The position numbers and the translations under genes were made by a program. A model generated the notes under the pieces. That model was not told the DNA's origin and made no database searches. It saw only the letters and a list, made by a program, of their open reading frames with translations. This document shows, piece by piece, positions 1 through 64,000 of a stretch of 64,000 bases of DNA; the stretch's first letter is position 1; the number at the start of each line of letters is the position of its first letter. Source of the DNA: Selenomonas ruminantium AC2024 (GTDB taxonomy: Bacteria; Bacillota; Negativicutes; Selenomonadales; Selenomonadaceae); contig NZ_JIAC01000001.1 of assembly GCF_000687995.1 (NCBI RefSeq), positions 1,922,001 to 1,986,000 of the forward strand, read 5' to 3'.

Positions 1-177
1 TTGGGGGGGAATAAGCCCGAAGAAAAAGCCCCAAAGAAAAAGCAGCCTAAGATTGAAAAAGTTCCTGTTCCCGTTCCACCAATTAATATCATTCCTGTTC
101 CACCTTTGGACATAGACAAAATCGATATTTCCTTTCCTTCAGGAAAAAAGTCCCCAAAAAATGAAAAGAAAAAGTAA
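1..177 (+). CDS. C-terminal fragment of a Pro/Lys-rich protein (partial)
   Basis: An open frame enters at base 1 and ends at TAA 175-177. It encodes 58 residues rich in Lys and Pro, with a short VPVPVPP-type stretch and a lysine-rich tail (ends KNEKKK). The start lies outside the window, so the product cannot be identified. Low-complexity Pro/Lys tails occur in cell-wall-spanning or secreted proteins, but nothing here proves that. Coding is supported by the good rho-independent terminator that begins 14 bases after the stop, on the same strand. Confidence 0.6.
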   Translation: MGGNKPEEKAPKKKQPKIEKVPVPVPPINIIPVPPLDIDKIDISFPSGKKSPKNEKKK

Positions 178-190
178 TTAAGATGGTGAA

Positions 191-233
191 AAGAAGGTGA
201 GACACTCTGTAGCAGTTGTTCACCTTCTTTTTT
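191..233 (+). terminator. Rho-independent terminator of the left-edge gene
   Basis: Perfect 10-bp stem: AAGAAGGTGA at 191-200 pairs with TCACCTTCTT at 220-229, followed by a T run to about 233. The T run is on the plus strand, matching the gene that ends at 177. Confidence 0.8.
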
Positions 234-270
234 CATGCCCGCGATTACACACTAGCTACCATCAATAGTC

Positions 271-309
271 AAGCCCTGACTGGACGTTCATCCATACCAG
301 TCAGGGCTT
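271..309. repeat. 13-bp perfect inverted repeat in intergenic DNA
   Basis: AAGCCCTGACTGG (271-283) and its exact reverse complement (297-309) are separated by a 13-base loop. Neither side carries a T run, so this is not a typical intrinsic terminator. It lies between the plus-strand terminator at 191-233 and the minus-strand thpR remnant ending at 390. It could be a bidirectional stop signal, a protein site or the scar of a small mobile repeat. Confidence 0.5.
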
Positions 310-389
310 ACTTGTTATGATATGAACATGCGTTCATGCGAGGGGGCGGGGACATTACATACCATTACAGATGTTAATTATTAACATCC

Positions 390-654
390 TTATCGTTTGC
401 TGGTTACGCCAATCTCCGTATATATCATGCCATGTTTGCCACGTTCTGACCGCATTAGGGAGATATGTTCTATGACCATTTCTCCCTGTGGCGGCTCGAC
501 TTCAGGCAAAATCGTCTTGCCGTGATAAGTTGCCTTGCGAACCACTGTAATATGTGGATTAAACCGCCACGCCGGAAGCTTTTAATCGTGACTGAAAAGC
601 CTCCAAAGCATCTATCATAGGGTCCGTAAACTGAATGCTAATAAAAAGCCTCAT
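390..654 (-). pseudogene. thpR: Remnant of RNA 2',3'-cyclic phosphodiesterase / 2'-5' RNA ligase family (thpR), internally deleted
   Basis: From ATG at 654 the first 31 codons read like the start of ThpR (begins MRLFISIQF, then ALEAFQSRLKASG) and stop at TAA 561-559. The next stretch, in a different frame, reads like the ThpR C-terminus: it includes the second H-x-T motif (RFNPHITVVRKATYHGK) and stops at 392-390. The first H-x-T motif and most of the middle of a roughly 180-residue protein are missing. The best reading is an internal deletion plus a frame change, leaving a non-functional gene. Its start overlaps the stop of the upstream gene as ATGA (654-651), so it was once translationally coupled to it. 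Family assignment is by motif only. Confidence 0.7.
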
Positions 655-992
655 GAATTTCCCATCCCCTTATCCGAATACAGTGGGATTACATTGATTA
701 CCGGTTCCTCGTAAGGATGAACCTCACGAATTGCTTTTAATGTCTCCTGCAGAGCCTCCTCCTGGATGTTGACCTCTACTTTTATTTCCGGAGCTTCGCT
801 GATTTCATCACATGTACCAATATATGGCTGGCTTCCCTGCAATGGCCGCCAGGTTCCCGTCACATGGCTGTATGCCAGACAACTGTCATAGTTTCCGATT
901 TTTCCAGCCCCAACTGACTGCAAAGCCTGCCGTAACTTAGCAAGATGTGTTTCCGGTATGAAAATCTCCAGCTTTAACTTTGATACGTTCAT
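651..992 (-). CDS. Stand-alone YqfO/NIF3-type CutA-like domain protein
   Basis: 113 residues from ATG 992, chosen because AGGAGG sits about 10 bases upstream; a longer in-frame start at 1046 would run into cobA. The protein resembles the CutA/PII-like domain inserted in YqfO-type NIF3 proteins: an N-terminal KLEIFIPETHLAKLRQAL segment, then GAGKIGNYDSC, GTWRPLQGSQPYIG and HPYEEP. The NIF3 metal-binding part is absent, so this is the domain alone. Its function is unknown; the fold is trimeric and associated with metal or nucleotide binding in relatives. It lies 25 bases downstream of cobA and overlaps the thpR remnant, suggesting a cobA-yqfO-like-thpR transcript. Confidence 0.75.
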   Translation of the reverse strand: MNVSKLKLEIFIPETHLAKLRQALQSVGAGKIGNYDSCLAYSHVTGTWRPLQGSQPYIGTCDEISEAPEIKVEVNIQEEALQETLKAIREVHPYEEPVINVIPLYSDKGMGNS

Positions 993-1017
993 GATTTTAT
1001 ATCCTCCTGCTCGTGTG

Positions 1018-1590
1018 TTAACACTCAATCCCCTTACGGGCCTCAACGCCCTTTGTATAGTAGTGCTTAACTTCCTTCATGTCCGTCACAAGATCCGCAC
1101 GCTCAATCAGCCAATCTGGAGCGCCTCTTCCGGTCAACACCATTTCCGTATCCTCCGGCACCATTTTCAATAGTTCCTCAACAGCGGTTCTGCCTATCAA
1201 ACCAAAATGCAGTGCCACATTTAGTTCATCCAGGATTACCAAGCCGTATTTTTTTGAAGATATGGCTCTTTTCACTTCCTCAAAGCCCGCGTTTATAAGT
1301 TCAATATAATCTTGCGGAGGCTTTCCTTTCGGAAATATCACGACAGCATCTCCAAATTTATCTTGTAACTCATTGCTTAATGTTCCTTCTTCTGCAATGA
1401 AAAACGGCTTTCCACTGGTTCTTAAGGTAAGCTCAGGTAAAAATCCCTGCAGTATCTTCTGCTCACTGTATGCCAGACTTTTCATGAACTGCATGATATA
1501 TACTTTCCTGCCTGCCCCTAAGGCTCTAATGGCAAGACCAATGGCAGCCGTAGTCTTTCCTTTGCCATTTCCTGTATAGACCTGAAGCAT
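1018..1590 (-). CDS. cobA: Cob(I)yrinic acid a,c-diamide adenosyltransferase
   Basis: 190 residues from ATG 1590, preceded by AGGAGG eight bases upstream; the frame is open to 1692 but that extension has no family match. The N-terminus MLQVYTGNGKGKTTAAIGLA carries the P-loop GNGKGKTT (about residues 7-14) typical of the CobA/CobO/BtuR family. Later motifs include GLVILDELN and LTGRGAPDWLIERADLVTDM. The enzyme transfers the adenosyl group of ATP to cobalt in corrinoids, in the cytoplasm. A B12-dependent methylmalonyl-CoA mutase pathway would fit with scpB at 13-14 kb, but the mutase is not in the window. I looked for a cobalamin riboswitch in the 336-base leader and found no B12 box. Confidence 0.92.
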   Translation of the reverse strand: MLQVYTGNGKGKTTAAIGLAIRALGAGRKVYIMQFMKSLAYSEQKILQGFLPELTLRTSGKPFFIAEEGTLSNELQDKFGDAVVIFPKGKPPQDYIELINAGFEEVKRAISSKKYGLVILDELNVALHFGLIGRTAVEELLKMVPEDTEMVLTGRGAPDWLIERADLVTDMKEVKHYYTKGVEARKGIEC

Positions 1591-1926
1591 TAAGCTGACC
1601 TCCTTTAATGTGTATATAATTCCGTATCTATGGCCAATCTCCTTCTTACCGGGAGGAATAGCTGCCCCTATGGTATAACCTAAAATATACATTCGCTAGT
1701 CTCTCTTTACCTGTTACCTAAAAATGACGCCAGGCTTAGCACCTTGCGTCATTAGTCATTATTTATTGTTGTTTACCACACGCATAATCTGTTCTTCTGC
1801 GCTTCAATGTTGATAACCAGGCGTATGCGCTCATTCGTTTCTAATGCTACTGCGTGAAATATTACATCGAAGGTTATAGCGACTATTAGACGGAAGTTTC
1901 AACGGCTAGGGAGTGAACGGCATGGT
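1591..1926. other. 336-base intergenic region upstream of cobA
   Basis: AT-rich DNA holding one clear hairpin (1723-1753) and the cobA ribosome binding site (AGGAGG just upstream of 1590). The cobA frame stays open to 1692, but the extension looks non-coding. No B12-box (GCCACTG-like) element, tRNA or repeat was seen. A cobA promoter probably lies between the hairpin and 1610, but I could not fix it with confidence. Confidence 0.5.
1716..1753 (-). terminator. Probable terminator after the 274-aa unknown gene
   Basis: AATGACGC (1723-1730) pairs with GCGTCATT (1746-1753). On the minus strand the stem is followed by TTTTT. It lies 174 bases past the stop of the gene at 1927-2751 and upstream of cobA, so it would separate the two transcripts. 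Confidence 0.6.
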
Positions 1927-2751
1927 TTACGGTGCGAATGACGGTGTTACCTCACCCACTTCACCATCCAGCGAAACCGTCATCTGGGTTTCGACGTCAG
2001 GCATGGGCATTTCTTCCACGCTGTAATCCTTCGGCTCGGCTTCCCGTGCCCGGGCTTCATCGTTGTCAGCGGAAAGCTTTTCATCTTCCTTGTCGTCCCG
2101 CTTACGGCGGTGCTGTTCCAAAGCCGCGGCACTTTTAGCCATGGCGTAGAGGTCTTTGTTAAACTCCATCAGTTCCTTTTCATCGGCAGGAGAAACCTTG
2201 CGACCATGCATGATGCGGGATGCGGTTTGCATGGCGCGGCTCATCTTGTCGTTGGCTTCTTTCATGGCGTCACTGTTCTGGCGGGCATTAGCCGCTTCGT
2301 GGAGCAGGAAGTTATGCAGGGAAACGCCCTTCTTCATATCCTGAATCTGTTTGCTCGTGGCCAGTAGCTGCTTCTTCACATCATCGGAAAGGTCAATCCG
2401 CTGACCTTCGACCTCGATATAGCCCTGCTTCACCGCCCGGCTAACCATAGCCGCATTTCCAAAACTGATGACAAATTTATTACTGTCCCCCTGGCGAGAA
2501 ACGGAAAAATCAATCCGGGGTTTCGCCGTCTTTTCATGGGATGCCTTTTCCTTATTTGCCTGCTGCAGTTCATAACCAGCTGCGGAAATATCCACCTCGT
2601 CCTCAGTCGTTGAATACTTAGCCGGTGTTTCTGCATTCTGAGCAGGAACAGTCACCCCATCCAGCCTAATGCGCTCATTGAGCTTTTTTGCCGTAGGCTG
2701 GCTGGTGTAATAGTCCAGCTCCTGCCTGGTGAGATTTCTTAAGACACGCAT
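1927..2751 (-). CDS. Conserved-looking hypothetical protein (274 aa)
   Basis: Starts at ATG 2751 with GGGAGG about 9 bases upstream. I do not recognise a domain. It is soluble and highly charged, with no signal peptide or membrane segment. Residues about 50-65 contain a DEVDISAAGY segment; about 80-125 may be a small folded part (DFSVSRQGDSNKFVISFGNAAMV is followed by a GYIEVEGQRIDLS strand pair); about 125-215 is predicted helical; the last 60 residues are acidic, with a KRDDKEDEKLS stretch. The helical, polar character would suit a scaffold or appendage-assembly factor, but that is speculation. The next gene upstream is 80 bases away. Confidence 0.6.
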   Translation of the reverse strand: MRVLRNLTRQELDYYTSQPTAKKLNERIRLDGVTVPAQNAETPAKYSTTEDEVDISAAGYELQQANKEKASHEKTAKPRIDFSVSRQGDSNKFVISFGNAAMVSRAVKQGYIEVEGQRIDLSDDVKKQLLATSKQIQDMKKGVSLHNFLLHEAANARQNSDAMKEANDKMSRAMQTASRIMHGRKVSPADEKELMEFNKDLYAMAKSAAALEQHRRKRDDKEDEKLSADNDEARAREAEPKDYSVEEMPMPDVETQMTVSLDGEVGEVTPSFAP

Positions 2752-2831
2752 AGACTTATCCTCCCTGATAAAAGCACTTAATCCTTCTTATTGAGTATAT
2801 CGAGTCAATGCCATCGTACCTTAAGCTCTTT

Positions 2832-3515
2832 TTATCTCTCCAGCGCTAAAAAATCGTGTCCTTCCTCACCGAACAGCCCTTTTCTGAACATGGGGATAAT
2901 GGTCAGCCAGCCTAGCAGCAAGAATACACCGAATGCCGGCATCAGCATGAGTATGCGGATAGTTTCCCGGAAGGGTCTGCCCTGCTTACATTCGTACCGA
3001 AGCAAGCGCCATAATACATAAAACAGCAACAGTTGTTTTATCTGATAGAGTGTTGCATTATTTATTCCTGGCACTCCTATCTCGCCGGCCATATTCATCA
3101 GGAAACCTATTACAAAACAGGCGGCAAGATACTTCAGGAAATCTTTGTACCTTAAAAATATTTTCAGATGTTTCCGATTGGCAAAGATGGTAATAACGGA
3201 GCCAAACAACATGGGCAGAAATCCGAAAAATGGTATCATTGCGGCCAATATGGCAGCACTACTGGCAGCACAAAGCCAAAGGCGAAGCATAAAATGAAGG
3301 GCTCTGCTTTTCCAGGCTGTTTGCAGGAGTACGATATAAATTACTGTCCATAAAACAAATTTGACTACACGCATGAGTTTCATAGCATCTGCATCTGCTA
3401 AGATGATGGCGATATAGGCGCAAATATTTGCGATTATGGTCAGTTTTATCAGCCAGATATATTTTTCATAGCGTTCTTCCTCTGTGGGAAATATTTTCTC
3501 AAAACTTAAGGTCAT
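2832..3515 (-). CDS. Multi-pass membrane protein of unknown function (227 aa)
   Basis: Starts at ATG 3515, with CAGGGA upstream. Hydrophobic segments lie near residues 22-40, 48-66, 78-110 (probably two), 127-148 and 190-215, giving five or six membrane spans. The N-terminus (SFEKIFPTEEERYEKYIW) and the C-terminal tail are cytoplasmic-looking. No family was recognised. An extended -10 (TGCTATAAT, minus strand, 3550-3558) lies 35 bases upstream, so the gene probably has its own promoter. Confidence 0.6.
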   Translation of the reverse strand: MTLSFEKIFPTEEERYEKYIWLIKLTIIANICAYIAIILADADAMKLMRVVKFVLWTVIYIVLLQTAWKSRALHFMLRLWLCAASSAAILAAMIPFFGFLPMLFGSVITIFANRKHLKIFLRYKDFLKYLAACFVIGFLMNMAGEIGVPGINNATLYQIKQLLLFYVLWRLLRYECKQGRPFRETIRILMLMPAFGVFLLLGWLTIIPMFRKGLFGEEGHDFLALER

Positions 3516-3583
3516 AATGTTCCCTGCCTTTCGTAAAATTCCACAGGAAATTATAGCATCCCAGCATTAGATTTTCCTTAGAA

Positions 3584-3607
3584 TTTGACATGTCAAATGT
3601 CAAATGT
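3584..3607. repeat. TGACNNGTCA palindrome followed by two half-sites
   Basis: TTTGACATGTCAAA at 3584-3597 is followed directly by two more TGTCAAA half-sites. It sits between the pckA terminator and the start of the membrane gene at 3515. It is one of 23 copies of the TGACNNGTCA palindrome counted by eye in the window. Confidence 0.75.
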
Positions 3608-3645
3608 CAAAAACGGCCATCGCACTATAAATGCGATGGCCGTTC
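3607..3645 (-). terminator. pckA terminator
   Basis: ACGGCCATCGCA (3613-3624) pairs perfectly with TGCGATGGCCGT (3632-3643), loop of 7 bases, and is followed on the minus strand by TTTTT. It begins about 13 bases after the pckA stop. Confidence 0.9.
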
Positions 3646-3657
3646 TATCATGCAATC

Positions 3658-5277
3658 TTAGAGCTGCGGACCAGCGGCAACGAGAGCCTTACCTGCTTCG
3701 TTGTTCTTCGTGTATTTATCGAAGTTCTTGATGAAGCGCTGAGCGAGGTCTTTAGCCTTTTCTTCCCATTCAGCCGGGTTAGCATAGGTATCCTTCGGGT
3801 CGAGGATGTTGGTGTCAACGCCCTCAAGTTCCGTCGGTACTTCGAGGTTGAAGAACGGAATCTTCTTGGTCGGAGCTTTCTTGATAGCGCCGCTATGGAT
3901 AGCATCGATGATACCGCGGGTATCTTTGATGGAAATACGCTTGCCGGAACCATTCCAGCCCGTGTTCACGAGATATGCTTTCGTGCCGTTAGCTTCCATC
4001 TTCTTAACGAGTTCTTCTGCGTACTTGGTCGGATGCAGTTCGAGGAATGCCTGACCAAAGCAAGCGGAGAATGTCGGCGTCGGTTCGGTGATGCCGCGTT
4101 CCGTACCAGCCAGTTTAGCCGTGAAGCCGGAGAGGAAGTAATACTTCGTCTGTTCCGGAGTCAGGATGGAAACCGGAGGCAGTACGCCGAAAGCATCAGC
4201 GGACAGGAAGATAACACTCTTAGCTGCCGGAGCTGCGCTCTTGTCGTTGACAAAGCCCTTAACGGTGCCTTTGATGTGGTCGATAGGATAGGATACACGG
4301 GTGTTTTCCGTGATGGTCTTATCAGCGAAGTCAATCGTGCCCTTTTCGTCGAGGGTTACGTTTTCGAGCAGAGCGTTACGTTTGATGGCGCCGTAGATAT
4401 CCGGTTCAGATTCCATGTCGAGGTTGATAACCTTGGCATAGCAGCCGCCTTCGAAGTTGAATACGCCTTCATCATCCCAGCCGTGTTCGTCATCACCAAT
4501 CAGCAGACGTTTCGGGTCCGTGGACAGGGTGGTTTTACCCGTGCCGGAGAGGCCGAAGAAGATAGCCGTGTTCTGGCCCTGCTTGTCCGTGTTAGCGGAG
4601 CAGTGCATAGCAGCAATGCCCTTGAGCGGCAGGAAGTAGTTCATCATAGAGAACATACCCTTCTTCATTTCACCGCCGTACCAGGTGTTGATGATAACCT
4701 GTTCGCGGCTCGTGAGGTTAAATACTACTGCCGTTTCGGAATGGAGACCGAGTTCCTTGTAGTTTTCAACTTTAGCCTTGGAAGCGTTGTAAACAACGAA
4801 GTCCGGCTTGAAGTTAGCCAGCTCTTCTTCCGTCGGCTGGATGAACATATTCGTTACGAAATGTGCCTGCCAAGCAACTTCTACGATGAAGCGGACAGCC
4901 ATGCGGGTGTCTTTGTTGGCACCGCAGAAAGCATCTACAACGTAGAGTTTCTTGTTGGATAGTTCCTTCTTAGCGATTTCTTTCAGAGCGTTCCAGGTTT
5001 CCGGCGTAGCTCTGTGGTTGTCGTTGTGGTAGTCTTCAGAATCCCACCATACAGTGTCGTGGGAGGTTTCATCGTCAACGATGAATTTATCTTTAGGAGA
5101 ACGGCCGGTGAAAATACCAGTCTTTACGTTAACAGCGCCCAGTTCGGAAACCTGACCCTGTTCGTAGCCTGTTAAACCTTCTTTAGTCTCTTCTTCAAAA
5201 AGCGTCTTGTAAGACGGATTGTGGAGAATTTCGGTAGTACCAGTGATGCCATATTGGCTAAGATCGATGTTTGCCAT
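3658..5277 (-). CDS. pckA: Phosphoenolpyruvate carboxykinase (ATP)
   Basis: 539 residues, the usual length for ATP-type PEPCK. It interconverts oxaloacetate + ATP with PEP + CO2 + ADP in the cytoplasm. In rumen-type fermenters it often runs in the carboxylating direction to feed succinate/propionate formation, which would fit scpB and cobA in this window (inference). Motifs seen: the P-loop [11 protein letters not shown], the kinase-2 type [23 protein letters not shown], and [13 protein letters not shown] near the C-terminus. Start ATG 5277 follows AGAGG. It stands alone, with its own promoter (5356-5384) and terminator (3607-3645). Confidence 0.96.
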
Positions 5278-5355
5278 TTTACAGTCAACCTCTTTCGTAA
5301 AAAGATACTTTGCAGTTTGAGAAGCTTTTCACTTTCGTTTCTCACCACGCATATT

Positions 5356-5384
5356 ATATTAGCTTATTTTTCCATAAATGTCAA
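5356..5384 (-). promoter_or_regulatory. Sigma-A-type promoter of pckA
   Basis: On the minus strand, TTGACA (5384-5379), 17-base spacer, TAATAT (5361-5356). This is a near-consensus promoter about 80 bases upstream of the pckA start, in AT-rich DNA. Confidence 0.85.
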
Positions 5385-5447
5385 CTATTTTCTTATCTAA
5401 TTCAAAAACTAACATTTATCAAAATTGTCAGATATAAATTATATAAG

Positions 5448-5494
5448 CAAAACAGAACACGAACCAACATGTTCTTGATGATTCGTGTTCTGAC
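5448..5494 (-). terminator. thrC terminator
   Basis: AGAACACGAA (5454-5463) pairs with TTCGTGTTCT (5482-5491). Read on the minus strand the stem is followed by GTTTTGC. It lies about 10 bases after the thrC stop codon. Confidence 0.75.
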
Positions 5495-5503
5495 ATCAAA
5501 TGG

Positions 5504-6991
5504 TTAAGTTTCGATGAAGTTCAGCACGGACTCTGCCATGGCCTCTTTGCCGCAAACGCCTTTGTGACGCACTTCCTTCGTCTTGAGGGCGGCAAGTCCT
5601 GCCGGAATGGGCTGGTCATTCATTTCACGGAGCTTGCCCAAAAGGCCGAATTCATCCAGTCCGTCCGTCTCCACCTGCAGGGCTTCGAGCACGCTGCCGT
5701 TGAATTTATAGGGGCTGGCGGTAGATACGACCACCATCACATGGTTGTCCTTGGTTTCATGGCGGTAGTTTTCGGCGACCTGATAAGCCACTGCAGAATG
5801 GGTATCCAACACATACTTATGCTGCCCATAGACCTGACGGATACACTTCTTGGTGGCTTCGTCGTCTACGAAATCTGCCCAGAAGGTTTCCTTGATGATG
5901 CCGCGGGTTTTTACATCCACTTCGTAGCTGCCCTTCTGTGCAAGCTGAGCCATCCAGTCAGCCACCTGCGCCTTGTCTCCCGTCACATGATAAAGGAGTC
6001 GCTCCAGATTGCTGGAAATCAGAATGTCCATGGATGGCGTGATGGTCTTGTAGAACTCCCGGTTCCGGTCATAGCGGCCCGTCTGCAGGAAATCCGTCAG
6101 CACGTTGTTGGCATTGGAGGCGCAGATGAGCTTATGCACCGGCAGCCCCATCTGCTTGGCATAAAAGCCCGCCAAGATGTTACCGAAGTTGCCCGTGGGC
6201 ACGGTGAAGTTAATCTCCTCCCCTGCCTTGATGCGGCCAGCCTTGCACAAATCTGCATAGGCGCTGAAGTAGTAGACAATCTGCGGCACCAGGCGGCCCC
6301 AGTTGATGGAGTTAGCCGAGGACAGCTTGACCTGTTTGGCCGCCAGTTGCTGGTTGAAATCCTTATCGGCAAAAATCACCTTGACGCCGCTCTGGGCATC
6401 GTCAAAGTTGCCTTTGACGGCGGTGACATTGACATTGGTGCCTTCCTGGGTCAGCATCTGCAGCTGCTGAATTTTGCTGACCCCGCCCTCGGGATAGAAG
6501 ACCATAATGGAAATCTGGTCCACATCCTTAAAGCCTTCGAGAGCGGCCTTGCCTGTATCGCCGGAAGTGGCCACGAGAATCAGCACCTTATCCTGCTCCC
6601 CGGTTTTCTTGAGGGCCGTGCTCATGAGCTGGGGCAACAGCTGCAGGGCCATATCCTTAAAGGCACTGGTAGGGCCATGCCAGAGTTCCAGCACCTGCAT
6701 GGTGCCCAAATCCGTCACGGGAGCCCGGCCTTCGCAGTCGAACTTGCCATGGCCATAGGCATTTTCCACGCAGGCCTTGACTTCCTCTGCGGTGTAATCC
6801 GTCAGGAACAGGCCCAGTACCTTCTGCGCCCGTTCTTCATAGGAAAGGGGCACCAAGCTCTCAATAAATGACATGTCAATCTGGGGAAGCTCATCGGGCA
6901 CGAACAGGCCGCTGTCCAATGCCAGCCCTTTGATGATGGCCTCTGCCGAAGTTACCTGTGCGCTGTCTCCCCGGGTACTGCTATACTTCAA
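5504..6991 (-). CDS. thrC: Threonine synthase
   Basis: 495 residues. It converts O-phosphohomoserine to threonine and phosphate with PLP, the last step of threonine synthesis. It has the fungal/enterobacterial-type N-terminus (MKYSSTRGD), then the PLP-lysine region LWHGPTSAFKDMALQLLP, ATSGDTGKAALEGF for phosphate binding, and VPTGNFGNILAGF. The start is read as TTG 6991 with GAGG eight bases upstream. A TGACATGTCA palindrome lies within codons for Ile-Asp-Met-Ser near residue 40. The gene ends in a strong terminator and lies 33 bases after ybaK, so the two are probably cotranscribed. Confidence 0.95.
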   Translation of the reverse strand: MKYSSTRGDSAQVTSAEAIIKGLALDSGLFVPDELPQIDMSFIESLVPLSYEERAQKVLGLFLTDYTAEEVKACVENAYGHGKFDCEGRAPVTDLGTMQVLELWHGPTSAFKDMALQLLPQLMSTALKKTGEQDKVLILVATSGDTGKAALEGFKDVDQISIMVFYPEGGVSKIQQLQMLTQEGTNVNVTAVKGNFDDAQSGVKVIFADKDFNQQLAAKQVKLSSANSINWGRLVPQIVYYFSAYADLCKAGRIKAGEEINFTVPTGNFGNILAGFYAKQMGLPVHKLICASNANNVLTDFLQTGRYDRNREFYKTITPSMDILISSNLERLLYHVTGDKAQVADWMAQLAQKGSYEVDVKTRGIIKETFWADFVDDEATKKCIRQVYGQHKYVLDTHSAVAYQVAENYRHETKDNHVMVVVSTASPYKFNGSVLEALQVETDGLDEFGLLGKLREMNDQPIPAGLAALKTKEVRHKGVCGKEAMAESVLNFIET

Positions 6992-7024
6992 TCAAACCGC
7001 CTCTTTCCTATATAATAAACTAAT

Positions 7025-7513
7025 TTATCTGCTGACTGTGACCACGGTGGCCTTGGCCGCCTGCACCAAATCCGCAGGCTTCAGGATAATCTGCTCCCCT
7101 CGCTTGCCGGCGCTGATGGCAATGACCTCCTGGGCCTCGGCGCTGGCATCGAGATACACGGGATAGTCCTTCTTGGCGCCCAAAGGTGAGCAGCCCCCGC
7201 GGATATAACCCGTCAGGCCAAAGACTTCCTTTAAGTGCACCATTTCCACCCGCTTGTTGCCAGAAGCTGCGGCCAGGGCCTTGAGGTCCAGTTCACCGCC
7301 GCCAGGGATGACGGCCATCAAAACGCCGTTCTTGTCCCCTCGGCAAACGAGGGTCTTATAGACCATCTCGATGGGCATGCCTACTGACTCTGCCACATGC
7401 ACCGCCGACAGGTCATTTTCATCCACCTCATATGTCTTGAGCTCGTAGCTGATGCCTAACGTGTCCAAAATTCTTGCCGCATTGGTCTTTGCTTCTTTTT
7501 TCTTTTTTGCCAT
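7025..7513 (-). CDS. ybaK: Cys-tRNA(Pro)/Cys-tRNA(Cys) deacylase, YbaK/EbsC family
   Basis: 162 residues, full length for YbaK. It hydrolyses Cys mischarged onto tRNA(Pro) in trans. Family marks: ARILDTLGISYELKTYEVD at the N-terminus, VYKTLVCRGD (with the conserved catalytic-region lysine), VIPGGGELDLKALA, and GYIRGGCSPLGAKKDYPVYLD. Start ATG 7513 follows AGGTG. It is upstream of thrC with a 33-base gap. A TATAAT box lies about 50 bases upstream on the minus strand, but no convincing -35 was found. Confidence 0.9.
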   Translation of the reverse strand: MAKKKKEAKTNAARILDTLGISYELKTYEVDENDLSAVHVAESVGMPIEMVYKTLVCRGDKNGVLMAVIPGGGELDLKALAAASGNKRVEMVHLKEVFGLTGYIRGGCSPLGAKKDYPVYLDASAEAQEVIAISAGKRGEQIILKPADLVQAAKATVVTVSR

Positions 7514-7646
7514 TTCTTGTTACACCTAATTTCTTTCTTGAACGTACGCTTATCATTATACCGCGATTTTACAAATTATGCTACTGCATTTTGGAAATCG
7601 TTGTAAATTTGTAAATCGATGTTTCGCCTAACGGAAATTCTGCATC

Positions 7647-7680
7647 AGAAAAGGCAGGCCGTTAAGCAGCCTGCCTGATA
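7647..7680 (-). terminator. Terminator of the HAD phosphatase gene
   Basis: AGGCAGGC (7652-7659) pairs with GCCTGCCT (7669-7676), and TTTTC follows on the minus strand. It starts about 16 bases past the stop codon. Confidence 0.8.
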
Positions 7681-7696
7681 AATATCTGTCTAAAAC

Positions 7697-8803
7697 TTAT
7701 TTGCGGAAGTTCTGGGTGGTCTTCTTGACGTTGTCGCCATAGATGGTCTTCCAGTCATCATGCATGGAGATGGGAACCCAGCCGAATTTCACGCAGAGGT
7801 CATGGAACTTCTTGGATTTTTCCGGGCCGCCCCAATCGCGTTCGCCATCATCGCAGTTGACGCCCATGGCCATGCTCTTATATTTGTCATTGAAGACAGC
7901 GTAGTTCAGCATGGAAGCATCGGAACCGCTGTTGCCCAAAGCCAGTACCGGACGTTTGCCGATTTCGCGGCAGATGTTGGATACCTTCTGCATCTTGTTG
8001 TTGGTGGCCTGGTAAGCGCCGCGCATCATTTCATCCTGTTTTTCAAACTGGAAGTACTGAGCGCCGGCCCAACCCTGGCGTTTGGCAATGTTGATGCTGT
8101 CGGTACCGATTACATGGTCCGGCTGGATGGTGGGAACAGCTTTGAGAGCCGTGCGCACCAGCTGACGGTCCGTACCGGTTACCACATAGAAATTGAAGTT
8201 ATTGTTCTGGAGATAGGTAATGACTTCAATCATGGGCAGATAATAAGCTTCGGCCATGGTCAGGTTGGACAGGCCGTCGCAAGGGGTTTCTTTGAGCCAT
8301 TTGGCTACATAAGCATCGAATTCCGGCAGGCTCATGCCTTCAAAGGCGTAGGCCTGGGCCATATCTTCGCCGGCATCCATATCCGAGGAAATCTTCCCCT
8401 CTTTGGCTGCCTTCAGGCATTCTTCAGCATAGGCTTTTTCCGTAGCTGTGGGATGATAGGATTTGTCGTTGAAGATGCGATGGAAATACATATACCATTC
8501 AGAGTAAGTGGGTGCCAATTCACCGTAGAAGGTACCATCCATATCCGATACGCAGATGCGGTCCTCTACCGGAATGAAGTTCGGGCTCTTGGGATTGGTA
8601 ACATCCTCCACATAAGCTTTCAAAGCCTTGAAGGATGCCGAATCCTTGTTCCAATACTGGAAGTTGGAGCCATCTGCTTTTACGTTAATCTTGGAAATCG
8701 TATCCACAGAAGCCGCTTCTGCAGAGGGCTGGCTGACCGATGCTCCACCCAAGGCCAGACCAAGTGCTACCAGTGTTGAAAGAACCTTTGTCTTACCTTT
8801 CAT
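7697..8803 (-). CDS. Exported HAD-superfamily phosphatase
   Basis: 368 residues from ATG 8803 (AAAGGGG upstream); an in-frame ATG at 8851 would add 16 residues that spoil the signal peptide. Residues 1-32 are a Sec signal (basic MKGKTK, hydrophobic core, AEA-A cleavage region). The HAD nucleophile motif DMDGT is at about 87-91, followed by a cap region; a lysine region (NKMQKV) and the late motif LALGNSGSDASML give the second acidic site. It should dephosphorylate a small substrate outside the cytoplasmic membrane. The phosphorylcholine/phosphoserine phosphatase type is the nearest in feel, but the substrate is not set by sequence. It has its own terminator and diverges from nadE. Confidence 0.8.
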   Translation of the reverse strand: MKGKTKVLSTLVALGLALGGASVSQPSAEAASVDTISKINVKADGSNFQYWNKDSASFKALKAYVEDVTNPKSPNFIPVEDRICVSDMDGTFYGELAPTYSEWYMYFHRIFNDKSYHPTATEKAYAEECLKAAKEGKISSDMDAGEDMAQAYAFEGMSLPEFDAYVAKWLKETPCDGLSNLTMAEAYYLPMIEVITYLQNNNFNFYVVTGTDRQLVRTALKAVPTIQPDHVIGTDSINIAKRQGWAGAQYFQFEKQDEMMRGAYQATNNKMQKVSNICREIGKRPVLALGNSGSDASMLNYAVFNDKYKSMAMGVNCDDGERDWGGPEKSKKFHDLCVKFGWVPISMHDDWKTIYGDNVKKTTQNFRK

Positions 8804-8906
8804 GTTTCTAACCCCTTTTCTAAGAAAATAATATATTTTCACACATCTCATATATTTCTCTTTTTTAATGGATAATCCTGCCAGCTTCTTAAAAAATTAT
8901 TAATTT

Positions 8907-8935
8907 TTGACTTGTCAGGGGATATGGCGTATTAT
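8907..8935 (+). promoter_or_regulatory. Promoter of nadE, overlapping a TGACNNGTCA palindrome
   Basis: TTGACT (8907-8912), 17-base spacer, TATTAT (8930-8935) on the plus strand. The -35 hexamer is part of the palindrome TGACTTGTCA (8908-8917). The expected start of transcription near 8942 rules out the upstream TTG at 8935 as a translation start for nadE. Confidence 0.75.
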
Positions 8936-8970
8936 TGAAGAGAATTTTACTTTTAATTGGAGTGAATGAT

Positions 8971-10860
8971 TTGTTGAAAATAGCTATGGCCCAGATGGAA
9001 GTCATCCCTGGGCATCCCGATAAAAACGCCGCCACTATGCTGCGGATGATGGACGAAGCCCGTGAGGAAAACGTTGATGTCATCATCTTCCCGGAGATGG
9101 CCATTCCCGGCTACCTGCTGGGTGATACCTGGGAGCAGACCAGCTTCCTCTCAGACTGCGAACACTACGGTCAGGAGATTATCGCTGCATCAGCTGGCCT
9201 TACGGTGATGTTCGGCAATATCGCCATGGACTGGGACAAGACGAACAACGACGGCCGGGTGCGCAAGTACAACGCCTTCTTTACGGCCCAGAATGGCCAG
9301 CTTATTGCCCCTGCCGGCCAGGAGTATCCCTTCGTCATCAAGACCCTGATGCCCAACTACCGGGAGTTTGACGATACACGTCATTTCTATAGCCTTCAGC
9401 AGCTGGCGCTCGAGCAGGGCAAAAATCCTGCGGACCTCATTGCGCCGGTCACACTTACCCTGCAGGGCAAGTGCTACAATGCAGGCTGCCTTCTTTGTGA
9501 GGACGGCTGGAGCGATAACTATGCGCTGGAGCCGTTGCAGATTCTGCAGGATAAGGGGCAGATTGATTTCTTCGTCAATATCTCCGCTTCGCCCTATACG
9601 CTTGGCAAGAACAACAAGCGCAACCGGGTCTTTGGCCAGCAGGCCAAGGAAGCAGGCAAGCCCCTTTTCTACGTCAACGCCATCGGCTTGCAGAATAACG
9701 GCAAGACCGTTTACACCTTTGATGGGGCTAGCACGGCCTATAACGAAAAGGGTCAGGTCTGCGCCATGAGCGAGGAGTATCAGGAAGAATTGACCATTGT
9801 GGATATGGATGAGCTCTCCTCCATGCCTGCCCTGCCCGACGACAAGGAACCGGATATTGCGCATATCTATCGCGCACTGAACTATGGCGTGCGCCGTTTC
9901 CTCGAAAACATCCGTATGAAGAAGGTCGTCATCGGTATCTCCGGCGGTATCGACTCGGCTGTAGCCGCCGCCCTCTATGCCAAAATCGTCGGCCCGGAAA
10001 ATCTCCTGCTCGTCAATATGCCCAGCGTCTTTAACTCTGCTACCACCAAGGGACTCAGCAAGGAACTCGCTGATAATCTGGGCTGCCAGTACACGGTGAT
10101 TCCCATTCAGCATTCTGTGGACCATACGGTGGAACAGCTTTCTAACACTCCCATCACCTATCTGACGGATGGCTCCGAGCAGAATCTTACCGTGTCTTCC
10201 TTCGTCACGGAAAACATTCAGGCCCGTGACCGCAGTGCCCGGATTTTGGCAGGTGCGGCGGCAGCCTTTGGCGGCGGCTTTACCTGCAATGCCAACAAAG
10301 CGGAGACAACCGTTGGCTATTCCACTCTCTACGGTGACCAGTCCGGCTTCCTGGCGGCCCTGGCTGACCTCTGGAAATATCAGGTCTATGCGCTGGCCCA
10401 TTACATGAATGATGAAGTCTATGGCCGCGAAGTAGTGCCACAGGGCATTATCGATATCGTGCCGAGTGCGGAACTTTCCTCGGCGCAGAATGTGGACGAG
10501 GGCAAGGGCGACCCCATCAAGTATCCGTACCACGATTTCCTCTTCCGCTCCTTTATCGAGCGCTGGCAGAAGGCCGCACCCGAGGATATTCTGGAATGGT
10601 ATGCCGCCGGTACACTCGAAGAAAACTTAGGCTGTGAGCCGGGCCTCGTGGCCAAATACTTCCCCACGGCGCAGGAATTTATCGCGGATTTGGAACGCTG
10701 GTGGAATCTCTTTACGGGCATGGCTGTGGCTAAGCGCATTCAGGCACCGCCCATCCTCGCTGTCAGCCGCCGCGCCTACGGCTTTGACCACCGTGAAGCG
10801 CAGAACGGCCCTTATTACACACTAAAATATCAGCAGCTCAAAGAAAAACTGCTGTCCTAA
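8971..10860 (+). CDS. nadE: Glutamine-dependent NAD+ synthetase
   Basis: About 629 residues. It amidates deamido-NAD+ to NAD+ using ATP and glutamine-derived ammonia. An N-terminal nitrilase-type glutaminase domain (about 1-290; catalytic Glu in IIFPEMAIPGYLLGD, Cys in CLLCEDGW) is followed by the synthetase domain with the PP-loop GISGGIDSAVAAALY near residue 330. Start: TTG at 8971 or 8974; GGAG at 8959-8962 favours 8971, while family alignment (MKIAxAQ) favours 8974. It is the only complete gene on the plus strand. It has its own promoter and a bidirectional terminator facing the convergent pilC. Confidence 0.94.
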   Translation: MLKIAMAQMEVIPGHPDKNAATMLRMMDEAREENVDVIIFPEMAIPGYLLGDTWEQTSFLSDCEHYGQEIIAASAGLTVMFGNIAMDWDKTNNDGRVRKYNAFFTAQNGQLIAPAGQEYPFVIKTLMPNYREFDDTRHFYSLQQLALEQGKNPADLIAPVTLTLQGKCYNAGCLLCEDGWSDNYALEPLQILQDKGQIDFFVNISASPYTLGKNNKRNRVFGQQAKEAGKPLFYVNAIGLQNNGKTVYTFDGASTAYNEKGQVCAMSEEYQEELTIVDMDELSSMPALPDDKEPDIAHIYRALNYGVRRFLENIRMKKVVIGISGGIDSAVAAALYAKIVGPENLLLVNMPSVFNSATTKGLSKELADNLGCQYTVIPIQHSVDHTVEQLSNTPITYLTDGSEQNLTVSSFVTENIQARDRSARILAGAAAAFGGGFTCNANKAETTVGYSTLYGDQSGFLAALADLWKYQVYALAHYMNDEVYGREVVPQGIIDIVPSAELSSAQNVDEGKGDPIKYPYHDFLFRSFIERWQKAAPEDILEWYAAGTLEENLGCEPGLVAKYFPTAQEFIADLERWWNLFTGMAVAKRIQAPPILAVSRRAYGFDHREAQNGPYYTLKYQQLKEKLLS

Positions 10861-10862
10861 CG

Positions 10863-10904
10863 AAAAATTGACTTGTCAAGGCGAATTTGACAAGTCAATT
10901 TTTT
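10863..10904. terminator. Bidirectional terminator made of two TGACNNGTCA palindromes
   Basis: AAAAATTGACTTGTCAA (10863-10879) and its exact complement (10887-10903) form a 17-bp stem with a 7-base loop. Each arm contains one copy of the palindrome (10869-10878, 10888-10897). A/T runs flank both sides, so it can stop nadE (+) and the convergent pilC (-). Confidence 0.9.
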
Positions 10905-10906
10905 AT

Positions 10907-12136
10907 TTACATGGTCAGGGCATCCATGGTGTTCAACAATGGCATAATCACCGCCATGACCATAAAGAACACCAAACCACCTACGGCAAAGATGGCGGCC
11001 GGTTCAGCCAGCGCCTGCAGGCGGGCAGATTCGTTTTCCGCCAGTACCTGACAGAAGGCCGCGGCTTTGTTGAGCATGGTTTCGAGCTGCCCCGACTGCT
11101 CGCCTGCTTCCAGCATTTCCTGAAGCATGGGCGGAAAGAAGGGACAGGGAGAAAGGGCTTTCATCAGGGAATTGCCCTGCTCCACCTTTACCTGTACTTG
11201 CAGGATTTCCTGTTCCAGATAGGGATTGCCCACTGTTTTGGCTGCCATTTTCAAGGCCTCGTGTAACACAATCCCCTGTTCAATCAGCAGGGCCAACGTG
11301 CTCAGAACGAGTGACCAGGCCGTGTGCTGGGCTAATCTGCCCATAAAGGGCAGGGAAAGCAGCAGCCGCGCGCAGATAAATCGAACCTGGGGGAACTGGC
11401 TGATGATGTACAAAATCCCGAGGCATGGCAGGCTGAATCCGCATATGAGTTGTCCACTCTCCTGCAGGAAAGCGGAACCTTGCAATAATAATTTCGTCGC
11501 CAGCGGCAGTTCACTTTGCAAATTAGCCAAGAGACTGGCAAAGGTGGGCAGGATAAAGAGCGTCATAAAAATCAGCACAACCAGAGCTGTAATAGCGATG
11601 ATGGCCGGATAGAGCAGAATGGATTTCATTTTTTCTTTGGCCTGTACACTCTGCTCAAGAAAGTCTGCCAAACGGTTAAAGATTGCTTCCAGTGAACCGC
11701 CTTGTTCCCCTGCTTCCACCAAGCGGATAACCTGCGGGGAAAAGCTGCCGCTTTCTTCTTCCATGGCTGCGGACAGGGCTTTTCCCTTTAAGACCTTTTG
11801 ATACAGCCTGGCGAGCAGTTGGCCATAGCTTCCCTGTCCTCCGCCTGCCAGCAATGATTTTAACGCTTCGTGAACGGGCATACCAGCTGTCAGCAGCACG
11901 GCCATTTGACGGCAAAAGCAAGCGGTCTGCGCAGGACTGATTTCCCTGCCGGTAAATAAGCGGCGTAAATGAGAAATGGGGCTTGTGTGAGAGTTTTTGG
12001 CCATCACTTCCTGCAAAGAGGTAATCCATAATCCCTGACGGCGTATCTTATGGGCGGCTTCCTGACGGCTGCCCGCTTCAATCTGCCCCTGGAAATGCTC
12101 GCCCTGCCGATTGCAGGCTTCATACGCATAGTTCAT
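10907..12136 (-). CDS. pilC: Type IV pilus inner-membrane platform protein PilC / GspF family
   Basis: 409 residues, normal for PilC. It is the inner-membrane platform on which the pilus ATPases act. The N-terminus MNYAYEACNRQGEHFQGQIEA is the usual GspF lead. Two T2SSF domains follow (about 70-195 and 275-395), with membrane segments near 170-190, 220-240 and 380-400. The motif FCRQMAVLLTAGMPVHEAL and its second copy LSTLALLIEQGIVLHEAL are typical. It starts at ATG 12136, overlapping the pilT stop as ATGA, with AGGAGG upstream. It is the last gene of the pilB-ROK-scpB-pilT-pilC run. Confidence 0.92.
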   Translation of the reverse strand: MNYAYEACNRQGEHFQGQIEAGSRQEAAHKIRRQGLWITSLQEVMAKNSHTSPISHLRRLFTGREISPAQTACFCRQMAVLLTAGMPVHEALKSLLAGGGQGSYGQLLARLYQKVLKGKALSAAMEEESGSFSPQVIRLVEAGEQGGSLEAIFNRLADFLEQSVQAKEKMKSILLYPAIIAITALVVLIFMTLFILPTFASLLANLQSELPLATKLLLQGSAFLQESGQLICGFSLPCLGILYIISQFPQVRFICARLLLSLPFMGRLAQHTAWSLVLSTLALLIEQGIVLHEALKMAAKTVGNPYLEQEILQVQVKVEQGNSLMKALSPCPFFPPMLQEMLEAGEQSGQLETMLNKAAAFCQVLAENESARLQALAEPAAIFAVGGLVFFMVMAVIMPLLNTMDALTM

Positions 12137-13185
12137 ATCAGGCCTCCTGCATGTTCCGCTGCTGTCAGGCGGGCATATGTTTCGGAACTGATGCGCCCTG
12201 CCTGCAGCAAATGTTTGGCCGCTGTGCCCATGGTCTGCATGCCCCTGTCCTGATGACTCATCATTTGCGAATACAGCTGACCGTATTTGCCCTGACGGAT
12301 AAGACTGCGCACCGCAGGCACGGCCAGCAGGACTTCAGACACCGCTAGCCGCCCGCCTGTTAGGTCAGGCACAAGCTGCTGGGCAAAGATACCCGTCAAT
12401 ACTTCAGACAGCAGAGCGCGGATAGAATCACGCTGCTCCGTGGGAAACATGCCTTCTATGCGCAGTACAGTATCCACTGCACTGCTGCTATGGAGAGTCG
12501 CCAATACCAGCATTCCTGTCGAAGCTGCGGTCAAAGCGGTCTGCAAGGTTACGGCATCGCGAATCTCCCCAACCAGCAATATATCAGGCATCTCCCGCAA
12601 TGCGCCGCGCAGCGCCGCAGGAAAACTTATAAAGTCCTTTCCGAGCTCCCGCTGGCTGATAAAACACATATCGGGCTTAAAGATGTATTCGATGGGCGCT
12701 TCCAAGGTCACAATATGGCAGGCCTTTTCCCGATTGAGCTCCTGAATAAACGAAGCCAAGGTGGTACTCTTGCCGGAGCCTGTGCGCCCCGTCACGAAAA
12801 TCAGTCCCTTGTCGAGCTCCTTCATCTTCTGCCAGGCTCCGGGCAGTTCCAGTTCGTTAAGAGCGGGAATCCGCTCCGGCAGCAGGCGCAGGGCCATAGC
12901 CGGAAATCCTTGCTGATAGTAAGCATGAACACGGAACCTGCGCCCTGCAAAGGTCCAGGACGAATCCAGCTCCCTGTCTGCTGCCAATTTTTCCCGCTGA
13001 CAGTCATTGAAGATAAAGGTGGCAAATGCAGCCATGAATGATTCAGTCAGGGAAGTGCTGCTCATTGGCTGCAGCTTCCCCAAACAGCGCATATAGGGGC
13101 GCTGGCCGACAGTCAAATGGATATCGGACGCATCCTTTTCGATAGCTGTGCGGATAAGTTCCAGCCCATCGACATCTTCAAGCAT
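12133..13185 (-). CDS. pilT: Twitching motility / pilus retraction ATPase PilT
   Basis: 350 residues, the usual PilT length. It is the cytoplasmic hexameric ATPase that depolymerises type IV pili. An N-terminal PAS-like part (KDASDIHLTVGQRPYMR, about 18-33) is followed by Walker A VTGRTGSGKSTTL (about 131-143), the Asp box (VTLEAPIEYIF), Walker B (DILLVGEIRD) and the His box LATLHSSSAVDT. Start ATG 13185 has GAGGTG upstream. It overlaps pilC by four bases and follows scpB by 36 bases. Together with pilB and pilC it implies pili; the pilins, PilM/N/O/Q and the prepilin peptidase are not in the window. Confidence 0.93.
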   Translation of the reverse strand: MLEDVDGLELIRTAIEKDASDIHLTVGQRPYMRCLGKLQPMSSTSLTESFMAAFATFIFNDCQREKLAADRELDSSWTFAGRRFRVHAYYQQGFPAMALRLLPERIPALNELELPGAWQKMKELDKGLIFVTGRTGSGKSTTLASFIQELNREKACHIVTLEAPIEYIFKPDMCFISQRELGKDFISFPAALRGALREMPDILLVGEIRDAVTLQTALTAASTGMLVLATLHSSSAVDTVLRIEGMFPTEQRDSIRALLSEVLTGIFAQQLVPDLTGGRLAVSEVLLAVPAVRSLIRQGKYGQLYSQMMSHQDRGMQTMGTAAKHLLQAGRISSETYARLTAAEHAGGLI

Positions 13186-13221
13186 TCCTTATCACCTCGA
13201 AACATTCCTCTATGCTGGCGG

Positions 13222-14022
13222 TCAATCCAAGTCCATTGCTTTCCCCTTGTACTCTGGTTTTCTTTTTTCGAGGAAGGAATTGATGCCCTCCTTATAATCG
13301 TCTCCGCAGTACACGATGTTGCGATACGCATTGATGCGCTCGAAGCTCTCGGCACTGATTACCGTCGAGGCACGGGAAAGAATGCGGAACTGCCGCTTGA
13401 TGGCGCTGATGGATAGAATGCTGTTGTGGCGCAAAGGAGTCAGGAACTGCTCCTCCAGCATCTCTTTCAAGGCTTCCGAGTCTTCTGCCACACGGTTAAT
13501 AAGGCCTACGTTCAGTGCATCTTCGGCCGTGATGGGCGTGGCCAGGAAGAACATCTCACGGGCCTTGTTGATGCCCAGCTGGTTGATAAAGTGCATGATG
13601 CCCGAAGCGTTGTAGGGAATGCCGATTTTTGCCGGTGTGATGGCAAAGGTGGCATCCTTGGAGCTGACAATCATATCGCAGGACAGGCAGAGGTCACAGG
13701 CTCCGCCCCATACGGTGCCGTCCACGCAGGCAATCACGGGAATCGGCGTGTCCTGCACTTCCCGCAGCAGCTTTTCCATGGGCACGTAAAAGGCCAGCGG
13801 GTCACTGCCATCCTGCGGCAGTTCGTGAATATCATGGCCGGCACTCCAGACATGGCGATTCACCTCAGCTTCGAGCACGATGCCCACACATTCCTTGGCA
13901 TAAGCATCCTGAATGGCCTCAATGAGCTCATGGCACATATCCTCACTTAAACAGTTGAAATGCTTGCCGTTGCACATCTCGACATAGGCAATCCGGTCTT
14001 TCATCACAGTGTTCACTAACAT
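13222..14022 (-). CDS. scpB: Methylmalonyl-CoA decarboxylase, crotonase family
   Basis: 266 residues from ATG 14022 (GAGGAG seven bases upstream; the longer frame to 14079 overlaps the previous gene). It closely resembles E. coli ScpB/YgfG: FSAGHDIHELP is matched by WSAGHDIHELPQDG, EGSVWGGAFE by DGTVWGGACDL, and TPVNLGVPYN by TPAKIGIPYN. The C-terminus ends in the family form SFLEKRKPEYKG. It should convert methylmalonyl-CoA to propionyl-CoA + CO2 in the succinate-to-propionate route. It sits, unexpectedly, between pilus genes and right after a ROK kinase. A general enoyl-CoA hydratase role is less likely given these motifs. Confidence 0.85.
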   Translation of the reverse strand: MLVNTVMKDRIAYVEMCNGKHFNCLSEDMCHELIEAIQDAYAKECVGIVLEAEVNRHVWSAGHDIHELPQDGSDPLAFYVPMEKLLREVQDTPIPVIACVDGTVWGGACDLCLSCDMIVSSKDATFAITPAKIGIPYNASGIMHFINQLGINKAREMFFLATPITAEDALNVGLINRVAEDSEALKEMLEEQFLTPLRHNSILSISAIKRQFRILSRASTVISAESFERINAYRNIVYCGDDYKEGINSFLEKRKPEYKGKAMDLD

Positions 14023-14054
14023 ATCCCATTCTCCTCTCCCATTTTCATCCATTT

Positions 14055-14915
14055 TTACTGCCGTTGCAGAAAATGGCACAAAGCACCGGTAAAACCGGCA
14101 GATGTTCCAAGCTCTGCAAAGGCAAGGCGCGTGTTTTTCAGCAGGGCTTCCGGCAGAAGTTCTTCCAGATGGCGTTTAAGGCGCGGCTCAAAAAATTCCC
14201 GCTGGGCCATCACCGCACCACCCATAATCAAAACCTCAGGATTGACGATACAGCAGATTTCGGCAAGGCCATAGGCAATTTTTTGCGTCATGTCGTCAAG
14301 TGCTGCCAGGGCTTTCGCATCACCGGCTGCGACCCGCTGAAATACTTCCTCACCTGTGGCGGCGCCGGTATTTTGCAGCAGGGCCGTCATACTGGCCAGC
14401 TGTTCCAGTGAGCCACTGGCAAAAGGCAGAAAACCAATTTCACCTGCCGCTGCGGATGCTCCGTGGACGAGATGACCGTCCAGCACCAAAGCGCCGCCTA
14501 TGCCTGTACCCACGAAGATACAAAAGGCACTCCTAGCCCCCTTGCCTGCGCCGAGCCAGCTTTCGCCGAGGCCCGCTGCATTCACATCATTTTCCACAGT
14601 GCAGGGCAGATGGGTCAGCGCTTCGATTTCTGCTCGCAGCTTCATGCCAGTATAGCCGGGAAAGTTGGGGCCGGCGAAAATGACTTCGCCTTTTTCGGCA
14701 TCAATAAGTCCCGGCGAACAGACCGCTACTCCCTCTGCCTTGCCACATTCCTTTTGCAGAGTTTGCACAATGGCTGCGATTTTTCGTGGAATGTCCTGGC
14801 TGCCATCTTTTTCTACATTGGTCAAAACCTGACCTTTGGTCAAAATTTTTCCATCTTCTGTCATCATGGCGTATTTGATGGCTGTGCCACCAATATCTAC
14901 GCACGCATATTGCAT
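14055..14915 (-). CDS. ROK-family sugar kinase (glucokinase-like)
   Basis: 286 residues from ATG 14915, with AGGGGG upstream. The N-terminus YACVDIGGTAIKYAMM carries the ATP phosphate-1 motif; VENDVNAAGLGE contains the catalytic-type Asp; GTGIGGALVLDG is phosphate-2. The ROK zinc motif CxCGxxGC is absent: the corresponding segment reads GFLPFASGSLEQLAS. It lacks an N-terminal HTH, so it is a kinase, not a NagC-type repressor. The substrate may be glucose, N-acetylglucosamine or N-acetylmannosamine; a GH84 hexosaminidase 1.3 kb away makes amino sugars plausible. It lies 33 bases before scpB. Confidence 0.85.
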   Translation of the reverse strand: MQYACVDIGGTAIKYAMMTEDGKILTKGQVLTNVEKDGSQDIPRKIAAIVQTLQKECGKAEGVAVCSPGLIDAEKGEVIFAGPNFPGYTGMKLRAEIEALTHLPCTVENDVNAAGLGESWLGAGKGARSAFCIFVGTGIGGALVLDGHLVHGASAAAGEIGFLPFASGSLEQLASMTALLQNTGAATGEEVFQRVAAGDAKALAALDDMTQKIAYGLAEICCIVNPEVLIMGGAVMAQREFFEPRLKRHLEELLPEALLKNTRLAFAELGTSAGFTGALCHFLQRQ

Positions 14916-15003
14916 GTTTATATCCCCCTGTTCCTTGCTGAAAAGCATATTGTATAGATTCGCGCTTTATCGCGCAAAACCTGCTAAGCTGCATTTATCA
15001 AGT

Positions 15004-16152
15004 TCAGCTGCCATAGAGTACGCGCCCCACTTCGGCAAGTGTTGTAAGTCCGGCGGCAGCTTTGGCCTCGCCGTCAGTCCATAGGGATTCCATGCCCTGC
15101 TTTATGGCGATTCCTTCAAGTTTTTCCCGGCTTTGACCGGTCAAAATGGCCTCACGGATTGACGGGTCAACTACGAGCAGTTCTTGCAAGGCAAGTCTGC
15201 CACGATAAATTTCCTGCTCCGCATCCACACAGCGGCGCACCAAGCGCTGGGCCAGCACGCCGGACAGGGTGGCGGCCAGGAGATACGGCGGTACACCCAT
15301 TTCCAGCATGCGGAACACGGCCGCTACGGCATTTTCCGTATGGAGCGTTGTCAGCAGCAAGTGACCGGTCAGCGCCATGCGCACGGCCATCATGGCGGTT
15401 TCCTCGTCACGGATTTCGCCGAGCAGAATTCCCTGGGCATCCTGCCGTAAAATCGCCCGCAAGCCGCTGGCATAGGTCAGCCCGGCCTTGGGATTTATCT
15501 GCACCTGATTGATTCCTTGAATATGGCGTTCGATGGGGTCTTCGAGGGTAATCCATTTTCTGGCCGCGGTATTGAGTTCCCGCAGGGCGGCGTATAGGGT
15601 CGTGCTCTTCCCGGAATTCATAGGACCGCAGACGATAATCAGGCCTGCGGGACGGTTGAGCAGCTTACGGAACTGCGTTTCTTTGTCTGGTGTAAAGCCC
15701 AGCTCTCCGAGCCGCAGCAAATCTTCCTGCAAATCCAGCAGGCGCAGCGTCAGCATTTCGCCGCCTGCCACAGGCATAACGGCCACCCGTACATCCACTT
15801 TATGTCCCTGCTCAGCAAAGATAAAGGAACCATCCTGGGGCTGCTGGTGTTTGGCAATATCCATATTCCCCTGCACCTTGAAGCGGGAAATCAGCATGGG
15901 CGCAAGACTTCCCGGCAGGCGAAAGGGAAGTTCCGTCAGTAAGCCATCCACCCGCAAACGGAAGCGCAATTCTTCACCATAGGGTTCCATGTGCAAGTCG
16001 CTGGCCCGCTGTTTGATGGCCTGCAATAGCAGAAAATTAGCGAGCCGCACAATGGCAGAGTTTTCGGTGCCGCCTGTTTCCTTTTGCATGGCCTCCTGAC
16101 GGCACTGGCTGATTAAGATGCGCCAAAAGTTTTCTTCGTTATCCATAGCCAT
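15004..16152 (-). CDS. pilB: Short PilB/GspE-type pilus assembly ATPase
   Basis: 382 residues, against about 560 for full PilB. The usual N-terminal MshEN part is missing; the protein begins close to the N2 domain (ASDLHMEPYGEELRFRLRVDG, about 50-70). Walker A reads GPMNSGKSTTL (about 176-186), with TLEDPIERHI and ILLGEIRDEETA for the Asp box and Walker B, and TLHTENAVAA for the His box. The zinc-binding tetracysteine loop of PilB is also absent (RRCVDAEQEIYRGRLALQELL). It should drive pilus extension or, if not full PilB, competence-type pseudopilus assembly (ComGA-like). Two TGACNNGTCA palindromes lie in the last 50 codons. Confidence 0.85.
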   Translation of the reverse strand: MAMDNEENFWRILISQCRQEAMQKETGGTENSAIVRLANFLLLQAIKQRASDLHMEPYGEELRFRLRVDGLLTELPFRLPGSLAPMLISRFKVQGNMDIAKHQQPQDGSFIFAEQGHKVDVRVAVMPVAGGEMLTLRLLDLQEDLLRLGELGFTPDKETQFRKLLNRPAGLIIVCGPMNSGKSTTLYAALRELNTAARKWITLEDPIERHIQGINQVQINPKAGLTYASGLRAILRQDAQGILLGEIRDEETAMMAVRMALTGHLLLTTLHTENAVAAVFRMLEMGVPPYLLAATLSGVLAQRLVRRCVDAEQEIYRGRLALQELLVVDPSIREAILTGQSREKLEGIAIKQGMESLWTDGEAKAAAGLTTLAEVGRVLYGS

Positions 16153-16233
16153 CCCTGTCCTTCGCTTTAAGATATATGTCTACTTCGATAGCATACTGTC
16201 TTTATCCTGCTAAATGTCAGGCGATTATTGCCT

Positions 16234-16262
16234 AAAAAAATAAGCGGCCTTTCGACCGCTTG
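16234..16262 (-). terminator. Terminator of the GH84 gene
   Basis: On the minus strand AAGCGGTC, a GAAA tetraloop and GGCCGCTT form an 8-bp stem followed by ATTTTTTT. It lies directly after the GH84 stop and before pilB. Confidence 0.85.
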
Positions 16263-16266
16263 TCCG

Positions 16267-17658
16267 TTATTTTTCCATATGTTGTTGTAATTCATTCATA
16301 AAGGCCCGGGCTGTTTTTTCTGAAATCAAAACCTTGGGTTCGTGTGCCTTTACTTCTTTTATGGCCTGACGGAATGCTGCCTGCTTGCTCTGGTCGCCAG
16401 TCAGCACTTCCAGACCAAGTTTGTCAGCCTGCAAGATGCGGCGGAACTGTTCGAGCTGGGGCTGACATTCCTTTAACACATTGGGGGACAGTTCCTTTTG
16501 TAAGGTCAAAATTGACTTGTCAATTTTTGACAGGTCAGCGAGCAGTTTTTCGCGGTTGCTGTCATTGGGATTCTGCCAATACGCATTCATCAGCTGTCGC
16601 AGGGCTGCACCGTCTTCGGGGCCGATAACGGCCCAGCTCACCACCATGTGCTGGCTGTGGTCCGCAAAAATCTCCATGTCGGCAGTCAGTTTGCCGAACT
16701 GTTCTTTGAGGGCCTTATGCCAGGATTTATTGGCATCATATTTTGCCGGATTGGCTGCATAGTCTGCACCGGTAGCCAGAGAAATCTTGGAGAGCTCCGC
16801 ATGTTTCATGGGATTGAAGAAGATGGCCGGCATATTTGCCTTTACGGGCAGTTTTTCCACAGGCCCCAAGGCCAGCTTAGCTTCCAGATAATCGCTGACA
16901 GGATAGTTCCACCATACGCCCAGCTGACGGTCATAAAGCGCATTGGCCTTGGCATATTCTTCATCCGTCAGCCCATCGGGCACTACTTTATCGCCAGTGT
17001 AGAGCACGAGGATATTCTTATCAAGTGTGGTGGAAAAATTCCGGGTGTATTCTTTTATCGTGCCTTCGCTTTCCATGTCCAGACGATAGTATTCCGTTGG
17101 CACGGTAATCAGCGGGGAAATGTCCTTATGCTTTGCGATAAAGTTGGCGTTGACCCAGTTGAGAAATTCTGCTTGCCCCTTGCCGTCCTTATTTTTGATA
17201 TCGTCAAAGAAAATCGCAAAGTCCCTTACGCCCATATCGTACATGGCGGTAAGTTTCCTCAGCATAGCCTGCTTGTCCTGCTCAGCTTCCTGCCCGCTAA
17301 AGTGAATATCCAGCCCCGGGGAAATCGCAAAGATAAATTTGACCTGCTGTTTTTTTGACTCGTCAATCAAGGCTTGCAAATCAGCCATCTTATCGGCCGG
17401 ATACATTTCCCGCCATTTGGCGCGATGATAGGCATCATCCTTGGGCGCATAGATATAGGCATTCAGCTTATGTTCATGGCAGAATTGCAGCATGGAAAGC
17501 CTGTCGGCCTGCGACCAGGGTGTACCATAAAAACCTTCCACCACGCCCCGCAGTGGAATGGCCGGAGCACTGAAAGCTGGCATACTGCCATATACAGCCA
17601 CAGCCAGCATGGCAACCAGCCCTAGCAGGCATTTCCATTTACCCGTCACGAATTTCAT
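16267..17658 (-). CDS. Secreted GH84-type beta-N-acetylglucosaminidase
   Basis: About 463 residues. Three ATGs stand in a row (17664, 17661, 17658); the third has the best spacing from GGGGAGG. A Sec signal spans about 1-31 (AFSAPA). The catalytic domain starts with RGVVEGFYGTPWSQADRL, then LNAYIYAPKDDAYHR, and the paired acidic residues of substrate-assisted catalysis in FAIFFDDIKN (about 148-156). This is the GH84 (NagJ/O-GlcNAcase) fold. It should release GlcNAc from glycans outside the cell membrane. Three TGACNNGTCA palindromes lie in the coding region, two exactly 15 bp apart (16513, 16528). It lies 9 bases after the NagX-like gene, so the two form an operon. Confidence 0.88.
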   Translation of the reverse strand: MKFVTGKWKCLLGLVAMLAVAVYGSMPAFSAPAIPLRGVVEGFYGTPWSQADRLSMLQFCHEHKLNAYIYAPKDDAYHRAKWREMYPADKMADLQALIDESKKQQVKFIFAISPGLDIHFSGQEAEQDKQAMLRKLTAMYDMGVRDFAIFFDDIKNKDGKGQAEFLNWVNANFIAKHKDISPLITVPTEYYRLDMESEGTIKEYTRNFSTTLDKNILVLYTGDKVVPDGLTDEEYAKANALYDRQLGVWWNYPVSDYLEAKLALGPVEKLPVKANMPAIFFNPMKHAELSKISLATGADYAANPAKYDANKSWHKALKEQFGKLTADMEIFADHSQHMVVSWAVIGPEDGAALRQLMNAYWQNPNDSNREKLLADLSKIDKSILTLQKELSPNVLKECQPQLEQFRRILQADKLGLEVLTGDQSKQAAFRQAIKEVKAHEPKVLISEKTARAFMNELQQHMEK

Positions 17659-17673
17659 CATCATAACCTCCCC

Positions 17674-18828
17674 TTACAATTTAAAAATAATCTGCCGCTT
17701 ATACAAGAAATTGGCCACTGGCAGCCAAAGCACTACCCAAAGCGCGGCATAAAATAGTATACTGAGCGGTGCGCCCAATATTCCCAGCAATGTATTTTGC
17801 CAAAGCCAGACATAAGCTGGCACGCCCTGAACGGACAGATACCAAAGGAACAGCAATATTCTGTCCGGAACGACGAACATAAACAGCGGATTATGCCCCA
17901 ACAAGCGGAACGGCGTGAAAAGCCATTCCGTAAAACCAGGAAACAGACTGCACGACACCTGCAAGAGTCCCAACAGCCACATAAAACCGCCACTGGTCAA
18001 GAGTACATAAGGCGCCGTCCACAGCTGTTTGCTGATGATATCCAAATAGCTCCAGGCACCGCCCATAATCAGCAAAACCGTACCGCTAACTAATAGCAAC
18101 AACACTCGTTCAAACACAGGGGCGCTGTTCAGCGTCAACTGTTTTCCAGCTAACATGCCCCATAAAAAGGATGCCGTAGCTGCGATGGTTCCATAAAGTC
18201 CCTCCGGGTCAAATGCTTTTCCCTGATAACAGTGTGCAGCACCTGGGAACAAGCCATCAATCAACATGCTGATGTTGTTGTCCGGGCTGAAGGGATTGGT
18301 GGTATCGTAAAGATGGAAACAGGTGGAAGACAGCACCAACAGCAGTAACGCCATAATGGCAATGAGCTTTTCACTGCGTAACCACCAGGTGATAATCATA
18401 CCAAAGAAATACACCAGCCCCAGCCGCTGAAGAACCCCCATCAACCGGCCATGTTCGGCAATATCCGTCCATAAGGAAACACCCGCAGCTGGATAAAAAA
18501 TATGCTGCAATAGTATTGGCAGCTGATTCAACACGATGCCCAATAAAATCAGCAACGCAGAGCGCCGGAAAATCGTATTGAACTTATCCCACGAATTGTC
18601 CCACTTATGCTTGGGAAACCACAAAGCCCCCGCTGTGCCCATGATAAAGACAAAACCGGGAAAAGCCAAATCCGCCAGCGTCAGCCCCGCCCAAGGAGCA
18701 TGCAGAAGCAGCGGATAAGCCTGTTCAAAATTCGGCAGGGAATTGACCAGCAGCATAACGGCAATAGCCAATCCCCGGAAGATGTCTATGGCGGGCAGCC
18801 GCCGCTTATTTTTTAATTCGATTAACAT
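17674..18828 (-). CDS. NagX/HGSNAT-like membrane acyltransferase (DUF5009 type)
   Basis: 384 residues. The N-terminus (KRRLPAIDIFRGLAIAVMLLVN, then WAGLTLADLAFPGFVFIMG) is characteristic of the NagX family, related to eukaryotic heparan-alpha-glucosaminide N-acetyltransferase. About ten hydrophobic segments run through the protein. The family is thought to acetylate amino sugars across the membrane; the bacterial role is not settled. The linked secreted GH84 hexosaminidase, 9 bases downstream, supports a role in amino-sugar use. Its leader carries the structured element described at 18882-18968 and a candidate promoter at 19001-19030. Confidence 0.85.
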   Translation of the reverse strand: MLIELKNKRRLPAIDIFRGLAIAVMLLVNSLPNFEQAYPLLLHAPWAGLTLADLAFPGFVFIMGTAGALWFPKHKWDNSWDKFNTIFRRSALLILLGIVLNQLPILLQHIFYPAAGVSLWTDIAEHGRLMGVLQRLGLVYFFGMIITWWLRSEKLIAIMALLLLVLSSTCFHLYDTTNPFSPDNNISMLIDGLFPGAAHCYQGKAFDPEGLYGTIAATASFLWGMLAGKQLTLNSAPVFERVLLLLVSGTVLLIMGGAWSYLDIISKQLWTAPYVLLTSGGFMWLLGLLQVSCSLFPGFTEWLFTPFRLLGHNPLFMFVVPDRILLFLWYLSVQGVPAYVWLWQNTLLGILGAPLSILFYAALWVVLWLPVANFLYKRQIIFKL

Positions 18829-18881
18829 AACTGCCTCTATTCTAAAAAGTATTATCTACATCTATTTCATAGCAAGCTTAA

Positions 18882-18968
18882 TGGACACTTTCAGTGTCCA
18901 CACGCCCTTACACGAACACTAAGCTCCCACTGCGCTTTTGGCTTGTGCTCGCTAAGTGTTCATAGTAA
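18882..18968 (-). promoter_or_regulatory. Conserved structured leader element, copy A (upstream of the NagX-like gene)
   Basis: On the minus strand the element runs from TTACTATGAACACTTAGCGAG (18968 down) to GTTCGTGTAAGGGC (ending 18904) and is followed by a hairpin, TGGACACT-gaa-AGTGTCCA (18900-18882). Its ends pair with each other (GAACACTTAGC with GCTTAGTGTTC). A near-copy with the same layout lies upstream of HU (37497-37587). Sense (RNA leader) or site (DNA element) cannot be decided from one genome. Confidence 0.6.
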
Positions 18969-18993
18969 AACAGGATGGCTTGTGCCATCCTTG
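18966..18993 (-). terminator. Hairpin between the PLP-lyase gene and the NagX-like gene
   Basis: AGGATGGC pairs with GCCATCCT (18972-18991), followed by TGTTTT on the minus strand. It may be the terminator of the gene ending at 19049. If the promoter at 19001-19030 is used, it would instead sit at the very 5' end of the next transcript. Confidence 0.6.
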
Positions 18994-19000
18994 CTTTTAT

Positions 19001-19030
19001 ATCATACCCTATAATTATACTTTTTGTAAA
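19001..19030 (-). promoter_or_regulatory. Candidate promoter of the NagX-GH84 operon
   Basis: Minus strand: TTTACA (19030-19025), 18-base spacer, TATGAT (19006-19001). Spacing and hexamers are acceptable, not perfect. Confidence 0.5.
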
Positions 19031-19048
19031 GGGAAGCAATATTTAGTT

Positions 19049-20293
19049 TTACTTGTCCAAATCCTCAATGGCCTGCGCTGCGCCCATAATACCGATAACA
19101 GCATGTTCAAAGGTCAGACCGCCCTGCAAATAGACGTTGTAAGGTGCGCGCATCGGGCCGTCGGCGCTGAATTCAATGGAAGCGCCCTGCACGAAGGTAC
19201 CAGCCGCCATGATAATCTGGTCGGCATAGCCCGGCATATCCCAAGGCTCCGGTGCCGCATAAGAATCCACCGGGGAATACTTCTGAATGCCGCCGCAGAA
19301 GGCCACCATCTTTTCGGCTGTGCCGAGCTCGATGGCCTGAATGATATCGCCGCGCACATCCGTGGGCAGCGGCAGCGTCTTGTAGCCTAAGCGGGCAAAC
19401 ATGCCAGCGGCAAAGATGGCGCCCTTGATGGACTGCGCCACCACATGGGGAGCCAGGAACAGCCCCTGGAACAGCAGGCGGTTGTTGGCGAGACTTGCGC
19501 CCAGTTCATCGCCCATGCCCGGTGCCGTCAGACGATAGGAAGCCAGTTCCACCAATTTATCCTTGCCGACGATATAGCCGCCCGTCGGGGCAATGCCGCC
19601 GCCGGGGTTTTTAATCAGGGAACCGGCCATAATATCTGCGCCCACCTGCGTCGGCTCCAACGTATCCACGAACTCACCATAGCAGTTATCCACAAAGCAG
19701 ATGCAGTCCGGCTTAAGACGGTGCACCTCAGCACAGATGGCCTTGATGTCCTCGATGGACAGGGGATTTCTCATGCTGTAGCCGCGGGAGCGCTGAATCT
19801 CCACCATCTTGGTCTTGTCGGTGATGACGTTTTTGATGCCTTCCATATCGACTTTGCCATCAATCATGGGCAGTTCGTTATAAAGCACGCCGAATTCCTT
19901 GAGGGAACCCGGGCTGGGATTATCGTAGCCGATAACCGTCTGCATGGTGTCATAGGGCTTGCCCGTCAGCGATACGAGCTCGTCGCCGGGACGCAGGATG
20001 CCAAACAGCACCGTAGCGAGTGCATGGGTGCCGGACACAAACTGCGTGCGCACCAAAGCGCGTTCCGCACCAAAGATGTTCGCATAGAGTTCTTCGAGTT
20101 TGCTGCGGCCGATATCGTCATAGGCATAACCGGAAGTCGTGTTGAAATGCGCATCCGAAACCTTGCATTCGCGCATGGCATCGAGCACCTTCAGCGTATT
20201 TTCTTCGGCAATTGCATCCACATGTGCAAAAAGCTCCTGCGACTCTGCCAATACTTCCTTCTTTAAGTCAACGATTTTTTGTGAAAAAGCCAA
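19049..20293 (-). CDS. PLP-dependent lyase, YnbB / 'aluminium resistance' family
   Basis: 414 residues, starting at TTG 20293 with AAGGAG eight bases upstream. It belongs to the cystathionine-lyase-like family often called methionine gamma-lyase or aluminium-resistance protein: FNTTSGYAYDDIGR, ALVRTQFVSGTHAL, FVDNCYGEF (PLP-ring Asp), and the PLP lysine in AGSLIKNPGGGIAPTGGYIVG. The true reaction in this clade is not established; a C-S lyase role is probable. It is the last gene of the run unknown-NA37-hflX-lyase, 6 bases after hflX. In other Firmicutes it is also commonly next to hflX, which supports the call. Confidence 0.85.
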   Translation of the reverse strand: MAFSQKIVDLKKEVLAESQELFAHVDAIAEENTLKVLDAMRECKVSDAHFNTTSGYAYDDIGRSKLEELYANIFGAERALVRTQFVSGTHALATVLFGILRPGDELVSLTGKPYDTMQTVIGYDNPSPGSLKEFGVLYNELPMIDGKVDMEGIKNVITDKTKMVEIQRSRGYSMRNPLSIEDIKAICAEVHRLKPDCICFVDNCYGEFVDTLEPTQVGADIMAGSLIKNPGGGIAPTGGYIVGKDKLVELASYRLTAPGMGDELGASLANNRLLFQGLFLAPHVVAQSIKGAIFAAGMFARLGYKTLPLPTDVRGDIIQAIELGTAEKMVAFCGGIQKYSPVDSYAAPEPWDMPGYADQIIMAAGTFVQGASIEFSADGPMRAPYNVYLQGGLTFEHAVIGIMGAAQAIEDLDK

Positions 20294-20299
20294 TGTATA

Positions 20300-22099
20300 T
20301 TACTCCTTTAATTCATACTTCGTGAAATTATCTTTTTCCGATAAGGGCAGGCGCACTTCTACCTTCGTGCCTGTTTCCTCATACGCCGTTTCCACCACGG
20401 CATTTAACTTATGCAGTTTCGTGACCGCCGCCCCTTCATCATAGGGAATCAAAAGCGTCATGCGCACCTGACTTTCCTGAAAGAAGCCTTCGATACGGCG
20501 CTGCAGGCCATCGAGATTTTCCCCGGTCATGGCGGAGATAAAGACGCCATCGCGCCCATGTAAGAGCTGTTCTCTTATATGCGGATTAGCGAGCTGGTCA
20601 GCCTTGTTAAAGACATAGAGCACCGGCTTGCCGTCTGCCTCCAATTCTTTGAGCACTGCCACCACGGCTTCAATCTGGGCTTCAAGGTTTTCATTGCTGC
20701 AATCGACCACATGCAGGAGCAAATCGGCCTCCTGCACTTCCTCCAAGGTCGCCCGGAAAGCCTTGACCAGGGTATGGGGCAGTTTTTGAATAAAGCCTAC
20801 AGTATCGGTCAGCAGTATCTCCTGCTTTTCCGGCAGCTGCAGATGGCGGGTTGTCGGGTCAAGGGTCGCAAAGAGTTTATCCTCGGCAAAGACCTCGGAA
20901 CCCGTAAGCTTGTTTAAGAGTGTGGACTTGCCCGCATTGGTGTAGCCCACCAGCGCCACAAGCGGAATCTGCGACTCCTTGCGGCGCTTGCGGTGCAGGC
21001 TGCGGCTTTTCTTCATGCCGTCAATCTGTTCTTCGATATCGTGAATCTTGCTATAGATGCGCCGTCTGTCCACTTCAAGTTTGGTTTCACCGGGGCCGCG
21101 GGTACCAATACCGCCGCCAAGGCGGGATAGTGCTAACCCCTGCCCACTAAGGCGGGGCAGATTATAGCGGAGTTGCGCCAGTTCTACCTGCAATTTACCT
21201 TCTCTGGAGCGTGCCCGCTGGGCAAAGATATCGAGAATCAAAGCCGTGCGGTCAATGACCTTGACGCCTAACATCCGTTCCAGATTATGCTGCTGTGAAG
21301 GCGTCAATTCATCATCGAGAATCAGGAGTGTCGCTTCTAAATTCTGAATCTCCATCGCCAGCTCATTGACCTTCCCGCGGCCTAAGAAAAACGCCGCATC
21401 CGGCTTTTCCTTGCGCTGGGTAAAGGTCGCTACTACTTTTGCGCCAGCCGTATCGGCCAGGCGTTCAAGTTCGGCCATGGATTCCTCGATGGGCCAGCTG
21501 CTGCCAGGACGTTCCACACCGGCAAGGATGGCCCGCTCCACTTCATCATCGGTGCTCTTGGTGCTCTGCGCCGCCAATTTCTTATTGACGACAGTCACCA
21601 AAAGATTCAAGTTAATCTGCGCGAGAATCTTATCCTCTGCGGGGCCATACTGCGTCAGCAGCTGCGTGCCATCCTCACTCATCTCGCCCGCAAAGAACGC
21701 CAGACAACCGATAATCTTTTTATCCTTGCGCCCAATGGCCGCCATGCAGTCAAAGCGCAGGCGGCGCAGGGAGGATAAATCCGGCGCACTCAAACGCACA
21801 TCCCCGCTCGGATGGGTATGAATGCAGCGAATCCCCGACAGGCGCAAATCCGAGCGGGTCTTTTGCTTGAATTCCGGTAAATCCACCGTTGCCGTATCGC
21901 CCAGAGATACCTGCATCACCTTGCCCTGACGGTTCAGGTATACCGCCACTTCCCTGTCCGTATCCTCGGTGATGGCGAGCATTTCCTCGTTGAGTTCCCG
22001 CGTGGAAATTTGCCCGATGGGCACCCGCATATCATAGAGGGCCTTGAGCTTTTCCAGAATATACGTTTTGATATTGGCTAAATCGCCATTTACTTGCAT
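20300..22099 (-). CDS. hflX: Ribosome-associated GTPase HflX with a JAMM-like N-terminal domain
   Basis: 599 residues from ATG 22099 (GGAG six bases upstream), about 170 longer than E. coli HflX. The C-terminal two-thirds is classic: the glycine-rich linker [19 protein letters not shown], then the G domain with [15 protein letters not shown] (G1), [10 protein letters not shown] (G3) and FNKAD (G4). HflX splits stalled 70S ribosomes. The extra N-terminus contains [14 protein letters not shown] (about residues 94-107), which fits the JAMM/MPN+ zinc motif H-x-H-x10-D, with a possible partner Glu near residue 50 ([12 protein letters not shown]). Whether it binds zinc is not known. It lies 12 bases after the NA37 gene. 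Confidence 0.92.
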
Positions 22100-22111
22100 A
22101 GCCATCTCCTA

Positions 22112-23113
22112 TCAGCCACGGTTTACAATGTTGCCAATATGCTTGAGCATAATCGACAGTGTCCCATCTTCATTGTTATGGAACTCCATGAACTCCGTGT
22201 TGTCAAAATACTCCGAAGGAATCGTCAGCTCAATGCCCGTATCGGTCTTGAGCTTATGCTTGCACATCTTCTTGATGGTGGCTTCCTGGTCCATCTTCAC
22301 GGGCTCGGTAAAGCCCGCCTCCTTGATGGCATTGTCAAAATCTGCCTGCATGGATGGATTTTCCTTGAAGATTTCCTTGCCGGCCTCCACCAAATCCAGC
22401 TCGTCGGTATTCTGCATGTTTTCCGTTACATAGCTCTTGACCGCAGCTTCCGTGGCCACTTTGTCCTGCCCATAAGCCTCGGCTACTTTCGCCGCCGTCT
22501 TGCTGAGGTTCTTGATGGCCTCCTTCGGCGAAGGGGTCAGGCTGCATTCCAGGAGGATTTCGGGGAATACCAGAATGCTGTTGCCGTCAATGGTGTATTT
22601 TTTCGCCGTGACCGAGATTTCCTTGCTTTCCGTATCGATAAAGGCAAATTCCTCCATCTTCTGCGAGAGGTTCGGCATAATCGAATAATGATTGATGATT
22701 TCGTTCTTGATGCCCGCTTCCGTCTGATTCACCTGATGGGTGTAGCCGATATGGCTATTGGACTTAAAAATCACAATCTGCCGCCGGTCGTTAATGCGTA
22801 CATCGGCCACAATCACATCACTCGAAGCCATTTCCTCGGCATGGACGAAAGCATCTTCGAGTTTCTTGGTGAGTTCTTTCGAGAACGGCACAAAGCTCAT
22901 TTCACCGCTCAGATATTCCTTGATGAGCTGGGCGCAATGGCTGTCGTCATAAAAAGCACCCGGCTTGGCATCCTGACTGCCCCAGGATTTTTCGATATGT
23001 TTGAGCAGGAAGGTTTCAATACTGTCCTGCACCGTGAGTTCTTCATCCGAATACACCGTCATGCCGGAGTTGAAATCGAGTATATGTAAAATCGCTTTAT
23101 CAATTATTACCAT
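22112..23113 (-). CDS. Nucleoid-associated protein, NA37/YejK family
   Basis: 333 residues, the normal length for the 37-kDa nucleoid-associated family. The N-terminus (IIDKAILHILDFNSGMTVYSDEELT) and the central VADVRINDRRQIVIFKSNSHIGYTHQV segment are typical. Relatives bind DNA in the nucleoid; their molecular role is poorly defined. It starts 14 bases inside the end of the upstream 236-aa gene and runs 12 bases ahead of hflX, so it is part of a four-gene operon. Confidence 0.8.
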   Translation of the reverse strand: MVIIDKAILHILDFNSGMTVYSDEELTVQDSIETFLLKHIEKSWGSQDAKPGAFYDDSHCAQLIKEYLSGEMSFVPFSKELTKKLEDAFVHAEEMASSDVIVADVRINDRRQIVIFKSNSHIGYTHQVNQTEAGIKNEIINHYSIMPNLSQKMEEFAFIDTESKEISVTAKKYTIDGNSILVFPEILLECSLTPSPKEAIKNLSKTAAKVAEAYGQDKVATEAAVKSYVTENMQNTDELDLVEAGKEIFKENPSMQADFDNAIKEAGFTEPVKMDQEATIKKMCKHKLKTDTGIELTIPSEYFDNTEFMEFHNNEDGTLSIMLKHIGNIVNRG

Positions 23114-23810
23114 AATGCACCTGATCTTTCTGTTCTACTGCCCATTTTCTAACCTGCTGCAGGCGGGCGGGCATGCGGCTGCTCAGTTTTTCTTCCAGCT
23201 CCCGCAGGTCACTGGAGTCAAAGTCGTAATTTACATCAGGGATATTCCAAATCCGCGCCTCGGAGAAGAATTCATCCCGGTAGATATTGTAGTAAACCGT
23301 AAAACTGCTGGCTAGTGTAAAATCCACATAATCAATGACGATATAGGAACCATTGTTGATTTTGACGGGTTCGGCCGGACGGATAAAGAGTTCAAAGCCT
23401 TCATTCTCTGCCGGCAAGTCAAGACCATACTGCCACTCCGGCAGGTTGAGTCCCTTGACAATACTGCTGAGGGTGGCCGGATTAAACTGCGCCATATCCT
23501 GGAGCACCTGTTCAAACTGTGTAACCAAAAGCTCCTCAAATACGGGAAGCTTCGCCGTGATAAACTCAATGCGGGCGAACTCAATCAGGCCGATTTTCAG
23601 CCGCACCTTGTACTCATGGGTTTCCTCATGGAAGTAGACGATGGCACTCTTATGCCAATCCTCGTTGACATAGGCATACAAATCATATTTATCCTTGCCG
23701 ATGACCGGCTCCCGCCGCAGCTTGAATCCATGCCATTCCTCCGGCAGATTGGCCATATATTCCCAGCCGTCGGTTTCCTCTTTTATCTTAGCAATGGTAT
23801 CTTCTTTCAT
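23100..23810 (-). CDS. Hypothetical protein (236 aa), first gene of the hflX operon
   Basis: I do not recognise the family. It starts at ATG 23810 and its 3' end overlaps the NA37 gene by 14 bases, so the pair is probably translationally coupled. The sequence is soluble, without signal or membrane segments. It reads as alternating beta strands with many aromatic and acidic residues (KDKYDLYAYVNEDWHKSA, then TVYYNIYRDEFFSEARIWN) and a C-terminal helix (LRELEEKLSSRMPARLQQVRK). The coupling suggests a partner of the nucleoid-associated protein; that is inference. Confidence 0.65.
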   Translation of the reverse strand: MKEDTIAKIKEETDGWEYMANLPEEWHGFKLRREPVIGKDKYDLYAYVNEDWHKSAIVYFHEETHEYKVRLKIGLIEFARIEFITAKLPVFEELLVTQFEQVLQDMAQFNPATLSSIVKGLNLPEWQYGLDLPAENEGFELFIRPAEPVKINNGSYIVIDYVDFTLASSFTVYYNIYRDEFFSEARIWNIPDVNYDFDSSDLRELEEKLSSRMPARLQQVRKWAVEQKDQVHYGNN

Positions 23811-23832
23811 CTTCGTCCCTCATTGCCTATAA

Positions 23833-23867
23833 TACAAGAAAAGCTCCCAGGCAGCGCCTAAGAGCTT
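23833..23867 (-). terminator. Terminator of tRNA-Lys
   Basis: AAGCTCTTAGGC and GCCTGGGAGCTT (minus strand; arms 23856-23867 and 23841-23852) form a 12-bp stem with two G-U pairs and a 3-base loop, followed by TTCTTG. Confidence 0.85.
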
Positions 23868-23878
23868 GTAAAATCAAA

Positions 23879-23954
<76 letters not shown>

Positions 23955-23982
23955 ATGCGCCCTGTTCTCAAGGACATGTACT

Positions 23983-24011
23983 ATAATAACACCAACATTC
24001 CCTTGCGTCAA
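23983..24011 (-). promoter_or_regulatory. Promoter of tRNA-Lys
   Basis: Minus strand: TTGACG (24011-24006), 17-base spacer, TATTAT (23988-23983), about 30 bases ahead of the mature tRNA. Confidence 0.8.
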
Positions 24012-24042
24012 GGACTTTTTTATTTTTTTTCTAAAACTTAAC

Positions 24043-24831
24043 TTAGATAAAACTCTGCACCGCATTCTCCATCAAACAGCAGTGAAAGATTTCCGTGCGG
24101 TTGGACACGTTCATCTTTTTGGCGATGGACGAGATATGCTTCTTTACCGTGGTTTCAGCGCAGAACAGTTTGTCGGCAATCTGCTGATTGGTCATGCCCC
24201 GACAGATAAGGCCGGTAATCTGACGCTCGCGGTCGGTGAGGCCGAAGCGTTCCGTCAGCACTTTCTTGGCATAACGCCCCTTATCGTTCTGGGGATGGAA
24301 TTCATACATCTTCCGGGTAACCAGCGGTTCCAACAAGCGCAGGCGGAAGAGTTCCTTCTCCTGGAAATTACCGCTTTCTTCCTGACGCAGCAGCCAGAAC
24401 TTGCCTAAGAGCAGGTCATTATGCACCAAGAAAATCTTGCAGGCATAACTCATGCCCCATTCGTCATGAATCATGCGACCGATTTCAGTATTGGATAAAA
24501 ATTCTTCGCTAAACATATCGGAGTCGCGAAAAATAAAGGATTTATTCTGCCACTCCATGGATGTATAAGCGCTGGATTTGTGAGCCAGTTCTGCCGCTCG
24601 GAAAATTTCGGTAACAGTGGGGACAAACTTAGCCTGGGGATGGGCTAAGGGTTCGAGACAGTCCTTGTGGTTGGGGTTATTCTTCACTACGTAGGAAACA
24701 CCACAGTCAAACGGAGCAATCTCACTTAAAACTTCGAACACAATATGCCGGAAATCTTCAACGGAAGCAGTCATAATACGGGTCAGTCCCGTTGACATCT
24801 GCCAGCATTCCTGTTCATTCAGTTGCAGCAT
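24043..24831 (-). CDS. LuxR-family transcriptional regulator
   Basis: 262 residues from ATG 24831 (AGGCAGGA upstream). The frame is open to 24960, but that part contains a promoter and a terminator, so the shorter start is right. The C-terminal 60 residues are a GerE/LuxR helix-turn-helix: LTDRERQITGLICRGMTNQQIADKLF, then AETTVKKHISSIAKKMNVSNR. The N-terminal 190 residues match no receiver or PAS domain I can name; they look alpha/beta (LSEIAPFDCGVSYVV, KIFLVHNDLLLGKFWLLRQEE) and may sense a ligand. No partner gene is adjacent: tRNA-Lys follows and hslO precedes it, each in its own transcript. Confidence 0.85.
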   Translation of the reverse strand: MLQLNEQECWQMSTGLTRIMTASVEDFRHIVFEVLSEIAPFDCGVSYVVKNNPNHKDCLEPLAHPQAKFVPTVTEIFRAAELAHKSSAYTSMEWQNKSFIFRDSDMFSEEFLSNTEIGRMIHDEWGMSYACKIFLVHNDLLLGKFWLLRQEESGNFQEKELFRLRLLEPLVTRKMYEFHPQNDKGRYAKKVLTERFGLTDRERQITGLICRGMTNQQIADKLFCAETTVKKHISSIAKKMNVSNRTEIFHCCLMENAVQSFI

Positions 24832-24894
24832 ACATTCCTGCCTTTCTTGGGGATTCGTTATTAACACACAAATACCATAACACACATCTGCCTC

Positions 24895-24923
24895 ATTATA
24901 CACTAAAAAAGCAGGCCATACAA
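24895..24923 (-). promoter_or_regulatory. Promoter of the LuxR gene, embedded in the upstream terminator
   Basis: Minus strand: TTGTAT (24923-24918), 17-base spacer, TATAAT (24900-24895). The -35 box lies in the loop and the spacer in the stem and T run of the hslO terminator hairpin. Confidence 0.7.
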
Positions 24924-24936
24924 GACCTGCTTTTTC
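24905..24936 (-). terminator. Terminator downstream of hslO
   Basis: AAAAAGCAGG (24906-24915) pairs with CCTGCTTTTT (24926-24935), 10-base loop. The symmetrical A/T runs would let it work in both directions; in context it ends the hslO transcript. Confidence 0.8.
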
Positions 24937-25095
24937 TAAATATAATTCCTTTACCTGCAAAGCTTCCCCACTCTTGAAGGTATTTGTGTGTCATCACTTC
25001 CCCAAGTGACAAAAATTATTATACGCGGGGCGAGTGGTGACTACAATGCTCCAAAGGTAGAAACTTTGCAAGCAGCTACTACCAAAGTAGTAGTC

Positions 25096-25974
25096 TTAGC
25101 GAACTTTATCGGCAGCTGCTGCCAGTTCCTGCAGCTCCTCACCGGTAAATTCATACTTCTCATTGCAGAAATGACAGGAAACTTCCGCCTTGCCATCGGC
25201 AACCAGGCTGTCCAAGTCCTCCTTGCCCAGACTGATGAGCACGTTAAAGAGCATTTCCTTGGAGCAATGGCACTTGAAGGCCAAATCCGTTTCCGACATA
25301 TAGTTGATGTCAAAGCCCTGCAGCATTTCGGCAATGATGTCCTTGGCAGAATACCCCTTCTCCACCATATGCGAAACGGAATTCACCTTCTGCAGATTGG
25401 CTTCGAGCTTCGAGATACATTCTTCCGTAGCATCCGGCAGCGGCTGGATGAAGAAGCCGCCCGCACCAATGCACTTAAACTCCGGATTCACCAGCACGCC
25501 CAGACCGATACTCGACGGCGTCTGCTCGGAGACATAGAGGTACTTCGTCAGGTCATCGGCGATTTCGCCATCGGTGATTTCACAGCTGCCCGTAATCGGA
25601 TTTCTAAGACCCGTAAAGCGGGTCACGGACACGGTACCATTCGTGCCGACACCGCCGCCCACATCAATCTTGCCCTTGTCATTGAGCGGCAGATTCACAT
25701 GGGGATTGCCCACATAACCGCGCACATAACCTTCCGGCGTGGCGTCAGCTGTCACAATGCCCAAAGGGCCGCCGCCGTTAAACTTCACCGTCAGCGCTTC
25801 CTTGTTCTTGAGGTTGGCGGCGAGTAAAAGTGCCCCCGTCATCGTGCGGCCAAGGGCTGCTGCTGCCACCGGATAGCAGTCATGGCGGCGGATCGCCTCA
25901 TTTACTAAATCCGTAGTCACGGCCGCATAAATGCGTACACCATCGGCCGTGGCTTTTACTAAATGGTCTTTCAT
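25096..25974 (-). CDS. hslO: Redox-regulated chaperone Hsp33
   Basis: 292 residues from ATG 25974 (GAGAGGAAAG upstream); the longer open frame to 26106 overlaps the previous gene. The start MKDHLVKATADGVRIYAAVTTD is typical. The zinc/redox switch at the C-terminus is complete: C-H-C at FKCHCSKE and C-H-F-C at SCHFCNEK, about 30 residues apart. Oxidation of these cysteines turns on holdase activity against unfolding proteins. It lies downstream of the phosphodiesterase gene, separated by a terminator (25994-26022). A small hairpin, CTACTAC-CAAA-GTAGTAG (25076-25093), lies just past its stop. Confidence 0.94.
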   Translation of the reverse strand: MKDHLVKATADGVRIYAAVTTDLVNEAIRRHDCYPVAAAALGRTMTGALLLAANLKNKEALTVKFNGGGPLGIVTADATPEGYVRGYVGNPHVNLPLNDKGKIDVGGGVGTNGTVSVTRFTGLRNPITGSCEITDGEIADDLTKYLYVSEQTPSSIGLGVLVNPEFKCIGAGGFFIQPLPDATEECISKLEANLQKVNSVSHMVEKGYSAKDIIAEMLQGFDINYMSETDLAFKCHCSKEMLFNVLISLGKEDLDSLVADGKAEVSCHFCNEKYEFTGEELQELAAAADKVR

Positions 25975-25993
25975 TACATCTTTCCTCTCAAAG

Positions 25994-26022
25994 ATAAAGG
26001 CCCTCCCCTGCGGGAAGGCCTG
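25994..26022 (-). terminator. Terminator of the phosphodiesterase gene
   Basis: AGGCCTTCCCGCAGGGGAGGGCCT on the minus strand folds as AGGCC-TTCCC against GGGA-GGGCCT and is followed by TTTAT. It lies between the phosphodiesterase stop (26027) and hslO. Confidence 0.65.
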
Positions 26023-26026
26023 CTTG

Positions 26027-26587
26027 TCAATCAAACGTATAAGTTGCCAGAACTTCGTCCGTATCAATATCATAAATCGAAATCGTCTTTTTGTCCAGCA
26101 CCGCAAAGGTATTGCGCTTGTCCTCCCGCTTGGAAAGAGCCGCCGAACCTGGATTCAAAAAGACGGTATTGCCCCGCTTTTCGAGCACCGTAGTATGGAT
26201 ATGACCGCTGATAAAGAGGTCGGCCTTTAAGTGTGCCGCCAGTTTATCCTTCTCGTCATCCGTCATCACGGCGTCACCATGGGTCACGATAATGCGCAGT
26301 CCCTCGGCCACCACATAGGCATAAGGTGCTTCAATGGGCAGTTCCAGACAGCTGGCATCCACGGAAGAATCGCAGTTGCCCTTGGCAATGATGACCGGCA
26401 CCGGGCAATTGTTGATTTTTTCCACAAGGCCAGCTGGATTATAATCCGCCTTCATCGGATTGCGCGGCCCATGATAGAGCACATCCCCGGCATGAAGAAT
26501 CATATCCGCATCATGGAACTGCTTGTCAAAAGCTGCCTGCCATGCACCCTCATGGCCATGCGTATCGCTGATAATGCCAATTTTCAT
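26027..26587 (-). CDS. Metallophosphoesterase, YfcE/MJ0936 family
   Basis: 186 residues from ATG 26587 (AGGAGGG upstream). Metal-binding motifs in order: MKIGIISDTHGHEG (D, H), ILHAGDVLYHG (GD), IAKGNCDSS (GNCD), VTHGDA (H) and SGHIHT (GHxH). This is the small bacterial YfcE-type phosphodiesterase, active in vitro on artificial phosphodiesters; the natural substrate is unknown. It lies 33 bases after ribH and probably shares the riboflavin transcript. A tandem 10-bp repeat (GCTAAGTATT twice) spans the ribH stop codon just upstream. Confidence 0.88.
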   Translation of the reverse strand: MKIGIISDTHGHEGAWQAAFDKQFHDADMILHAGDVLYHGPRNPMKADYNPAGLVEKINNCPVPVIIAKGNCDSSVDASCLELPIEAPYAYVVAEGLRIIVTHGDAVMTDDEKDKLAAHLKADLFISGHIHTTVLEKRGNTVFLNPGSAALSKREDKRNTFAVLDKKTISIYDIDTDEVLATYTFD

Positions 26588-26620
26588 TTGCTTTCAGCCC
26601 TCCTAAATACTTAGCAATAC

Positions 26621-27088
26621 TTAGCCGATTTTCTTCAGCAGGTTTGCCATTTCCATAGCAGCCATAGCGGCATCCGTACCCTTGTTGCCAGCCTTCGTGC
26701 CTGCGCGTTCCACAGCCTGCTCGATATTTTCCGTGGTCACCACGCCGAAGATGGTCGGTACCCCCGTCTGCATGCCAACCTGGGCAACACCCTTGGAAAC
26801 TTCGTTGCAGACATAGTCATAATGGGTCGTCGAACCACGGATAACGGCACCCAGCGCGATAACGGCATCATACTTGCCGGATTCGGCCATCTTCTTGGCC
26901 ACCACGGGAATCTCAAATGCGCCCGGAACCCAGGCTACATCAATATCCTCGTCCTTAGCTTCGTGACGATGCAGGGCATCCAGCGCGCCGCCTAAGAGCT
27001 TGCTCGTAATGAATTCGTTAAAGCGGGCTACTACGATACCCACTTTCATATCTTTTGCGGTAATAAAACCTTCAATAACATTAGCCAT
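26621..27088 (-). CDS. ribH: 6,7-Dimethyl-8-ribityllumazine synthase
   Basis: 155 residues from ATG 27088 (GGAGG eight bases upstream; ATG 27094 is too close to the ribosome binding site). Motifs: [52 protein letters not shown] (active-site His) and [24 protein letters not shown]. It joins 5-amino-6-ribitylaminouracil and dihydroxybutanone phosphate. It is the last biosynthetic gene of the rib operon and is 25 bases downstream of ribBA. Confidence 0.96.
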
Positions 27089-27113
27089 TGTCATTTCCTC
27101 CCAAAATCATAAA

Positions 27114-28325
27114 TTATTTTAAGGTGTCATCATTTAAGAGATGGCCCATCTTCGTCTTTTTGATGGTCAGATACTTCTTGTCGAACTTGTTGGCATGAAT
27201 CATCAGCGGCACGCGCTCCGTGATGGTCAGGCCATAACCTTCAAGACCTGCACGCTTAGCCGGATTGTTGGTCATCAGGCGAATGCTCGTAAGGCCCAAA
27301 TCCGCAAGAATCTGTGCGCCGATACCGTAATCGCGCAGGTCGGGGGCAAAGCCCAGCTCCACATTGGCCTCTACCGTATCGCGGCCATTGTCCTGCAGGG
27401 CATAGGCGCGCATTTTGTTGGCCAGGCCAATGCCGCGGCCTTCCTGGCGCATATAGAGCACTACACCTTCGCCGGCTGCTTCAATCTTCTGCAGAGCCGC
27501 CTGCAGCTGGTCGCCGCAGTCACAGCGCAGGGAGCCAAGGGCATCGCCCGTCAGACATTCGGAATGCACACGCACAAGCACATCCTTCTTGCCTTCCACA
27601 TCGCCCTTGACGATAGCCAGATGGCACTTGCCATCGAGCTTGCTTTCGTAGGACTTAATGCGGAAATGGCCGAACTTGCTTGGGAAATCCACATCTGCCA
27701 CCTTCTGTACGAAGGATTCCGTACGCTTGCGGTATTCAATCAGAGCCTTAACCGTAATCATATGGAGATTGTGTTCCTTGGCGAACTCAATGAGCTTCGG
27801 CGTGCGCATCATATGACCGTCATCGTCCATGATTTCGCAACAAAGGCCTGCGGGATAGAAACCGGCCAGACGCGCCAAATCCGTGGTCGTTTCCGTATGA
27901 CCGGCACGGCGCAGTACGCCGCCCTCTACCGAACGCAGCGGGAATACATGGCCCGGACGGCGGAAGCTCGATGCTTTAGCCTTGGGGTCTAAAAGTTTTT
28001 TGATGGTCTGGCAGCGCTCATAAGCGGAAATACCCGTTTCCGTATCAAAAGCGTCAATGGATACAGTGAAAGCCGTCTCATGGTTATCCGTATTGTTAAC
28101 CACCATCTGACCGATATTGAGCTCATCGAGACGCTTGCCGTCAATCGGCGTGCAGATAAGGCCTTTGGCATAGGTAGCCATGAAATTGACATCTTCCGGC
28201 GTAACCGTAGCCGCAGCGACAATCAAATCGCCTTCGTTTTCGCGGTCTTCATCATCGACCACCACAACCATCTTGCCGTTCTTTATATCTTCGATTGCCT
28301 GTTCAACCGTTGCAAAATCTGACAT
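27114..28325 (-). CDS. ribBA: Bifunctional 3,4-dihydroxy-2-butanone 4-phosphate synthase / GTP cyclohydrolase II
   Basis: 403 residues. The N-terminal RibB half (about 1-200) shows [19 protein letters not shown] and [14 protein letters not shown]. The C-terminal RibA half has [20 protein letters not shown] (zinc cysteines) and [20 protein letters not shown]. It supplies both precursors of riboflavin from ribulose 5-phosphate and GTP. Second motif set [14 protein letters not shown] is intact. It lies between ribE (16 bases) and ribH (25 bases) in the FMN-riboswitch operon. Confidence 0.96.
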
Positions 28326-28341
28326 ATTAAAATCTCCTTAA

Positions 28342-28980
28342 TTAAAATCCATTTTCCCTGAGAAAATCCAGGGTTAACGTGCTCTGGGACTGCTGCGGTT
28401 CACGCTGGCCTTGCAGCATCTTTTCCACATACTTGCCCAGCACATCCGTTTCGATATTGATGGGACTGCCCGTCTTTTTACTGCCGAGATTCGTGACCTC
28501 CCGCGTATGGGGAATCAGGCTGACGGTAAAATCGCTGTCCGTCACCTTGGCCACCGTCAGGCTGATGCCATCCAATGCCACAGAGCCTTTCTCGACGATA
28601 TAGTGTAAAAGCTCCGGCCCCGCGCTGATGGTCATGAGTATCGCATTGCCTTCATCAGCAAATTTGACAATTTCGCCGGTACCGTCAATATGGCCGCTGA
28701 CGATATGACCGCCCAAACGGCTGGCCAGTGTCAACGCCCGTTCCAGATTCACAGGACTGCCCTTTTTGAGTTCGGCCAGTGATGTGCGGCGCACCGTTTC
28801 CGGCATCACATCTGCTGTGAAACCTGACTTGTCAAAATGCGTGACCGTCAGACATACACCGTTGACCGCAATGCTGTCGCCCAAATGCACATCCTCGATT
28901 ACCTTGGCGCAGTTAATGACGAGATTGCCACCGCCGATACGGGCGACCTGCCCCACTTCTTCAATTATGCCTGTAAACAA
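28342..28980 (-). CDS. ribE: Riboflavin synthase, alpha subunit
   Basis: 212 residues. The two duplicated lumazine-binding domains are both visible: MFTGIIEEVGQV with GDSIAVNGVCLTV, and the second copy GGHIVSGHIDGTGEI with GSVALDGISLTV. It dismutates two lumazines to riboflavin. A TGACTTGTCA palindrome (28825-28834) falls in codons for Phe-Asp-Lys-Ser. The gene follows ribD by 4 bases. Confidence 0.96.
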   Translation of the reverse strand: MFTGIIEEVGQVARIGGGNLVINCAKVIEDVHLGDSIAVNGVCLTVTHFDKSGFTADVMPETVRRTSLAELKKGSPVNLERALTLASRLGGHIVSGHIDGTGEIVKFADEGNAILMTISAGPELLHYIVEKGSVALDGISLTVAKVTDSDFTVSLIPHTREVTNLGSKKTGSPINIETDVLGKYVEKMLQGQREPQQSQSTLTLDFLRENGF

Positions 28981-28984
28981 TCCC

Positions 28985-30094
28985 TCACCGCCCTTTTACA
29001 TAACCGGTCAATAAAATATCCTGGCCGATAGTTTCTACCGTGGTGCGTTCAAGCTCTACCGCCTCCGTAAGTTCGGCAAAGCCTTCGCCTTCCACCGGCG
29101 TCAGCGCCTCGCGCCCGCCAATCAGCTTGGGGGCGATAAAGGCATGCACTTTATCCACCAGCCCGGCCTTCAGCAGGGAAAAGTTCACGGTGCCGCCGCC
29201 TTCCACATAGACAGAGGATATTTCCATCGCGCCGAGCTTTTCCATGAGAATTGACAAGTCAACTTTTGACATGTCAGATTTTGACTTGTCAAATGCTTCG
29301 ATAACCTCAGCACCGGCTTCCCGCAGGGCAACAATCCGGTGCACGGGCGCCTGGCCGGATACGGCGATAATCGTCCGCGCCTGGCCATCGGTAATGACCT
29401 TGGCTGTCAGCGGTGTTCTGGCTTGACTGTCCACCACAATCCGCACCGGATTTTTCCCGGCGCCATCCGGCAGTCGGGTCGTAAGACTTGGGTCATCTGC
29501 CAGTACTGTGCCGATTCCCACCAGAATACTGTCGTAGATATCCCGGAATTCATGGCCGCGCCTGCGGGCGGCTTCGCCTGTAATCCACTGGGACTTCCCT
29601 GTGGCTGTGGCAATCTTGCCGTCCAGACTCATGGCGGTTTTCAGCACCACAAAGGGCCGTTTCGTGGTAATCCATTTCAGGAACACCTCGTTGAGCTCGC
29701 GGGCTTCTTCTTCCAGCACGCCGCAGCGCACTTCGATACCCGCCTGCTCCAAAATGGCAATGCCCTTGCCTGCCACCTTGGGATTCGGGTCCTCCATGGC
29801 GATGACACAGCGCTTGATGCCCGCCTTGACCACTGCCTCGGCACAAGGGCCGGTGCGTCCATGATGTGAACAGGGCTCCAAGGTCACATAGAGTGTAGCG
29901 CCACTAGCTAAATCCCCCGCCATATTCAGGGCGTGGATTTCCGCGTGGGGAGTGCCCGCCTTGCGGTGCCAGCCGGCACCGACGATGCGCCCTTCCCGCA
30001 CAATCACGGCCCCGACTAAGGGGTTGGGTGACGTGCGGCCCGTGGCATTGCGGGCGAGATTTAGCGCCACCCGCATAAAATCTTCATCTTGCAA
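28985..30094 (-). CDS. ribD: Bifunctional diaminohydroxyphosphoribosylaminopyrimidine deaminase / reductase
   Basis: 369 residues if started at TTG 30094, which follows GAGGTG and matches the family start (QDEDFMRVALNLA); GTG 30103 is possible. Deaminase zinc motifs: HAEIHAL and PCSHHGRTGPCAEA. The reductase half begins near residue 145 (RPFVVLKTAMSLDGKIAT). Within it three TGACNNGTCA palindromes at exact 15-bp spacing (29252, 29267, 29282) encode a repeated pentapeptide, FDKSK-SDMSK-VDLSI, in a surface-like stretch. First gene of the riboflavin operon, behind an FMN riboswitch. Confidence 0.95.
   Translation of the reverse strand: MQDEDFMRVALNLARNATGRTSPNPLVGAVIVREGRIVGAGWHRKAGTPHAEIHALNMAGDLASGATLYVTLEPCSHHGRTGPCAEAVVKAGIKRCVIAMEDPNPKVAGKGIAILEQAGIEVRCGVLEEEARELNEVFLKWITTKRPFVVLKTAMSLDGKIATATGKSQWITGEAARRRGHEFRDIYDSILVGIGTVLADDPSLTTRLPDGAGKNPVRIVVDSQARTPLTAKVITDGQARTIIAVSGQAPVHRIVALREAGAEVIEAFDKSKSDMSKVDLSILMEKLGAMEISSVYVEGGGTVNFSLLKAGLVDKVHAFIAPKLIGGREALTPVEGEGFAELTEAVELERTTVETIGQDILLTGYVKGR
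29251..29292. repeat. Three TGACNNGTCA palindromes at 15-bp period inside ribD
   Basis: Palindrome centres at 29256.5, 29271.5 and 29286.5, with middle dinucleotides AA, AT and TT. All three sit in the same codon phase (GAC-NNG-TCA, Asp-x-Ser) and add about 15 residues to the reductase domain. Confidence 0.85.
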
Positions 30095-30154
30095 ATTCCT
30101 CACCTCAATTACTAAAAACTAAGGTTTGTGAATGAGACTTAGATGATAAGAAAA

Positions 30155-30328
30155 CCAAAAACCACCGCGAAGATTTCCTTCGCGGTGGCTGTCAATGCAT
30201 GCAAATAACATGCCTTTTCTCATCCCGACTATACGGTCGGCTTCGGAATTTCACCGAATCGTGCCCTAGAAGAAATAAGGGCTTGCGGGCTATACCGCCG
30301 GTGGGGAACTGCCCCCCGCCTCAAAGAC
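30155..30328 (-). promoter_or_regulatory. FMN riboswitch (RFN element) with terminator
   Basis: Aptamer 30212-30328, minus strand. Conserved RFN blocks are all present: CCCCACCGGCGGT, AGCCCGC, GGTGAAATTCCGAAGCCGAC and GGGATGAGA. P1 forms from GTCTTT (30328-30323) and AAAGGC (30217-30212). A strong terminator hairpin (CCACCGCGAAG... against ...CTTCGCGGTGG, then TTTTTGG) lies at 30155-30188, between aptamer and ribD. FMN binding should favour the terminator and shut off ribDEBAH. Confidence 0.95.
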
Positions 30329-30343
30329 AAATCTCTGTCCATT

Positions 30344-30372
30344 ATGATAGCATAAATAGGACAAAAAAGCAA
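30344..30372 (-). promoter_or_regulatory. Candidate promoter of the riboflavin operon
   Basis: Minus strand: TTGCTT (30372-30367), 17-base spacer, TATCAT (30349-30344), ending 15 bases before the FMN aptamer. It lies right after the stop of the upstream phosphatase gene. Confidence 0.5.
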
Positions 30373-30373
30373 A

Positions 30374-31684
30374 TCAAGCTGCCTTCTGTACGGCATTATC
30401 CTGAGGCAATTTGTCATACGCAGCAATAGCCTGCTGGAAACGCTGCTGAACATCCTTCAACAAGTACAGGCCATCGCCATTAGCCTTGAGCCCTTTCAGC
30501 TGCAAGGGGAAAACTTCCGGCGGGGTATCGAGCGTCAGTTCCGTTCTGTCACGCAGCTGTTTCGTATTCTGGTATACGAGGCTCATGGCTGCATATTCCT
30601 TGCCGTCTTTACCGGCAAATTTTTCGATAACGAGCTTGGAACCAATGGGCGTCTTTTTCTCAATGCTGTTGGGCAGGCTGTACTCTTCCACATCCAGTGC
30701 TGCCAGTACGCTGGCGATATTGGAATCGTGGCCGCAGAGGAACGTGAACTTGCGGCCCGGCTGTGCCAGTTCCTTGTTCATTTCCTGGAGCAGCGGATGT
30801 GCCACATTTACAGCTACACTCGGAGCCGTAAATAATACATCCCCATAAACATCCTTTACGCTGGCAACCTGTTCCCACTCCTTCTGGCTGAGTTTATGGC
30901 CAAAGCCAGCCTTGGTGGTGTCAGCTTCTTCATAATACTGCAGGATAAAGGCATCGCTGGCAGCGTTGGCCAGTTTCAAAGAGCCCTTCATGGCCGGTTC
31001 CTTGTTGACTTCGAGCATAATCTGCAAATCATCATTGCGGAATTTGGTGAAGCCATTTTTCTTGGCCATGGGCGAATCTTTCAAGTCCAAAGTCTTTTCC
31101 AACGTGCGGTACTGGCTGCTGAGCTGATCGTTAATGCCCTGCAGTCCCTTGGCCCCGCCCATGGCGCTGATTTCTTTCATGGCCTGGCTGCGGAACGCAT
31201 CGCTGACGAAGGTCAGCTGGGGATTGAACACCGGGTCCATCTTGCTGGGCGCGAACTTATGTTCAATCTTCACGTTAGCTACCGGCAGCATGCCGCTGGA
31301 AAAATACTGTGCCGTCGCAATGGTGCGCTGCATGGAGTTGGCATAGAAACGCATTTCTCCATCTTTGGGCAGATAGTTTTCCGTCATGAGGCCATCCTTT
31401 ACGAGACGCTGGCGGAAATACTGCCCCATCATGGTTTCAAGCTGACCACCCCGCAGGGATAACTCGCTGGGACCGGAGGTCCATTTGAACCACGCATGGG
31501 GTGTCAGATTCCCCAGCGCCGAACCGTTGCCGGACAGCGGCGAGCGGATATTATGGCGGCTGAGTACCACCATTTCTTTTAATTGATAGTTGTCCTGAAA
31601 ATTAGCGGGCCGTTCTGCCTGTACGACACTGGACAAAGTCAGCATGGATAAGCAAATCGCAGCTGCCATCTTCTTTAATTTCAT
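30374..31684 (-). CDS. Exported histidine acid phosphatase (glucose-1-phosphatase / phytase type)
   Basis: 436 residues from ATG 31684 (AGGGGG upstream). Residues 1-23 are a Sec signal (LTLSSVVQA). The phospho-histidine motif is RHNIRSP (about 43-49), the Agp-like variant of RHGxRxP, and the C-terminal acid-catalyst motif is GHDSN (canonical GHDxN). The length suits the AppA/Agp branch of the histidine acid phosphatases. It should release phosphate from sugar phosphates or phytate in the periplasm; which one cannot be told. It has its own promoter (31733-31761). No clear terminator separates it from the riboflavin promoter. Confidence 0.88.
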   Translation of the reverse strand: MKLKKMAAAICLSMLTLSSVVQAERPANFQDNYQLKEMVVLSRHNIRSPLSGNGSALGNLTPHAWFKWTSGPSELSLRGGQLETMMGQYFRQRLVKDGLMTENYLPKDGEMRFYANSMQRTIATAQYFSSGMLPVANVKIEHKFAPSKMDPVFNPQLTFVSDAFRSQAMKEISAMGGAKGLQGINDQLSSQYRTLEKTLDLKDSPMAKKNGFTKFRNDDLQIMLEVNKEPAMKGSLKLANAASDAFILQYYEEADTTKAGFGHKLSQKEWEQVASVKDVYGDVLFTAPSVAVNVAHPLLQEMNKELAQPGRKFTFLCGHDSNIASVLAALDVEEYSLPNSIEKKTPIGSKLVIEKFAGKDGKEYAAMSLVYQNTKQLRDRTELTLDTPPEVFPLQLKGLKANGDGLYLLKDVQQRFQQAIAAYDKLPQDNAVQKAA

Positions 31685-31732
31685 CTTGAATCCCCCTACA
31701 AAAAGTTTTACTTGTTTCATTCGACATCTCTG

Positions 31733-31761
31733 ATTATAGGCTTAACAGTAAGAGGAAACAA
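31733..31761 (-). promoter_or_regulatory. Promoter of the histidine acid phosphatase gene
   Basis: Minus strand: TTGTTT (31761-31756), 17-base spacer, TATAAT (31738-31733), about 50 bases before the ATG at 31684. Confidence 0.7.
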
Positions 31762-31806
31762 TCCTTATTTTGGGCAAATCATCCATGATTTTGAAGTGGC
31801 AGGTAT

Positions 31807-33429
31807 TTATTTCTGCAATGTCTTATTCCAAACAATATCGCATTCAAACATCCGCAGCCAGGGATTTTTTATGGTAAATCCCGGGGCAAGATAATTCTGC
31901 GGCAGATTCTTGGCGGCAAAGTCCTGCATGAGTTCCGTGTTTCGCTGTTCGGCGTAGCCTAATTTATCCTGCAGGCTCAAGTAGTACATGGCATTGCCGA
32001 ATTTTTGAACCAGCTCGCTGCCCACAATGGTACGGACATTGGCCTGATAGGCCCAGTCATCCAAATAGCGGGTGGTGAGCAGCTGCGCCTTCCCCTGCTC
32101 CGTCATTTTAGGTGCCAGCATCCCTGTGCCCAGGGCAAAGCCCGTGGAATTGGTGGCGGTATTCCAGCCGGAATAAGCCTGCAGCTTATAGAGCAGGTTC
32201 TTTTTTCGCAGCTGTTCCATCAGAGCATTATCGGCCCCGTTGGCATACCGGATATCCGCTACACCTACAGGATAGCCCTTGGCCACGTAATCGCTGACGA
32301 GTCTGACAAAGTCTTTGGTACTTTCGTCAGGCTTCAGCTGGGGCTGAAATATACCACCATCCGGGTAGCGGTTATGGGTATCCATGGTTCTGCCCTTTTG
32401 GTCGGTATTTACCAGCAGCACAAAATCTGCCCGGGCCGGATTGGGGACTTTCAGTCCTCCGGCAATGGCAATGGCTGCATCCACGGAGGCGGAAATCTTT
32501 TCGTCGGAGAAGGACGGCACCGTATCGCCACCCTTGCCCTGGTTGTAGTCCACATAAACAAAGGGCATTTCAAAACGCATATCGTTGACTGCCCGGGACA
32601 GGAGCAGCACATTAAATTCATCAATGCCCGGCATGGACAGGAACTTTGTCTTAGGCAGATTGTTTGCCTTGGCGTAGGCCAGGATTTCCCGATTCTCCCG
32701 ATGGGTTTGGCTCAAGGGGGCATTGTCATCCCGCCCCAGAATCAGATAGTCGATAACACCGTTTTGGGTGTAATCCATCAGCCTTTTGGTGGCGGCCAGA
32801 TTTTTGGCCCGCCGCTGTTTCCAGTCCTGCATGTATTCCGCGGGAATGGCATCGCGGAAGGCAGCCAGCTGTTTTTCCTCTGCCTTGGAGAGCCCTTGCG
32901 TCTCCTGCTTGTCCGTCAGGCGGGAAAAATGGAAGAAATCCCAGCCGTACGTTCCGTAATAAGCCGGTTCTTCAATATTGCCTTCGTTGCCCATTATCGG
33001 CGTCCGCATCAGGGAATCGAACACATAGATATGCAGCCGGGGATTGTTTTGGCGCAGCTCGGCAAATTTTTCGACGCGCTGCATGAGGTTTTCCTCCGGC
33101 ACCTCATGCTTGCGGGAGGGAATCAATCCCCCATAGAGCATGGAGTCCGAGGCAATGACGGCAGAATCGGCGGCCGCGGCGTTTTGCTGCAGCCACTGCC
33201 AGAGCTCATCAGGATGCCCCATATTGGTGGCATTGCTCAAGAGCTCCTTGGGTGGCAGCAACATTTCATAACCTGCCTGCCGCAGTACATCCACCGTCTG
33301 ATGGTAAGAAATCGGCCGGTCATCATGGGGAATGAATAAAATCTTTCCTGCGGCCAAACTAACACGATTGGACAAGGCAAACAGCACAGCAAACATCACG
33401 AGAACCATGCCTGGCATTTTTAACTTCAA
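31807..33429 (-). CDS. Exported DUF4127-family protein
   Basis: 540 residues. Residues 1-27 form a Sec signal (hydrophobic core, SLAAGK). The mature start ILFIPHDDRPISYHQTVDVLRQAGYE, followed by ASDSMLYGGLIPSRKH and LILGRDDNAPLSQ, is typical of DUF4127. The family has no proven function. The DDRP, RDDN and other acidic motifs look like a catalytic or metal site (inference). It lies 11 bases after the Tat-exported FAD oxidoreductase gene, so the two probably act together outside the membrane. Confidence 0.8.
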   Translation of the reverse strand: MKLKMPGMVLVMFAVLFALSNRVSLAAGKILFIPHDDRPISYHQTVDVLRQAGYEMLLPPKELLSNATNMGHPDELWQWLQQNAAAADSAVIASDSMLYGGLIPSRKHEVPEENLMQRVEKFAELRQNNPRLHIYVFDSLMRTPIMGNEGNIEEPAYYGTYGWDFFHFSRLTDKQETQGLSKAEEKQLAAFRDAIPAEYMQDWKQRRAKNLAATKRLMDYTQNGVIDYLILGRDDNAPLSQTHRENREILAYAKANNLPKTKFLSMPGIDEFNVLLLSRAVNDMRFEMPFVYVDYNQGKGGDTVPSFSDEKISASVDAAIAIAGGLKVPNPARADFVLLVNTDQKGRTMDTHNRYPDGGIFQPQLKPDESTKDFVRLVSDYVAKGYPVGVADIRYANGADNALMEQLRKKNLLYKLQAYSGWNTATNSTGFALGTGMLAPKMTEQGKAQLLTTRYLDDWAYQANVRTIVGSELVQKFGNAMYYLSLQDKLGYAEQRNTELMQDFAAKNLPQNYLAPGFTIKNPWLRMFECDIVWNKTLQK

Positions 33430-33440
33430 CGTTTTTCCTC

Positions 33441-34928
33441 CTAGTCTTTTTTCTTGCTTACGTAGCTGCGTTTTTCCGCCGGGATATCCTCCCAGCGCAC
33501 TTCGTTTACATTGGTCTTATGCTTCACGCCCCAGGCAGCAGCAATGCCTGCGGCTTCGCCAATGCTCATGCAGGTGGGCTGGATGCGCATGGAGGCCTGA
33601 AGGATGAAGCTGGCACTGATGCAGCGGCCCGCCACCAGAAGATTGGGAATCTCATTGGTCACCAGTGAGCGGTAGGGAATCTCATAGAATCCCCCCTTGG
33701 GCAGTTTTTCCGAAACCTTCTCCCCGTGGGCATCGATAAACCAGGCTGTGCGGCATACTGCATCGGGGAAGCGGCTCTGGTTGTGGTAGTCATCCTCGAC
33801 CAGATAATGCTTGCCCCGGATGCGCCAGGATTCTCTGGCTCCGAGCATGGCAGCCTCACGGCTGATAAAGGCGTTTTCAAAGCCCGGCAGGTGGCGAATC
33901 AGATAGTTGGCAATATTGTGCATCATTCGGCGGCCAAAGGTAACGGCCTTGCTGTAGGATATGGGGTCGGTTGCAGAAAAACGCACGGGAATTTCCGGGC
34001 AGTTCATGCTCATGACGCCGTTCTTGCCGATAATGGTATGGGCCTGCATGTATTCTGCTTCTTCCTGGGTGAGCTCACCGCTTTCAACACCCTTGGCCAT
34101 CAGCTCTTCCAGCTTATAGCGCTGTTTGCGGTGCATGGCTTCGGCAATCTCAAAGTACGGGGGCTTGGATTTGCACCAGTCCTCCTTGAGCTCAATGGCC
34201 ACATGCTGATAGAGGCGCTTTACATCAATGCCGCCCATCTCAAAGCGGAAGGATAAGGGCTGGTTGTTCCCTGTCTTTTCATAGCCGCGCTCGTAGGGCA
34301 CACCTGCCGAGCGCGCCAGATAGGCATCACCTGTGGCATCCACAAAGACCTTGGCCTTGATGGCTGCCAGACCGGCTATGGTCTGGACAATCAGGGCCGT
34401 TATCTTTGCTCCCTCTTTCACCGTATCAACCAGCACCGTCTGATAGAGAATATTCACCCCGGCTTCCGCACACATCTCATCATAGATAAGGGCCAATGTT
34501 TCAGGATTATGCCAGGTCTGCTGAGTGACACCGTCGAAGGGTTCAATGCCATGCTGGCGCAGGCGTTTTTTGATTTCTGCCACATAGGGGGTATCGCTGT
34601 CCGGCGCATGGGTATCCATGAAGGGATAGACACAGCCCAGTACGGCAAGCCCACCTAAGGCCGTCCCCCGCTCGATGAGCACGGTCTTGGCACCATTGCG
34701 GCCCGCGTTAATGGCCGCAGCGGTACCTGCAGGGCCGCCGCCTGCCACACAGACATCTGCCTCATAGAGCACCGGCAGTTTTTCCTGGCCAAAATTCATC
34801 GTTGCTGCTCCTTTGGCTTCAGCGGGAATGCTGCTGCCCATAACAAGGCCTGCTGCCGCCATCCCTGTCATCTTCATAAAATCCCGGCGGGAAATGGGAA
34901 GTGCAAAAGATTTTTCCTGCTTATCCAT
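33441..34928 (-). CDS. Tat-exported FAD-dependent oxidoreductase
   Basis: 495 residues. The twin-arginine signal SRRDFMKMTG (about 13-22) is followed by a hydrophobic stretch and AEA. The FAD dinucleotide fold is VCVAGGGPAGTAAAINAGRNG (about 59-79, GxGxxG), with a second FAD motif VFVDATGDAYLARSAGVP. It is the FAD_oxidored (PF12831) type, found with polysaccharide- and glycan-related loci in other anaerobes; substrate unknown. Export in folded form with FAD bound is expected. It is the first gene of a pair with DUF4127. It lies about 70 bases after the EF-G-like gene, across a hairpin (34955-34993). Confidence 0.85.
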   Translation of the reverse strand: MDKQEKSFALPISRRDFMKMTGMAAAGLVMGSSIPAEAKGAATMNFGQEKLPVLYEADVCVAGGGPAGTAAAINAGRNGAKTVLIERGTALGGLAVLGCVYPFMDTHAPDSDTPYVAEIKKRLRQHGIEPFDGVTQQTWHNPETLALIYDEMCAEAGVNILYQTVLVDTVKEGAKITALIVQTIAGLAAIKAKVFVDATGDAYLARSAGVPYERGYEKTGNNQPLSFRFEMGGIDVKRLYQHVAIELKEDWCKSKPPYFEIAEAMHRKQRYKLEELMAKGVESGELTQEEAEYMQAHTIIGKNGVMSMNCPEIPVRFSATDPISYSKAVTFGRRMMHNIANYLIRHLPGFENAFISREAAMLGARESWRIRGKHYLVEDDYHNQSRFPDAVCRTAWFIDAHGEKVSEKLPKGGFYEIPYRSLVTNEIPNLLVAGRCISASFILQASMRIQPTCMSIGEAAGIAAAWGVKHKTNVNEVRWEDIPAEKRSYVSKKKD

Positions 34929-34954
34929 AATCTCATCCTTTCACCATAATCGTC

Positions 34955-34993
34955 AAGCCCCCTGCAAATTCAGGCAAAGAATCTGCAGGGGGC
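34955..34993. terminator. Long GC-rich hairpin between the EF-G-like gene and the FAD oxidoreductase gene
   Basis: GCCCCCTGCA and its complement TGCAGGGGGC form a stem of at least 10 bp around a loop of about 17 bases. No T run follows on the minus strand, so it may be a weak terminator or an mRNA-stability hairpin. Confidence 0.5.
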
Positions 34994-35001
34994 CGCTAAA
35001 C

Positions 35002-37071
35002 TTATTCAGCCTTCTTGCTGCGTGCTTCGACAATCTTTACGGCTTCCCGCTCCGGTACCGGCTCATAGCGGGCAAATTCCAAGGAGTAGGAACCCCGGCC
35101 CTGGGTCAGGCTGCGCAAATCCGTGGCAAAGCGGTAAAGCTCTGCTTCGGGAATAAGGGCGGATATCTCGCTCATATCCTTGCCCTTGCTGTCAACGCCC
35201 AAGATATGAGCCCGCTTGCTGTTGAGCTTGCCCATGACATCACCCATGTAGTATTCCGGCGTAATCACGCGGATGGTATCAATGGGTTCGAGCAGAATCG
35301 GCGAAGCATCCATTACCCCCTTGCGGATGGCAATGCCTGCCGCGGTCTTGAATGCCGCTTCCGAGGAGTCTACGGAGTGATAGGAACCATCGTAGAGGTT
35401 GACCTTTACATCCACCACCGGGTAGCCTGCCATTACACCGGCAGCCAGAGCTTCTTCCGTGCCCTTTTCTACGGCAGGGATATACTGACGGGGCACGCTG
35501 CCGCCGAAGATGGTTTCGGTGAAGACATTGCCCTCACCAGCTGGCTGCGGGCTGATTTCCAGCCAGACATCACCGAACTGGCCATGGCCGCCGCTCTGTT
35601 TCTTATGACGGCCCTGCACCTGTACACTCTTGCGGATGGTTTCACGGTAAGCTACTTTGGGCTCGGAGAGCACCATTTCCGCACCGAACTTGCGCTGCAG
35701 CTGTTCAGACAGAATTTCCAAATGGACTTCGCCAATGCCTTTGACCACCGTTTCGCGTGTCTCCGGTTTCTTCTGTACTACAAGAGTCGGGTCTTCATCC
35801 TGCTGTTTGGCCAGAGCACCAAAGACCTTGTCCTCCTCGCCCTTCTTCTTGGAGGTAACGGCCATTTCCAGCATGGGTTCGGGATAGGAGATGCCTTCAT
35901 ACTGGATGGGATTGCTCTTGTCACAGAGAGTATCGCCGGTGCGCACCTGCTGGAGTTTTGTGGTTATTACGATATCGCCGGCCGCAACCTGATTCAGATT
36001 TGCCTGCTGCTTGCCCTGCATGGTGAACAATGTGCCGATGCGTTCTTCGCCGTTCTTGTTCACATGGAAGTAATTGGCATCGCCTTTCATCTCGCCGGAC
36101 AGGACCCGGATAAAGCTCTGGCGGCCCACAAAGGGGTCCACGGTAGTCTTGAACACCTGTGCCGAGAAGGCATCTTCCGTGCGGCGCTCCTTGATTTCGC
36201 CCGTGGCGGGGTCGGTGCCAATGGAAACCTTGAAATACGGTGTGGGCATGTATTCCACCATATCGTTCATGAGCTGGCGGATGCCGATATTCTGTTTGGC
36301 CGAGGCACAGAATACGGGATAAATCTTGCCGGCCTGAATGCCTTCAATCATTGCGGCGGCTACTTCCACTTCCGTGATTTCTTCGCCTTCGATGTATTTT
36401 TCGAGCAGTTCATTGTTGAACTCTGCCACTGCTTCAATGAGTTTCTGGCGGGCGGCTTCTACTTCCCCTTGGATGTATTCGGGAACTTCATCCTTTACCA
36501 CTTCATTGTCGTGGGTCACAATCTTCATGTGTAGGGACAGAAGGTCAACCACGCCCTGGAAGGCGGCTTCCTTACCGATGGGAATCTGTACGGGCACTAC
36601 GCCGTCGCCGAAGCGCACCCGCAGTTCCTCCACCACGCCATCAAAGTCTGCGTGTTCCCGGTCCATCTTGTTGATTAGGAAGGCGCGGGGCAGTTCGTAT
36701 TCTTCTGCATAGATAAAGGCATTTTCCGTGCCGGACTTGATGCCCGAAGAAGCGGAAATTACAATGAGCGCGCTGTCTGCAGCTGCCATGGCTCCCTTCA
36801 CATCACCCACGAAGTCGGGATACCCCGGCGTGTCGATGAAGTTCAGTTTGAAATCACGCCACTCGCAAGCCACGAGTTTTGCACCAATGGTCATCTTGCG
36901 TTTGCTTTCCTCCGGGTCGTAATCCAGTGCGCTGGTGCCGTCTTCCACACTGCCCAGACGCTTCACTACACCCGTGTTGAACAAACATGCATCCAAAAGA
37001 CTGGTCTTGCCTGTTTTACCATGTCCAGTTACAGCAATATTGCGGATATTGGTACTCTTGTAGTTCTTCAT
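35002..37071 (-). CDS. Elongation factor G-like GTPase (second EF-G type)
   Basis: 689 residues from ATG 37071 (GGAGGGAC upstream). EF-G layout: G domain (about 1-280), domain II, III, IV (GQFGDVWLEI, SYHSVDSSEAAFKTAA) and V. G motifs: GHGKTGKTS (G1, unlike the AHIDAGKT of canonical EF-G), DTPGYPDF (G3) and NKMDREHADF (G4). This G1 form marks an EF-G-like subgroup that often coexists with a canonical fusA in the str operon. Its role may be translocation under stress or ribosome recycling; not settled by sequence. It has no operon partner. Confidence 0.85.
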   Translation of the reverse strand: MKNYKSTNIRNIAVTGHGKTGKTSLLDACLFNTGVVKRLGSVEDGTSALDYDPEESKRKMTIGAKLVACEWRDFKLNFIDTPGYPDFVGDVKGAMAAADSALIVISASSGIKSGTENAFIYAEEYELPRAFLINKMDREHADFDGVVEELRVRFGDGVVPVQIPIGKEAAFQGVVDLLSLHMKIVTHDNEVVKDEVPEYIQGEVEAARQKLIEAVAEFNNELLEKYIEGEEITEVEVAAAMIEGIQAGKIYPVFCASAKQNIGIRQLMNDMVEYMPTPYFKVSIGTDPATGEIKERRTEDAFSAQVFKTTVDPFVGRQSFIRVLSGEMKGDANYFHVNKNGEERIGTLFTMQGKQQANLNQVAAGDIVITTKLQQVRTGDTLCDKSNPIQYEGISYPEPMLEMAVTSKKKGEEDKVFGALAKQQDEDPTLVVQKKPETRETVVKGIGEVHLEILSEQLQRKFGAEMVLSEPKVAYRETIRKSVQVQGRHKKQSGGHGQFGDVWLEISPQPAGEGNVFTETIFGGSVPRQYIPAVEKGTEEALAAGVMAGYPVVDVKVNLYDGSYHSVDSSEAAFKTAAGIAIRKGVMDASPILLEPIDTIRVITPEYYMGDVMGKLNSKRAHILGVDSKGKDMSEISALIPEAELYRFATDLRSLTQGRGSYSLEFARYEPVPEREAVKIVEARSKKAE

Positions 37072-37141
37072 CGACAGTCCCTCCATTTCATTTGCTATTT
37101 TCTATATTCTCTGAAAGTAATATAAATCCTGCAAAAGAAAA

Positions 37142-37184
37142 TAAAAAGAGAGGACAACTCCCTAAAAGAGCTGTCCTCTCTAAC
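37142..37184 (-). terminator. Terminator of the HU gene
   Basis: AGAGGACAGCTC and GGGAGTTGTCCTCT (minus strand) pair around a short loop and are followed by CTTTTTATTTTC. It begins about 10 bases after the HU stop. Confidence 0.88.
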
Positions 37185-37191
37185 CGTCAAA

Positions 37192-37464
37192 TTAGTATTT
37201 AACGCTGGATTTGAAAGCGAGGCTGTCGCTAGCCTTGATTTCAATCGTTTCGCCCGTCTGCGGGTTGCGGCCGGAACGTGCATTGCGATGAGCCTTCTTG
37301 AAGGTACCGAAGCCAATCAGGCGGATTTCCGCATCAGCCTTAACGCTGTCCTTCACCGTTTCCAGCAGTGCGTCGATAACAGCTTTCGTATCTTTCTTGG
37401 ATACGCCAGCAGCCTCTGCAACTTTGTCAACCAGGATGGTTTTGCTAATAACTTCTTTTGCCAT
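37192..37464 (-). CDS. hup: DNA-binding protein HU
   Basis: 90 residues, the exact HU length. It opens with a short MAKEVISKT lead; the helical dimerisation part includes DKVAEAAGVSKKDTKAVIDA, and the DNA-binding arm carries FKKAHRNARSGRNPQTGE (RxGRNPQTGE is the HU/IHF signature). It packs and bends DNA as a dimer. AAAGGGG precedes the ATG at 37464. A strong promoter (37596-37624) and an unusual 130-base leader carrying the structured element at 37497-37587 lie upstream. Confidence 0.96.
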   Translation of the reverse strand: MAKEVISKTILVDKVAEAAGVSKKDTKAVIDALLETVKDSVKADAEIRLIGFGTFKKAHRNARSGRNPQTGETIEIKASDSLAFKSSVKY

Positions 37465-37496
37465 AGTAGTAATCCCCTTTCAAAGTGCTAAGCAAA

Positions 37497-37587
37497 ATGA
37501 AAAATCTCCCGATTTTTCATCAGCCCTTACACGAACTCTAAGCGACTCTGCGCCCCATGGGCTTGCCTCGCAAAGAATTCGCAGTAA
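37497..37587 (-). promoter_or_regulatory. Conserved structured leader element, copy B (HU leader)
   Basis: Minus strand, starting at the predicted transcription start: TTACTGCGAATTCTTTGCGAG (37587 down) through GCGCAG to GCTTAGAGTTCGTGTAAGGGC (ending 37523). The ends pair with each other. A 10-bp hairpin, ATGAAAAATC-ggga-GATTTTTCAT (37520-37497), follows, then TTTTGC. The same arrangement occurs at 18882-18968, with different bases in the paired ends. It may be a cis-regulatory RNA, or a small RNA ended by the hairpin. Confidence 0.65.
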
Positions 37588-37595
37588 CAAGTCGT

Positions 37596-37624
37596 ATTAT
37601 AGCCGATAAATAAAGGCTCGTCAA
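37596..37624 (-). promoter_or_regulatory. Promoter of the HU gene
   Basis: Minus strand: TTGACG (37624-37619), 17-base spacer, TATAAT (37601-37596). Transcription should start near 37589, so the leader element is transcribed from its first base. Confidence 0.88.
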
Positions 37625-37677
37625 CTAAATAACAGAAATTTCTCTTGTTTTGTCGTAAATATATTGCATTTGTCACA

Positions 37678-37707
37678 AAAAAAAGCAGCCTTTTCAGGCT
37701 GCTTTTG
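37678..37707 (-). terminator. RNase J terminator
   Basis: AAAGCAGCC and GGCTGCTTT pair on the minus strand, followed by a run of T. It begins about 10 bases after the stop codon. Confidence 0.9.
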
Positions 37708-37716
37708 GGTTCGCTA

Positions 37717-39378
37717 TTATACTTCCTGAATGATTGGCAGAATCATCGGACGGCGGCGGGTCTTTTCAAAGAGATAACGGCCCAGAGCGTCACGGACGTT
37801 CGCCTTGATGGCTGCCCATTCCTTAACGCCTTCTTCTTCGCAGCGTTCCAATGCCTGCTCAACGCGGGCTCTGGCTTCGTCCATCAGTGCCTCAGACTCC
37901 CGTACATAGACGAAACCGCGGGATACGATATCCGGGCCCCCTACTACGGTGTTGGAGGCTCTATCCATGGCCACGACGATAATCAGGATGCCGTCCTGAG
38001 ACAGCTGGCGACGGTCACGGAGCACGATATTGCCCACGTCGCCTACGCCAAGGCCATCAACCATAACCATGCCGGCGGTAACCTTGCCGGCTACCTGACC
38101 TTTGTCCTTGGTAAATTCAAATACATAGCCGTTCTCGCCCAGGAAGATATGGTCTTTGGCCATACCGAGTTCCTGCGCCAGTTTGGCATGCTGTACCAAA
38201 TGATGATATTCGCCATGAACCGGGATGAAGAACTTCGGACGCACGAGATTATGCATGAGCTTCAATTCTTCGCGGCTGGCGTGACCGGATACATGAACTT
38301 CCTTATCCCGGCCATATACGACATTTGCCCCCAGGCGCATAAGATTGTCAATGGTCTTGGAAACGAGTTTTTCATTGCCCGGTATCGGCGTTGCCGAAAT
38401 GATAACAGTGTCATCGGGAACGATGGTGACCTTGCGATGGTCAGACATAGCCATGCGGGTCAGAGCCGACATGGGCTCACCCTGGCTGCCCGTGGTGACG
38501 ATAACGATTTGTTCGGGACGATAGTTATTGATTTCATCAATATCGATTATAGTTCCTTCCGGAGCGGTGATATAGCCAAGCTCCAGAGAGATGGTCACAA
38601 CATTCACCATGCTGCGTCCCAGGATAGCTACCCGGCGCTTATAGCGCACTGCAGTATCGATGACCTGCTGGATGCGGTGAACATTGGAAGAAAAGGTTGC
38701 CACGATAATGCGGCTGCGTGCGCCGTGGAAGGCCTTGTCAAAAGATGCCCCTACGGTGCTTTCGCTGGGGGTATGGCCAGCCCGTTCTGCATTGGTGGAG
38801 TCCGCCATCATCAGGAGAACACCCTTGTTCCCCAGTTCCGAGAACCGGCGGAAATCCGTCATTTTCCCATCGATGGGCGTGTAGTCCAGCTTGAAGTCAC
38901 CGGTGTGAACAATCATGCCCACCGGCGTCTTGATGGAAAGACCCACCGCATCGGGAATGGAATGGTTTACACGGATAAAGCCAACGCTAAAGCAGCCCAC
39001 ATTGATAATGTCCCCTTGCATTACCGAATGCAGATTGCTGGAATCCACCCCGTTTTCCTTGAGACGGCCCTCTAAGATGCCCAGCGTCAGACGGGTGCCA
39101 TAGACCGGCACGTTGAGCTGCTTGAGCACATAGGGCAGAGCACCAATATGGTCCTCGTGGCCATGGGTCAGGACAATCGCCTTAATCATATCGCGATTCT
39201 CCAAAAGATAGCTGATATCGGGAATAACCAGGTCAACCCCCAGCATATCTTCTTCGGGGAACATGAGGCCGGAATCGATTACCAGAATCTCGTCCTCTAC
39301 ACGAACCACCGTCATGTTCTTGCCGATTTCCCCCAGTCCGCCCAAGGGAATAATCTGTAGTTTTTGTGCTTTTGCCAA
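37717..39378 (-). CDS. rnj: Ribonuclease J
   Basis: 553 residues, starting at TTG 39378 with GGAGG about 9 bases upstream. Metallo-beta-lactamase core: IVLTHGHEDHIGALPYVL (HxHxDH), VHTGDFKLD, and the beta-CASP motifs (VATFSSNVHRIQQVID, GSQGEPMSALTRMA, SGHASREELKLM). RNase J is the main endo/5'-exonuclease for mRNA decay and rRNA maturation in Firmicutes. It stands alone, with its own promoter (39481-39509) and a leader of about 100 bases that includes a small TTGCG-caga-CGCAA hairpin; autoregulation through the leader is possible. Confidence 0.95.
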   Translation of the reverse strand: MAKAQKLQIIPLGGLGEIGKNMTVVRVEDEILVIDSGLMFPEEDMLGVDLVIPDISYLLENRDMIKAIVLTHGHEDHIGALPYVLKQLNVPVYGTRLTLGILEGRLKENGVDSSNLHSVMQGDIINVGCFSVGFIRVNHSIPDAVGLSIKTPVGMIVHTGDFKLDYTPIDGKMTDFRRFSELGNKGVLLMMADSTNAERAGHTPSESTVGASFDKAFHGARSRIIVATFSSNVHRIQQVIDTAVRYKRRVAILGRSMVNVVTISLELGYITAPEGTIIDIDEINNYRPEQIVIVTTGSQGEPMSALTRMAMSDHRKVTIVPDDTVIISATPIPGNEKLVSKTIDNLMRLGANVVYGRDKEVHVSGHASREELKLMHNLVRPKFFIPVHGEYHHLVQHAKLAQELGMAKDHIFLGENGYVFEFTKDKGQVAGKVTAGMVMVDGLGVGDVGNIVLRDRRQLSQDGILIIVVAMDRASNTVVGGPDIVSRGFVYVRESEALMDEARARVEQALERCEEEGVKEWAAIKANVRDALGRYLFEKTRRRPMILPIIQEV

Positions 39379-39480
39379 AAATTACACCTCCATAATTCAG
39401 TTGTCTTCTTGCATAAAAACATTAATTCTTATATTTCATTGCGTCTGCGCAATCAAAGTCCGAACAATTCATTCCTTACT

Positions 39481-39509
39481 ATTTTATCATTCAAAAGGCT
39501 ATAATGCAA
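39481..39509 (-). promoter_or_regulatory. Promoter of rnj
   Basis: Minus strand: TTGCAT (39509-39504), 17-base spacer, TAAAAT (39486-39481). It lies just past the hisIE terminator. Confidence 0.65.
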
Positions 39510-39514
39510 CGAAA

Positions 39515-39553
39515 AAAGGACATTTCCCTGTCCTAAAGCAGAAAAATGTCCTT
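39515..39553 (-). terminator. Terminator of the hisF-hisIE transcript
   Basis: AAGGACATTT and AAATGTCCTT (10 bp) pair around an 18-base loop, followed by TTTTTTC on the minus strand, about 20 bases past the hisIE stop. Confidence 0.85.
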
Positions 39554-39572
39554 AATAAAGGCAAAATTGAGC

Positions 39573-40280
39573 TTATAAATCCGGTCTTACGCCGGTTTTG
39601 CCAGTAAATTTATGATAATTGCCTCCCTTGCGGCGACTCATGAGTTCATCGAGCAGCTGGTCCGGCGTCAGTTTGTGATAGGCCAGCAGCACCAGACAGT
39701 GATACCAGAGGTCGCCCATTTCGTAGAGCACTTCCTCGCTCTTGTTGTTCTTGGAGGCAATAACCGTTTCCACGGCCTCCTCGCCCACCTTTTTGAGAAT
39801 CTTGTCCTGCCCCTTCTCAAAGAGATAGTTGGTATAAGAACCTTCCACAGGGTTCAGCTGACGCTCCTGAATGACATTGTAAAGGTCATTCAAAACCGTA
39901 GCCAGTGAAGTCTCCGGTTCCGGTTCAACAAGTGCCAGACTCTTTTCCTTCTCCTCCACCAGTTTGCGGCCGCTGAAGCAGGTATAGGTTCCCGTATGGC
40001 AGGCTACGCCCGTCTGGTGCACCTTAATCAGCAAGGTGTCTCCATCGCAGTCATAGGAGATTTCCCGCACCTTCTGCTTGTTGCCGGATTCTTCGCCCTT
40101 ATTCCAAAGACGTTTGCGGCTGCGGCTGTAGAACCAGGTATAGCCCGTCTCAATGGTCTTCTGCAGGGACTCTGCATTCATATAGGCCAGCATCAGCACC
40201 TGGCCGTTTTCTTCCTGCACCACTGCCGGTACAAGACCCTTGTCGTCAAATTTAATCATGGAAATGTCAACTTCATTCAT
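39573..40280 (-). CDS. hisIE: Bifunctional phosphoribosyl-AMP cyclohydrolase / phosphoribosyl-ATP pyrophosphatase
   Basis: 235 residues. The HisI half (about 1-120) shows [31 protein letters not shown] and the zinc cysteines in [10 protein letters not shown] and [11 protein letters not shown]. The HisE half (about 135-215) has [25 protein letters not shown]. It catalyses steps 2 and 3 of histidine synthesis. The start codon overlaps the last base of hisF, so the pair is translationally coupled. The other his genes are elsewhere. Confidence 0.96.
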
Positions 40281-41050
40281 CAGAATCTTACCTCCACGCC
40301 CCGTGATTTTAGATATTCTTTGACCTGCCGCACGGTGAATTCACCGTAATGGAAGACAGAAGCGGCTAGTACCGCATCGGCCTTCCCCTCCGTCAGCACG
40401 TCATAAAAGTGCTCGAGTTTCCCTGCACCGCCGGAAGCGATAACCGGGACATTTACCGCTTCGGACACCGCCCGGGTCAGGGATATATCGTAGCCGTCTT
40501 TGGTACCGTCAGCATCCATACTGGTGAGCAGAATCTCACCGGCCCCGAGGTCAACAGCTTTCGTTATCCATTCCAGACAGTCAAGGCCTGTCGGCGTGCG
40601 GCCACCATTGACATAGACTTCCCATTTGTCCTCGCCGCTGCGGCGGGCATCCACGGCCAGTACAATGCACTGCCGGCCGAATTTTTCCGCGCCCTCCCGG
40701 ATAAGCTCCGGATTCTTGATGGCGGCTGTGTTTACGGAAACCTTGTCGGCTCCGGCCTTGAGCATCCGGCGCATGTCCTCAATGGTGCGAATGCCGCCGC
40801 CGACTGTAAAGGGGATAAAAACCTGACTGGCACAGTCCTGGGCAACGTGTACGATGGTATCCCGCTTGTCACTCGAGGCGGTGATGTCCAAAAAAACCAG
40901 CTCGTCGGCCCGCTCCTTATCGTAACGGGCTGCCAGTTCCACCGGGTCGCCGGCATCGCGCAGGCCAACGAAGTTGGTCCCCTTTACCACACGGCCATCC
41001 TTAACGTCCAGACAGGGGATAATCCTCTTGGTATAAGTAGATGTACTCAT
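40280..41050 (-). CDS. hisF: Imidazole glycerol phosphate synthase, cyclase subunit
   Basis: 256 residues, normal HisF length. The barrel motifs [18 protein letters not shown] (catalytic Asp), [39 protein letters not shown] (second catalytic Asp) and [13 protein letters not shown] are all present. With HisH it makes IGP and AICAR. Upstream is about 80 bases of AT-rich DNA with repeated TTGTAAA words and no confident promoter; the manA terminator does not lie in its path since manA follows on the other side. Confidence 0.96.
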
Positions 41051-41129
41051 TTAGCTCATATCCTCATCAAAAATTTACAAATTACTCCCCTATTTTACAA
41101 TATCCGGCTTTAGTTTACAAGTTTACAGT

Positions 41130-41176
41130 GCATAAAAGCTGACAAGTCAAATTTGACATTTGACCGGTCAGCTTAT
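41130..41176 (-). terminator. manA terminator built from two TGACNNGTCA palindromes
   Basis: Minus strand: AAGCTGAC-CG-GTCAAAT pairs with ATTTGAC-TT-GTCAGCTT, followed by TTAT. The palindromes are at 41161-41170 and 41140-41149. It begins 3 bases past the manA stop. Confidence 0.8.
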
Positions 41177-41178
41177 TT

Positions 41179-42144
41179 TTACAGCTTGCTTAATATGAAT
41201 TCTGCCTGACCAGTCACCTGATAACTGCCCGTGCCTGCCGGTACGAATACCGTATTGCCCTTGGCCAGCGTCAGGGTTTCCTTCCCGCAGGATAATTTTA
41301 ATGCGCCTTCGAGCACCGTTAAGCTCTGGAAGGAATCATCCCCGGCATGCAGGAAGCTTTCGCCATGCAGATTGGCGTGGTAGACCTTGAAGTATTCACA
41401 GTCTGCCAGCAGTTTCACTTCCATATGGGGGAAGATGTCGATATCTGCCAGCGGCTTGGTTCCCCGTGTCGGAGGCTCCAATTTAGTTACGGCCAAAGCC
41501 TTCTCCACATGAAGCTCCCGGGGCTTGCCGTCAGCGCCTACCCGGCCATAATCATAAATGCGGTAGGTGGTGTTGGAGTTTTGCTGAATCTCGCAGATTA
41601 AAATGCCTGCGCCGATGGCATGCAGGGTACCGGAATCGATAAAGAACACATCTCCCTTATGCACCGGTACTTTGTTGCAGACTTCGAGCAGCGTGTTATC
41701 CTCAATGCGCCGCTGAAATTCTTCCTGACTGATTTTCTCCTTGAAGCCATAAAGCAGGCTGGCACCGGGCTCGCAGTCCACGATGTACCACATTTCCGTC
41801 TTGCCGTACTCCCCTTCCACCCGCAAAGCGTATTCGTTATCCGGGTGAACCTGTACCGATAAATCTCCTTTGGCATCGATGAGTTTAATCAATAAGGGAA
41901 AGTAATCAAAGGTTGCCGCTCGTTTGCCCAGCACGGCGTCTCCCTGTTCCTCCAGCCATTCTTTAAGAGTCTTGCCTTTGTCCGGGCCACTGGCAATGAC
42001 ACTGAGGCCTGCTTCATGGCAGGACAGTTCCCAGCTTTCCGCGACTTTATCTAAGTCCGTATTCTTGCCATATTCTTCTTTCAGGCGGGTGCCGCCCCAG
42101 AGATAGTCCTTCAAAGGTGCTTTGAGTAACAAGGGATATATCAT
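41179..42144 (-). CDS. manA: Class I mannose-6-phosphate isomerase
   Basis: 321 residues from ATG 42144 (GGAGG seven bases upstream). This is the short (Firmicutes) form of PMI. Motifs: PLLLKAPLKDYLWGGTRLKEEYG, SVQVHPDNEYA (zinc ligands), KTEMWYIVDCEPGASLLYGF, and VHKGDVFFIDSGTLHAIGAGILI. It interconverts fructose 6-phosphate and mannose 6-phosphate, for mannose use or for mannosylated envelope glycans. A TATAAT lies about 30 bases upstream of the ATG, without a good -35. Confidence 0.93.
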   Translation of the reverse strand: MIYPLLLKAPLKDYLWGGTRLKEEYGKNTDLDKVAESWELSCHEAGLSVIASGPDKGKTLKEWLEEQGDAVLGKRAATFDYFPLLIKLIDAKGDLSVQVHPDNEYALRVEGEYGKTEMWYIVDCEPGASLLYGFKEKISQEEFQRRIEDNTLLEVCNKVPVHKGDVFFIDSGTLHAIGAGILICEIQQNSNTTYRIYDYGRVGADGKPRELHVEKALAVTKLEPPTRGTKPLADIDIFPHMEVKLLADCEYFKVYHANLHGESFLHAGDDSFQSLTVLEGALKLSCGKETLTLAKGNTVFVPAGTGSYQVTGQAEFILSKL

Positions 42145-42210
42145 GCAAAAACCTCCAACCATTTGTTTTAATTATCTCAAGATAATTATAGCATCATTGT
42201 CAATCAAGAC

Positions 42211-42588
42211 TTAGCCCCATTCCAAAGCACCCATCCAGTCATCTTCGATGATTTCCGGCAGGTCTTCATCATGTAAAGGCAGGTTCAGCGGACGCAAATC
42301 CAGCTCTCTGGGCCGCCATCTGCGCACGTTTTCCTCTTCTTCCCCGGTCAGGAACTGGGGGGCAGAAATGCAGGACAACTGGCATAAGCCCAGGTCGCGA
42401 ATCCACTCGTCGAGCCCGTTCTTAACCACCAGAGTCTGGCTTTCTGACATTGCAGGATTTTCCTTGCGTATTCTGGTATTCCCCAATGGGTCGAGCAAGA
42501 TTTCCCCACGAACGGACTCCGGGGACAAGCCAAAGCCAAACAGCTCATCTTCTCCCACACGTCCCAAGCGCTCAATCCAAACCAGCAT
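42211..42588 (-). CDS. Hypothetical protein (125 aa)
   Basis: Starts at ATG 42588 with GAGGAG upstream, so translation is likely. I do not recognise it. It is acidic and soluble, with several Trp residues and no signal or membrane segment. The C-terminal half alternates charged and Leu/Pro residues (LRPLNLPLHDEDLPEIIEDD). It stands between metK and manA, 50-90 bases from each. Confidence 0.55.
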   Translation of the reverse strand: MLVWIERLGRVGEDELFGFGLSPESVRGEILLDPLGNTRIRKENPAMSESQTLVVKNGLDEWIRDLGLCQLSCISAPQFLTGEEEENVRRWRPRELDLRPLNLPLHDEDLPEIIEDDWMGALEWG

Positions 42589-42679
42589 AGCAATCAGCTC
42601 CTCTCATAATTTGAGCAAATTTTTATCTCATTGTATTATGATTAGACATTTTTTCTACTTATCCTTCCTTTAAGGACGA

Positions 42680-42711
42680 AAAAATAAGCCCTTCCCGCAG
42701 GAAAGGCTTAT
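42680..42711 (-). terminator. metK terminator
   Basis: AAGCCTTTCC-tgc-GGGAAGGGCTT on the minus strand, followed by ATTTTTTCG. Confidence 0.85.
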
Positions 42712-42727
42712 GGAGCAAGCTATAAAA

Positions 42728-43918
42728 TTACAGACCGGCTTCTTTTTTGAGCACGTCTGCCTTGTCCGTGTGTTCCCAAGGCAGGTCCACATCGGTGCGG
42801 CCGAAATGGCCGTAAGCAGCCGTCTGCTTGTAGATAGGACGGCGCAGGTCGAGCATCTTGATGATGCCGGCCGGACGCAGGTCGAAGTGCTTAGAAACGA
42901 GCTCTTCAATCTTTTCTTCGTCTACCTTGTTGGTGCCGAAGGTATCCACCATGACGGATACCGGATAAGCTACGCCGATAGCGTAAGCCAGCTGGATTTC
43001 GCAGCGGTCAGCAAGACCTGCAGCTACGATATTCTTGGCAACATAACGGGCAGCGTAAGCTGCACTGCGGTCTACCTTCGTGGGGTCTTTGCCGGAGAAC
43101 GCGCCGCCGCCATGACGAGCCCAGCCGCCGTAGGTGTCTACGATAATCTTGCGGCCCGTAAGACCGGAGTCACCCTGCGGGCCGCCGATAACGAACTTGC
43201 CCGTGGGGTTCACGAAGATGCGGGTTTCTTCCTTCAGCAGGTCAGCAGGTACGACCGGCTTGATTACATGCTCGATGAGGTCATTGCGAATCTGTTCGAG
43301 CGTCACATCTTCATCATGCTGGGTGGAGATAACGATGGTGTCTACAGCCACCGGTTTGCCATCTTCATAGACGATGGTTACCTGCGTCTTGCCGTCCGGG
43401 CGCAGATAGCCCAGGGTACCGTTCTTGCGTACTTCGGTCAGGCGGCGGGCCAGACGCTGAGCCAGCGCGATGGGCAGCGGCATGAATTCCGGGGTTTCGT
43501 TGGTGGCGTAACCAAACATCATGCCCTGGTCACCGGCACCTACAGCCTCAGCTTCATCCATCTTGCCATCACGGGCTTCGAGAGCCTTATCTACACCCTG
43601 CGCGATATCCGGGGACTGTTCGTCCAGAGATACGAGAATGCCGCAGGTCTTGCAGTCAAAACCATAAGAAGCATCGGTATAGCCGATTTCTTCGACAGTG
43701 CTTCTGATAATTTTCGGGATATCCACATAGCAGTTGGTGGAGATTTCACCGACCACATGAACCTGACCCGTGGTTACGAGCGTTTCGCAGGCAACACGGC
43801 TCTGCGGGTCCTGGGCGATAATTGCATCGAGAATGCTGTCAGAAATCTGGTCCGCCATCTTGTCCGGATGACCTTCGGTCACCGATTCCGACGTGAACAG
43901 CATACGTTTTTTACTCAT
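42728..43918 (-). CDS. metK: S-adenosylmethionine synthetase
   Basis: 396 residues from ATG 43918 (AAGGAGG seven bases upstream; the longer frame to 43951 is inside the riboswitch tail). Motifs: [32 protein letters not shown], and the C-terminal [19 protein letters not shown]. It makes SAM from methionine and ATP. It is governed by the SAM-I riboswitch at 43979-44122. Confidence 0.97.
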
Positions 43919-43978
43919 GTTTTTGCCTCCTTGTTGCTTAACAACTAACATACTGAATTGTCTCGTTTTCCATTGGGC

Positions 43979-44122
43979 AAAAAGAAAAGACTCTCAAAAA
44001 TGAGAGCCTTTCATCTTCACTCTCATCTTATAGGCTTTGCCTAAAGGAATTGGCACCGTTTCGCTTTTGCGATGGTTGCCGCAGCTTCATTGGGCCTATC
44101 CCTCCACTGCTCTGGATGAGTT
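43979..44122 (-). promoter_or_regulatory. SAM-I riboswitch (S-box) of metK
   Basis: Aptamer about 44022-44120, minus strand. Conserved S-box blocks: CTCATC (P1 5'), CAGAGCAGTGGAGGGA, GGCCC-ATGAAGC, GGCAACC, GGTGCCAATTCC, and GATGAGAG closing P1. A terminator, GGCTCTC-attttt-GAGAGTC then TTTTCTTTTT, follows at 43979-44010. CTCTCAT of the terminator can instead pair with ATGAGAG of P1 as an antiterminator, so SAM should turn metK off. Confidence 0.96.
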
Positions 44123-44147
44123 CATATTCAGCTTTATTGATGAAATA

Positions 44148-44176
44148 ATCATACCCCATTCATTTGGGTATGTCAA
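44148..44176 (-). promoter_or_regulatory. Promoter of the metK transcript
   Basis: Minus strand: TTGACA (44176-44171), 17-base spacer, TATGAT (44153-44148), 28 bases ahead of the SAM aptamer. Confidence 0.85.
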
Positions 44177-44206
44177 TAGAAAATATGAACATTATTCATT
44201 TTTCGC

Positions 44207-44839
44207 TTACTGTCCGTCGCGATTCAGCAGGAAATTCTTGCGGATAATCATTTCGATGCTGTTGCCTTTTACGGAAACTTTTATATCATCCGCAATATTG
44301 GCCACGATGGATTTTTCCAATTCGTCGAGCAGGTCATCAATGGCTTCGTCGTCGCCTTTTTCTTTTTGTTCCTGTACGTCCTGACGGTACTGCTGCAGGG
44401 ACCACATGTAAATATCGGCGATGACCACGCCACCCATGCCCATGGCCTGAGAGTCACCAACGGCTACCGAGGCACCATCCCGCATATTGTACATGCTGTC
44501 CTCGATGAAGTCCTTGATTTTTCCCATGATGCCGACAGAGGCTTCATTGCGCTGCTGGGTCGAAGCGGAGATGAGCTCCTGCTTCTTGTCGTAATCCATG
44601 GGAGCTTCCGCCTGAAGATGCAGTTCACAGTTGCATTCCGGCGTACTTTCCATCCAAAAACTTGCGGAAAACTCATCCACGATGGCGCGCACCATGCTCA
44701 TGGTTTCTTCAGCCAGCAGCCGGGCACGCCGGGCGCTGCGCTCGTCAAAGCCCATGAGGCGGCTGAAATCTTCCACTTCATCCAGCGCGTATTCCATGCC
44801 ATAGCCGCGGCTGTTCACCTTTATTTTGCTGGTTTTCAT
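44207..44839 (-). CDS. Degenerate RsbW/HATPase-like protein, last gene of the partner-switching operon
   Basis: 210 residues. The region about 30-75 reads like the start of a HATPase_c_2 (RsbW) domain (FDERSARRARLLAEETMSMVRAIVDEF, then a CNCELHLQAEAP strand), but the Asn of the N box is replaced (EETMSMVR) and no DxGxP G1 box is visible. Residues 85-150 form an insertion of helices (NEASVGIMGKIKDFIEDSMYNM), and the tail resembles the last strands (IADDIKVSVKGNSIEMIIRKNF). It probably cannot bind ATP and may act as a decoy or scaffold. It lies 11 bases after the STAS gene. Confidence 0.6.
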   Translation of the reverse strand: MKTSKIKVNSRGYGMEYALDEVEDFSRLMGFDERSARRARLLAEETMSMVRAIVDEFSASFWMESTPECNCELHLQAEAPMDYDKKQELISASTQQRNEASVGIMGKIKDFIEDSMYNMRDGASVAVGDSQAMGMGGVVIADIYMWSLQQYRQDVQEQKEKGDDEAIDDLLDELEKSIVANIADDIKVSVKGNSIEMIIRKNFLLNRDGQ

Positions 44840-44850
44840 AGAACCACCCC

Positions 44851-45150
44851 TTAGTCTTCAATCGTAAGGAAATCGATGAAGCCGGTCATTTCCAATACAT
44901 CCTTGACGTCCTTATTGACATGGGTGAGCTTCATGAAGCCCTGTTTCTTCATGCGCTTCTGGGCCAGCAGTAATACCCTGAGGCCGGCGGAAGCCACATA
45001 TACCAAATCTGTAAAGTCCAGCGTCAATTCCGTAACACCAGCCAGTTCATTTTGTACGACCTTGTCCAAATCCGGAGCCGTAACGGCATCCAGGCGTCCG
45101 GACAGGGAAATTTTCAGCACCGGGCCATTTTGTTCTTTTTTGATTTCCAT
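44851..45150 (-). CDS. STAS-domain anti-sigma-factor antagonist
   Basis: 99 residues, a complete RsbV/SpoIIAA-type STAS domain. GPVLKISLSGRLDAVTAPDLDK, then LTLDFTDLVYVASAGLRVLLLAQKRM: the phosphorylatable Ser is in VASAGLR (the DS/AS-x-G-LR motif). The unphosphorylated form should bind an RsbW-type kinase; phosphorylation by that kinase and dephosphorylation by the SpoIIE enzyme upstream would switch it. It lies 73 bases after the phosphatase gene. No sigma factor gene is near. Confidence 0.9.
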   Translation of the reverse strand: MEIKKEQNGPVLKISLSGRLDAVTAPDLDKVVQNELAGVTELTLDFTDLVYVASAGLRVLLLAQKRMKKQGFMKLTHVNKDVKDVLEMTGFIDFLTIED

Positions 45151-45223
45151 AGAGAAGTCTCCCTTCGCTTGCTTATAGCAGTTACTATTTTTAATATTTC
45201 GCGTTATGTATGCTTATTTCCTG

Positions 45224-47815
45224 CTAGGATATATTTTTTCGTATTGTTAGAACGTTTTTTCCTTTCTCATAGGCATATGTTACTTCATCCACATTCTTTT
45301 TCACCAGGAAAATGCCCCAGCCGCCAATCTTTCTGTCCTCCAGCAGCATCTCCGGGTCCGGGTCATCCCGGTCCAGCGGATTATAGGGAATGCCTTCATC
45401 CTGAAAGATTAGTTCAATGCTCTTGGGAGAATTTGTCACTTTGGCCTGAATAACAGCCTGGCCGTGCTTGTCTTCATAGGCATAGCTGGCGATGTTGACA
45501 AAGATTTCCTCCACAGCCAGTTCCAGCTGTAACTGTTCTTTCGGCGATGGTTCCAGCGAAGAGAGCTGTTCTTCGACAAATTCATTGATCTGTGTAAGAT
45601 TCTCCACCTGGGCTCCCACTATAATTTCCCTGGCTGTATCTGCTTCCATTATTTCGCCCCTTTCCGGTTGACCGCTATAGGAGAGCGCCAGCATGGTGAT
45701 ATCGTCTGACTGTTCAGCCTCTCCTACGTGTTTCTGTAAATCTTGCTGCACATGTTGTTGAATCTCTTTTAAGGGCATATCATCTGCCTGCATTTCGTTC
45801 AAGCACTTCAGCAGGCGTTCTTCCCCGTAGAGTTCCTCGTCTTCACTCAGGGCTTCCGTTACCCCGTCCGTGTAGAGGAACAGTTTATCTCCTGGCTCTA
45901 AGGTCAGTTCCTGACCGACATAATCCAATTCGTCCATGCCTCCCATCACGAAGTTCCGCTTTACATCCATATAGGCAAATTTCTTCTCCTTATGGCGGTA
46001 GACAAGCGGCGGATTGTGTCCAGCATTCACATAGACAAATTTGCCTGTGACAACATCAAGCATGCCGACAAAGGCCGTCACAAACATCATGGCGTCGTTG
46101 TTCTGGCAAAGCTGGTCATTGGTACAGGATACCACTGCGGCCAAATCGCTTTCCCCCGTCATGGTCAGGGCAAAGTTCTTGAGGATGGTCTTGGAAATTA
46201 CCATAAAGAGAGCGGCTGGTACACCTTTGCCGGAAACATCGGCAATGGTGATGACCACATGGTTTTCATCGAGCATGTAGAAATCGTAGAAATCACCGCC
46301 GACTTCTTTGGCAGCATGCATGGTGGCGTAAATGTCAAAATCAAGCCGCTCCGGGAATGGCGGGAAGATATTCGGGAGCATGCTTTCCTGAATATTGGTG
46401 GCTACGTTGAGCTCCGTGGCAATGCGCTCCTTCTCCGCCGTGACCTTGGTCAGATTCTTCATATAGCTCTGCAGTTCATCGGTCATGGCGTTGAAGCAGA
46501 TAGACAGATGCTCGATTTCGTCACCGGTTTTAATATCCAGCTTCTTGTCGAGGTTGCCGCTGGCAATCTCGCGCACACCGTCTGACAAGTCAAGAATGGG
46601 ATGGACAAAGCGGTCCCCCATGCGCCGCCCCTGCCAGGTCACAGCCGCGATAATCAGCAGAATCAACGCCGCCATAGCTAAGATGACCTTGGTCATATAA
46701 GCGTCCATGCTGTCCACGTTTTTCTGGGCAATGGCCAGTACATCCTGCCGGGCCGCTTCTTCGGTTTTGAGGACTTCGGCACTGTCCAAAGCCGCGGCAA
46801 AGCTCCAGCCGGTCTGCGGCACCGGTGCAAAGGCCAGATAATATGTTTTATCGGCGATGTTTACAGCGCGGACGCCCTTGTCACCCTGCGTCATGACGCT
46901 TATCGCTGCTGCCAGTTCCTTGTCGGCCGATTGGCGCAGGTCCGTTTCCGGATTTATCTGCCGAAGCATCCCCGTATCGTCTTTGTAAAAAATCATGCGC
47001 CCGTCATCATCAATGACAAAGCAGGTCTGTGCCTGGGCATTTAAGACGAGATTGCTGATATTGTTCAGATAGGTGGACATGGCCACAACACCGGCAAAGT
47101 TGCCCTGCACCTTATAGGGCATCGTGCAGGCAATGCGCAGCTTGCCATTGAAACTGTCGGCGTAAACATCGGTGAAGGTGGTCTTGCCCTGCTCTTTGGC
47201 CAGCTTGTACCAGGGACGGCTCGTGCCGTCAAAGGGCAGCGGCGCAGCAGCTTCCGGGGAGGCAAAACGCTCCGCCGAATCCGCATCTACGGAAATGGAA
47301 TAGCCATGCTCCGAGGCTGCGGTGATGGCGGTTCCTTCCCCATTCATCTGGGCCACCTGCATCATAATGTCCTGCAGATTAGCGACCAGTCCGACTTCTC
47401 CCTGCAAGGCTGCCCTGTCGGCCCAGGAAGCATATTCGAGCTGGGCCGCAAATTTTCCGGCATTATCCCGCCGGGGTTCATCCACATGACGCGGATGAAA
47501 CTCGCCTGCATGTTCATGAATCCAGCTGAGCTCATTTCCCATGAGTTCGGTGCGGTCAGCAATGCGCCGCAGCTCCAGATTGATATAGCGGGATTTTTCA
47601 TCCGCCAGCATCAGCAGACGGCTTTCCGCCTCATGCTTCAGGGTACTGCTGACGGTCTGGGCAGCTTCTTCACCCATTTCCCGGCCATCCTGCAGGGAGG
47701 TGTTCCGTGCACCCAGCATGCCCAAAAGGGCAATGCCTCCCAAGAGTAACAGGGAAACCACACTGCATAAAAACAACAGCCGCTGTACCTGCTGGCGAAT
47801 ACTTCTCCTCTTCAT
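45224..47815 (-). CDS. Membrane sensor SpoIIE-type phosphatase with a C-terminal RsbW-like ATPase domain
   Basis: 863 residues. TM helix about 12-34; an extracytoplasmic double-Cache-like sensor (about 40-365); a second TM (about 372-392, ILAMAALILLIIAAVTW); HAMP (about 395-450); a PP2C/SpoIIE phosphatase (about 490-690) with VGGDFYDFYML, DVSGKGVPAALFM, NAGHNPPLVY and YTDGVTEA intact; and a C-terminal HATPase (about 725-863) with N box LAVEEIFVNIASYAY, G1 DEGIPYNPLD and G2 GGWGIFLVKK. So one protein carries both the phosphatase and a likely kinase of the STAS protein encoded next. Start ATG 47815 is 4 bases past the epimerase stop. Confidence 0.88.
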   Translation of the reverse strand: MKRRSIRQQVQRLLFLCSVVSLLLLGGIALLGMLGARNTSLQDGREMGEEAAQTVSSTLKHEAESRLLMLADEKSRYINLELRRIADRTELMGNELSWIHEHAGEFHPRHVDEPRRDNAGKFAAQLEYASWADRAALQGEVGLVANLQDIMMQVAQMNGEGTAITAASEHGYSISVDADSAERFASPEAAAPLPFDGTSRPWYKLAKEQGKTTFTDVYADSFNGKLRIACTMPYKVQGNFAGVVAMSTYLNNISNLVLNAQAQTCFVIDDDGRMIFYKDDTGMLRQINPETDLRQSADKELAAAISVMTQGDKGVRAVNIADKTYYLAFAPVPQTGWSFAAALDSAEVLKTEEAARQDVLAIAQKNVDSMDAYMTKVILAMAALILLIIAAVTWQGRRMGDRFVHPILDLSDGVREIASGNLDKKLDIKTGDEIEHLSICFNAMTDELQSYMKNLTKVTAEKERIATELNVATNIQESMLPNIFPPFPERLDFDIYATMHAAKEVGGDFYDFYMLDENHVVITIADVSGKGVPAALFMVISKTILKNFALTMTGESDLAAVVSCTNDQLCQNNDAMMFVTAFVGMLDVVTGKFVYVNAGHNPPLVYRHKEKKFAYMDVKRNFVMGGMDELDYVGQELTLEPGDKLFLYTDGVTEALSEDEELYGEERLLKCLNEMQADDMPLKEIQQHVQQDLQKHVGEAEQSDDITMLALSYSGQPERGEIMEADTAREIIVGAQVENLTQINEFVEEQLSSLEPSPKEQLQLELAVEEIFVNIASYAYEDKHGQAVIQAKVTNSPKSIELIFQDEGIPYNPLDRDDPDPEMLLEDRKIGGWGIFLVKKNVDEVTYAYEKGKNVLTIRKNIS

Positions 47816-47819
47816 CGCC

Positions 47820-48626
47820 CTACCCCTTTCCTATATTCAGCGAATACCGTCTGTCATCCGTGCTGACCTGACCGGATATCCTGCCCTCTGTCACCATTTC
47901 TCCCTTACGCCAAATCTGGGCGCGAATAATCTGTCCTGACGGCTGGCCGATGGGAATATCCACATTTTTCCCCGTGAGAAATGAGACGGCAAGTCCTGCG
48001 GCCACAGTACCGCTGCCGCAGGCACTTTCGCAAATCATAGTATCCACTGCCGCTACTCTGACACAGGGAACAATGCGGCGCCGACCTTTGTCCTTTGTCA
48101 CAAAGATTACGCCTGCCGCCGGTTCCTGCATCAAATCCAGCACCTGCAGAATCCTTACGGCCTGCTCTTTTATATTCGACGGCGACAGGCCTTGTACCTG
48201 CTTTTTATGGCAGGGCATAATTACCTGCACGATTCCCGGCAGGCGTACCAAAAAGAAATCCTCGCGGGCCTCTACCAGTTCATGAATCCTGTGGGGGCCG
48301 AGCATCTGGGCATAGACTTCGCCGCTCAGTGTCCGACCAGCCTTTAAGGCATGGCCGCCTGTGCCGGATACTTCCATTTTCAATTCGCCAGCCCTGTCCG
48401 CTAAATAAAAACTTGCCGCTGCCCGCAGGGCATTGCCGCAGAACTCGCCTCCCGCCATTAAAAGCTGCGTTTTTTTGCTGCTTAAAAAGCCCACCTGCTC
48501 GACCTGTGGGTGCAGCTTCATAATCTGGCGGGCCACAAGCCGCCGCTTTTGTGCATCCTGCTCCAAGGGCAGCACCAGGGCGGTGTCATTGCCGCTTGGA
48601 CTGTATATCTGGTAGCTGTACTTCAT
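47820..48626 (-). CDS. DapF-fold amino-acid epimerase/racemase (substrate unknown)
   Basis: 268 residues. It matches the diaminopimelate-epimerase fold: the GND motif in SPSGNDTALVLP, the first catalytic Cys in GGEFCGNALRAAASF (about C63), and the second in ESACGSGTVAAGL (about C203). Both cysteines needed for two-base racemisation are present. It differs from housekeeping DapF (NADGS...CGNGxRC) and is closer to the histidine-racemase-like branch, as in CntK of staphylopine synthesis (by motif only). It overlaps the MATE gene by ATGA and precedes the phosphatase by 4 bases, so it belongs to this operon. Confidence 0.75.
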   Translation of the reverse strand: MKYSYQIYSPSGNDTALVLPLEQDAQKRRLVARQIMKLHPQVEQVGFLSSKKTQLLMAGGEFCGNALRAAASFYLADRAGELKMEVSGTGGHALKAGRTLSGEVYAQMLGPHRIHELVEAREDFFLVRLPGIVQVIMPCHKKQVQGLSPSNIKEQAVRILQVLDLMQEPAAGVIFVTKDKGRRRIVPCVRVAAVDTMICESACGSGTVAAGLAVSFLTGKNVDIPIGQPSGQIIRAQIWRKGEMVTEGRISGQVSTDDRRYSLNIGKG

Positions 48627-50374
48627 TTTGGGCCACGCTTTCCTATCGTTACTATGGTGGTATTAAAGCCCAGAATACGGGCATATTCAATCTTCGTGGT
48701 CAGTTTGCGCACCATGAGCAGGCCAGAAAATTCTTCGCCCTGCTCATCAAGAAAATGCACGGGATTAAAGGGCTTGCCTGCATCCCGCACCTTTACCACA
48801 ATCTCGCTCATGGGCTGCTCCTGCAGACGCAAGAATACGTCGATATGGCCATTCGTGCCCAAACCGCCATGTTCGGCAATATTGACGCAAAGTTCCTCTA
48901 CGGTCACCTGTGCCGCATAAGATTGACGGGAATCCAAATCCGCAAAGCGGGCGCAAAATTCTTCCACGGCCTCGGCGGCCTCTGTGGCGGCTTCCACCGT
49001 AGCGGAAATGCTCGTTTCCCATACCGCAGAATTCTTTTCCTGCTGCATGAGGAGGAAACTATCCCGTCCCATCTTTCTGGCCTGCCGCCGCATATACCAG
49101 ACGAGCCAGCCGATAGCTGCAACGGCGGAAATGGCTGGTGCTGCCCACATAAGTACAAGGCTGAACTTGGATAGCAGGAAGAACAGACCAATCACCAGCA
49201 CGACACCTTCGAGCAAGGAGAAGATGGTAGCTGCTTTCTCCTGACGGGTGGCCTGATAAAAGGCTCGCAGAATAAACACATGAGCCAGCAGCAGCATATA
49301 GATAATGCTCGTGCGCAGGTAGAGAATAAGTTCCGGCGTGATGTTTTCCACGCCATAGAAGCGGATAAACTCCGCAGGAAAAATGAATATCAGCAGGAAA
49401 ATCACCAGACACAGGCCAAAGGTCAGGCGCAGGGACCGCTTTAATACCTGCAGAACACCCTTCTGGTCCATTTCCCCGTAAAGAGCGCCGCAGACACTGG
49501 CAAGCGCTGTGCTGGAGCCATCGGCAAACATCAAAGCGTAGAGCAACGCTGCATTGCAGAGGGAAACGGTCAGTGCCCCCATATCTCCCAAAGTTTCCAC
49601 GGCAATACCATTGACTGCCAGATTGCGCAACACGAGTCCCAAGGGAATCATGGCCATGGGCAGCCCCACCGCCATCACCCGACGAAAAATCCGCTGGTTA
49701 TCGGCAGGAATGGCAGTCAAATGCCAGCTTCTGTCGGGACGGCGCAGATACGGTATGAGAAGCAACAAAGAACAGACGTAACCTGCACCCGTGGCCCAGC
49801 CCGCGCCGGCAATTCCCCAGCCAAAGACCGCAATGAAGAGATAGTCAAAGGCCAGATTGCAGATATTGGCCACGACGGGAATCGCAATGGCCAGTTTGTG
49901 CAGGCCCTCGAGCCGCAGAAAAGAGGACACGCCATTGGTTAAGATGAGCAACGGCCCTGTGAGCCACAAAGGCAGCAGATAATCTGCCACCGCTTCCTGC
50001 AATGAACTGTTCCCGGCCAGCAGGCTCGCCGTAGGCGATAAGAGCAAACAGCCGATGATGCCTAAAACCGTCATTGCTGCCGCGCCCCAGGCAATGGAAA
50101 TGGTAAAGACCCGGGCACATGAAACCTTATCGCGGGCGCCAATAAATTGCGCTGCTAAGACAGCGCCGCCATCCACAAAGAGAAAGAAGAGTATATTGCG
50201 GGCATAGTAAACAGGTAACGTCAGATTGATAGCGGCAAATGCCGCCGGACTGATGAGCTGGCTCACCAGTATCCCGTCTACAATGGAGGCCAGATACAGG
50301 GAAACAATGAAGCCCATGGTAGAGCCAAGATATTCCATATACTTTTGCTGAACCAAAACACCATTGCGCTCCAT
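48623..50374 (-). CDS. MATE-family transporter fused to a C-terminal RsbW-like ATPase domain
   Basis: 583 residues. About 1-440 is a MATE/NorM-type transporter: LISPAAFAAINLTLPVYYARN, LPLWLTGPLLILTNG, ILRAFYQATRQEKAAT, about 12 hydrophobic segments. About 450-583 is a cytoplasmic HATPase_c_2 domain with N box VTVEELCVNIAEHGG, G1 VRDAGKPFNPVH, and a weak G2 (FSGLLMVRKL). The frame is continuous, so this is a true fusion. It suggests that export is tied to the partner-switching proteins encoded downstream. It starts the operon; no convincing promoter could be fixed in the 130 bases upstream. Confidence 0.85.
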   Translation of the reverse strand: MERNGVLVQQKYMEYLGSTMGFIVSLYLASIVDGILVSQLISPAAFAAINLTLPVYYARNILFFLFVDGGAVLAAQFIGARDKVSCARVFTISIAWGAAAMTVLGIIGCLLLSPTASLLAGNSSLQEAVADYLLPLWLTGPLLILTNGVSSFLRLEGLHKLAIAIPVVANICNLAFDYLFIAVFGWGIAGAGWATGAGYVCSLLLLIPYLRRPDRSWHLTAIPADNQRIFRRVMAVGLPMAMIPLGLVLRNLAVNGIAVETLGDMGALTVSLCNAALLYALMFADGSSTALASVCGALYGEMDQKGVLQVLKRSLRLTFGLCLVIFLLIFIFPAEFIRFYGVENITPELILYLRTSIIYMLLLAHVFILRAFYQATRQEKAATIFSLLEGVVLVIGLFFLLSKFSLVLMWAAPAISAVAAIGWLVWYMRRQARKMGRDSFLLMQQEKNSAVWETSISATVEAATEAAEAVEEFCARFADLDSRQSYAAQVTVEELCVNIAEHGGLGTNGHIDVFLRLQEQPMSEIVVKVRDAGKPFNPVHFLDEQGEEFSGLLMVRKLTTKIEYARILGFNTTIVTIGKRGPK

Positions 50375-50500
50375 CGTCAGCCTCCCGTCCTGCGCCGCAA
50401 AATTAAGTCATAACCTATGATTAAATTTCTACAATGTTTCTAACAAATCCTGCTACCTTATACATACGTATGAAGGGACAGGATATTACAGATAAATAAA

Positions 50501-50530
50501 AAATGACCCGTCAAAAATTGACAGGTCAAA
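50501..50530 (-). terminator. ribF terminator built from two TGACNNGTCA palindromes
   Basis: Minus strand: TGACCTGTCA (50528-50519) pairs over its whole length (one G-U) with TGACGGGTCA (50513-50504), loop ATTTT, then TTTTTTATT. Palindrome centres are exactly 15 bp apart. It ends the long rimP-to-ribF operon. Confidence 0.85.
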
Positions 50531-50533
50531 ATT

Positions 50534-51457
50534 TCAGTAACGCCAATAAGTTCTGGCTTTTTCCTTATCTTTTTTTATCTGCTTCACGAGCTGTTCCACG
50601 CCGCTGAATTTCACTTCGTCGCGGAGCTTCTCCAAAAATTCCACACCAATGAGCTTGTCGTAGAGATTTCCGTTGAAGCTGTCAATGTTGACTTCGATGC
50701 GGCGGTTACAGCCTGCGAAGGTGGGATTGTTGCCGATATTGGCAACGCCGTTGTAATATTTGTCTTGGAACTTGACGCCCACCGCATAGACACCGTTGGG
50801 CAGCATGACCCGCTGCTCGCTGATGGCCAGATTGGCGGTTGGAAAGCCAATGACCCGGCCGCGCTCGTCGCCATGAATCACACGTTCTATGAGCGTGAAG
50901 GGATAGCCCAGAAAATCGCTGGCGGTATGCAAATCGCCCTCTGCCAGCAGACTGCGCACGCGGGTGGAACTTACCGGCCGGCCATCCCGCAGGATGGCCG
51001 GGCATATCTCTGCCGTAAAGCCGTAAGTGTTCCCTTCCCGCAAAAGCATGCGCTGGGTGCCCTTCCCCTTGTAGCCAAAGGTGTAATTGGGCCCCGTCAC
51101 CACATAATAAGGCGCCAGATTCATGCGCAGAATTTCCAAAAATTCCTCGGGACGGCGGCTGGCAAATTCCTTGGTAAAGGGCATGGCAATCAGAATGTCC
51201 ACGCCGAGTTCCTCCAGCCGCTTTTCCCGCAGGATGTTGTTGCCAATCTGCGGCGGCATGGCCTGCGGAGCCAACACCGACAGCGGATGATTGCTGAAGG
51301 TAAAGACCACGGACTTGCCGTCAATCTTTTTGGCCAGCTCCACTGCCCGGCTGATGATGCTCTGATGGCCGATATGGACGCCATCAAACATGCCCAGCGC
51401 CACCGTCAGGCGGGGATATTTTTTGGTTAAATCTGTTAGTTTGTTGTATACTTCCAC
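50534..51457 (-). CDS. ribF: Bifunctional riboflavin kinase / FAD synthetase
   Basis: 307 residues. The N-terminal FMN adenylyltransferase part shows ALGMFDGVHIGHQSII and VTGPNYTFGYKGKG; the C-terminal kinase has GRVIGFPTANLAI, LPNGVYAVGV and EVNIDSFNGNLYDKLIGVEF. It makes FMN and FAD, the FMN that also controls the riboswitch at 30.2 kb. It lies 10 bases after truB and ends the cluster. Confidence 0.95.
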   Translation of the reverse strand: MEVYNKLTDLTKKYPRLTVALGMFDGVHIGHQSIISRAVELAKKIDGKSVVFTFSNHPLSVLAPQAMPPQIGNNILREKRLEELGVDILIAMPFTKEFASRRPEEFLEILRMNLAPYYVVTGPNYTFGYKGKGTQRMLLREGNTYGFTAEICPAILRDGRPVSSTRVRSLLAEGDLHTASDFLGYPFTLIERVIHGDERGRVIGFPTANLAISEQRVMLPNGVYAVGVKFQDKYYNGVANIGNNPTFAGCNRRIEVNIDSFNGNLYDKLIGVEFLEKLRDEVKFSGVEQLVKQIKKDKEKARTYWRY

Positions 51458-51467
51458 GATTTTCTCG

Positions 51468-52355
51468 TCACCGCCCTAAAACCTTCACCGGCAAAAGTTC
51501 TTCTCTTTCTTTATCGTAACGGCCTACGCCGATGAAATGACCGTCCGCATAAACCAGCAGGCTTTCCGTCTGGGCCGTAAAATTCTTCACGGTACTCGAA
51601 AGGCCGTTGCAGAAAGCCTTTTCCCGCTTGGGGTTCAAATCAAAACGCTGCATGGAGCTCAGGTATTTATCTGCAGGCAGCAGAGCCTGTTCTCCAGCTT
51701 CGGCAAGTTCTTCCAAAGTCAGCGCAGCTTCGGCCGTAAAGTCACCGACCCTGCGCCGCAGCAAAAATGCCATGGTGGCGGAAACGCCCAAGGCTTCGCC
51801 GATATCCTGACAGAGACTGCGGATATACGTTCCCTTGCTGCAATCGCAATCAATCAGCAGCATATCGTGGCTGTGCGCCAAGAGTTCCAACCGGTAGATG
51901 GTGACTTCCCGGGACGGAACTTCCACATCTTTGCCTGCCCGCAATAAATCGCAGGCCTTTTGGCCGTTGATTTTAATAGCAGAATGGGCTGGCGGCGTCT
52001 GCCGGATTTTGCCGGTGAACTTTTGCAGCACCTTTTCAAGGGTTGACATGTCAAAATCTGACCAGTCAGATTGACATGTCAAAATCTTGCCGGTGTCGTC
52101 ACCGCTGTCGGTGGCAATACCCAGCTTGATTTCCGCCCGGTAGGTCTTATCCGTAATTTCGAGGTACTCGATAAGGCGGGTGGCCGTACCCACGGCCACA
52201 GGCAGCACGCCTGCCGCAGCCGGGTCTAAGGTACCGGCATGGCCTACCTTTTTGGTATGGAGCACCCTGCGGACATAGCCCACCACATCATGGGAGCTCA
52301 TGCCGGGAGGCTTTAGGATGTTGAGAAAGCCGCTTACGGGCTTTACCTCCGTCAC
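51468..52355 (-). CDS. truB: tRNA pseudouridine(55) synthase
   Basis: 295 residues. KPPGMSSHDVVGYVRRVL, the catalytic Asp in GHAGTLDPAAAGVLPVAVG, and KTYRAEIKLGIATDSGD are typical of TruB. It modifies U55 of tRNAs. The segment after residue 90 carries three TGACNNGTCA palindromes (52044, 52059, 52072) encoding TCQSDWSDFDMST, an apparent insertion in a loop where other TruB proteins have less sequence. It overlaps nrnA by four bases. Confidence 0.94.
   Translation of the reverse strand: MTEVKPVSGFLNILKPPGMSSHDVVGYVRRVLHTKKVGHAGTLDPAAAGVLPVAVGTATRLIEYLEITDKTYRAEIKLGIATDSGDDTGKILTCQSDWSDFDMSTLEKVLQKFTGKIRQTPPAHSAIKINGQKACDLLRAGKDVEVPSREVTIYRLELLAHSHDMLLIDCDCSKGTYIRSLCQDIGEALGVSATMAFLLRRRVGDFTAEAALTLEELAEAGEQALLPADKYLSSMQRFDLNPKREKAFCNGLSSTVKNFTAQTESLLVYADGHFIGVGRYDKEREELLPVKVLGR
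52043..52082. repeat. Three TGACNNGTCA palindromes inside truB
   Basis: Centres at 52048.5, 52063.5 and 52076.5 (spacing 15 and 13). Two copies are read as Asp-x-Ser and one, in another frame, as Leu-Thr-Cys-Gln. The two outer copies are identical (TTGACATGTCAA). Confidence 0.85.
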
Positions 52356-53302
52356 GATTCAGCCTCCACGACCTGTAAAATGGCCTTGATAAGGTCATTT
52401 CTGGCTTCCGCACAGTTCTTTTCAATCGAACAGCCTGCTGCCCGTACATGACCGCCGCCGCCAAACTGCAGGGCGATTTTCGTCACATCAATGCCCTTGG
52501 AGCGCAGGCTCACCCGGCAAAGCCCCGGTTCTTTTTCTTTCAGGGTAAAGGCGATATCCACGCCTTCAATGACCCGCACCATGCCAATAAGGCCTTCGGG
52601 GGCTTCATGTTCCTGCAGGGCGGCATTGTCTAGGCAGATACCAGCCACCTTGCCATCCGCCAGAAGTTCAATCTTCTGCAAGGCAAAGGCCAGGCTCTGT
52701 ACTTCCGAAAGGGGACGCTGTTCGAGCGCTTCGGAAATAACATGAGGCTGCGCACCACAGGAAAGAAGGGCTGCTGCTACCTGCATGGTCCGCGGCTTGG
52801 TATTGGAGAAGCGGAACCAGCCGGTATCGAGGGCAAGACCCGTATAGAGGCACATGGCCATATCCTGCGTGCAGGGTACGCCCAGTTCTTCAATTAATTG
52901 GTAAATGATTTCAGCAGTGGCGGCCGCCGTTCCATCGAGATAGAGCTTATCAGCCTGACCGTCATTGGTGATATGATGGTCGATATTAAGTGTCGGAGCC
53001 TTGACGGCCTCCGCTACTTTGCCGATGCGGTCGAGGCTTACATCCACCGCCACCAACAGGTCAGCGGGGATGTTCTGCCCTTCCGCAGGTTTCCCTATAA
53101 GCTCATATCCCGGCAGCACAGAAAATGCTGCCGGGATATCATCATCGATGAAAACCTGCACCTCTTTGCCCAAATCCTTAAGTGCATGCATGAGGCCAAG
53201 GGAACTGCCGATGGCATCGCCATCGGGGTTCACATGGGCCGTAATCACAATGCGCTGTACAGCTTTTAAGGCAGCTGCCGTTTCCGTCAATGAAATATGC
53301 AT
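52352..53302 (-). CDS. nrnA: Bifunctional oligoribonuclease / PAP phosphatase NrnA
   Basis: 316 residues. DHH motifs: ITAHVNPDGDAIGSSLGL, LLVAVDVS, LNIDHHITND; the DHHA1 tail has SLRSKGIDVTKIALQFGGGGHVRAAGC. It degrades nano-RNAs and hydrolyses pAp to AMP, with manganese. It lies 7 bases after rbfA and overlaps truB (ATGA type), as in other Firmicutes. Confidence 0.94.
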   Translation of the reverse strand: MHISLTETAAALKAVQRIVITAHVNPDGDAIGSSLGLMHALKDLGKEVQVFIDDDIPAAFSVLPGYELIGKPAEGQNIPADLLVAVDVSLDRIGKVAEAVKAPTLNIDHHITNDGQADKLYLDGTAAATAEIIYQLIEELGVPCTQDMAMCLYTGLALDTGWFRFSNTKPRTMQVAAALLSCGAQPHVISEALEQRPLSEVQSLAFALQKIELLADGKVAGICLDNAALQEHEAPEGLIGMVRVIEGVDIAFTLKEKEPGLCRVSLRSKGIDVTKIALQFGGGGHVRAAGCSIEKNCAEARNDLIKAILQVVEAES

Positions 53303-53308
53303 CTGTTT

Positions 53309-53689
53309 TTACTCCTCAGGAGCAGATTCGGCGTTTTTCTCGCCTTCCTCTGCCTTGATTTTTAAGAGCAGTTCCTGGATATGCGCACTGTAATCCAGCG
53401 ACTTATCCAGCGCAAAACTGATTTCCGGGGTTACGCGCAGGCGAATCCGCTTGCCGATTTCCCGGCGGATAAAGCCGAGGCTGCTGTTAAGCCCCATCCA
53501 GCAGGATTTGACCTGGGATTCATTTCCCATCAGGCTCACATAGACCTTGGCCTCCCGCAAATCTCCCGTACATTCCACGGAAGTTACGGTGACAAAGCCA
53601 ATGCGGGGGTCTTTCAACTCCCGCAGGATAATCTGGCTGATTTCCTGCTTCATCAATTCCTGTACTTTTTCCACACGCAGCTGTCCCAC
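53309..53689 (-). CDS. rbfA: 30S ribosome-binding factor A
   Basis: 126 residues. RVEKVQELMKQEISQIILRELKDPRIGFVTVTSVE is the family start, followed by AKVYVSLMG and a KH-type GFIRREIGKRIRLRVTPEISF. It is needed for late 30S maturation and 16S 5'-end processing. The tail (KIKAEEGEKNAESAPEE) is short and acidic. It follows infB by 34 bases. Confidence 0.95.
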   Translation of the reverse strand: MGQLRVEKVQELMKQEISQIILRELKDPRIGFVTVTSVECTGDLREAKVYVSLMGNESQVKSCWMGLNSSLGFIRREIGKRIRLRVTPEISFALDKSLDYSAHIQELLLKIKAEEGEKNAESAPEE

Positions 53690-53723
53690 AGTTACGCACC
53701 TCCTTCTATTTTAATTTTCGTCA

Positions 53724-56159
53724 TTATTCCTCGTTTTCTTTGGCAGCACGAGCGGCGGCTTCTGCCTGACGCTTCTTGGCGGCCTCTTTGTTGGCTTCGT
53801 TGATATCCGTAGCGATTTCTTCCATGGTGTAGGCTTCGATGATGTCGCCTTCCTTGAAGTCGCGGTAGTCGATGATGGAAATACCGCATTCGTAACCGGC
53901 AGCTACTTCCTTCACCTCATCCTTGAAGCGGCGCAGGGAGTCAATCTCACCGTCGAACACTTCGATATTATCGCGGATAATGCGAATCTTGGAGTTGTTG
54001 AAGATTTTGCCTTCGAGTACGTAAGAACCGGCAACGAGTGCCTTGGAGAACTTCATAACCTGACGGATTTCTACGCGGCCCTGTACAACTTCCTTGTACT
54101 TGGGCTTGAGCATACCGCTCATAGCGTCCTTGACGTCATTGAGGGCGTCGTAGATGACGCGGTAGGTGCGGATATCCACATCTTCCGTATCAGCAACACG
54201 GCGGGCATTGGCATCCGGGCGCACATTGAAGGCGATGATGATGGCATTCGATGCCGAAGCCAGCATAACATCGGATTCGTTTACGGCACCTACGCCGGAG
54301 TGAACCACGCTGACGCGTACTTCGTCGTTCTTGTTGAGCTTGAGGAGCGAGCCGCAGAGTGCTTCGACAGAACCCTGTACGTCGGCCTTGACCACGATAT
54401 TGAGGTCTTTGATTTCGCCTTCCTGAATCTGATGGAACAGGTCATCCAGCGATACCTTCTTGCTCTTGATGAGGTTGGTGCGCTGGCGTTCTACGCGGGC
54501 TTCCGCAATGGAGCGGGCCTGTTTTTCTTCGAGCACGGCCAGAATGTCACCGGCAGCCGGTACATCGTTAAGACCGAGAATCTCAACCGGTACAGACGGG
54601 CCAGCCTTCTTGACGTTGTTGCCGCGGTCATCCACCATGGCGCGAACCTTACCATAGGTCGTACCGCAGACAACGGAATCACCGATGCGCAGGGTACCAT
54701 TCTGTACGAGTACCGTTGCCACCGTACCACGGCCCTTATCGAGCTTGGCTTCGATGATAACGCCGCGGGCATCGCGGTTCGGGTTAGCCTTGAGTTCTTC
54801 CACTTCGGCAACGAGCAGAACGTTTTCCAGAAGGTCATCAATACCAATCTGCTGTTTTGCCGATACGGGAACCATGATGGTATCGCCGCCGTATTCTTCC
54901 GGAACGAGGCCATGTTCCATGAGTTCCTGCTTCACGCGGTCCGGATTTGCGCCCGGCTTATCAATCTTGTTGACAGCCACGATGATGGGCACGTTTGCGG
55001 ACTTGGCGTGGTTGATGGCTTCGATGGTCTGAGGCATAACGCCGTCATCGGCAGCAACCACGAGAATCGCGATATCCGTAATCTGGGCACCGCGGGCACG
55101 CATAGCCGTGAAGGCCTCATGACCCGGCGTATCGAGGAAGACAATCTTCTTGCCCTTGCAGTTTACCTGATAAGCACCGATGTGCTGGGTAATACCGCCG
55201 GCTTCGTGAGCGGATACATGGGTGTTGCGGATGCTGTCCAAAAGGGAAGTCTTACCATGGTCAACGTGCCCCATAACGGTAACAACAGGCGGACGGAGCT
55301 TAAGGCTCTTCGGATCATCCTCGATTTCGGGGATTTCCGTCGGGTCTGCATCAGGCGGCAGTTCTTCACAGGTCACGCCGAATTCGGAAGCTACGAGAGC
55401 TGCCGTCTCGAAGTCGATTTCCTGGTTGATGGTTGCCATTACGCCCATCATAAAGAGCTTCTTCACGACTTCTGCTGCCGTGTAGCTCATCTTGGAAGCG
55501 AGGTCCTTAACCGCAATCATTTCCGGCAGTTTGATGTGCTTCGGACGAGCGATTTCCATCTTCGGTGCCGGCTGCTGGTTGCCGCGCTTGTTGTTACGGC
55601 CCTTGCCGCCACGGCGGTCATTACGGCCACCGTTACGGTCGTTGCGTTCATTCCGGTCATTGCGGCCGTTCTTGCCACCACGACGGTCATTGCGCTCGTT
55701 CTTGTTGCGGTCATTGCGGCTGCCGCGTTCGCTGCGGTTGTCGTTGCGCTCGTTCCGGTCATTGTTGCTGCTGTTGTTATTGCGTTCATTGTGACCGTTG
55801 TTGCGGCTGCCACCTTCATGGCTGCGGTTCTGACCATTGCCGTTGTTATTGTTGTTATGGTTTACAACCTTGCGCTGGCCGTTATCATGCTTCTCATGAT
55901 TGTGGCTGGCGCTCTTTTCTGCCGGCTTAGCCTTGGGAGCTTCTTTGACTTCCTTGGGCTTGCTTTCCTTAGCCGGTGCAGCCTTGGCAGCAGGAGCTGC
56001 GCTCTTGTTATAGTGCTTCTTCAGGGCTTCACGCTCGGCATCCCCGACACTGCTGAAATTATTTTTAACGGCAAAATTTGCCTTCTGTAAGACTTCCAAA
56101 ACCTCTTTGGTTTCCTTGCCGAATTCTTTAGCCAATTCATAAACTCTAATGTTGGACAT
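53724..56159 (-). CDS. infB: Translation initiation factor IF-2
   Basis: 811 residues. N-terminal IF2_N ([22 protein letters not shown]), then a low-complexity linker (about 50-195), then a second IF2_N-like part, the G domain with [35 protein letters not shown] and NKIDKPGAN, and the C-terminal domains that bind fMet-tRNA. The linker contains about 100 residues almost entirely of Asn, Arg, Asp, Gly and Glu ([11 protein letters not shown] type repeats). It delivers initiator tRNA to the 30S subunit. It lies 20 bases after the L7Ae-like gene. Confidence 0.96.
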
Positions 56160-56179
56160 TAATCCACCCCCGAATTATT

Positions 56180-56500
56180 TCATAGCGTTTCCTCCATAAG
56201 CTGGCGAAGTTTTTTCGCAAAGCCGTCATCCGTCAATGCGGCAACGGCACGAAATTCTTTGCCTAAGCATGCGCCTAAAGTCTCACGGTCGAGACAGTAA
56301 ACATAAGGAATCGCGAATTTATCTGTTAATGCAATGAAATTTTTCTTGCTTTCTTCTGCGGCATCACCGGCCAGCAGGACGAGAACCGCCTGCTTTTTCT
56401 TCACGGCCTGTTCCACGGCAAAGGCCCCGGAAACAATGCGGCCGGCCTTCTGAGCCATGCTCAGAAGATTAACGATGCGCTGCGTTCTTGTAATTGCCAT
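56180..56500 (-). CDS. ylxQ: L7Ae-family RNA-binding protein (YlxQ-like)
   Basis: 106 residues, an L7Ae/L30e/Gadd45 fold: NLLSMAQKAGRIVSGAFAVEQAVKKKQAVLVLLAGDAAEES is characteristic. Such proteins bind kink-turn RNA. It occupies the usual place between ylxR and infB, 2 bases after ylxR. Confidence 0.9.
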   Translation of the reverse strand: MAITRTQRIVNLLSMAQKAGRIVSGAFAVEQAVKKKQAVLVLLAGDAAEESKKNFIALTDKFAIPYVYCLDRETLGACLGKEFRAVAALTDDGFAKKLRQLMEETL

Positions 56501-56502
56501 AT

Positions 56503-56793
56503 TCAGCCCTCAGCTTCCGGCAGCTCTTTTAATTGCTGCTCCAAAAGCTCATATACTGACTTGTCAATCGGACTCTTGAAGGAACGCTCCAGCCCCTTGC
56601 TCTTGCGGGCCGCATTAAAGCATTCCATTTTGGGACATATATAGGCGCCCCGGCCGGGCTTTTTCCCCGTGGTATCCACGGAAAATTCCCCTTCGGGACT
56701 GCGCACAATGCGGATAAGCTCCCGTTTCGATTTGCTCTCCTGGCAGCCTAAGCACATGCGCTGGGGTATCTTCTTGGTTTTCACCTTATTCAC
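56503..56793 (-). CDS. ylxR: YlxR/DUF448 family nucleic-acid-binding protein
   Basis: 96 residues. The signature [22 protein letters not shown], then [20 protein letters not shown], is the YlxR family (RNase P protein-like fold; reported as RnpM, a modulator of RNase P, in recent work on B. subtilis). A TGACTTGTCA palindrome (56557-56566) lies in codons for Ile-Asp-Lys-Ser. It overlaps nusA by 8 bases. Confidence 0.93.
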
Positions 56794-57922
56794 CCTCTGC
56801 GGTGAAAGCTTCGTCGCTCTCCACTTCCACTTCGTTCATGTTTTCGTCCAGTTCTTCATCAGCAGCCTGGCTTTCGCTCTTGATGTCGATTTTCCAACCC
56901 GTGAGCTTAGCAGCGAGGCGGGCGTTCTGGCCTTCTTTGCCGATGGCCAGGGACAACTGATAGTCCGGAACGACTACGCGGGAAACCTTTTCGGCTTCGT
57001 TAACGGCAACGGATACAACCTTGGACGGGCTCAGCGCGTTAGCGATGAACTTCGCCGGGTCTTCGCTCCATTTTACGATATCGATTTTCTCGCTGCCGAG
57101 TTCGTCAACGATGGCCTGCACGCGCATACCGCGGTAGCCAACGCAGGAACCAACGGGATCCACGGATTCGTCCTTGGACCAGACGGCAATCTTGGAACGG
57201 TTGCCCGGTTCGCGGGCTACGGACTTGATTTCCACAATGCCTTCCTGAATTTCGGGAACTTCCAGTTCAAAGAGGCGCTTGAGGAGCCCCGGATGGGTAC
57301 GGGATACCACAACCTGCGGGCCCTTGTTGGTCTTCTTGACTTCTACGATGAAGGCCTTGATGCGGTCGCCATGGCTGTAGGTTTCGGTGGGAATCTGTTC
57401 TGCCGGAGTCAGCACGGCTTCCGTCTTGCCCAGGTCGATGAACACATTGCGATTTTCTACGCGCTGTACGAGGCCGGTCAGAATATCGCTTTCGCGGCTC
57501 TGGAATTCCTCGTAAATCATGCCCCGTTCTGCTTCGCGGATGCGCTGTACAACCACCTGCTTAGCCGTCTGGGCAGCCACGCGGCCAAAGTTAGCCGGCG
57601 TCACTTCGATTTCGATAACATCGCCCACTTCGTATTCCGGACGAATGGTGCGGGCCTGTGCCAGCGAGATTTCCGTAATTTCGTCAGCGGCATCCTCCAC
57701 CACGGTCTTAACGGCATACACATGGTACGTGCCCGTATCCCGGGACAGGGTAACGCGAACATTCTGAGCGGAGCCGAAGTTGCGCTTGTAAGCCGTAATC
57801 AGAGCAGCTTCAATGGCTTCAAATAAGAATTCCTCATCAATGCCACGCTCCCGGCTCAATTCCCGCAGAGTCTCCAGGAACTCCTGCCCGTTATCCTTCG
57901 CTTTCGTAGTTCTTCTTGCCAA
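56786..57922 (-). CDS. nusA: Transcription termination/antitermination factor NusA
   Basis: 378 residues, the Firmicutes length without the C-terminal acidic repeats of E. coli. N-terminal RNAP-binding domain ([33 protein letters not shown]), S1 domain ([21 protein letters not shown]), KH1 and KH2 ([24 protein letters not shown]-like [36 protein letters not shown]). It controls pausing and termination. The acidic tail is short. It follows rimP by 42 bases. Confidence 0.96.
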
Positions 57923-57964
57923 AATTCTAATCCTCCCAAATATATCAGGCCAAGTGACTCAGCC

Positions 57965-58420
57965 TTAAAAATCAATATGCAGGCGAATCTGTGCCGCCTT
58001 ACTCAGTTCAATGGTGATTTCATCATCGAGGGTGAACTTTTCACCGTCAAAGCCGGTGAGTACCCCCGTGAGGTTTTTCTTGCCGTCCATAGGTGCATAG
58101 AGTGTCACATCCACGGCCTTGCCCTGCTCCCGTTCCAAATCCCGGGGCTTTCTGAGCACGCGGTCAATACCAGGCGACGATACCTCCAAAATATAGGCAT
58201 CGGGAATGATATCCTTTTCATCGAGCATTACCTCCAGCTTTTCGCTGAGTTCCTGGCAATCCTCAATGTCAATGCCGCCTTCTTTATCGATGTAGACACG
58301 CAGATAGTAGTCCGTGTACTCCTTGACATACTCCACATCCACCAGTTCAATGACGTCCTGGCCGGTTAGAAGTTCCTGCACCATGAGCTCTACGGATTCT
58401 TCAATATTCTTTGCTGCCAT
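57965..58420 (-). CDS. rimP: Ribosome maturation factor RimP
   Basis: 151 residues. LRVYIDKEGGIDIEDCQELSEKLEVMLDE and the conserved YILEVSSPGIDRVLRKPRDLER motif identify it. It assists 30S assembly. GGGAGGTGG precedes the ATG at 58420. It is the first gene of the rimP-nusA-ylxR-ylxQ-infB-rbfA-nrnA-truB-ribF operon, about 8 kb, ended by the terminator at 50501-50530. A promoter lies at 58524-58552 and a leader hairpin at 58467-58492. Confidence 0.95.
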   Translation of the reverse strand: MAAKNIEESVELMVQELLTGQDVIELVDVEYVKEYTDYYLRVYIDKEGGIDIEDCQELSEKLEVMLDEKDIIPDAYILEVSSPGIDRVLRKPRDLEREQGKAVDVTLYAPMDGKKNLTGVLTGFDGEKFTLDDEITIELSKAAQIRLHIDF

Positions 58421-58466
58421 ACATCCACCTCCCTATACATCTGATTTGCTTTCAAAACATAAGAGT

Positions 58467-58492
58467 AAAGAGTGGGCTTTCACCCACTCTTT
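58467..58492 (-). promoter_or_regulatory. Leader hairpin of the rimP-nusA-infB operon
   Basis: AAAGAGTGGG-tgaaag-CCCACTCTTT, 10-bp perfect stem (arms 58492-58483 and 58476-58467), between the promoter and rimP. It is followed by ACTCTTATGTTTT, not a strong T run. It could be an attenuator or a processing site; NusA is known to control its own operon in E. coli. Confidence 0.6.
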
Positions 58493-58523
58493 AGCATAAA
58501 ATACTTTAAGATTTAACTATTAG

Positions 58524-58552
58524 AGTATACCACGCCTGCGCCCAGCTGTAAA
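58524..58552 (-). promoter_or_regulatory. Promoter of the rimP-nusA-infB operon
   Basis: Minus strand: TTTACA (58552-58547), 17-base spacer, TATACT (58529-58524), about 100 bases ahead of rimP. Confidence 0.75.
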
Positions 58553-58569
58553 GGCTTTGCAGAATTTTT

Positions 58570-60516
58570 TTACGTCAGCCAGTCATAATCGCGGTGTTCC
58601 TGTAAGAATACCAGCAGTTCTTCTGGCGGCAAAGGACGGGAAAAATAGTAGCCCTGCTCGTAATCACAGCCCATCTTGGCAAGCTGCTGGGCCATATGCT
58701 TGTCCTCCACCCCTTCGATGATGATGGTCATCTTATCCTCCTGGAACATGCGGACGATGTGCAGGAGCATGTTGCTGGCGCTGCGGAAGTAAGACCAGAC
58801 GAGCTGCATATCAATCTTTACCATGGCAAAGGGCAGATTCATCACGCGCACGAGATTGGAACTGCCCGCTCCAAAATCATCGAGCAGGAAGCCCACGCCG
58901 CAATTTTTCAGACGGCGCATCTGCTCTAAGAGCGAATCCATATCGCCAATGGCAGACTCGGTGACTTCGAGCCGGATTTTATCCATGGAGATGCGGTGCT
59001 GCATCGCAATGCGCTCCAGTTCATCCCCCAGACTGTAGTTCATGCACTGTGCCGGGGAAAGATTGACGGTCAAAAATTCAATGCCGAGCGAATCCAAATC
59101 CGTTTCGCTGACAAACTGGCAGGTCTTGGCAAAAATCTGCCGCCCCAGTTCCATGATTTCCCCTTCCGTTTCTGCCAGCGGAATAAACTCAGCCGGTGGA
59201 ATAAAGCCGAGCTGCTCATCCCGCAGACGGGCCAGTGCCTCGAGTGCGGTAAGCTTTCCCGTATGGACATTGTACAGAGGCTGCAAGTGAATTTCCAGCG
59301 ACTTATCCCGCAGGGCCTTCCGTAACTGCAGGCGAATCTGCTCCTGCCGTTTCAGTTTTGTCAGCAAGGCTTCGTCTGCCACATAAACCATGGCGTTATC
59401 CCGCCGTTCTGCTTCGACAAAAGCCTGCTCCAGCCCCAGCTCCACGCTGCGGACGGAATTCTTGGGCACGCCCTTGGAGATAAACACCAGATTGATGGGC
59501 AGCGGCACCTGAGCACCGCCGTTTTCCGACCAAGCATAATGGAAGCGCTCCTGAATTTTGATGGCCAGATTCTGGATATCGTTGTATTCGGCATCATGAT
59601 TCAGCATGACCATCTGGCCATTGCCCAGATAGAACACATAGAAGCTGCGAAATTCGTGGGTAAGCCAAAGGCCGATTTCCCGCAGGCTCTTATACATGGT
59701 TTCCGAGCCATACACGGTTTTATAGGCGGAATAATTCTTGATGCTGATGCCAAAGCAGGAAAACTGCCGTTTATGCAGTACAAAATCCATCACCATTTCG
59801 GTAAAAGCGGCTCTGTTCAGCACGTCTACCACTCTGTCCCGGAAGGAGTCCGGATTCTGTGTGGTAAGATAAATAATCAGGATAGCCAGCAGGCTGAAAT
59901 AGCTGGTAACCAGTACATGCATAAAAGCATGCCGATAAATAATCCCCACGGCCAGAATCACATTGCAGATGTAAATACCTGTCTTGGCCTTGAACACCAC
60001 ATCTTTCCGGCAGACAAGCATCAGGAGTACCGAAGCTATGATATAAAACCAGGTGCTGAAATAGATGGAATTATACCAGCCGAGGTTATGATAGCCTGTC
60101 ACCGGGTCCATGGTAAAAATCGTCCCGGCCCATGGCGTGGAAAGAATAAGCCCGCAGACAAATAACGCCGGCAAGGCAAGAATCAGGGTAAACTTGCGTC
60201 CCCAACGGGAGGCTGTATCCACCACCGAAGCCGCATAGTCAAATAACCCCCAGCCGCGGATAATAAAGGCTAAAAAATAAGCAATATTCAGCGCATAACT
60301 GAGCGAAATCGGATATTCCTGCCATACTTCGTTCAGTTCACAGGCAATAATATCCGTAACCGTCATGATGATATTCATGACCATGACCAGCATAAAGCTG
60401 CGGCTTTGCCGGGTAGGCAGCTGCTGGCGCATGATATAAACGATCATCAGAATAACTTGGATTGGAATGGTCGCTAATGCAAAATCGTAATTATAGTCAC
60501 TGAGCCAAGTCCACAT
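58570..60516 (-). CDS. Membrane EAL-domain c-di-GMP phosphodiesterase with a degenerate GGDEF
   Basis: 648 residues. About 1-225 holds seven or so hydrophobic segments. About 235-385 has a GGDEF-like fold whose active motif is lost (FYLGNGQMVML). About 390-640 is an EAL domain with LTALEALARL (EAL motif), NLSPAQC, LEVTESAIGD, LLDDFGAGSSNL (DDFG), MVKID and IIIEGVEDKHMA; the catalytic residues appear intact, so it should hydrolyse c-di-GMP in response to a membrane signal. It is unlinked to the GGDEF gene at the right edge but the two imply c-di-GMP signalling, which commonly controls type IV pili. AAGGGG precedes the ATG, inside an inverted repeat. Confidence 0.88.
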   Translation of the reverse strand: MWTWLSDYNYDFALATIPIQVILMIVYIMRQQLPTRQSRSFMLVMVMNIIMTVTDIIACELNEVWQEYPISLSYALNIAYFLAFIIRGWGLFDYAASVVDTASRWGRKFTLILALPALFVCGLILSTPWAGTIFTMDPVTGYHNLGWYNSIYFSTWFYIIASVLLMLVCRKDVVFKAKTGIYICNVILAVGIIYRHAFMHVLVTSYFSLLAILIIYLTTQNPDSFRDRVVDVLNRAAFTEMVMDFVLHKRQFSCFGISIKNYSAYKTVYGSETMYKSLREIGLWLTHEFRSFYVFYLGNGQMVMLNHDAEYNDIQNLAIKIQERFHYAWSENGGAQVPLPINLVFISKGVPKNSVRSVELGLEQAFVEAERRDNAMVYVADEALLTKLKRQEQIRLQLRKALRDKSLEIHLQPLYNVHTGKLTALEALARLRDEQLGFIPPAEFIPLAETEGEIMELGRQIFAKTCQFVSETDLDSLGIEFLTVNLSPAQCMNYSLGDELERIAMQHRISMDKIRLEVTESAIGDMDSLLEQMRRLKNCGVGFLLDDFGAGSSNLVRVMNLPFAMVKIDMQLVWSYFRSASNMLLHIVRMFQEDKMTIIIEGVEDKHMAQQLAKMGCDYEQGYYFSRPLPPEELLVFLQEHRDYDWLT

Positions 60517-60518
60517 AA

Positions 60519-60579
60519 AAATTCCCCTTGTCCTTAATCATATCTTTTTATTATGATATAATTTCGCCAAGGGGAATTT
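60519..60579. repeat. 12-bp inverted repeat that covers the EAL gene's ribosome binding site
   Basis: AAATTCCCCTTG (60519-60530) and CAAGGGGAATTT (60568-60579) are perfect complements; an inner ATCATA/TATGAT pair strengthens the fold. On the minus strand the downstream arm holds the ribosome binding site AAGGGG, then TTTTT and the ATG. The structure could end the symporter transcript, block translation of the EAL gene, or both. Confidence 0.7.
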
Positions 60580-60599
60580 AATTTCCTGCTATTCAATAT

Positions 60600-62000
60600 T
60601 TAATTAATTACACCGAAAGCCTGCAGGGCCAGAATCACCATGATAACCGGCGCCACATAGCGGATAACCACCCGATAGAGGCCTTTGCGCGGCATTGTGC
60701 TGCCATCGGCTTCCATCTCGCCGATAATCCATTCCGGCTTCACGAGCCAGCCGATGAGAATAGCGGACAGGAATGCGATAATGGGCATCATGCAGGCGGT
60801 GCTGATGTAGTCCATGATATCCAAAAGCTGTCCGGTGGAACCATTAGGCAGACCAACTTCCACATAGAAGAGGCTGTAGCCCAGTGCGATAATGACCGTA
60901 ACCACCGTATAGAAGGTGCTGACAACCAGTGTTACCTTCTTGCGCTCGGCATGGAAGATTTCCATGCAGTTAGCCACGATAGCTTCCAATACGGAAATGC
61001 AGCTGGTCAGTGCGGCAAAGATTGCCATGAGGAAGAAGGCGGCCCCGATGATAATCCCCACAATGCCAAGGGAGTTAAAGACCTTGGGCAGAGACACGAA
61101 CATGAGTTTCGGGCCTGCTGCCATACCTTCCATCCCGGAGAAAGCAAAGATGGCGGGAATAATCATCATACCTGCGAGGACTGCCACTGCCGTATCCACA
61201 ATGGCAATCTGCGATACGGACTGATTGAGATTTACTTCCTTCTTGACATAGGAACCATAGGTAATCATGATACCCATGGCAACCGACAGCGAGTAGAACA
61301 TCTGGCTCATGGCATCCAACACAATCTGGATGTACTTGCTAAGCGTCATGCCTTCAAAGTTGGGCAGGAAGTAAATGGCCAGCCCCTGCAGACCTGTTCT
61401 GACGGTGCCATCTGCGTCATGGACTTCCAACGTCAAAACGTACAGGGAAATCAAAATAACCGTGACGAGCAGAACCGGCATGATGATGCGCGAAGATGCT
61501 TCAATCCCCCGCTCTACCCCGCGGTAAACGACAAAGGCCGTCGCCAGCATAAAGATGGCGGCATAGATGCCGGACTCCACAGGATTCGTGATGAAGCCCA
61601 CGAAGTAATTGTCCTGAGCTGCCGCAGCGCCGGCTCCCGTCAGGAACGTCACTGCGTACTTGGTAATCCAGCCCCCGATAACCGCATAATACGTCATAAT
61701 GATTGCCGGTACGAAAAAGGTCAGGATACCCAGGAATTTCCAGCCCGGTTTCATGGCTCCATAAGCCTTGATGGAACTGAGCTGTGTCTTACGGCCGATA
61801 GCCAAGTCCGAAGACAGAAGTGCGTAACCAAAGGTCACAAGCAGAATCAAATACGTCAGCAGGAAAATTCCGCCGCCATCCTTCGCGGCAAAATACGGGA
61901 AGCGCCAAAGATTGCCCACGCCTACGGCGGAGGCGGCTGCCGCTAGCACGAAGCCAAGCTGGCCGGAAAAGCTGCTGTCCTTGCTGTTTTTCTCGTTCAT
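60600..62000 (-). CDS. Sodium:neurotransmitter symporter family (SNF/NSS) transporter
   Basis: 466 residues from ATG 62000 (AGAGG upstream). The N-terminal segment FSGQLGFVLAAAASAVGVGNLWRFPYFAAKDGGGIF is the NSS signature (TM1 with its unwound substrate/sodium site). About 11-12 membrane helices follow. NSS proteins take up amino acids or amines with sodium; by analogy with LeuT/MhsT an amino acid is likely, but the substrate is not set. It is monocistronic, with a promoter at 62030-62057 whose spacer carries an inverted repeat. Confidence 0.92.
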   Translation of the reverse strand: MNEKNSKDSSFSGQLGFVLAAAASAVGVGNLWRFPYFAAKDGGGIFLLTYLILLVTFGYALLSSDLAIGRKTQLSSIKAYGAMKPGWKFLGILTFFVPAIIMTYYAVIGGWITKYAVTFLTGAGAAAAQDNYFVGFITNPVESGIYAAIFMLATAFVVYRGVERGIEASSRIIMPVLLVTVILISLYVLTLEVHDADGTVRTGLQGLAIYFLPNFEGMTLSKYIQIVLDAMSQMFYSLSVAMGIMITYGSYVKKEVNLNQSVSQIAIVDTAVAVLAGMMIIPAIFAFSGMEGMAAGPKLMFVSLPKVFNSLGIVGIIIGAAFFLMAIFAALTSCISVLEAIVANCMEIFHAERKKVTLVVSTFYTVVTVIIALGYSLFYVEVGLPNGSTGQLLDIMDYISTACMMPIIAFLSAILIGWLVKPEWIIGEMEADGSTMPRKGLYRVVIRYVAPVIMVILALQAFGVIN

Positions 62001-62029
62001 ATACATCACCTCTAATTCTTGATAAGAAC

Positions 62030-62058
62030 ATTATACACCTTTACAGTAATTTGTAAAG
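62030..62058 (-). promoter_or_regulatory. Promoter and candidate operator of the symporter gene
   Basis: Minus strand: TTTACA (62057-62052), 16-base spacer, TATAAT (62035-62030). CTTTACA (62039-62045) and TGTAAAG (62052-62058) form an inverted repeat with a 6-base gap that overlaps the -35 box and spacer, the expected place for a repressor. Confidence 0.6.
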
Positions 62059-62114
62059 TATTTTATTATAAAGATATACTTTTGTGTTTCTAAAAACGAC
62101 ATTACGTTAAGCAC

Positions 62115-62167
62115 ATAAAAGAAAATCAGCCGTAATCCATGCCAGTTGGACAGGGATTACGGCTGAT
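62115..62167 (-). terminator. udk terminator
   Basis: ATCAGCCGTAATCC (62125-62138) and its exact complement (62154-62167) form a 14-bp stem, followed on the minus strand by TTTCTTTT. Confidence 0.9.
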
Positions 62168-62211
62168 ATGGCCTCTTTTATATTACACACAGAGAATACA
62201 ACTGTCTATTC

Positions 62212-62835
62212 TCAATCTTCATCAGGATTTTCCAAAATAGACTCAATCTTGGTCTTCATCACATCAAAAGCCACATCATTGAGGCCGCTGTTGAGGACGA
62301 TATCCGCCACATTGCGGGTGGGTTCCACGTAGAGATAGTGCATGGGCTTAACCGTGGCCAGATAATGCTCAATGATGTCCTGCAGTTCACGGCCACGCTC
62401 ATCCATATCGCGCACCACACGGCGCAGGATGCGTTCATCGGCATCTGCTTCAACGAAAATCTTGATGTCAAAGGCATCGCGCAGGCGCTCATCCTGGAAA
62501 ATCAGAATGCCTTCCACGACGATAACCCGGCTGGGATGAATGGTAATGGTTTTATCCGAGCGATTGTGCTGCGTAAAATCATATACCGGACACTTGATGC
62601 TCTTGCCGGCTTTGAGCTTCTCTAAATGCTTCACCAGCAAATCCGTTTCCAGGGCCTGGGGATGGTCGTAGTTAATCTTTCGTCTTTCTTCCATCGATAA
62701 CTTATCATTAGCCCGATAGTAATTGTCATGGTATATGACCGTTATGTTTTCACCAAAAAAGTTTTTCAAGCGATTGGTAAAGGTGGACTTGCCCGAGCCG
62801 GAGCCGCCCGCAATACCAATAATCGTTGTCTTCAT
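62212..62835 (-). CDS. udk: Uridine kinase
   Basis: 207 residues from ATG 62835 (AAGGAGG upstream). P-loop GIAGGSGSGKSTFTNRL, then YHDNYYRANDKLSMEERRKINYDHPQALETDLL, and PVYDFTQHNRSD are typical of Udk. It phosphorylates uridine and cytidine. The frame is open to 62865 but the extension lies ahead of the ribosome binding site. It follows the coiled-coil gene by about 50 bases. Confidence 0.93.
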   Translation of the reverse strand: MKTTIIGIAGGSGSGKSTFTNRLKNFFGENITVIYHDNYYRANDKLSMEERRKINYDHPQALETDLLVKHLEKLKAGKSIKCPVYDFTQHNRSDKTITIHPSRVIVVEGILIFQDERLRDAFDIKIFVEADADERILRRVVRDMDERGRELQDIIEHYLATVKPMHYLYVEPTRNVADIVLNSGLNDVAFDVMKTKIESILENPDED

Positions 62836-62888
62836 TTGGTGCAACACCTCCTTTGAATACAGCATTAGTAACGATTATAGCACAAAAT

Positions 62889-63626
62889 TTATTCCGCCGC
62901 CAGTATTTCATAAAGTTCCATCATTTCGCGGATGCGTTTTACCTCTGTAGCACTCAAATCGTGATGCCGGGATTTGCCGCCGCTGTGGTAATACACAATG
63001 GAACCGCCCCCCGTAGCCAGAATACGCTTAAAGGCCGCCATTACGTTGGGGGCAGCCGTCAGGGAATAGCTCTCTATCAGCCACTCCGCATCCGAAGCCA
63101 TGTGCTTATTGATGCGTGTATAGTCCAAAGGCACCGTGGTCGTTTCACCGCCCGCCACAATGTCCAAGAAATCGCCATTAATCCAAGCCGTTTGCAAAGG
63201 GTCATTGATGTGATAAAAGTAATAGATCTCGTAGGCCATGGCCGCCTTGACGCCTCCCGCCATCACGAAGGGACGCAGATAAACGCCAGGCTCCGGCTTC
63301 TTGGGCCAATTATACTTATAGTAGGTGATGCCGTTGATGGTTTCTTCCTTCATGGCCTCTTTGAGTTCCCGTTCTTTCTTGCGCCGCTGTTCCCGCTTCT
63401 GTCGTTCCTGTTCTTCGGCCTGTCTGCGCAGTTCTTCCTCCTTGGCCTTCTCCGCCTCGCGCTGCAGCTCCTCCGGAGTCTTTTCCTTTTGCTGCTGGAG
63501 CTGCGCTTGCAATTGTTCCTGATGTAACTTTTGCTGCTGGTCAAAGTAGAAATACGCGCCTATGCCTGCGGCCATGATGATGATATAGACAATCACTGCG
63601 CCAATGATGATGCTGGTTTTTTTCAC
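62889..63626 (-). CDS. Membrane-anchored coiled-coil protein of unknown function
   Basis: 245 residues from GTG 63626 (GAGG eight bases upstream); GTG 63635 is possible. A TM anchor (about 6-26) is followed by a Gln/Glu/Lys/Arg-rich coiled coil (about 30-95, QQQ, EEELRRQAEEQERQKREQRR) and a folded C-terminal part with many Tyr residues (GITYYKYNWPKKPEPG, YEIYYFYHINDP). I do not recognise the C-terminal domain. Topology would place the coil and the domain outside the cytoplasmic membrane. It lies upstream of udk. Confidence 0.65.
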   Translation of the reverse strand: MKKTSIIIGAVIVYIIIMAAGIGAYFYFDQQQKLHQEQLQAQLQQQKEKTPEELQREAEKAKEEELRRQAEEQERQKREQRRKKERELKEAMKEETINGITYYKYNWPKKPEPGVYLRPFVMAGGVKAAMAYEIYYFYHINDPLQTAWINGDFLDIVAGGETTTVPLDYTRINKHMASDAEWLIESYSLTAAPNVMAAFKRILATGGGSIVYYHSGGKSRHHDLSATEVKRIREMMELYEILAAE

Positions 63627-63754
63627 AAGCCTCACCTCGATTTCGCTTGCTTTATCTTTCCATATAGCAAATTATTCTACAAAGTTTTTTATTTCCCTTT
63701 GTGCTATGCTGGATAAAAGATTAGCATCCATTTCAGCTTGGCCATCATTATGCA

Positions 63755-63795
63755 TAAAAAAAGTTCTGGGCGGGAAGAATGCACCCAGAACTATT
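63755..63795 (-). terminator. Terminator of the GGDEF gene at the right edge
   Basis: GTTCTGGG (63763-63770) and CCCAGAAC (63784-63791) pair; on the minus strand TTTTTTT follows. Confidence 0.88.
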
Positions 63796-63802
63796 ATCTC
63801 CC

Positions 63803-64000
63803 TCAAGGGGGTGAGGGGGATGTAAACTTTTTCAACTCGCGCTTGCGCGCATACATACGCTGGTCAGCCCGTTCAAAAATCTGCCGACAGCATTCATCTT
63901 CCGTGGGCACGTATTCTGCCATTCCCATTGCCACAACAACATCATTACGATAAAGATTTTTCTCAATGATCTGGTTAAAGGCATTTTGCAGCTGCTCACG
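63803..64000 (-). CDS. C-terminal end of a GGDEF (diguanylate cyclase) domain protein (partial)
   Basis: Minus-strand frame entering at 64000, 65 codons and TGA at 63805-63803. The sequence runs QNAFNQIIEKNLYRNDVVVAMGMAEYVPTEDE, then QIFERADQRMYARKRELKKF, the typical tail of a GGDEF domain (V..SIGIA, ADxAMYxAK). The start and the GGDEF motif itself lie outside the window. It would make c-di-GMP if the motif is intact. Confidence 0.85.
   Translation of the reverse strand, partial: REQLQNAFNQIIEKNLYRNDVVVAMGMAEYVPTEDECCRQIFERADQRMYARKRELKKFTSPSPP

Follow-up and report, generated by a model that had tools for sequence, protein, structure and literature searches.

A candidate partner switch with an RsbW-type domain on a MATE transporter in Selenomonas ruminantium AC2024

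Analysis of a 64,000-nucleotide stretch of the S. ruminantium AC2024 genome (the window) identified a five-gene cluster on the minus strand (44207–50374) encoding, in order, a MATE transporter fused to an RsbW-type domain, a racemase, a dCache-HAMP-SpoIIE protein fused to a kinase domain, a STAS protein and a fifth protein, here called pseudo-RsbW. We propose, giving the proposal about an even chance, that the cluster is a partner switch with the transporter, and not a sigma factor, as its output, in which docking of STAS on RsbW-fold domains would gate export.

Organization and conservation of the locus

The features of the cluster were as follows.

48623..50374, minus strand: MATE-family transporter with C-terminal RsbW-type HATPase_c_2 domain, 583 aa (ORF, Pfam)
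48653..49009, minus strand: RsbW-type domain of the MATE protein, residues 456–574, retaining E494, N498, D531-x-G533 and G551 (Pfam, motif alignment)
47820..48626, minus strand: cofactor-independent racemase/epimerase of the CntK/HisR type, 268 aa, with the catalytic Cys present at both positions, and Glu at C-2 and C-3 (NCBIfam, alignment)
45224..47815, minus strand: dCache-HAMP-SpoIIE phosphatase fused to an RsbW-type kinase domain, 863 aa (ORF, Pfam)
46796..47290, minus strand: dCache_1 sensor match, residues 176–340 of the SpoIIE protein (Pfam)
45680..46267, minus strand: SpoIIE/PP2C phosphatase domain, residues 517–712 (Pfam)
45236..45613, minus strand: RsbW-type kinase domain, residues 735–860 of the SpoIIE protein, with N-box, D-x-G and GGxG all retained (Pfam, alignment)
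44851..45150, minus strand: single-domain STAS protein, 99 aa, with VASAGL (Pfam, NCBIfam)
44207..44839, minus strand: pseudo-RsbW (fifth protein), 210 aa, modelled with an RsbW/SpoIIAB fold, lacking both the N-box Asn and D-x-G and carrying a helical insertion

An earlier note made from the sequence had given the same five ORFs in this order and on this strand, and the ORF coordinates agreed with its ATGA overlap at the MATE/racemase junction, its 4-base gap between the racemase and SpoIIE genes and its 11-base gap between the STAS and fifth genes. The gap between the SpoIIE and STAS genes, a figure absent from that note, was 73 bases. This spacing suggested that the five genes form one operon. 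A promoter scan found 5 sites against 6.7 expected, with no sigma-70-like promoter in the 159 bases upstream of the MATE gene, and a comparison of the DNA upstream of the STAS gene found no shared stretch above chance (score 29, best shuffle 40).

The idea that the five genes are conserved together did not hold: the exact set was intact in only 2 of 60 genomes, which are near-identical to each other, and a fixed five-gene system was rejected on this count. The racemase was absent in relatives G004 and G017, where MATE, SpoIIE, kinase, condensation-domain protein (X), STAS and pseudo-RsbW genes formed one run; S. ruminantium S137 (L197) also carried the long run with X. In further lineages of the genus, and in other genera, a GNAT-like protein occupied the place of the racemase. 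The STAS gene adjoined that of pseudo-RsbW in all 12 genomes compared, the pair following X in nine, and lay away from the MATE genes in G003, G006 and G009; in G003, the MATE, racemase and SpoIIE genes formed one run and the pair lay elsewhere. X, STAS and pseudo-RsbW stood between RibF and MetK in G003, G006, G007, G009, G016 and G020. X was split in two frames in G016, and its AlphaFold model (pLDDT 40.2) was not used.

Components of the module

The SpoIIE protein matched dCache_1 (E 8.3e-19), HAMP (5.6e-10), SpoIIE PF07228 (2.4e-49), the phosphatase expected of a partner switch, and HATPase_c_2 (1e-20) in Pfam. In its kinase domain, which is usually encoded by a separate gene in relatives, the N-box, D-x-G and GGxG motifs of an RsbW-type kinase were invariant in nine of nine aligned kinases chosen from those found. 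The dCache pocket for AI-2 and amino acids comprises R126, W128, Y144, D146 and D173 in the excerpted text of its description (PMC9540692). Inspection of the window's dCache domain by eye found the R-x-W and Y-x-D positions, with Ser where D173 would fall.

The STAS protein matched its Pfam family (E 3.3e-14) and TIGR00377 (70.7 bits, cut-off 53.45), which together with the VASAGL motif indicated a putative phosphorylatable Ser; we take S54 to be the position at which RsbV and SpoIIAA are phosphorylated. The linked sigma factor that is the output of a classical partner switch was absent, the nearest Sigma70_r2 match lying about 308 kb from the cluster. The earlier note was therefore right that no sigma factor is nearby, and the domain matches supported its view of a full kinase/phosphatase/STAS module without a linked one.

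The fifth protein had no meaningful Pfam match, and a profile comparison gave a probability of 2.6%, suggesting a protein unrelated to RsbW; the predicted fold overturned this. The AlphaFold model (pLDDT 72.9) aligned with RsbW (6m36_G) at Z 11.3 and rmsd 2.3 over 104 residues and with SpoIIAB at Z 10.5; RsbW, SpoIIAB, UsfX and SiaB fell at Z 9.7–11.3 and the next family at 5.6, and the best Foldseek E was 0.023. The label "degenerate RsbW-like" was thus supported by the fold of a predicted model, without support from the sequence profile. Neither the N-box Asn nor D-x-G was seen by eye in 18 aligned homologues, and the fifth protein is probably inactive as a kinase.

The label "DapF-fold epimerase" of the earlier note needed revision. 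Alignment with 6l4l and 6jis located two catalytic Cys, and the best NCBIfam matches were the histidine racemases CntK (63.4 bits, cut-off 300) and HisR (59.6 bits, cut-off 400), both under their equivalog cut-offs, consistent with a racemase/epimerase. A DapF identity was rejected, as every family cut-off was missed (PF01678, 14 of 34.7 bits; TIGR00652, 20.7 of 114.65 bits). A staphylopine-type opine metallophore locus was also rejected, since Pfam and NCBIfam found no CntL-like or CntM-like gene among the five.

The transporter as a candidate output

The MATE protein matched MatE PF01554 (E 5.5e-22; 78.6 bits in two stretches, cut-off 24.9), scored 121 bits against TIGR00797 (cut-off 147.4) and carried HATPase_c_2 at its C-terminus (E 2e-13). 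A kinase-like domain is therefore physically part of the transporter, as had been noticed from the sequence. No match to SLC5 or HisKA was found at E 1 in Pfam, which set the protein apart from the SLC5/STAC histidine kinases, and a PDB search with the RsbW-type domain returned nothing useful. Among 47 aligned MATE RsbW-type domains (L211, L212 and L233 left out), 14 retained both the N-box Asn and D-x-G; among the 15 grouped as switch-linked, four retained both and 11 had lost one or both, the groups of alignment and tree being assigned by hand and L163, a STAS-APH neighbour with both motifs, being placed under "other" in the alignment. The N-box Asn was gone in G003, G006 and G009 and both motifs were gone in the eight genomes of the GNAT group, which makes a kinase role unlikely there; judged by its motifs, a kinase role for the MATE-fused domain is uncertain. 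In a single FastTree run, midpoint rooted and without support values, switch-linked proteins were scattered over several separated groups.

Neighbourhoods were counted for at least 49 MATE homologues of at least 550 aa, nearly all of one family. The C-terminal extension was thus defined by length, RsbW-type character not being scored for each, and L077, L078, L159 and L160 showed little RsbW-type extension. Six of 54 match rows were left out as partial or short frames (G078, G166, G141, G150, G070 and G140), L172 and L188 (<550 aa) were dropped (51 to 49), L213 (453 aa, no extension) was omitted, and the window's own row was uncounted; G011 nearly equals the window. Homologue counts were lower bounds, at most eight or at most four candidates being scored per genome according to the search. 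With related genomes taken as separate and several contigs ending within 8 kb, peptide- or amino-acid-modifying enzymes lay within 8 kb of at least 31 of the 49, which supports the proposed tie between these transporters and amino-acid or peptide chemistry. At least 16 had a SpoIIE, STAS or kinase gene within 8 kb; 33 had no switch gene in that range, some on contigs that end early, and L079, whose contig breaks off within the sensor portion of a SpoIIE-like protein, was entered among them. No SpoIIE or STAS gene occurred within 8 kb of the genome's 10 other MatE-matching genes. SpoIIE was at most 810 bases from MATE in all six close homologues, STAS and SpoIIE directly adjoined a MATE fusion in two same-genus genomes from another class, and a STAS gene lay at most 5.2 kb from the MATE gene in L185, L186, L211 and L212. 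The 479-aa genes of L211 and L212 and the 602-aa gene of L185 had no Pfam match, and BLAST of these against X, the STAS-condensation proteins and the GNAT-like proteins gave nothing useful. A separate kinase within 8 kb was missing at five of 16 switch-linked loci, including G188.

Related fusions occurred elsewhere. The same genome encodes SDF symporters with a fused RsbW-like domain beside SpoIIE and STAS (L219, profile E 2.8e-6; L220, by eye only), and relatives encode STAS fusions with NRPS condensation domains, next to MATE or NRPS genes.

Our inferences about phosphorylation, docking, which way control runs and what is exported are as follows. By sensing an extracellular signal, dCache would determine how the activity of the SpoIIE phosphatase is weighed against that of the RsbW-type kinase in the same protein, and thereby the phosphorylation of STAS at S54. 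In one state, STAS would dock on RsbW-fold domains, namely the cytoplasmic C-terminus of MATE and the fifth protein; docking on the former would open or close the exporter to a small compound derived from amino acids, in whose synthesis the racemase may take part, and the fifth protein may be a competing sink or adaptor for STAS. This gating model is favoured by the domains and motifs, the predicted fold of the fifth protein, SpoIIE beside all six close homologues, STAS and SpoIIE beside the fusion in another class, the linkage of at least 16 of 49 homologues as against none of the 10 other MatE-matching genes, the separated tree groups of switch-linked proteins, the lack of a linked sigma factor, and the SDF and STAS-condensation fusions. 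Against it stand the 33 homologues without a switch gene, the separate STAS pair in G003, G006 and G009, the motif losses of the MATE domain and the five loci without a separate kinase. The switch module, the transporter-fused domain and the peptide or amino-acid link of the earlier interpretation are thus retained and the fixed unit is given up.

Control might instead run from transporter to switch, as in CbrA, with MATE as the sensor, its RsbW-type domain reading substrate occupancy or flux and altering STAS phosphorylation, and STAS and pseudo-RsbW relaying the signal to another target. Transporter-kinase fusions are known as sensors in the literature excerpts seen (CbrA, SLC5/STAC kinases) and the window's MATE domain retains E494, N498 and D531-x-G533; however, the cluster already has a dCache sensor and a kinase with intact motifs, and the losses in 11 of 15 switch-linked domains fit a receiver better than an enzyme, so that we consider this unlikely. 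We regard as equally improbable two independent modules, in which STAS and pseudo-RsbW serve X or another target and a MATE-racemase-SpoIIE cassette merely replaced X here. The RibF–MetK arrangement of six relatives fits such a replacement, as do the conservation relative to G003 of the RibF-side terminator (score 62, best shuffle 38) and the metK side (378, best shuffle 51) and the location of X elsewhere in this genome, whereas the single run in G004 and G017 and the STAS genes near MATE in L185, L186, L211 and L212 speak for one module.

A further possibility is an ordinary switch acting on a sigma factor, with both RsbW and the sigma factor encoded elsewhere and the neighbours incidental. 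In its favour, the genome has six Sigma70_r2 matches above the cut-off, of which one lies some 700 bases from a different STAS gene, and several further SpoIIE/STAS modules. The distance to the nearest sigma factor makes this very improbable, as does the finding that the only two clear HATPase_c_2 matches in the genome both lie in the cluster; a third, in a 522-aa frame, was borderline (27.3 bits alone, 27.7 with neighbours, cut-off 27.4), four were weaker still, and the SDF-fused domain of L219 escaped this search, which leaves room for further RsbW-like proteins.

The release of sigma factors is what partner switches are chiefly known for, alongside a few other outputs. It is conceivable, if somewhat less likely than the gating model itself, that these bacteria use partner switching as a general plug-in for regulating transport and peptide synthesis, the RsbW-MATE, RsbW-SDF and STAS-condensation fusions giving a dCache-SpoIIE sensor direct, non-transcriptional control over synthesis, uptake and export. 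If the RsbW-type domains of transporters and the STAS domains of NRPSs are real outputs, rumen anaerobes would have an overlooked, fast, protein-level layer of control over secretion and natural-product synthesis. Because its parts are small and can be separated, the switch lends itself to direct tests of binding and phosphorylation.

Comparison with known systems

Among the openly licensed papers listed, judged by title and the beginning of the abstract, none described a MATE-RsbW fusion, a STAS-condensation fusion or the five-gene set, and none was found that joins STAS and condensation domains to nonribosomal synthesis. The cluster resembles RsbU/RsbV/RsbW and SpoIIE/SpoIIAA/SpoIIAB in its SpoIIE-type phosphatase, its single-domain STAS protein with a conserved Ser, its RsbW-type kinase and the RsbW fold predicted for its fifth protein. 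Unlike them, it has no linked sigma factor, carries an RsbW-type domain on a MATE transporter, fuses kinase and phosphatase, and has an RsbW copy without catalytic motifs. The output of the Pseudomonas SiaA/SiaB/SiaC/SiaD system is a diguanylate cyclase. The SpoIIE protein matched SiaA (103.8 bits, below the cut-off of 700) and the fifth-protein model matched the SiaB fold (Z 9.8), but no diguanylate cyclase is among the five genes.

In the excerpted descriptions, CbrA and other SLC5/STAC histidine kinases likewise join a transporter and a kinase-type domain in one polypeptide; these are an SLC5 symporter and a histidine kinase with a response regulator, in contrast to MATE, an RsbW-type domain and STAS. 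The racemase shares with CntK/HisR two catalytic Cys and Glu residues matching by position the histidine binders proposed for HisR in the excerpt available, yet it fell short of both cut-offs (63 of 300 bits and 60 of 400), and none of the five is a staphylopine gene. Indigoidine is made by an NRPS. In Vogesella indigofera, an RsbW-like domain of TciR affects its production; the excerpt describes a receiver-RsbW protein in a host without an RsbV homologue and mentions no transporter fusion (PMC12826045). BtrU/BtrV/BtrW of Bordetella, a partner switch acting on type III secretion, is likewise tied to a secretion process, the excerpt mentioning no RsbW-transporter fusion (PMC8256260). In the excerpt on Vibrio fischeri SypE/SypA, which mentions no transporter fusion for SypE, a receiver domain and an N-terminal kinase take the place of the dCache-HAMP and C-terminal kinase of the cluster (PMC10120452). 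As in the cluster, kinase and phosphatase there share one polypeptide, which sets the state of a STAS protein whose action lies below transcription (PMC10120452).

Gene order and encoded proteins of the cluster

The five open reading frames (ORFs) claimed by the earlier note were all present when the coordinates were re-read, and their order and strand were as it had described:

50374-48623, minus strand, ORF of the MATE protein
48626-47820, minus strand, ORF of the racemase
47815-45224, minus strand, ORF of the SpoIIE protein
45150-44851, minus strand, ORF of the STAS protein
44839-44207, minus strand, ORF of the fifth protein
44020-44122, minus strand, neighboring SAM riboswitch (88.4 bits), immediately downstream of the five genes and ahead of metK

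The MATE and racemase genes joined in an ATGA overlap, and gaps of 4, 73, and 11 bases followed between racemase and SpoIIE, SpoIIE and STAS, and STAS and the fifth gene, respectively. In this genome, a single contig of 2.83 Mb, the upstream neighbor was RibF, followed by a terminator-like site at 50528-50504, and the downstream neighbor was metK, preceded by the riboswitch.

Residues 456–574 of the MATE protein matched HATPase_c_2 with 50.9 bits (cut-off, 27.4), and the SpoIIE protein had the domain order dCache-HAMP-SpoIIE-HATPase_c_2. This genome and its relative G011 had the kinase domain fused to SpoIIE; wherever else it was found, it had a gene of its own, typically encoding about 140 aa. 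Nine kinases of this type were aligned and did not vary at the N-box Asn, D-x-G, or GGxG, and a profile of these nine matched Bacillus RsbW in the PDB (E 1.4e-6). The STAS protein scored above the anti-sigma-antagonist cut-off (70.7 vs 53.45 bits) and retained the Ser of VASAGL. By family models and alignment, the racemase was closest to histidine racemases; by position it had both Cys residues, with one Glu two residues ahead of the first Cys and another three residues ahead of the second, and Glu residues at the same positions in HisR have been proposed as histidine binders (PMC11602996). Its score was far below the histidine racemase equivalog cut-offs, so histidine is only a candidate substrate.

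The fifth protein had no meaningful Pfam match, and hhalign against the kinase alignment gave a probability of 2.6%. The AlphaFold model, built with 18 sequences, had a pLDDT of 72.9 and a pTM of 0.69, with weak stretches at residues 88–102 and 122–137. SpoIIAB, UsfX, and RsbW led the Foldseek results with this model (E 0.02 or worse). VIA-align gave Z 11.3 with RsbW (rmsd 2.3, 104 residues), 11.1 with UsfX, 10.5 with SpoIIAB, and 9.8 with SiaB, after which histidine kinases ranked at Z 5.6 and below. Neither the N-box Asn nor D-x-G was visible in the aligned homologues. On the predicted fold, the protein is best called a pseudo-RsbW.

Conservation as two modules

Among 60 genomes (our own plus 21 from its genus, 15 from its family, and 23 from its class), the five genes that the earlier note had grouped as one set occurred together only in our genome and G011, where the proteins were 94–100% identical. 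Two modules were found, one of MATE-RsbW and SpoIIE and the other of STAS and pseudo-RsbW. SpoIIE lay within 810 bases of MATE in all six close homologues (61–98% identity); in four of them the racemase gene intervened, and in the other two (G004 and G017) SpoIIE followed MATE directly. STAS adjoined pseudo-RsbW in 12 of 12 genomes, our own included, that had a fifth-protein homologue of at least 67% identity; it was not adjacent to the more distant copies (G013 C17, G017 C8, G022, and G023). At two loci (L070:14527-15759 and L074:1373-2605), a 410-aa protein ending in a STAS domain was encoded about 5 kb from such distant copies, and the pseudo-RsbW copy of L074 was split into two frames.

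A protein of about 620 aa, X, was encoded just before the STAS/pseudo-RsbW module in nine of the 12 genomes, with a kinase gene between them in G005, and in six of the nine this run lay between RibF and MetK. X of genome G003 had a Condensation domain (E 6e-23) without the H-x-x-x-D-G motif, and therefore, judging from its sequence, may not condense anything. X also had a weak cNMP-binding-like end. In our genome it was encoded outside the window (G000:C1:2010271-2012130).

MATE homologues and the role of the fused domain

The family search supplied 47 of the 51 MATE homologues whose neighborhoods we read; we counted the 49 with frames of at least 550 aa, long enough to include the C-terminal extension. 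A peptide- or amino-acid-modifying enzyme lay within 8 kb of 31 of the 49, in overlapping classes: NRPS (11; one Pfam-checked, with condensation, AMP-binding, carrier, and thioesterase domains, and the others BLAST-matched to that or another NRPS), GNAT-like (8; one member over the Pfam cut-off plus its homologues), ATP-grasp (6), condensation-domain protein (5), and racemase (4). One ATP-grasp protein matched a dapdiamide synthase model, far under cut-off. SpoIIE, STAS, or kinase genes were found within 8 kb of 16/49 (switch-linked), and neither group was near 15/49. Six of these 15 had a common gene cluster (L168, L173–L176, and L183; L179 and L184 by gene sizes only) with ProB/ProA-like genes in L168, where Pfam identified amino-acid kinase, NlpC/P60, and aldehyde-dehydrogenase neighbors; the other loci were assigned by clustering. 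As an internal control, SpoIIE or STAS lay within 8 kb of none of ten other MatE-matching genes in our genome, vs the one fused gene (1/1).

In a phylum sample of 299 genomes, scoring up to four candidates per genome gave matches at E 1e-25 in at least six. Two of these six, of another class and one genus (G188 and G305; MATE proteins 97% identical) had STAS, MATE-RsbW, dCache-SpoIIE, and a 479-aa gene without a Pfam match; a kinase gene came next in G305, whereas none was found in the G188 locus. Switch-linked proteins were spread over several separated groups in the MATE-domain tree. Elsewhere, 10 bases separated a STAS-APH fusion gene from the MATE-RsbW fusion gene downstream of it (L163:6260-9235), and in another class a GH3-family gene (PF03321; L225:3349-4461) adjoined a MATE-RsbW fusion.

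Both the N-box Asn and D-x-G were retained in 14 of 47 aligned MATE sequences: 7/12 NRPS-linked, 0/6 ATP-grasp-linked, 3/14 others, and 4/15 grouped as switch-linked, the window's MATE included. Because so few of the switch-linked proteins kept the motifs, and a kinase gene or domain apart from that of MATE lay within 8 kb at 11 of 16 switch-linked loci, it seems likelier that the MATE domain receives STAS than that it is the main STAS kinase.

Given the observed architecture, motif status, predicted fold, and linkage, a dCache signal would shift the balance between SpoIIE and kinase activity, the state of STAS would change with it, and STAS might dock on the MATE domain and pseudo-RsbW, altering export. 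The racemase, and its replacements in homologous loci, suggest that the exported product is amino-acid-derived. A reversed direction, with the MATE protein as a sensor acting on STAS, appears rather improbable to us beside the motif and kinase counts. We consider it similarly unlikely that STAS and pseudo-RsbW are independent of the MATE cassette; in favor of that reading, the two modules recur separately, and against it, in G004 and G017 the genes of MATE, SpoIIE, kinase, X, STAS, and pseudo-RsbW form one run, the racemase not included.

Related fusions and comparison with known systems

Two further loci of our genome carried SDF symporters in a similar setting:

L219:7452-9068 (G000:C1, about 1590451-1592067), RsbW-like and SDF symporter fusion behind STAS and SpoIIE genes
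L220:2626-7998, second SDF symporter, in one run with genes for STAS, SpoIIE, and a STAS-APH protein

The SpoIIE protein of L219 resembled that of the window. Residues 11–125 of the 538-aa fusion at L219 matched the kinase profile (E 2.8e-6), with motifs degenerate by eye, and the rest was SDF symporter. L220 resembled L219 with the STAS-APH protein interposed; the N-terminus of its SDF protein resembled the RsbW-like domain by eye, with no match to the kinase profile at E 1e-3.

STAS was fused to a Condensation domain at eight loci in six relatives (L227–L234; two Pfam-checked), found via STAS and outside the counts of 49 homologues. These fusions retained H-A-I/L-M-D-G in the NRPS condensation domain. 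The next gene encoded a 573–576-aa protein at five loci (MatE in the three checked, whose RsbW-type ends matched weakly or not at all) and a 1207–1210-aa protein at three (the one checked was an NRPS module), these three with a SpoIIE gene just upstream. At L233, a MATE with HATPase_c_2 over cut-off then followed.

At another locus of our genome, L221, a Sigma70_r2 match (G000:C1:2508772-2508966) lay about 700 bases from a STAS gene (2507784-2508080) with two SpoIIE genes near; this locus may encode a classical sigma-factor switch.

Among the papers listed by literature searches, titles and abstract beginnings described neither a MATE or SDF transporter bearing an RsbW-type domain nor a condensation domain bearing STAS. 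Outputs other than a sigma factor are described for SypE/SypA (PMC10120452) and Btr (PMC8256260), and a report on Vogesella describes an RsbW-like domain that affects indigoidine production (PMC12826045). The cluster would work like a partner switch, with which it shares the three defining parts, but it lacks a linked sigma factor. Since these parts occur without one and the transporter fusions were undescribed in those titles and abstract beginnings, we regard the cluster as a variant of known partner switching.
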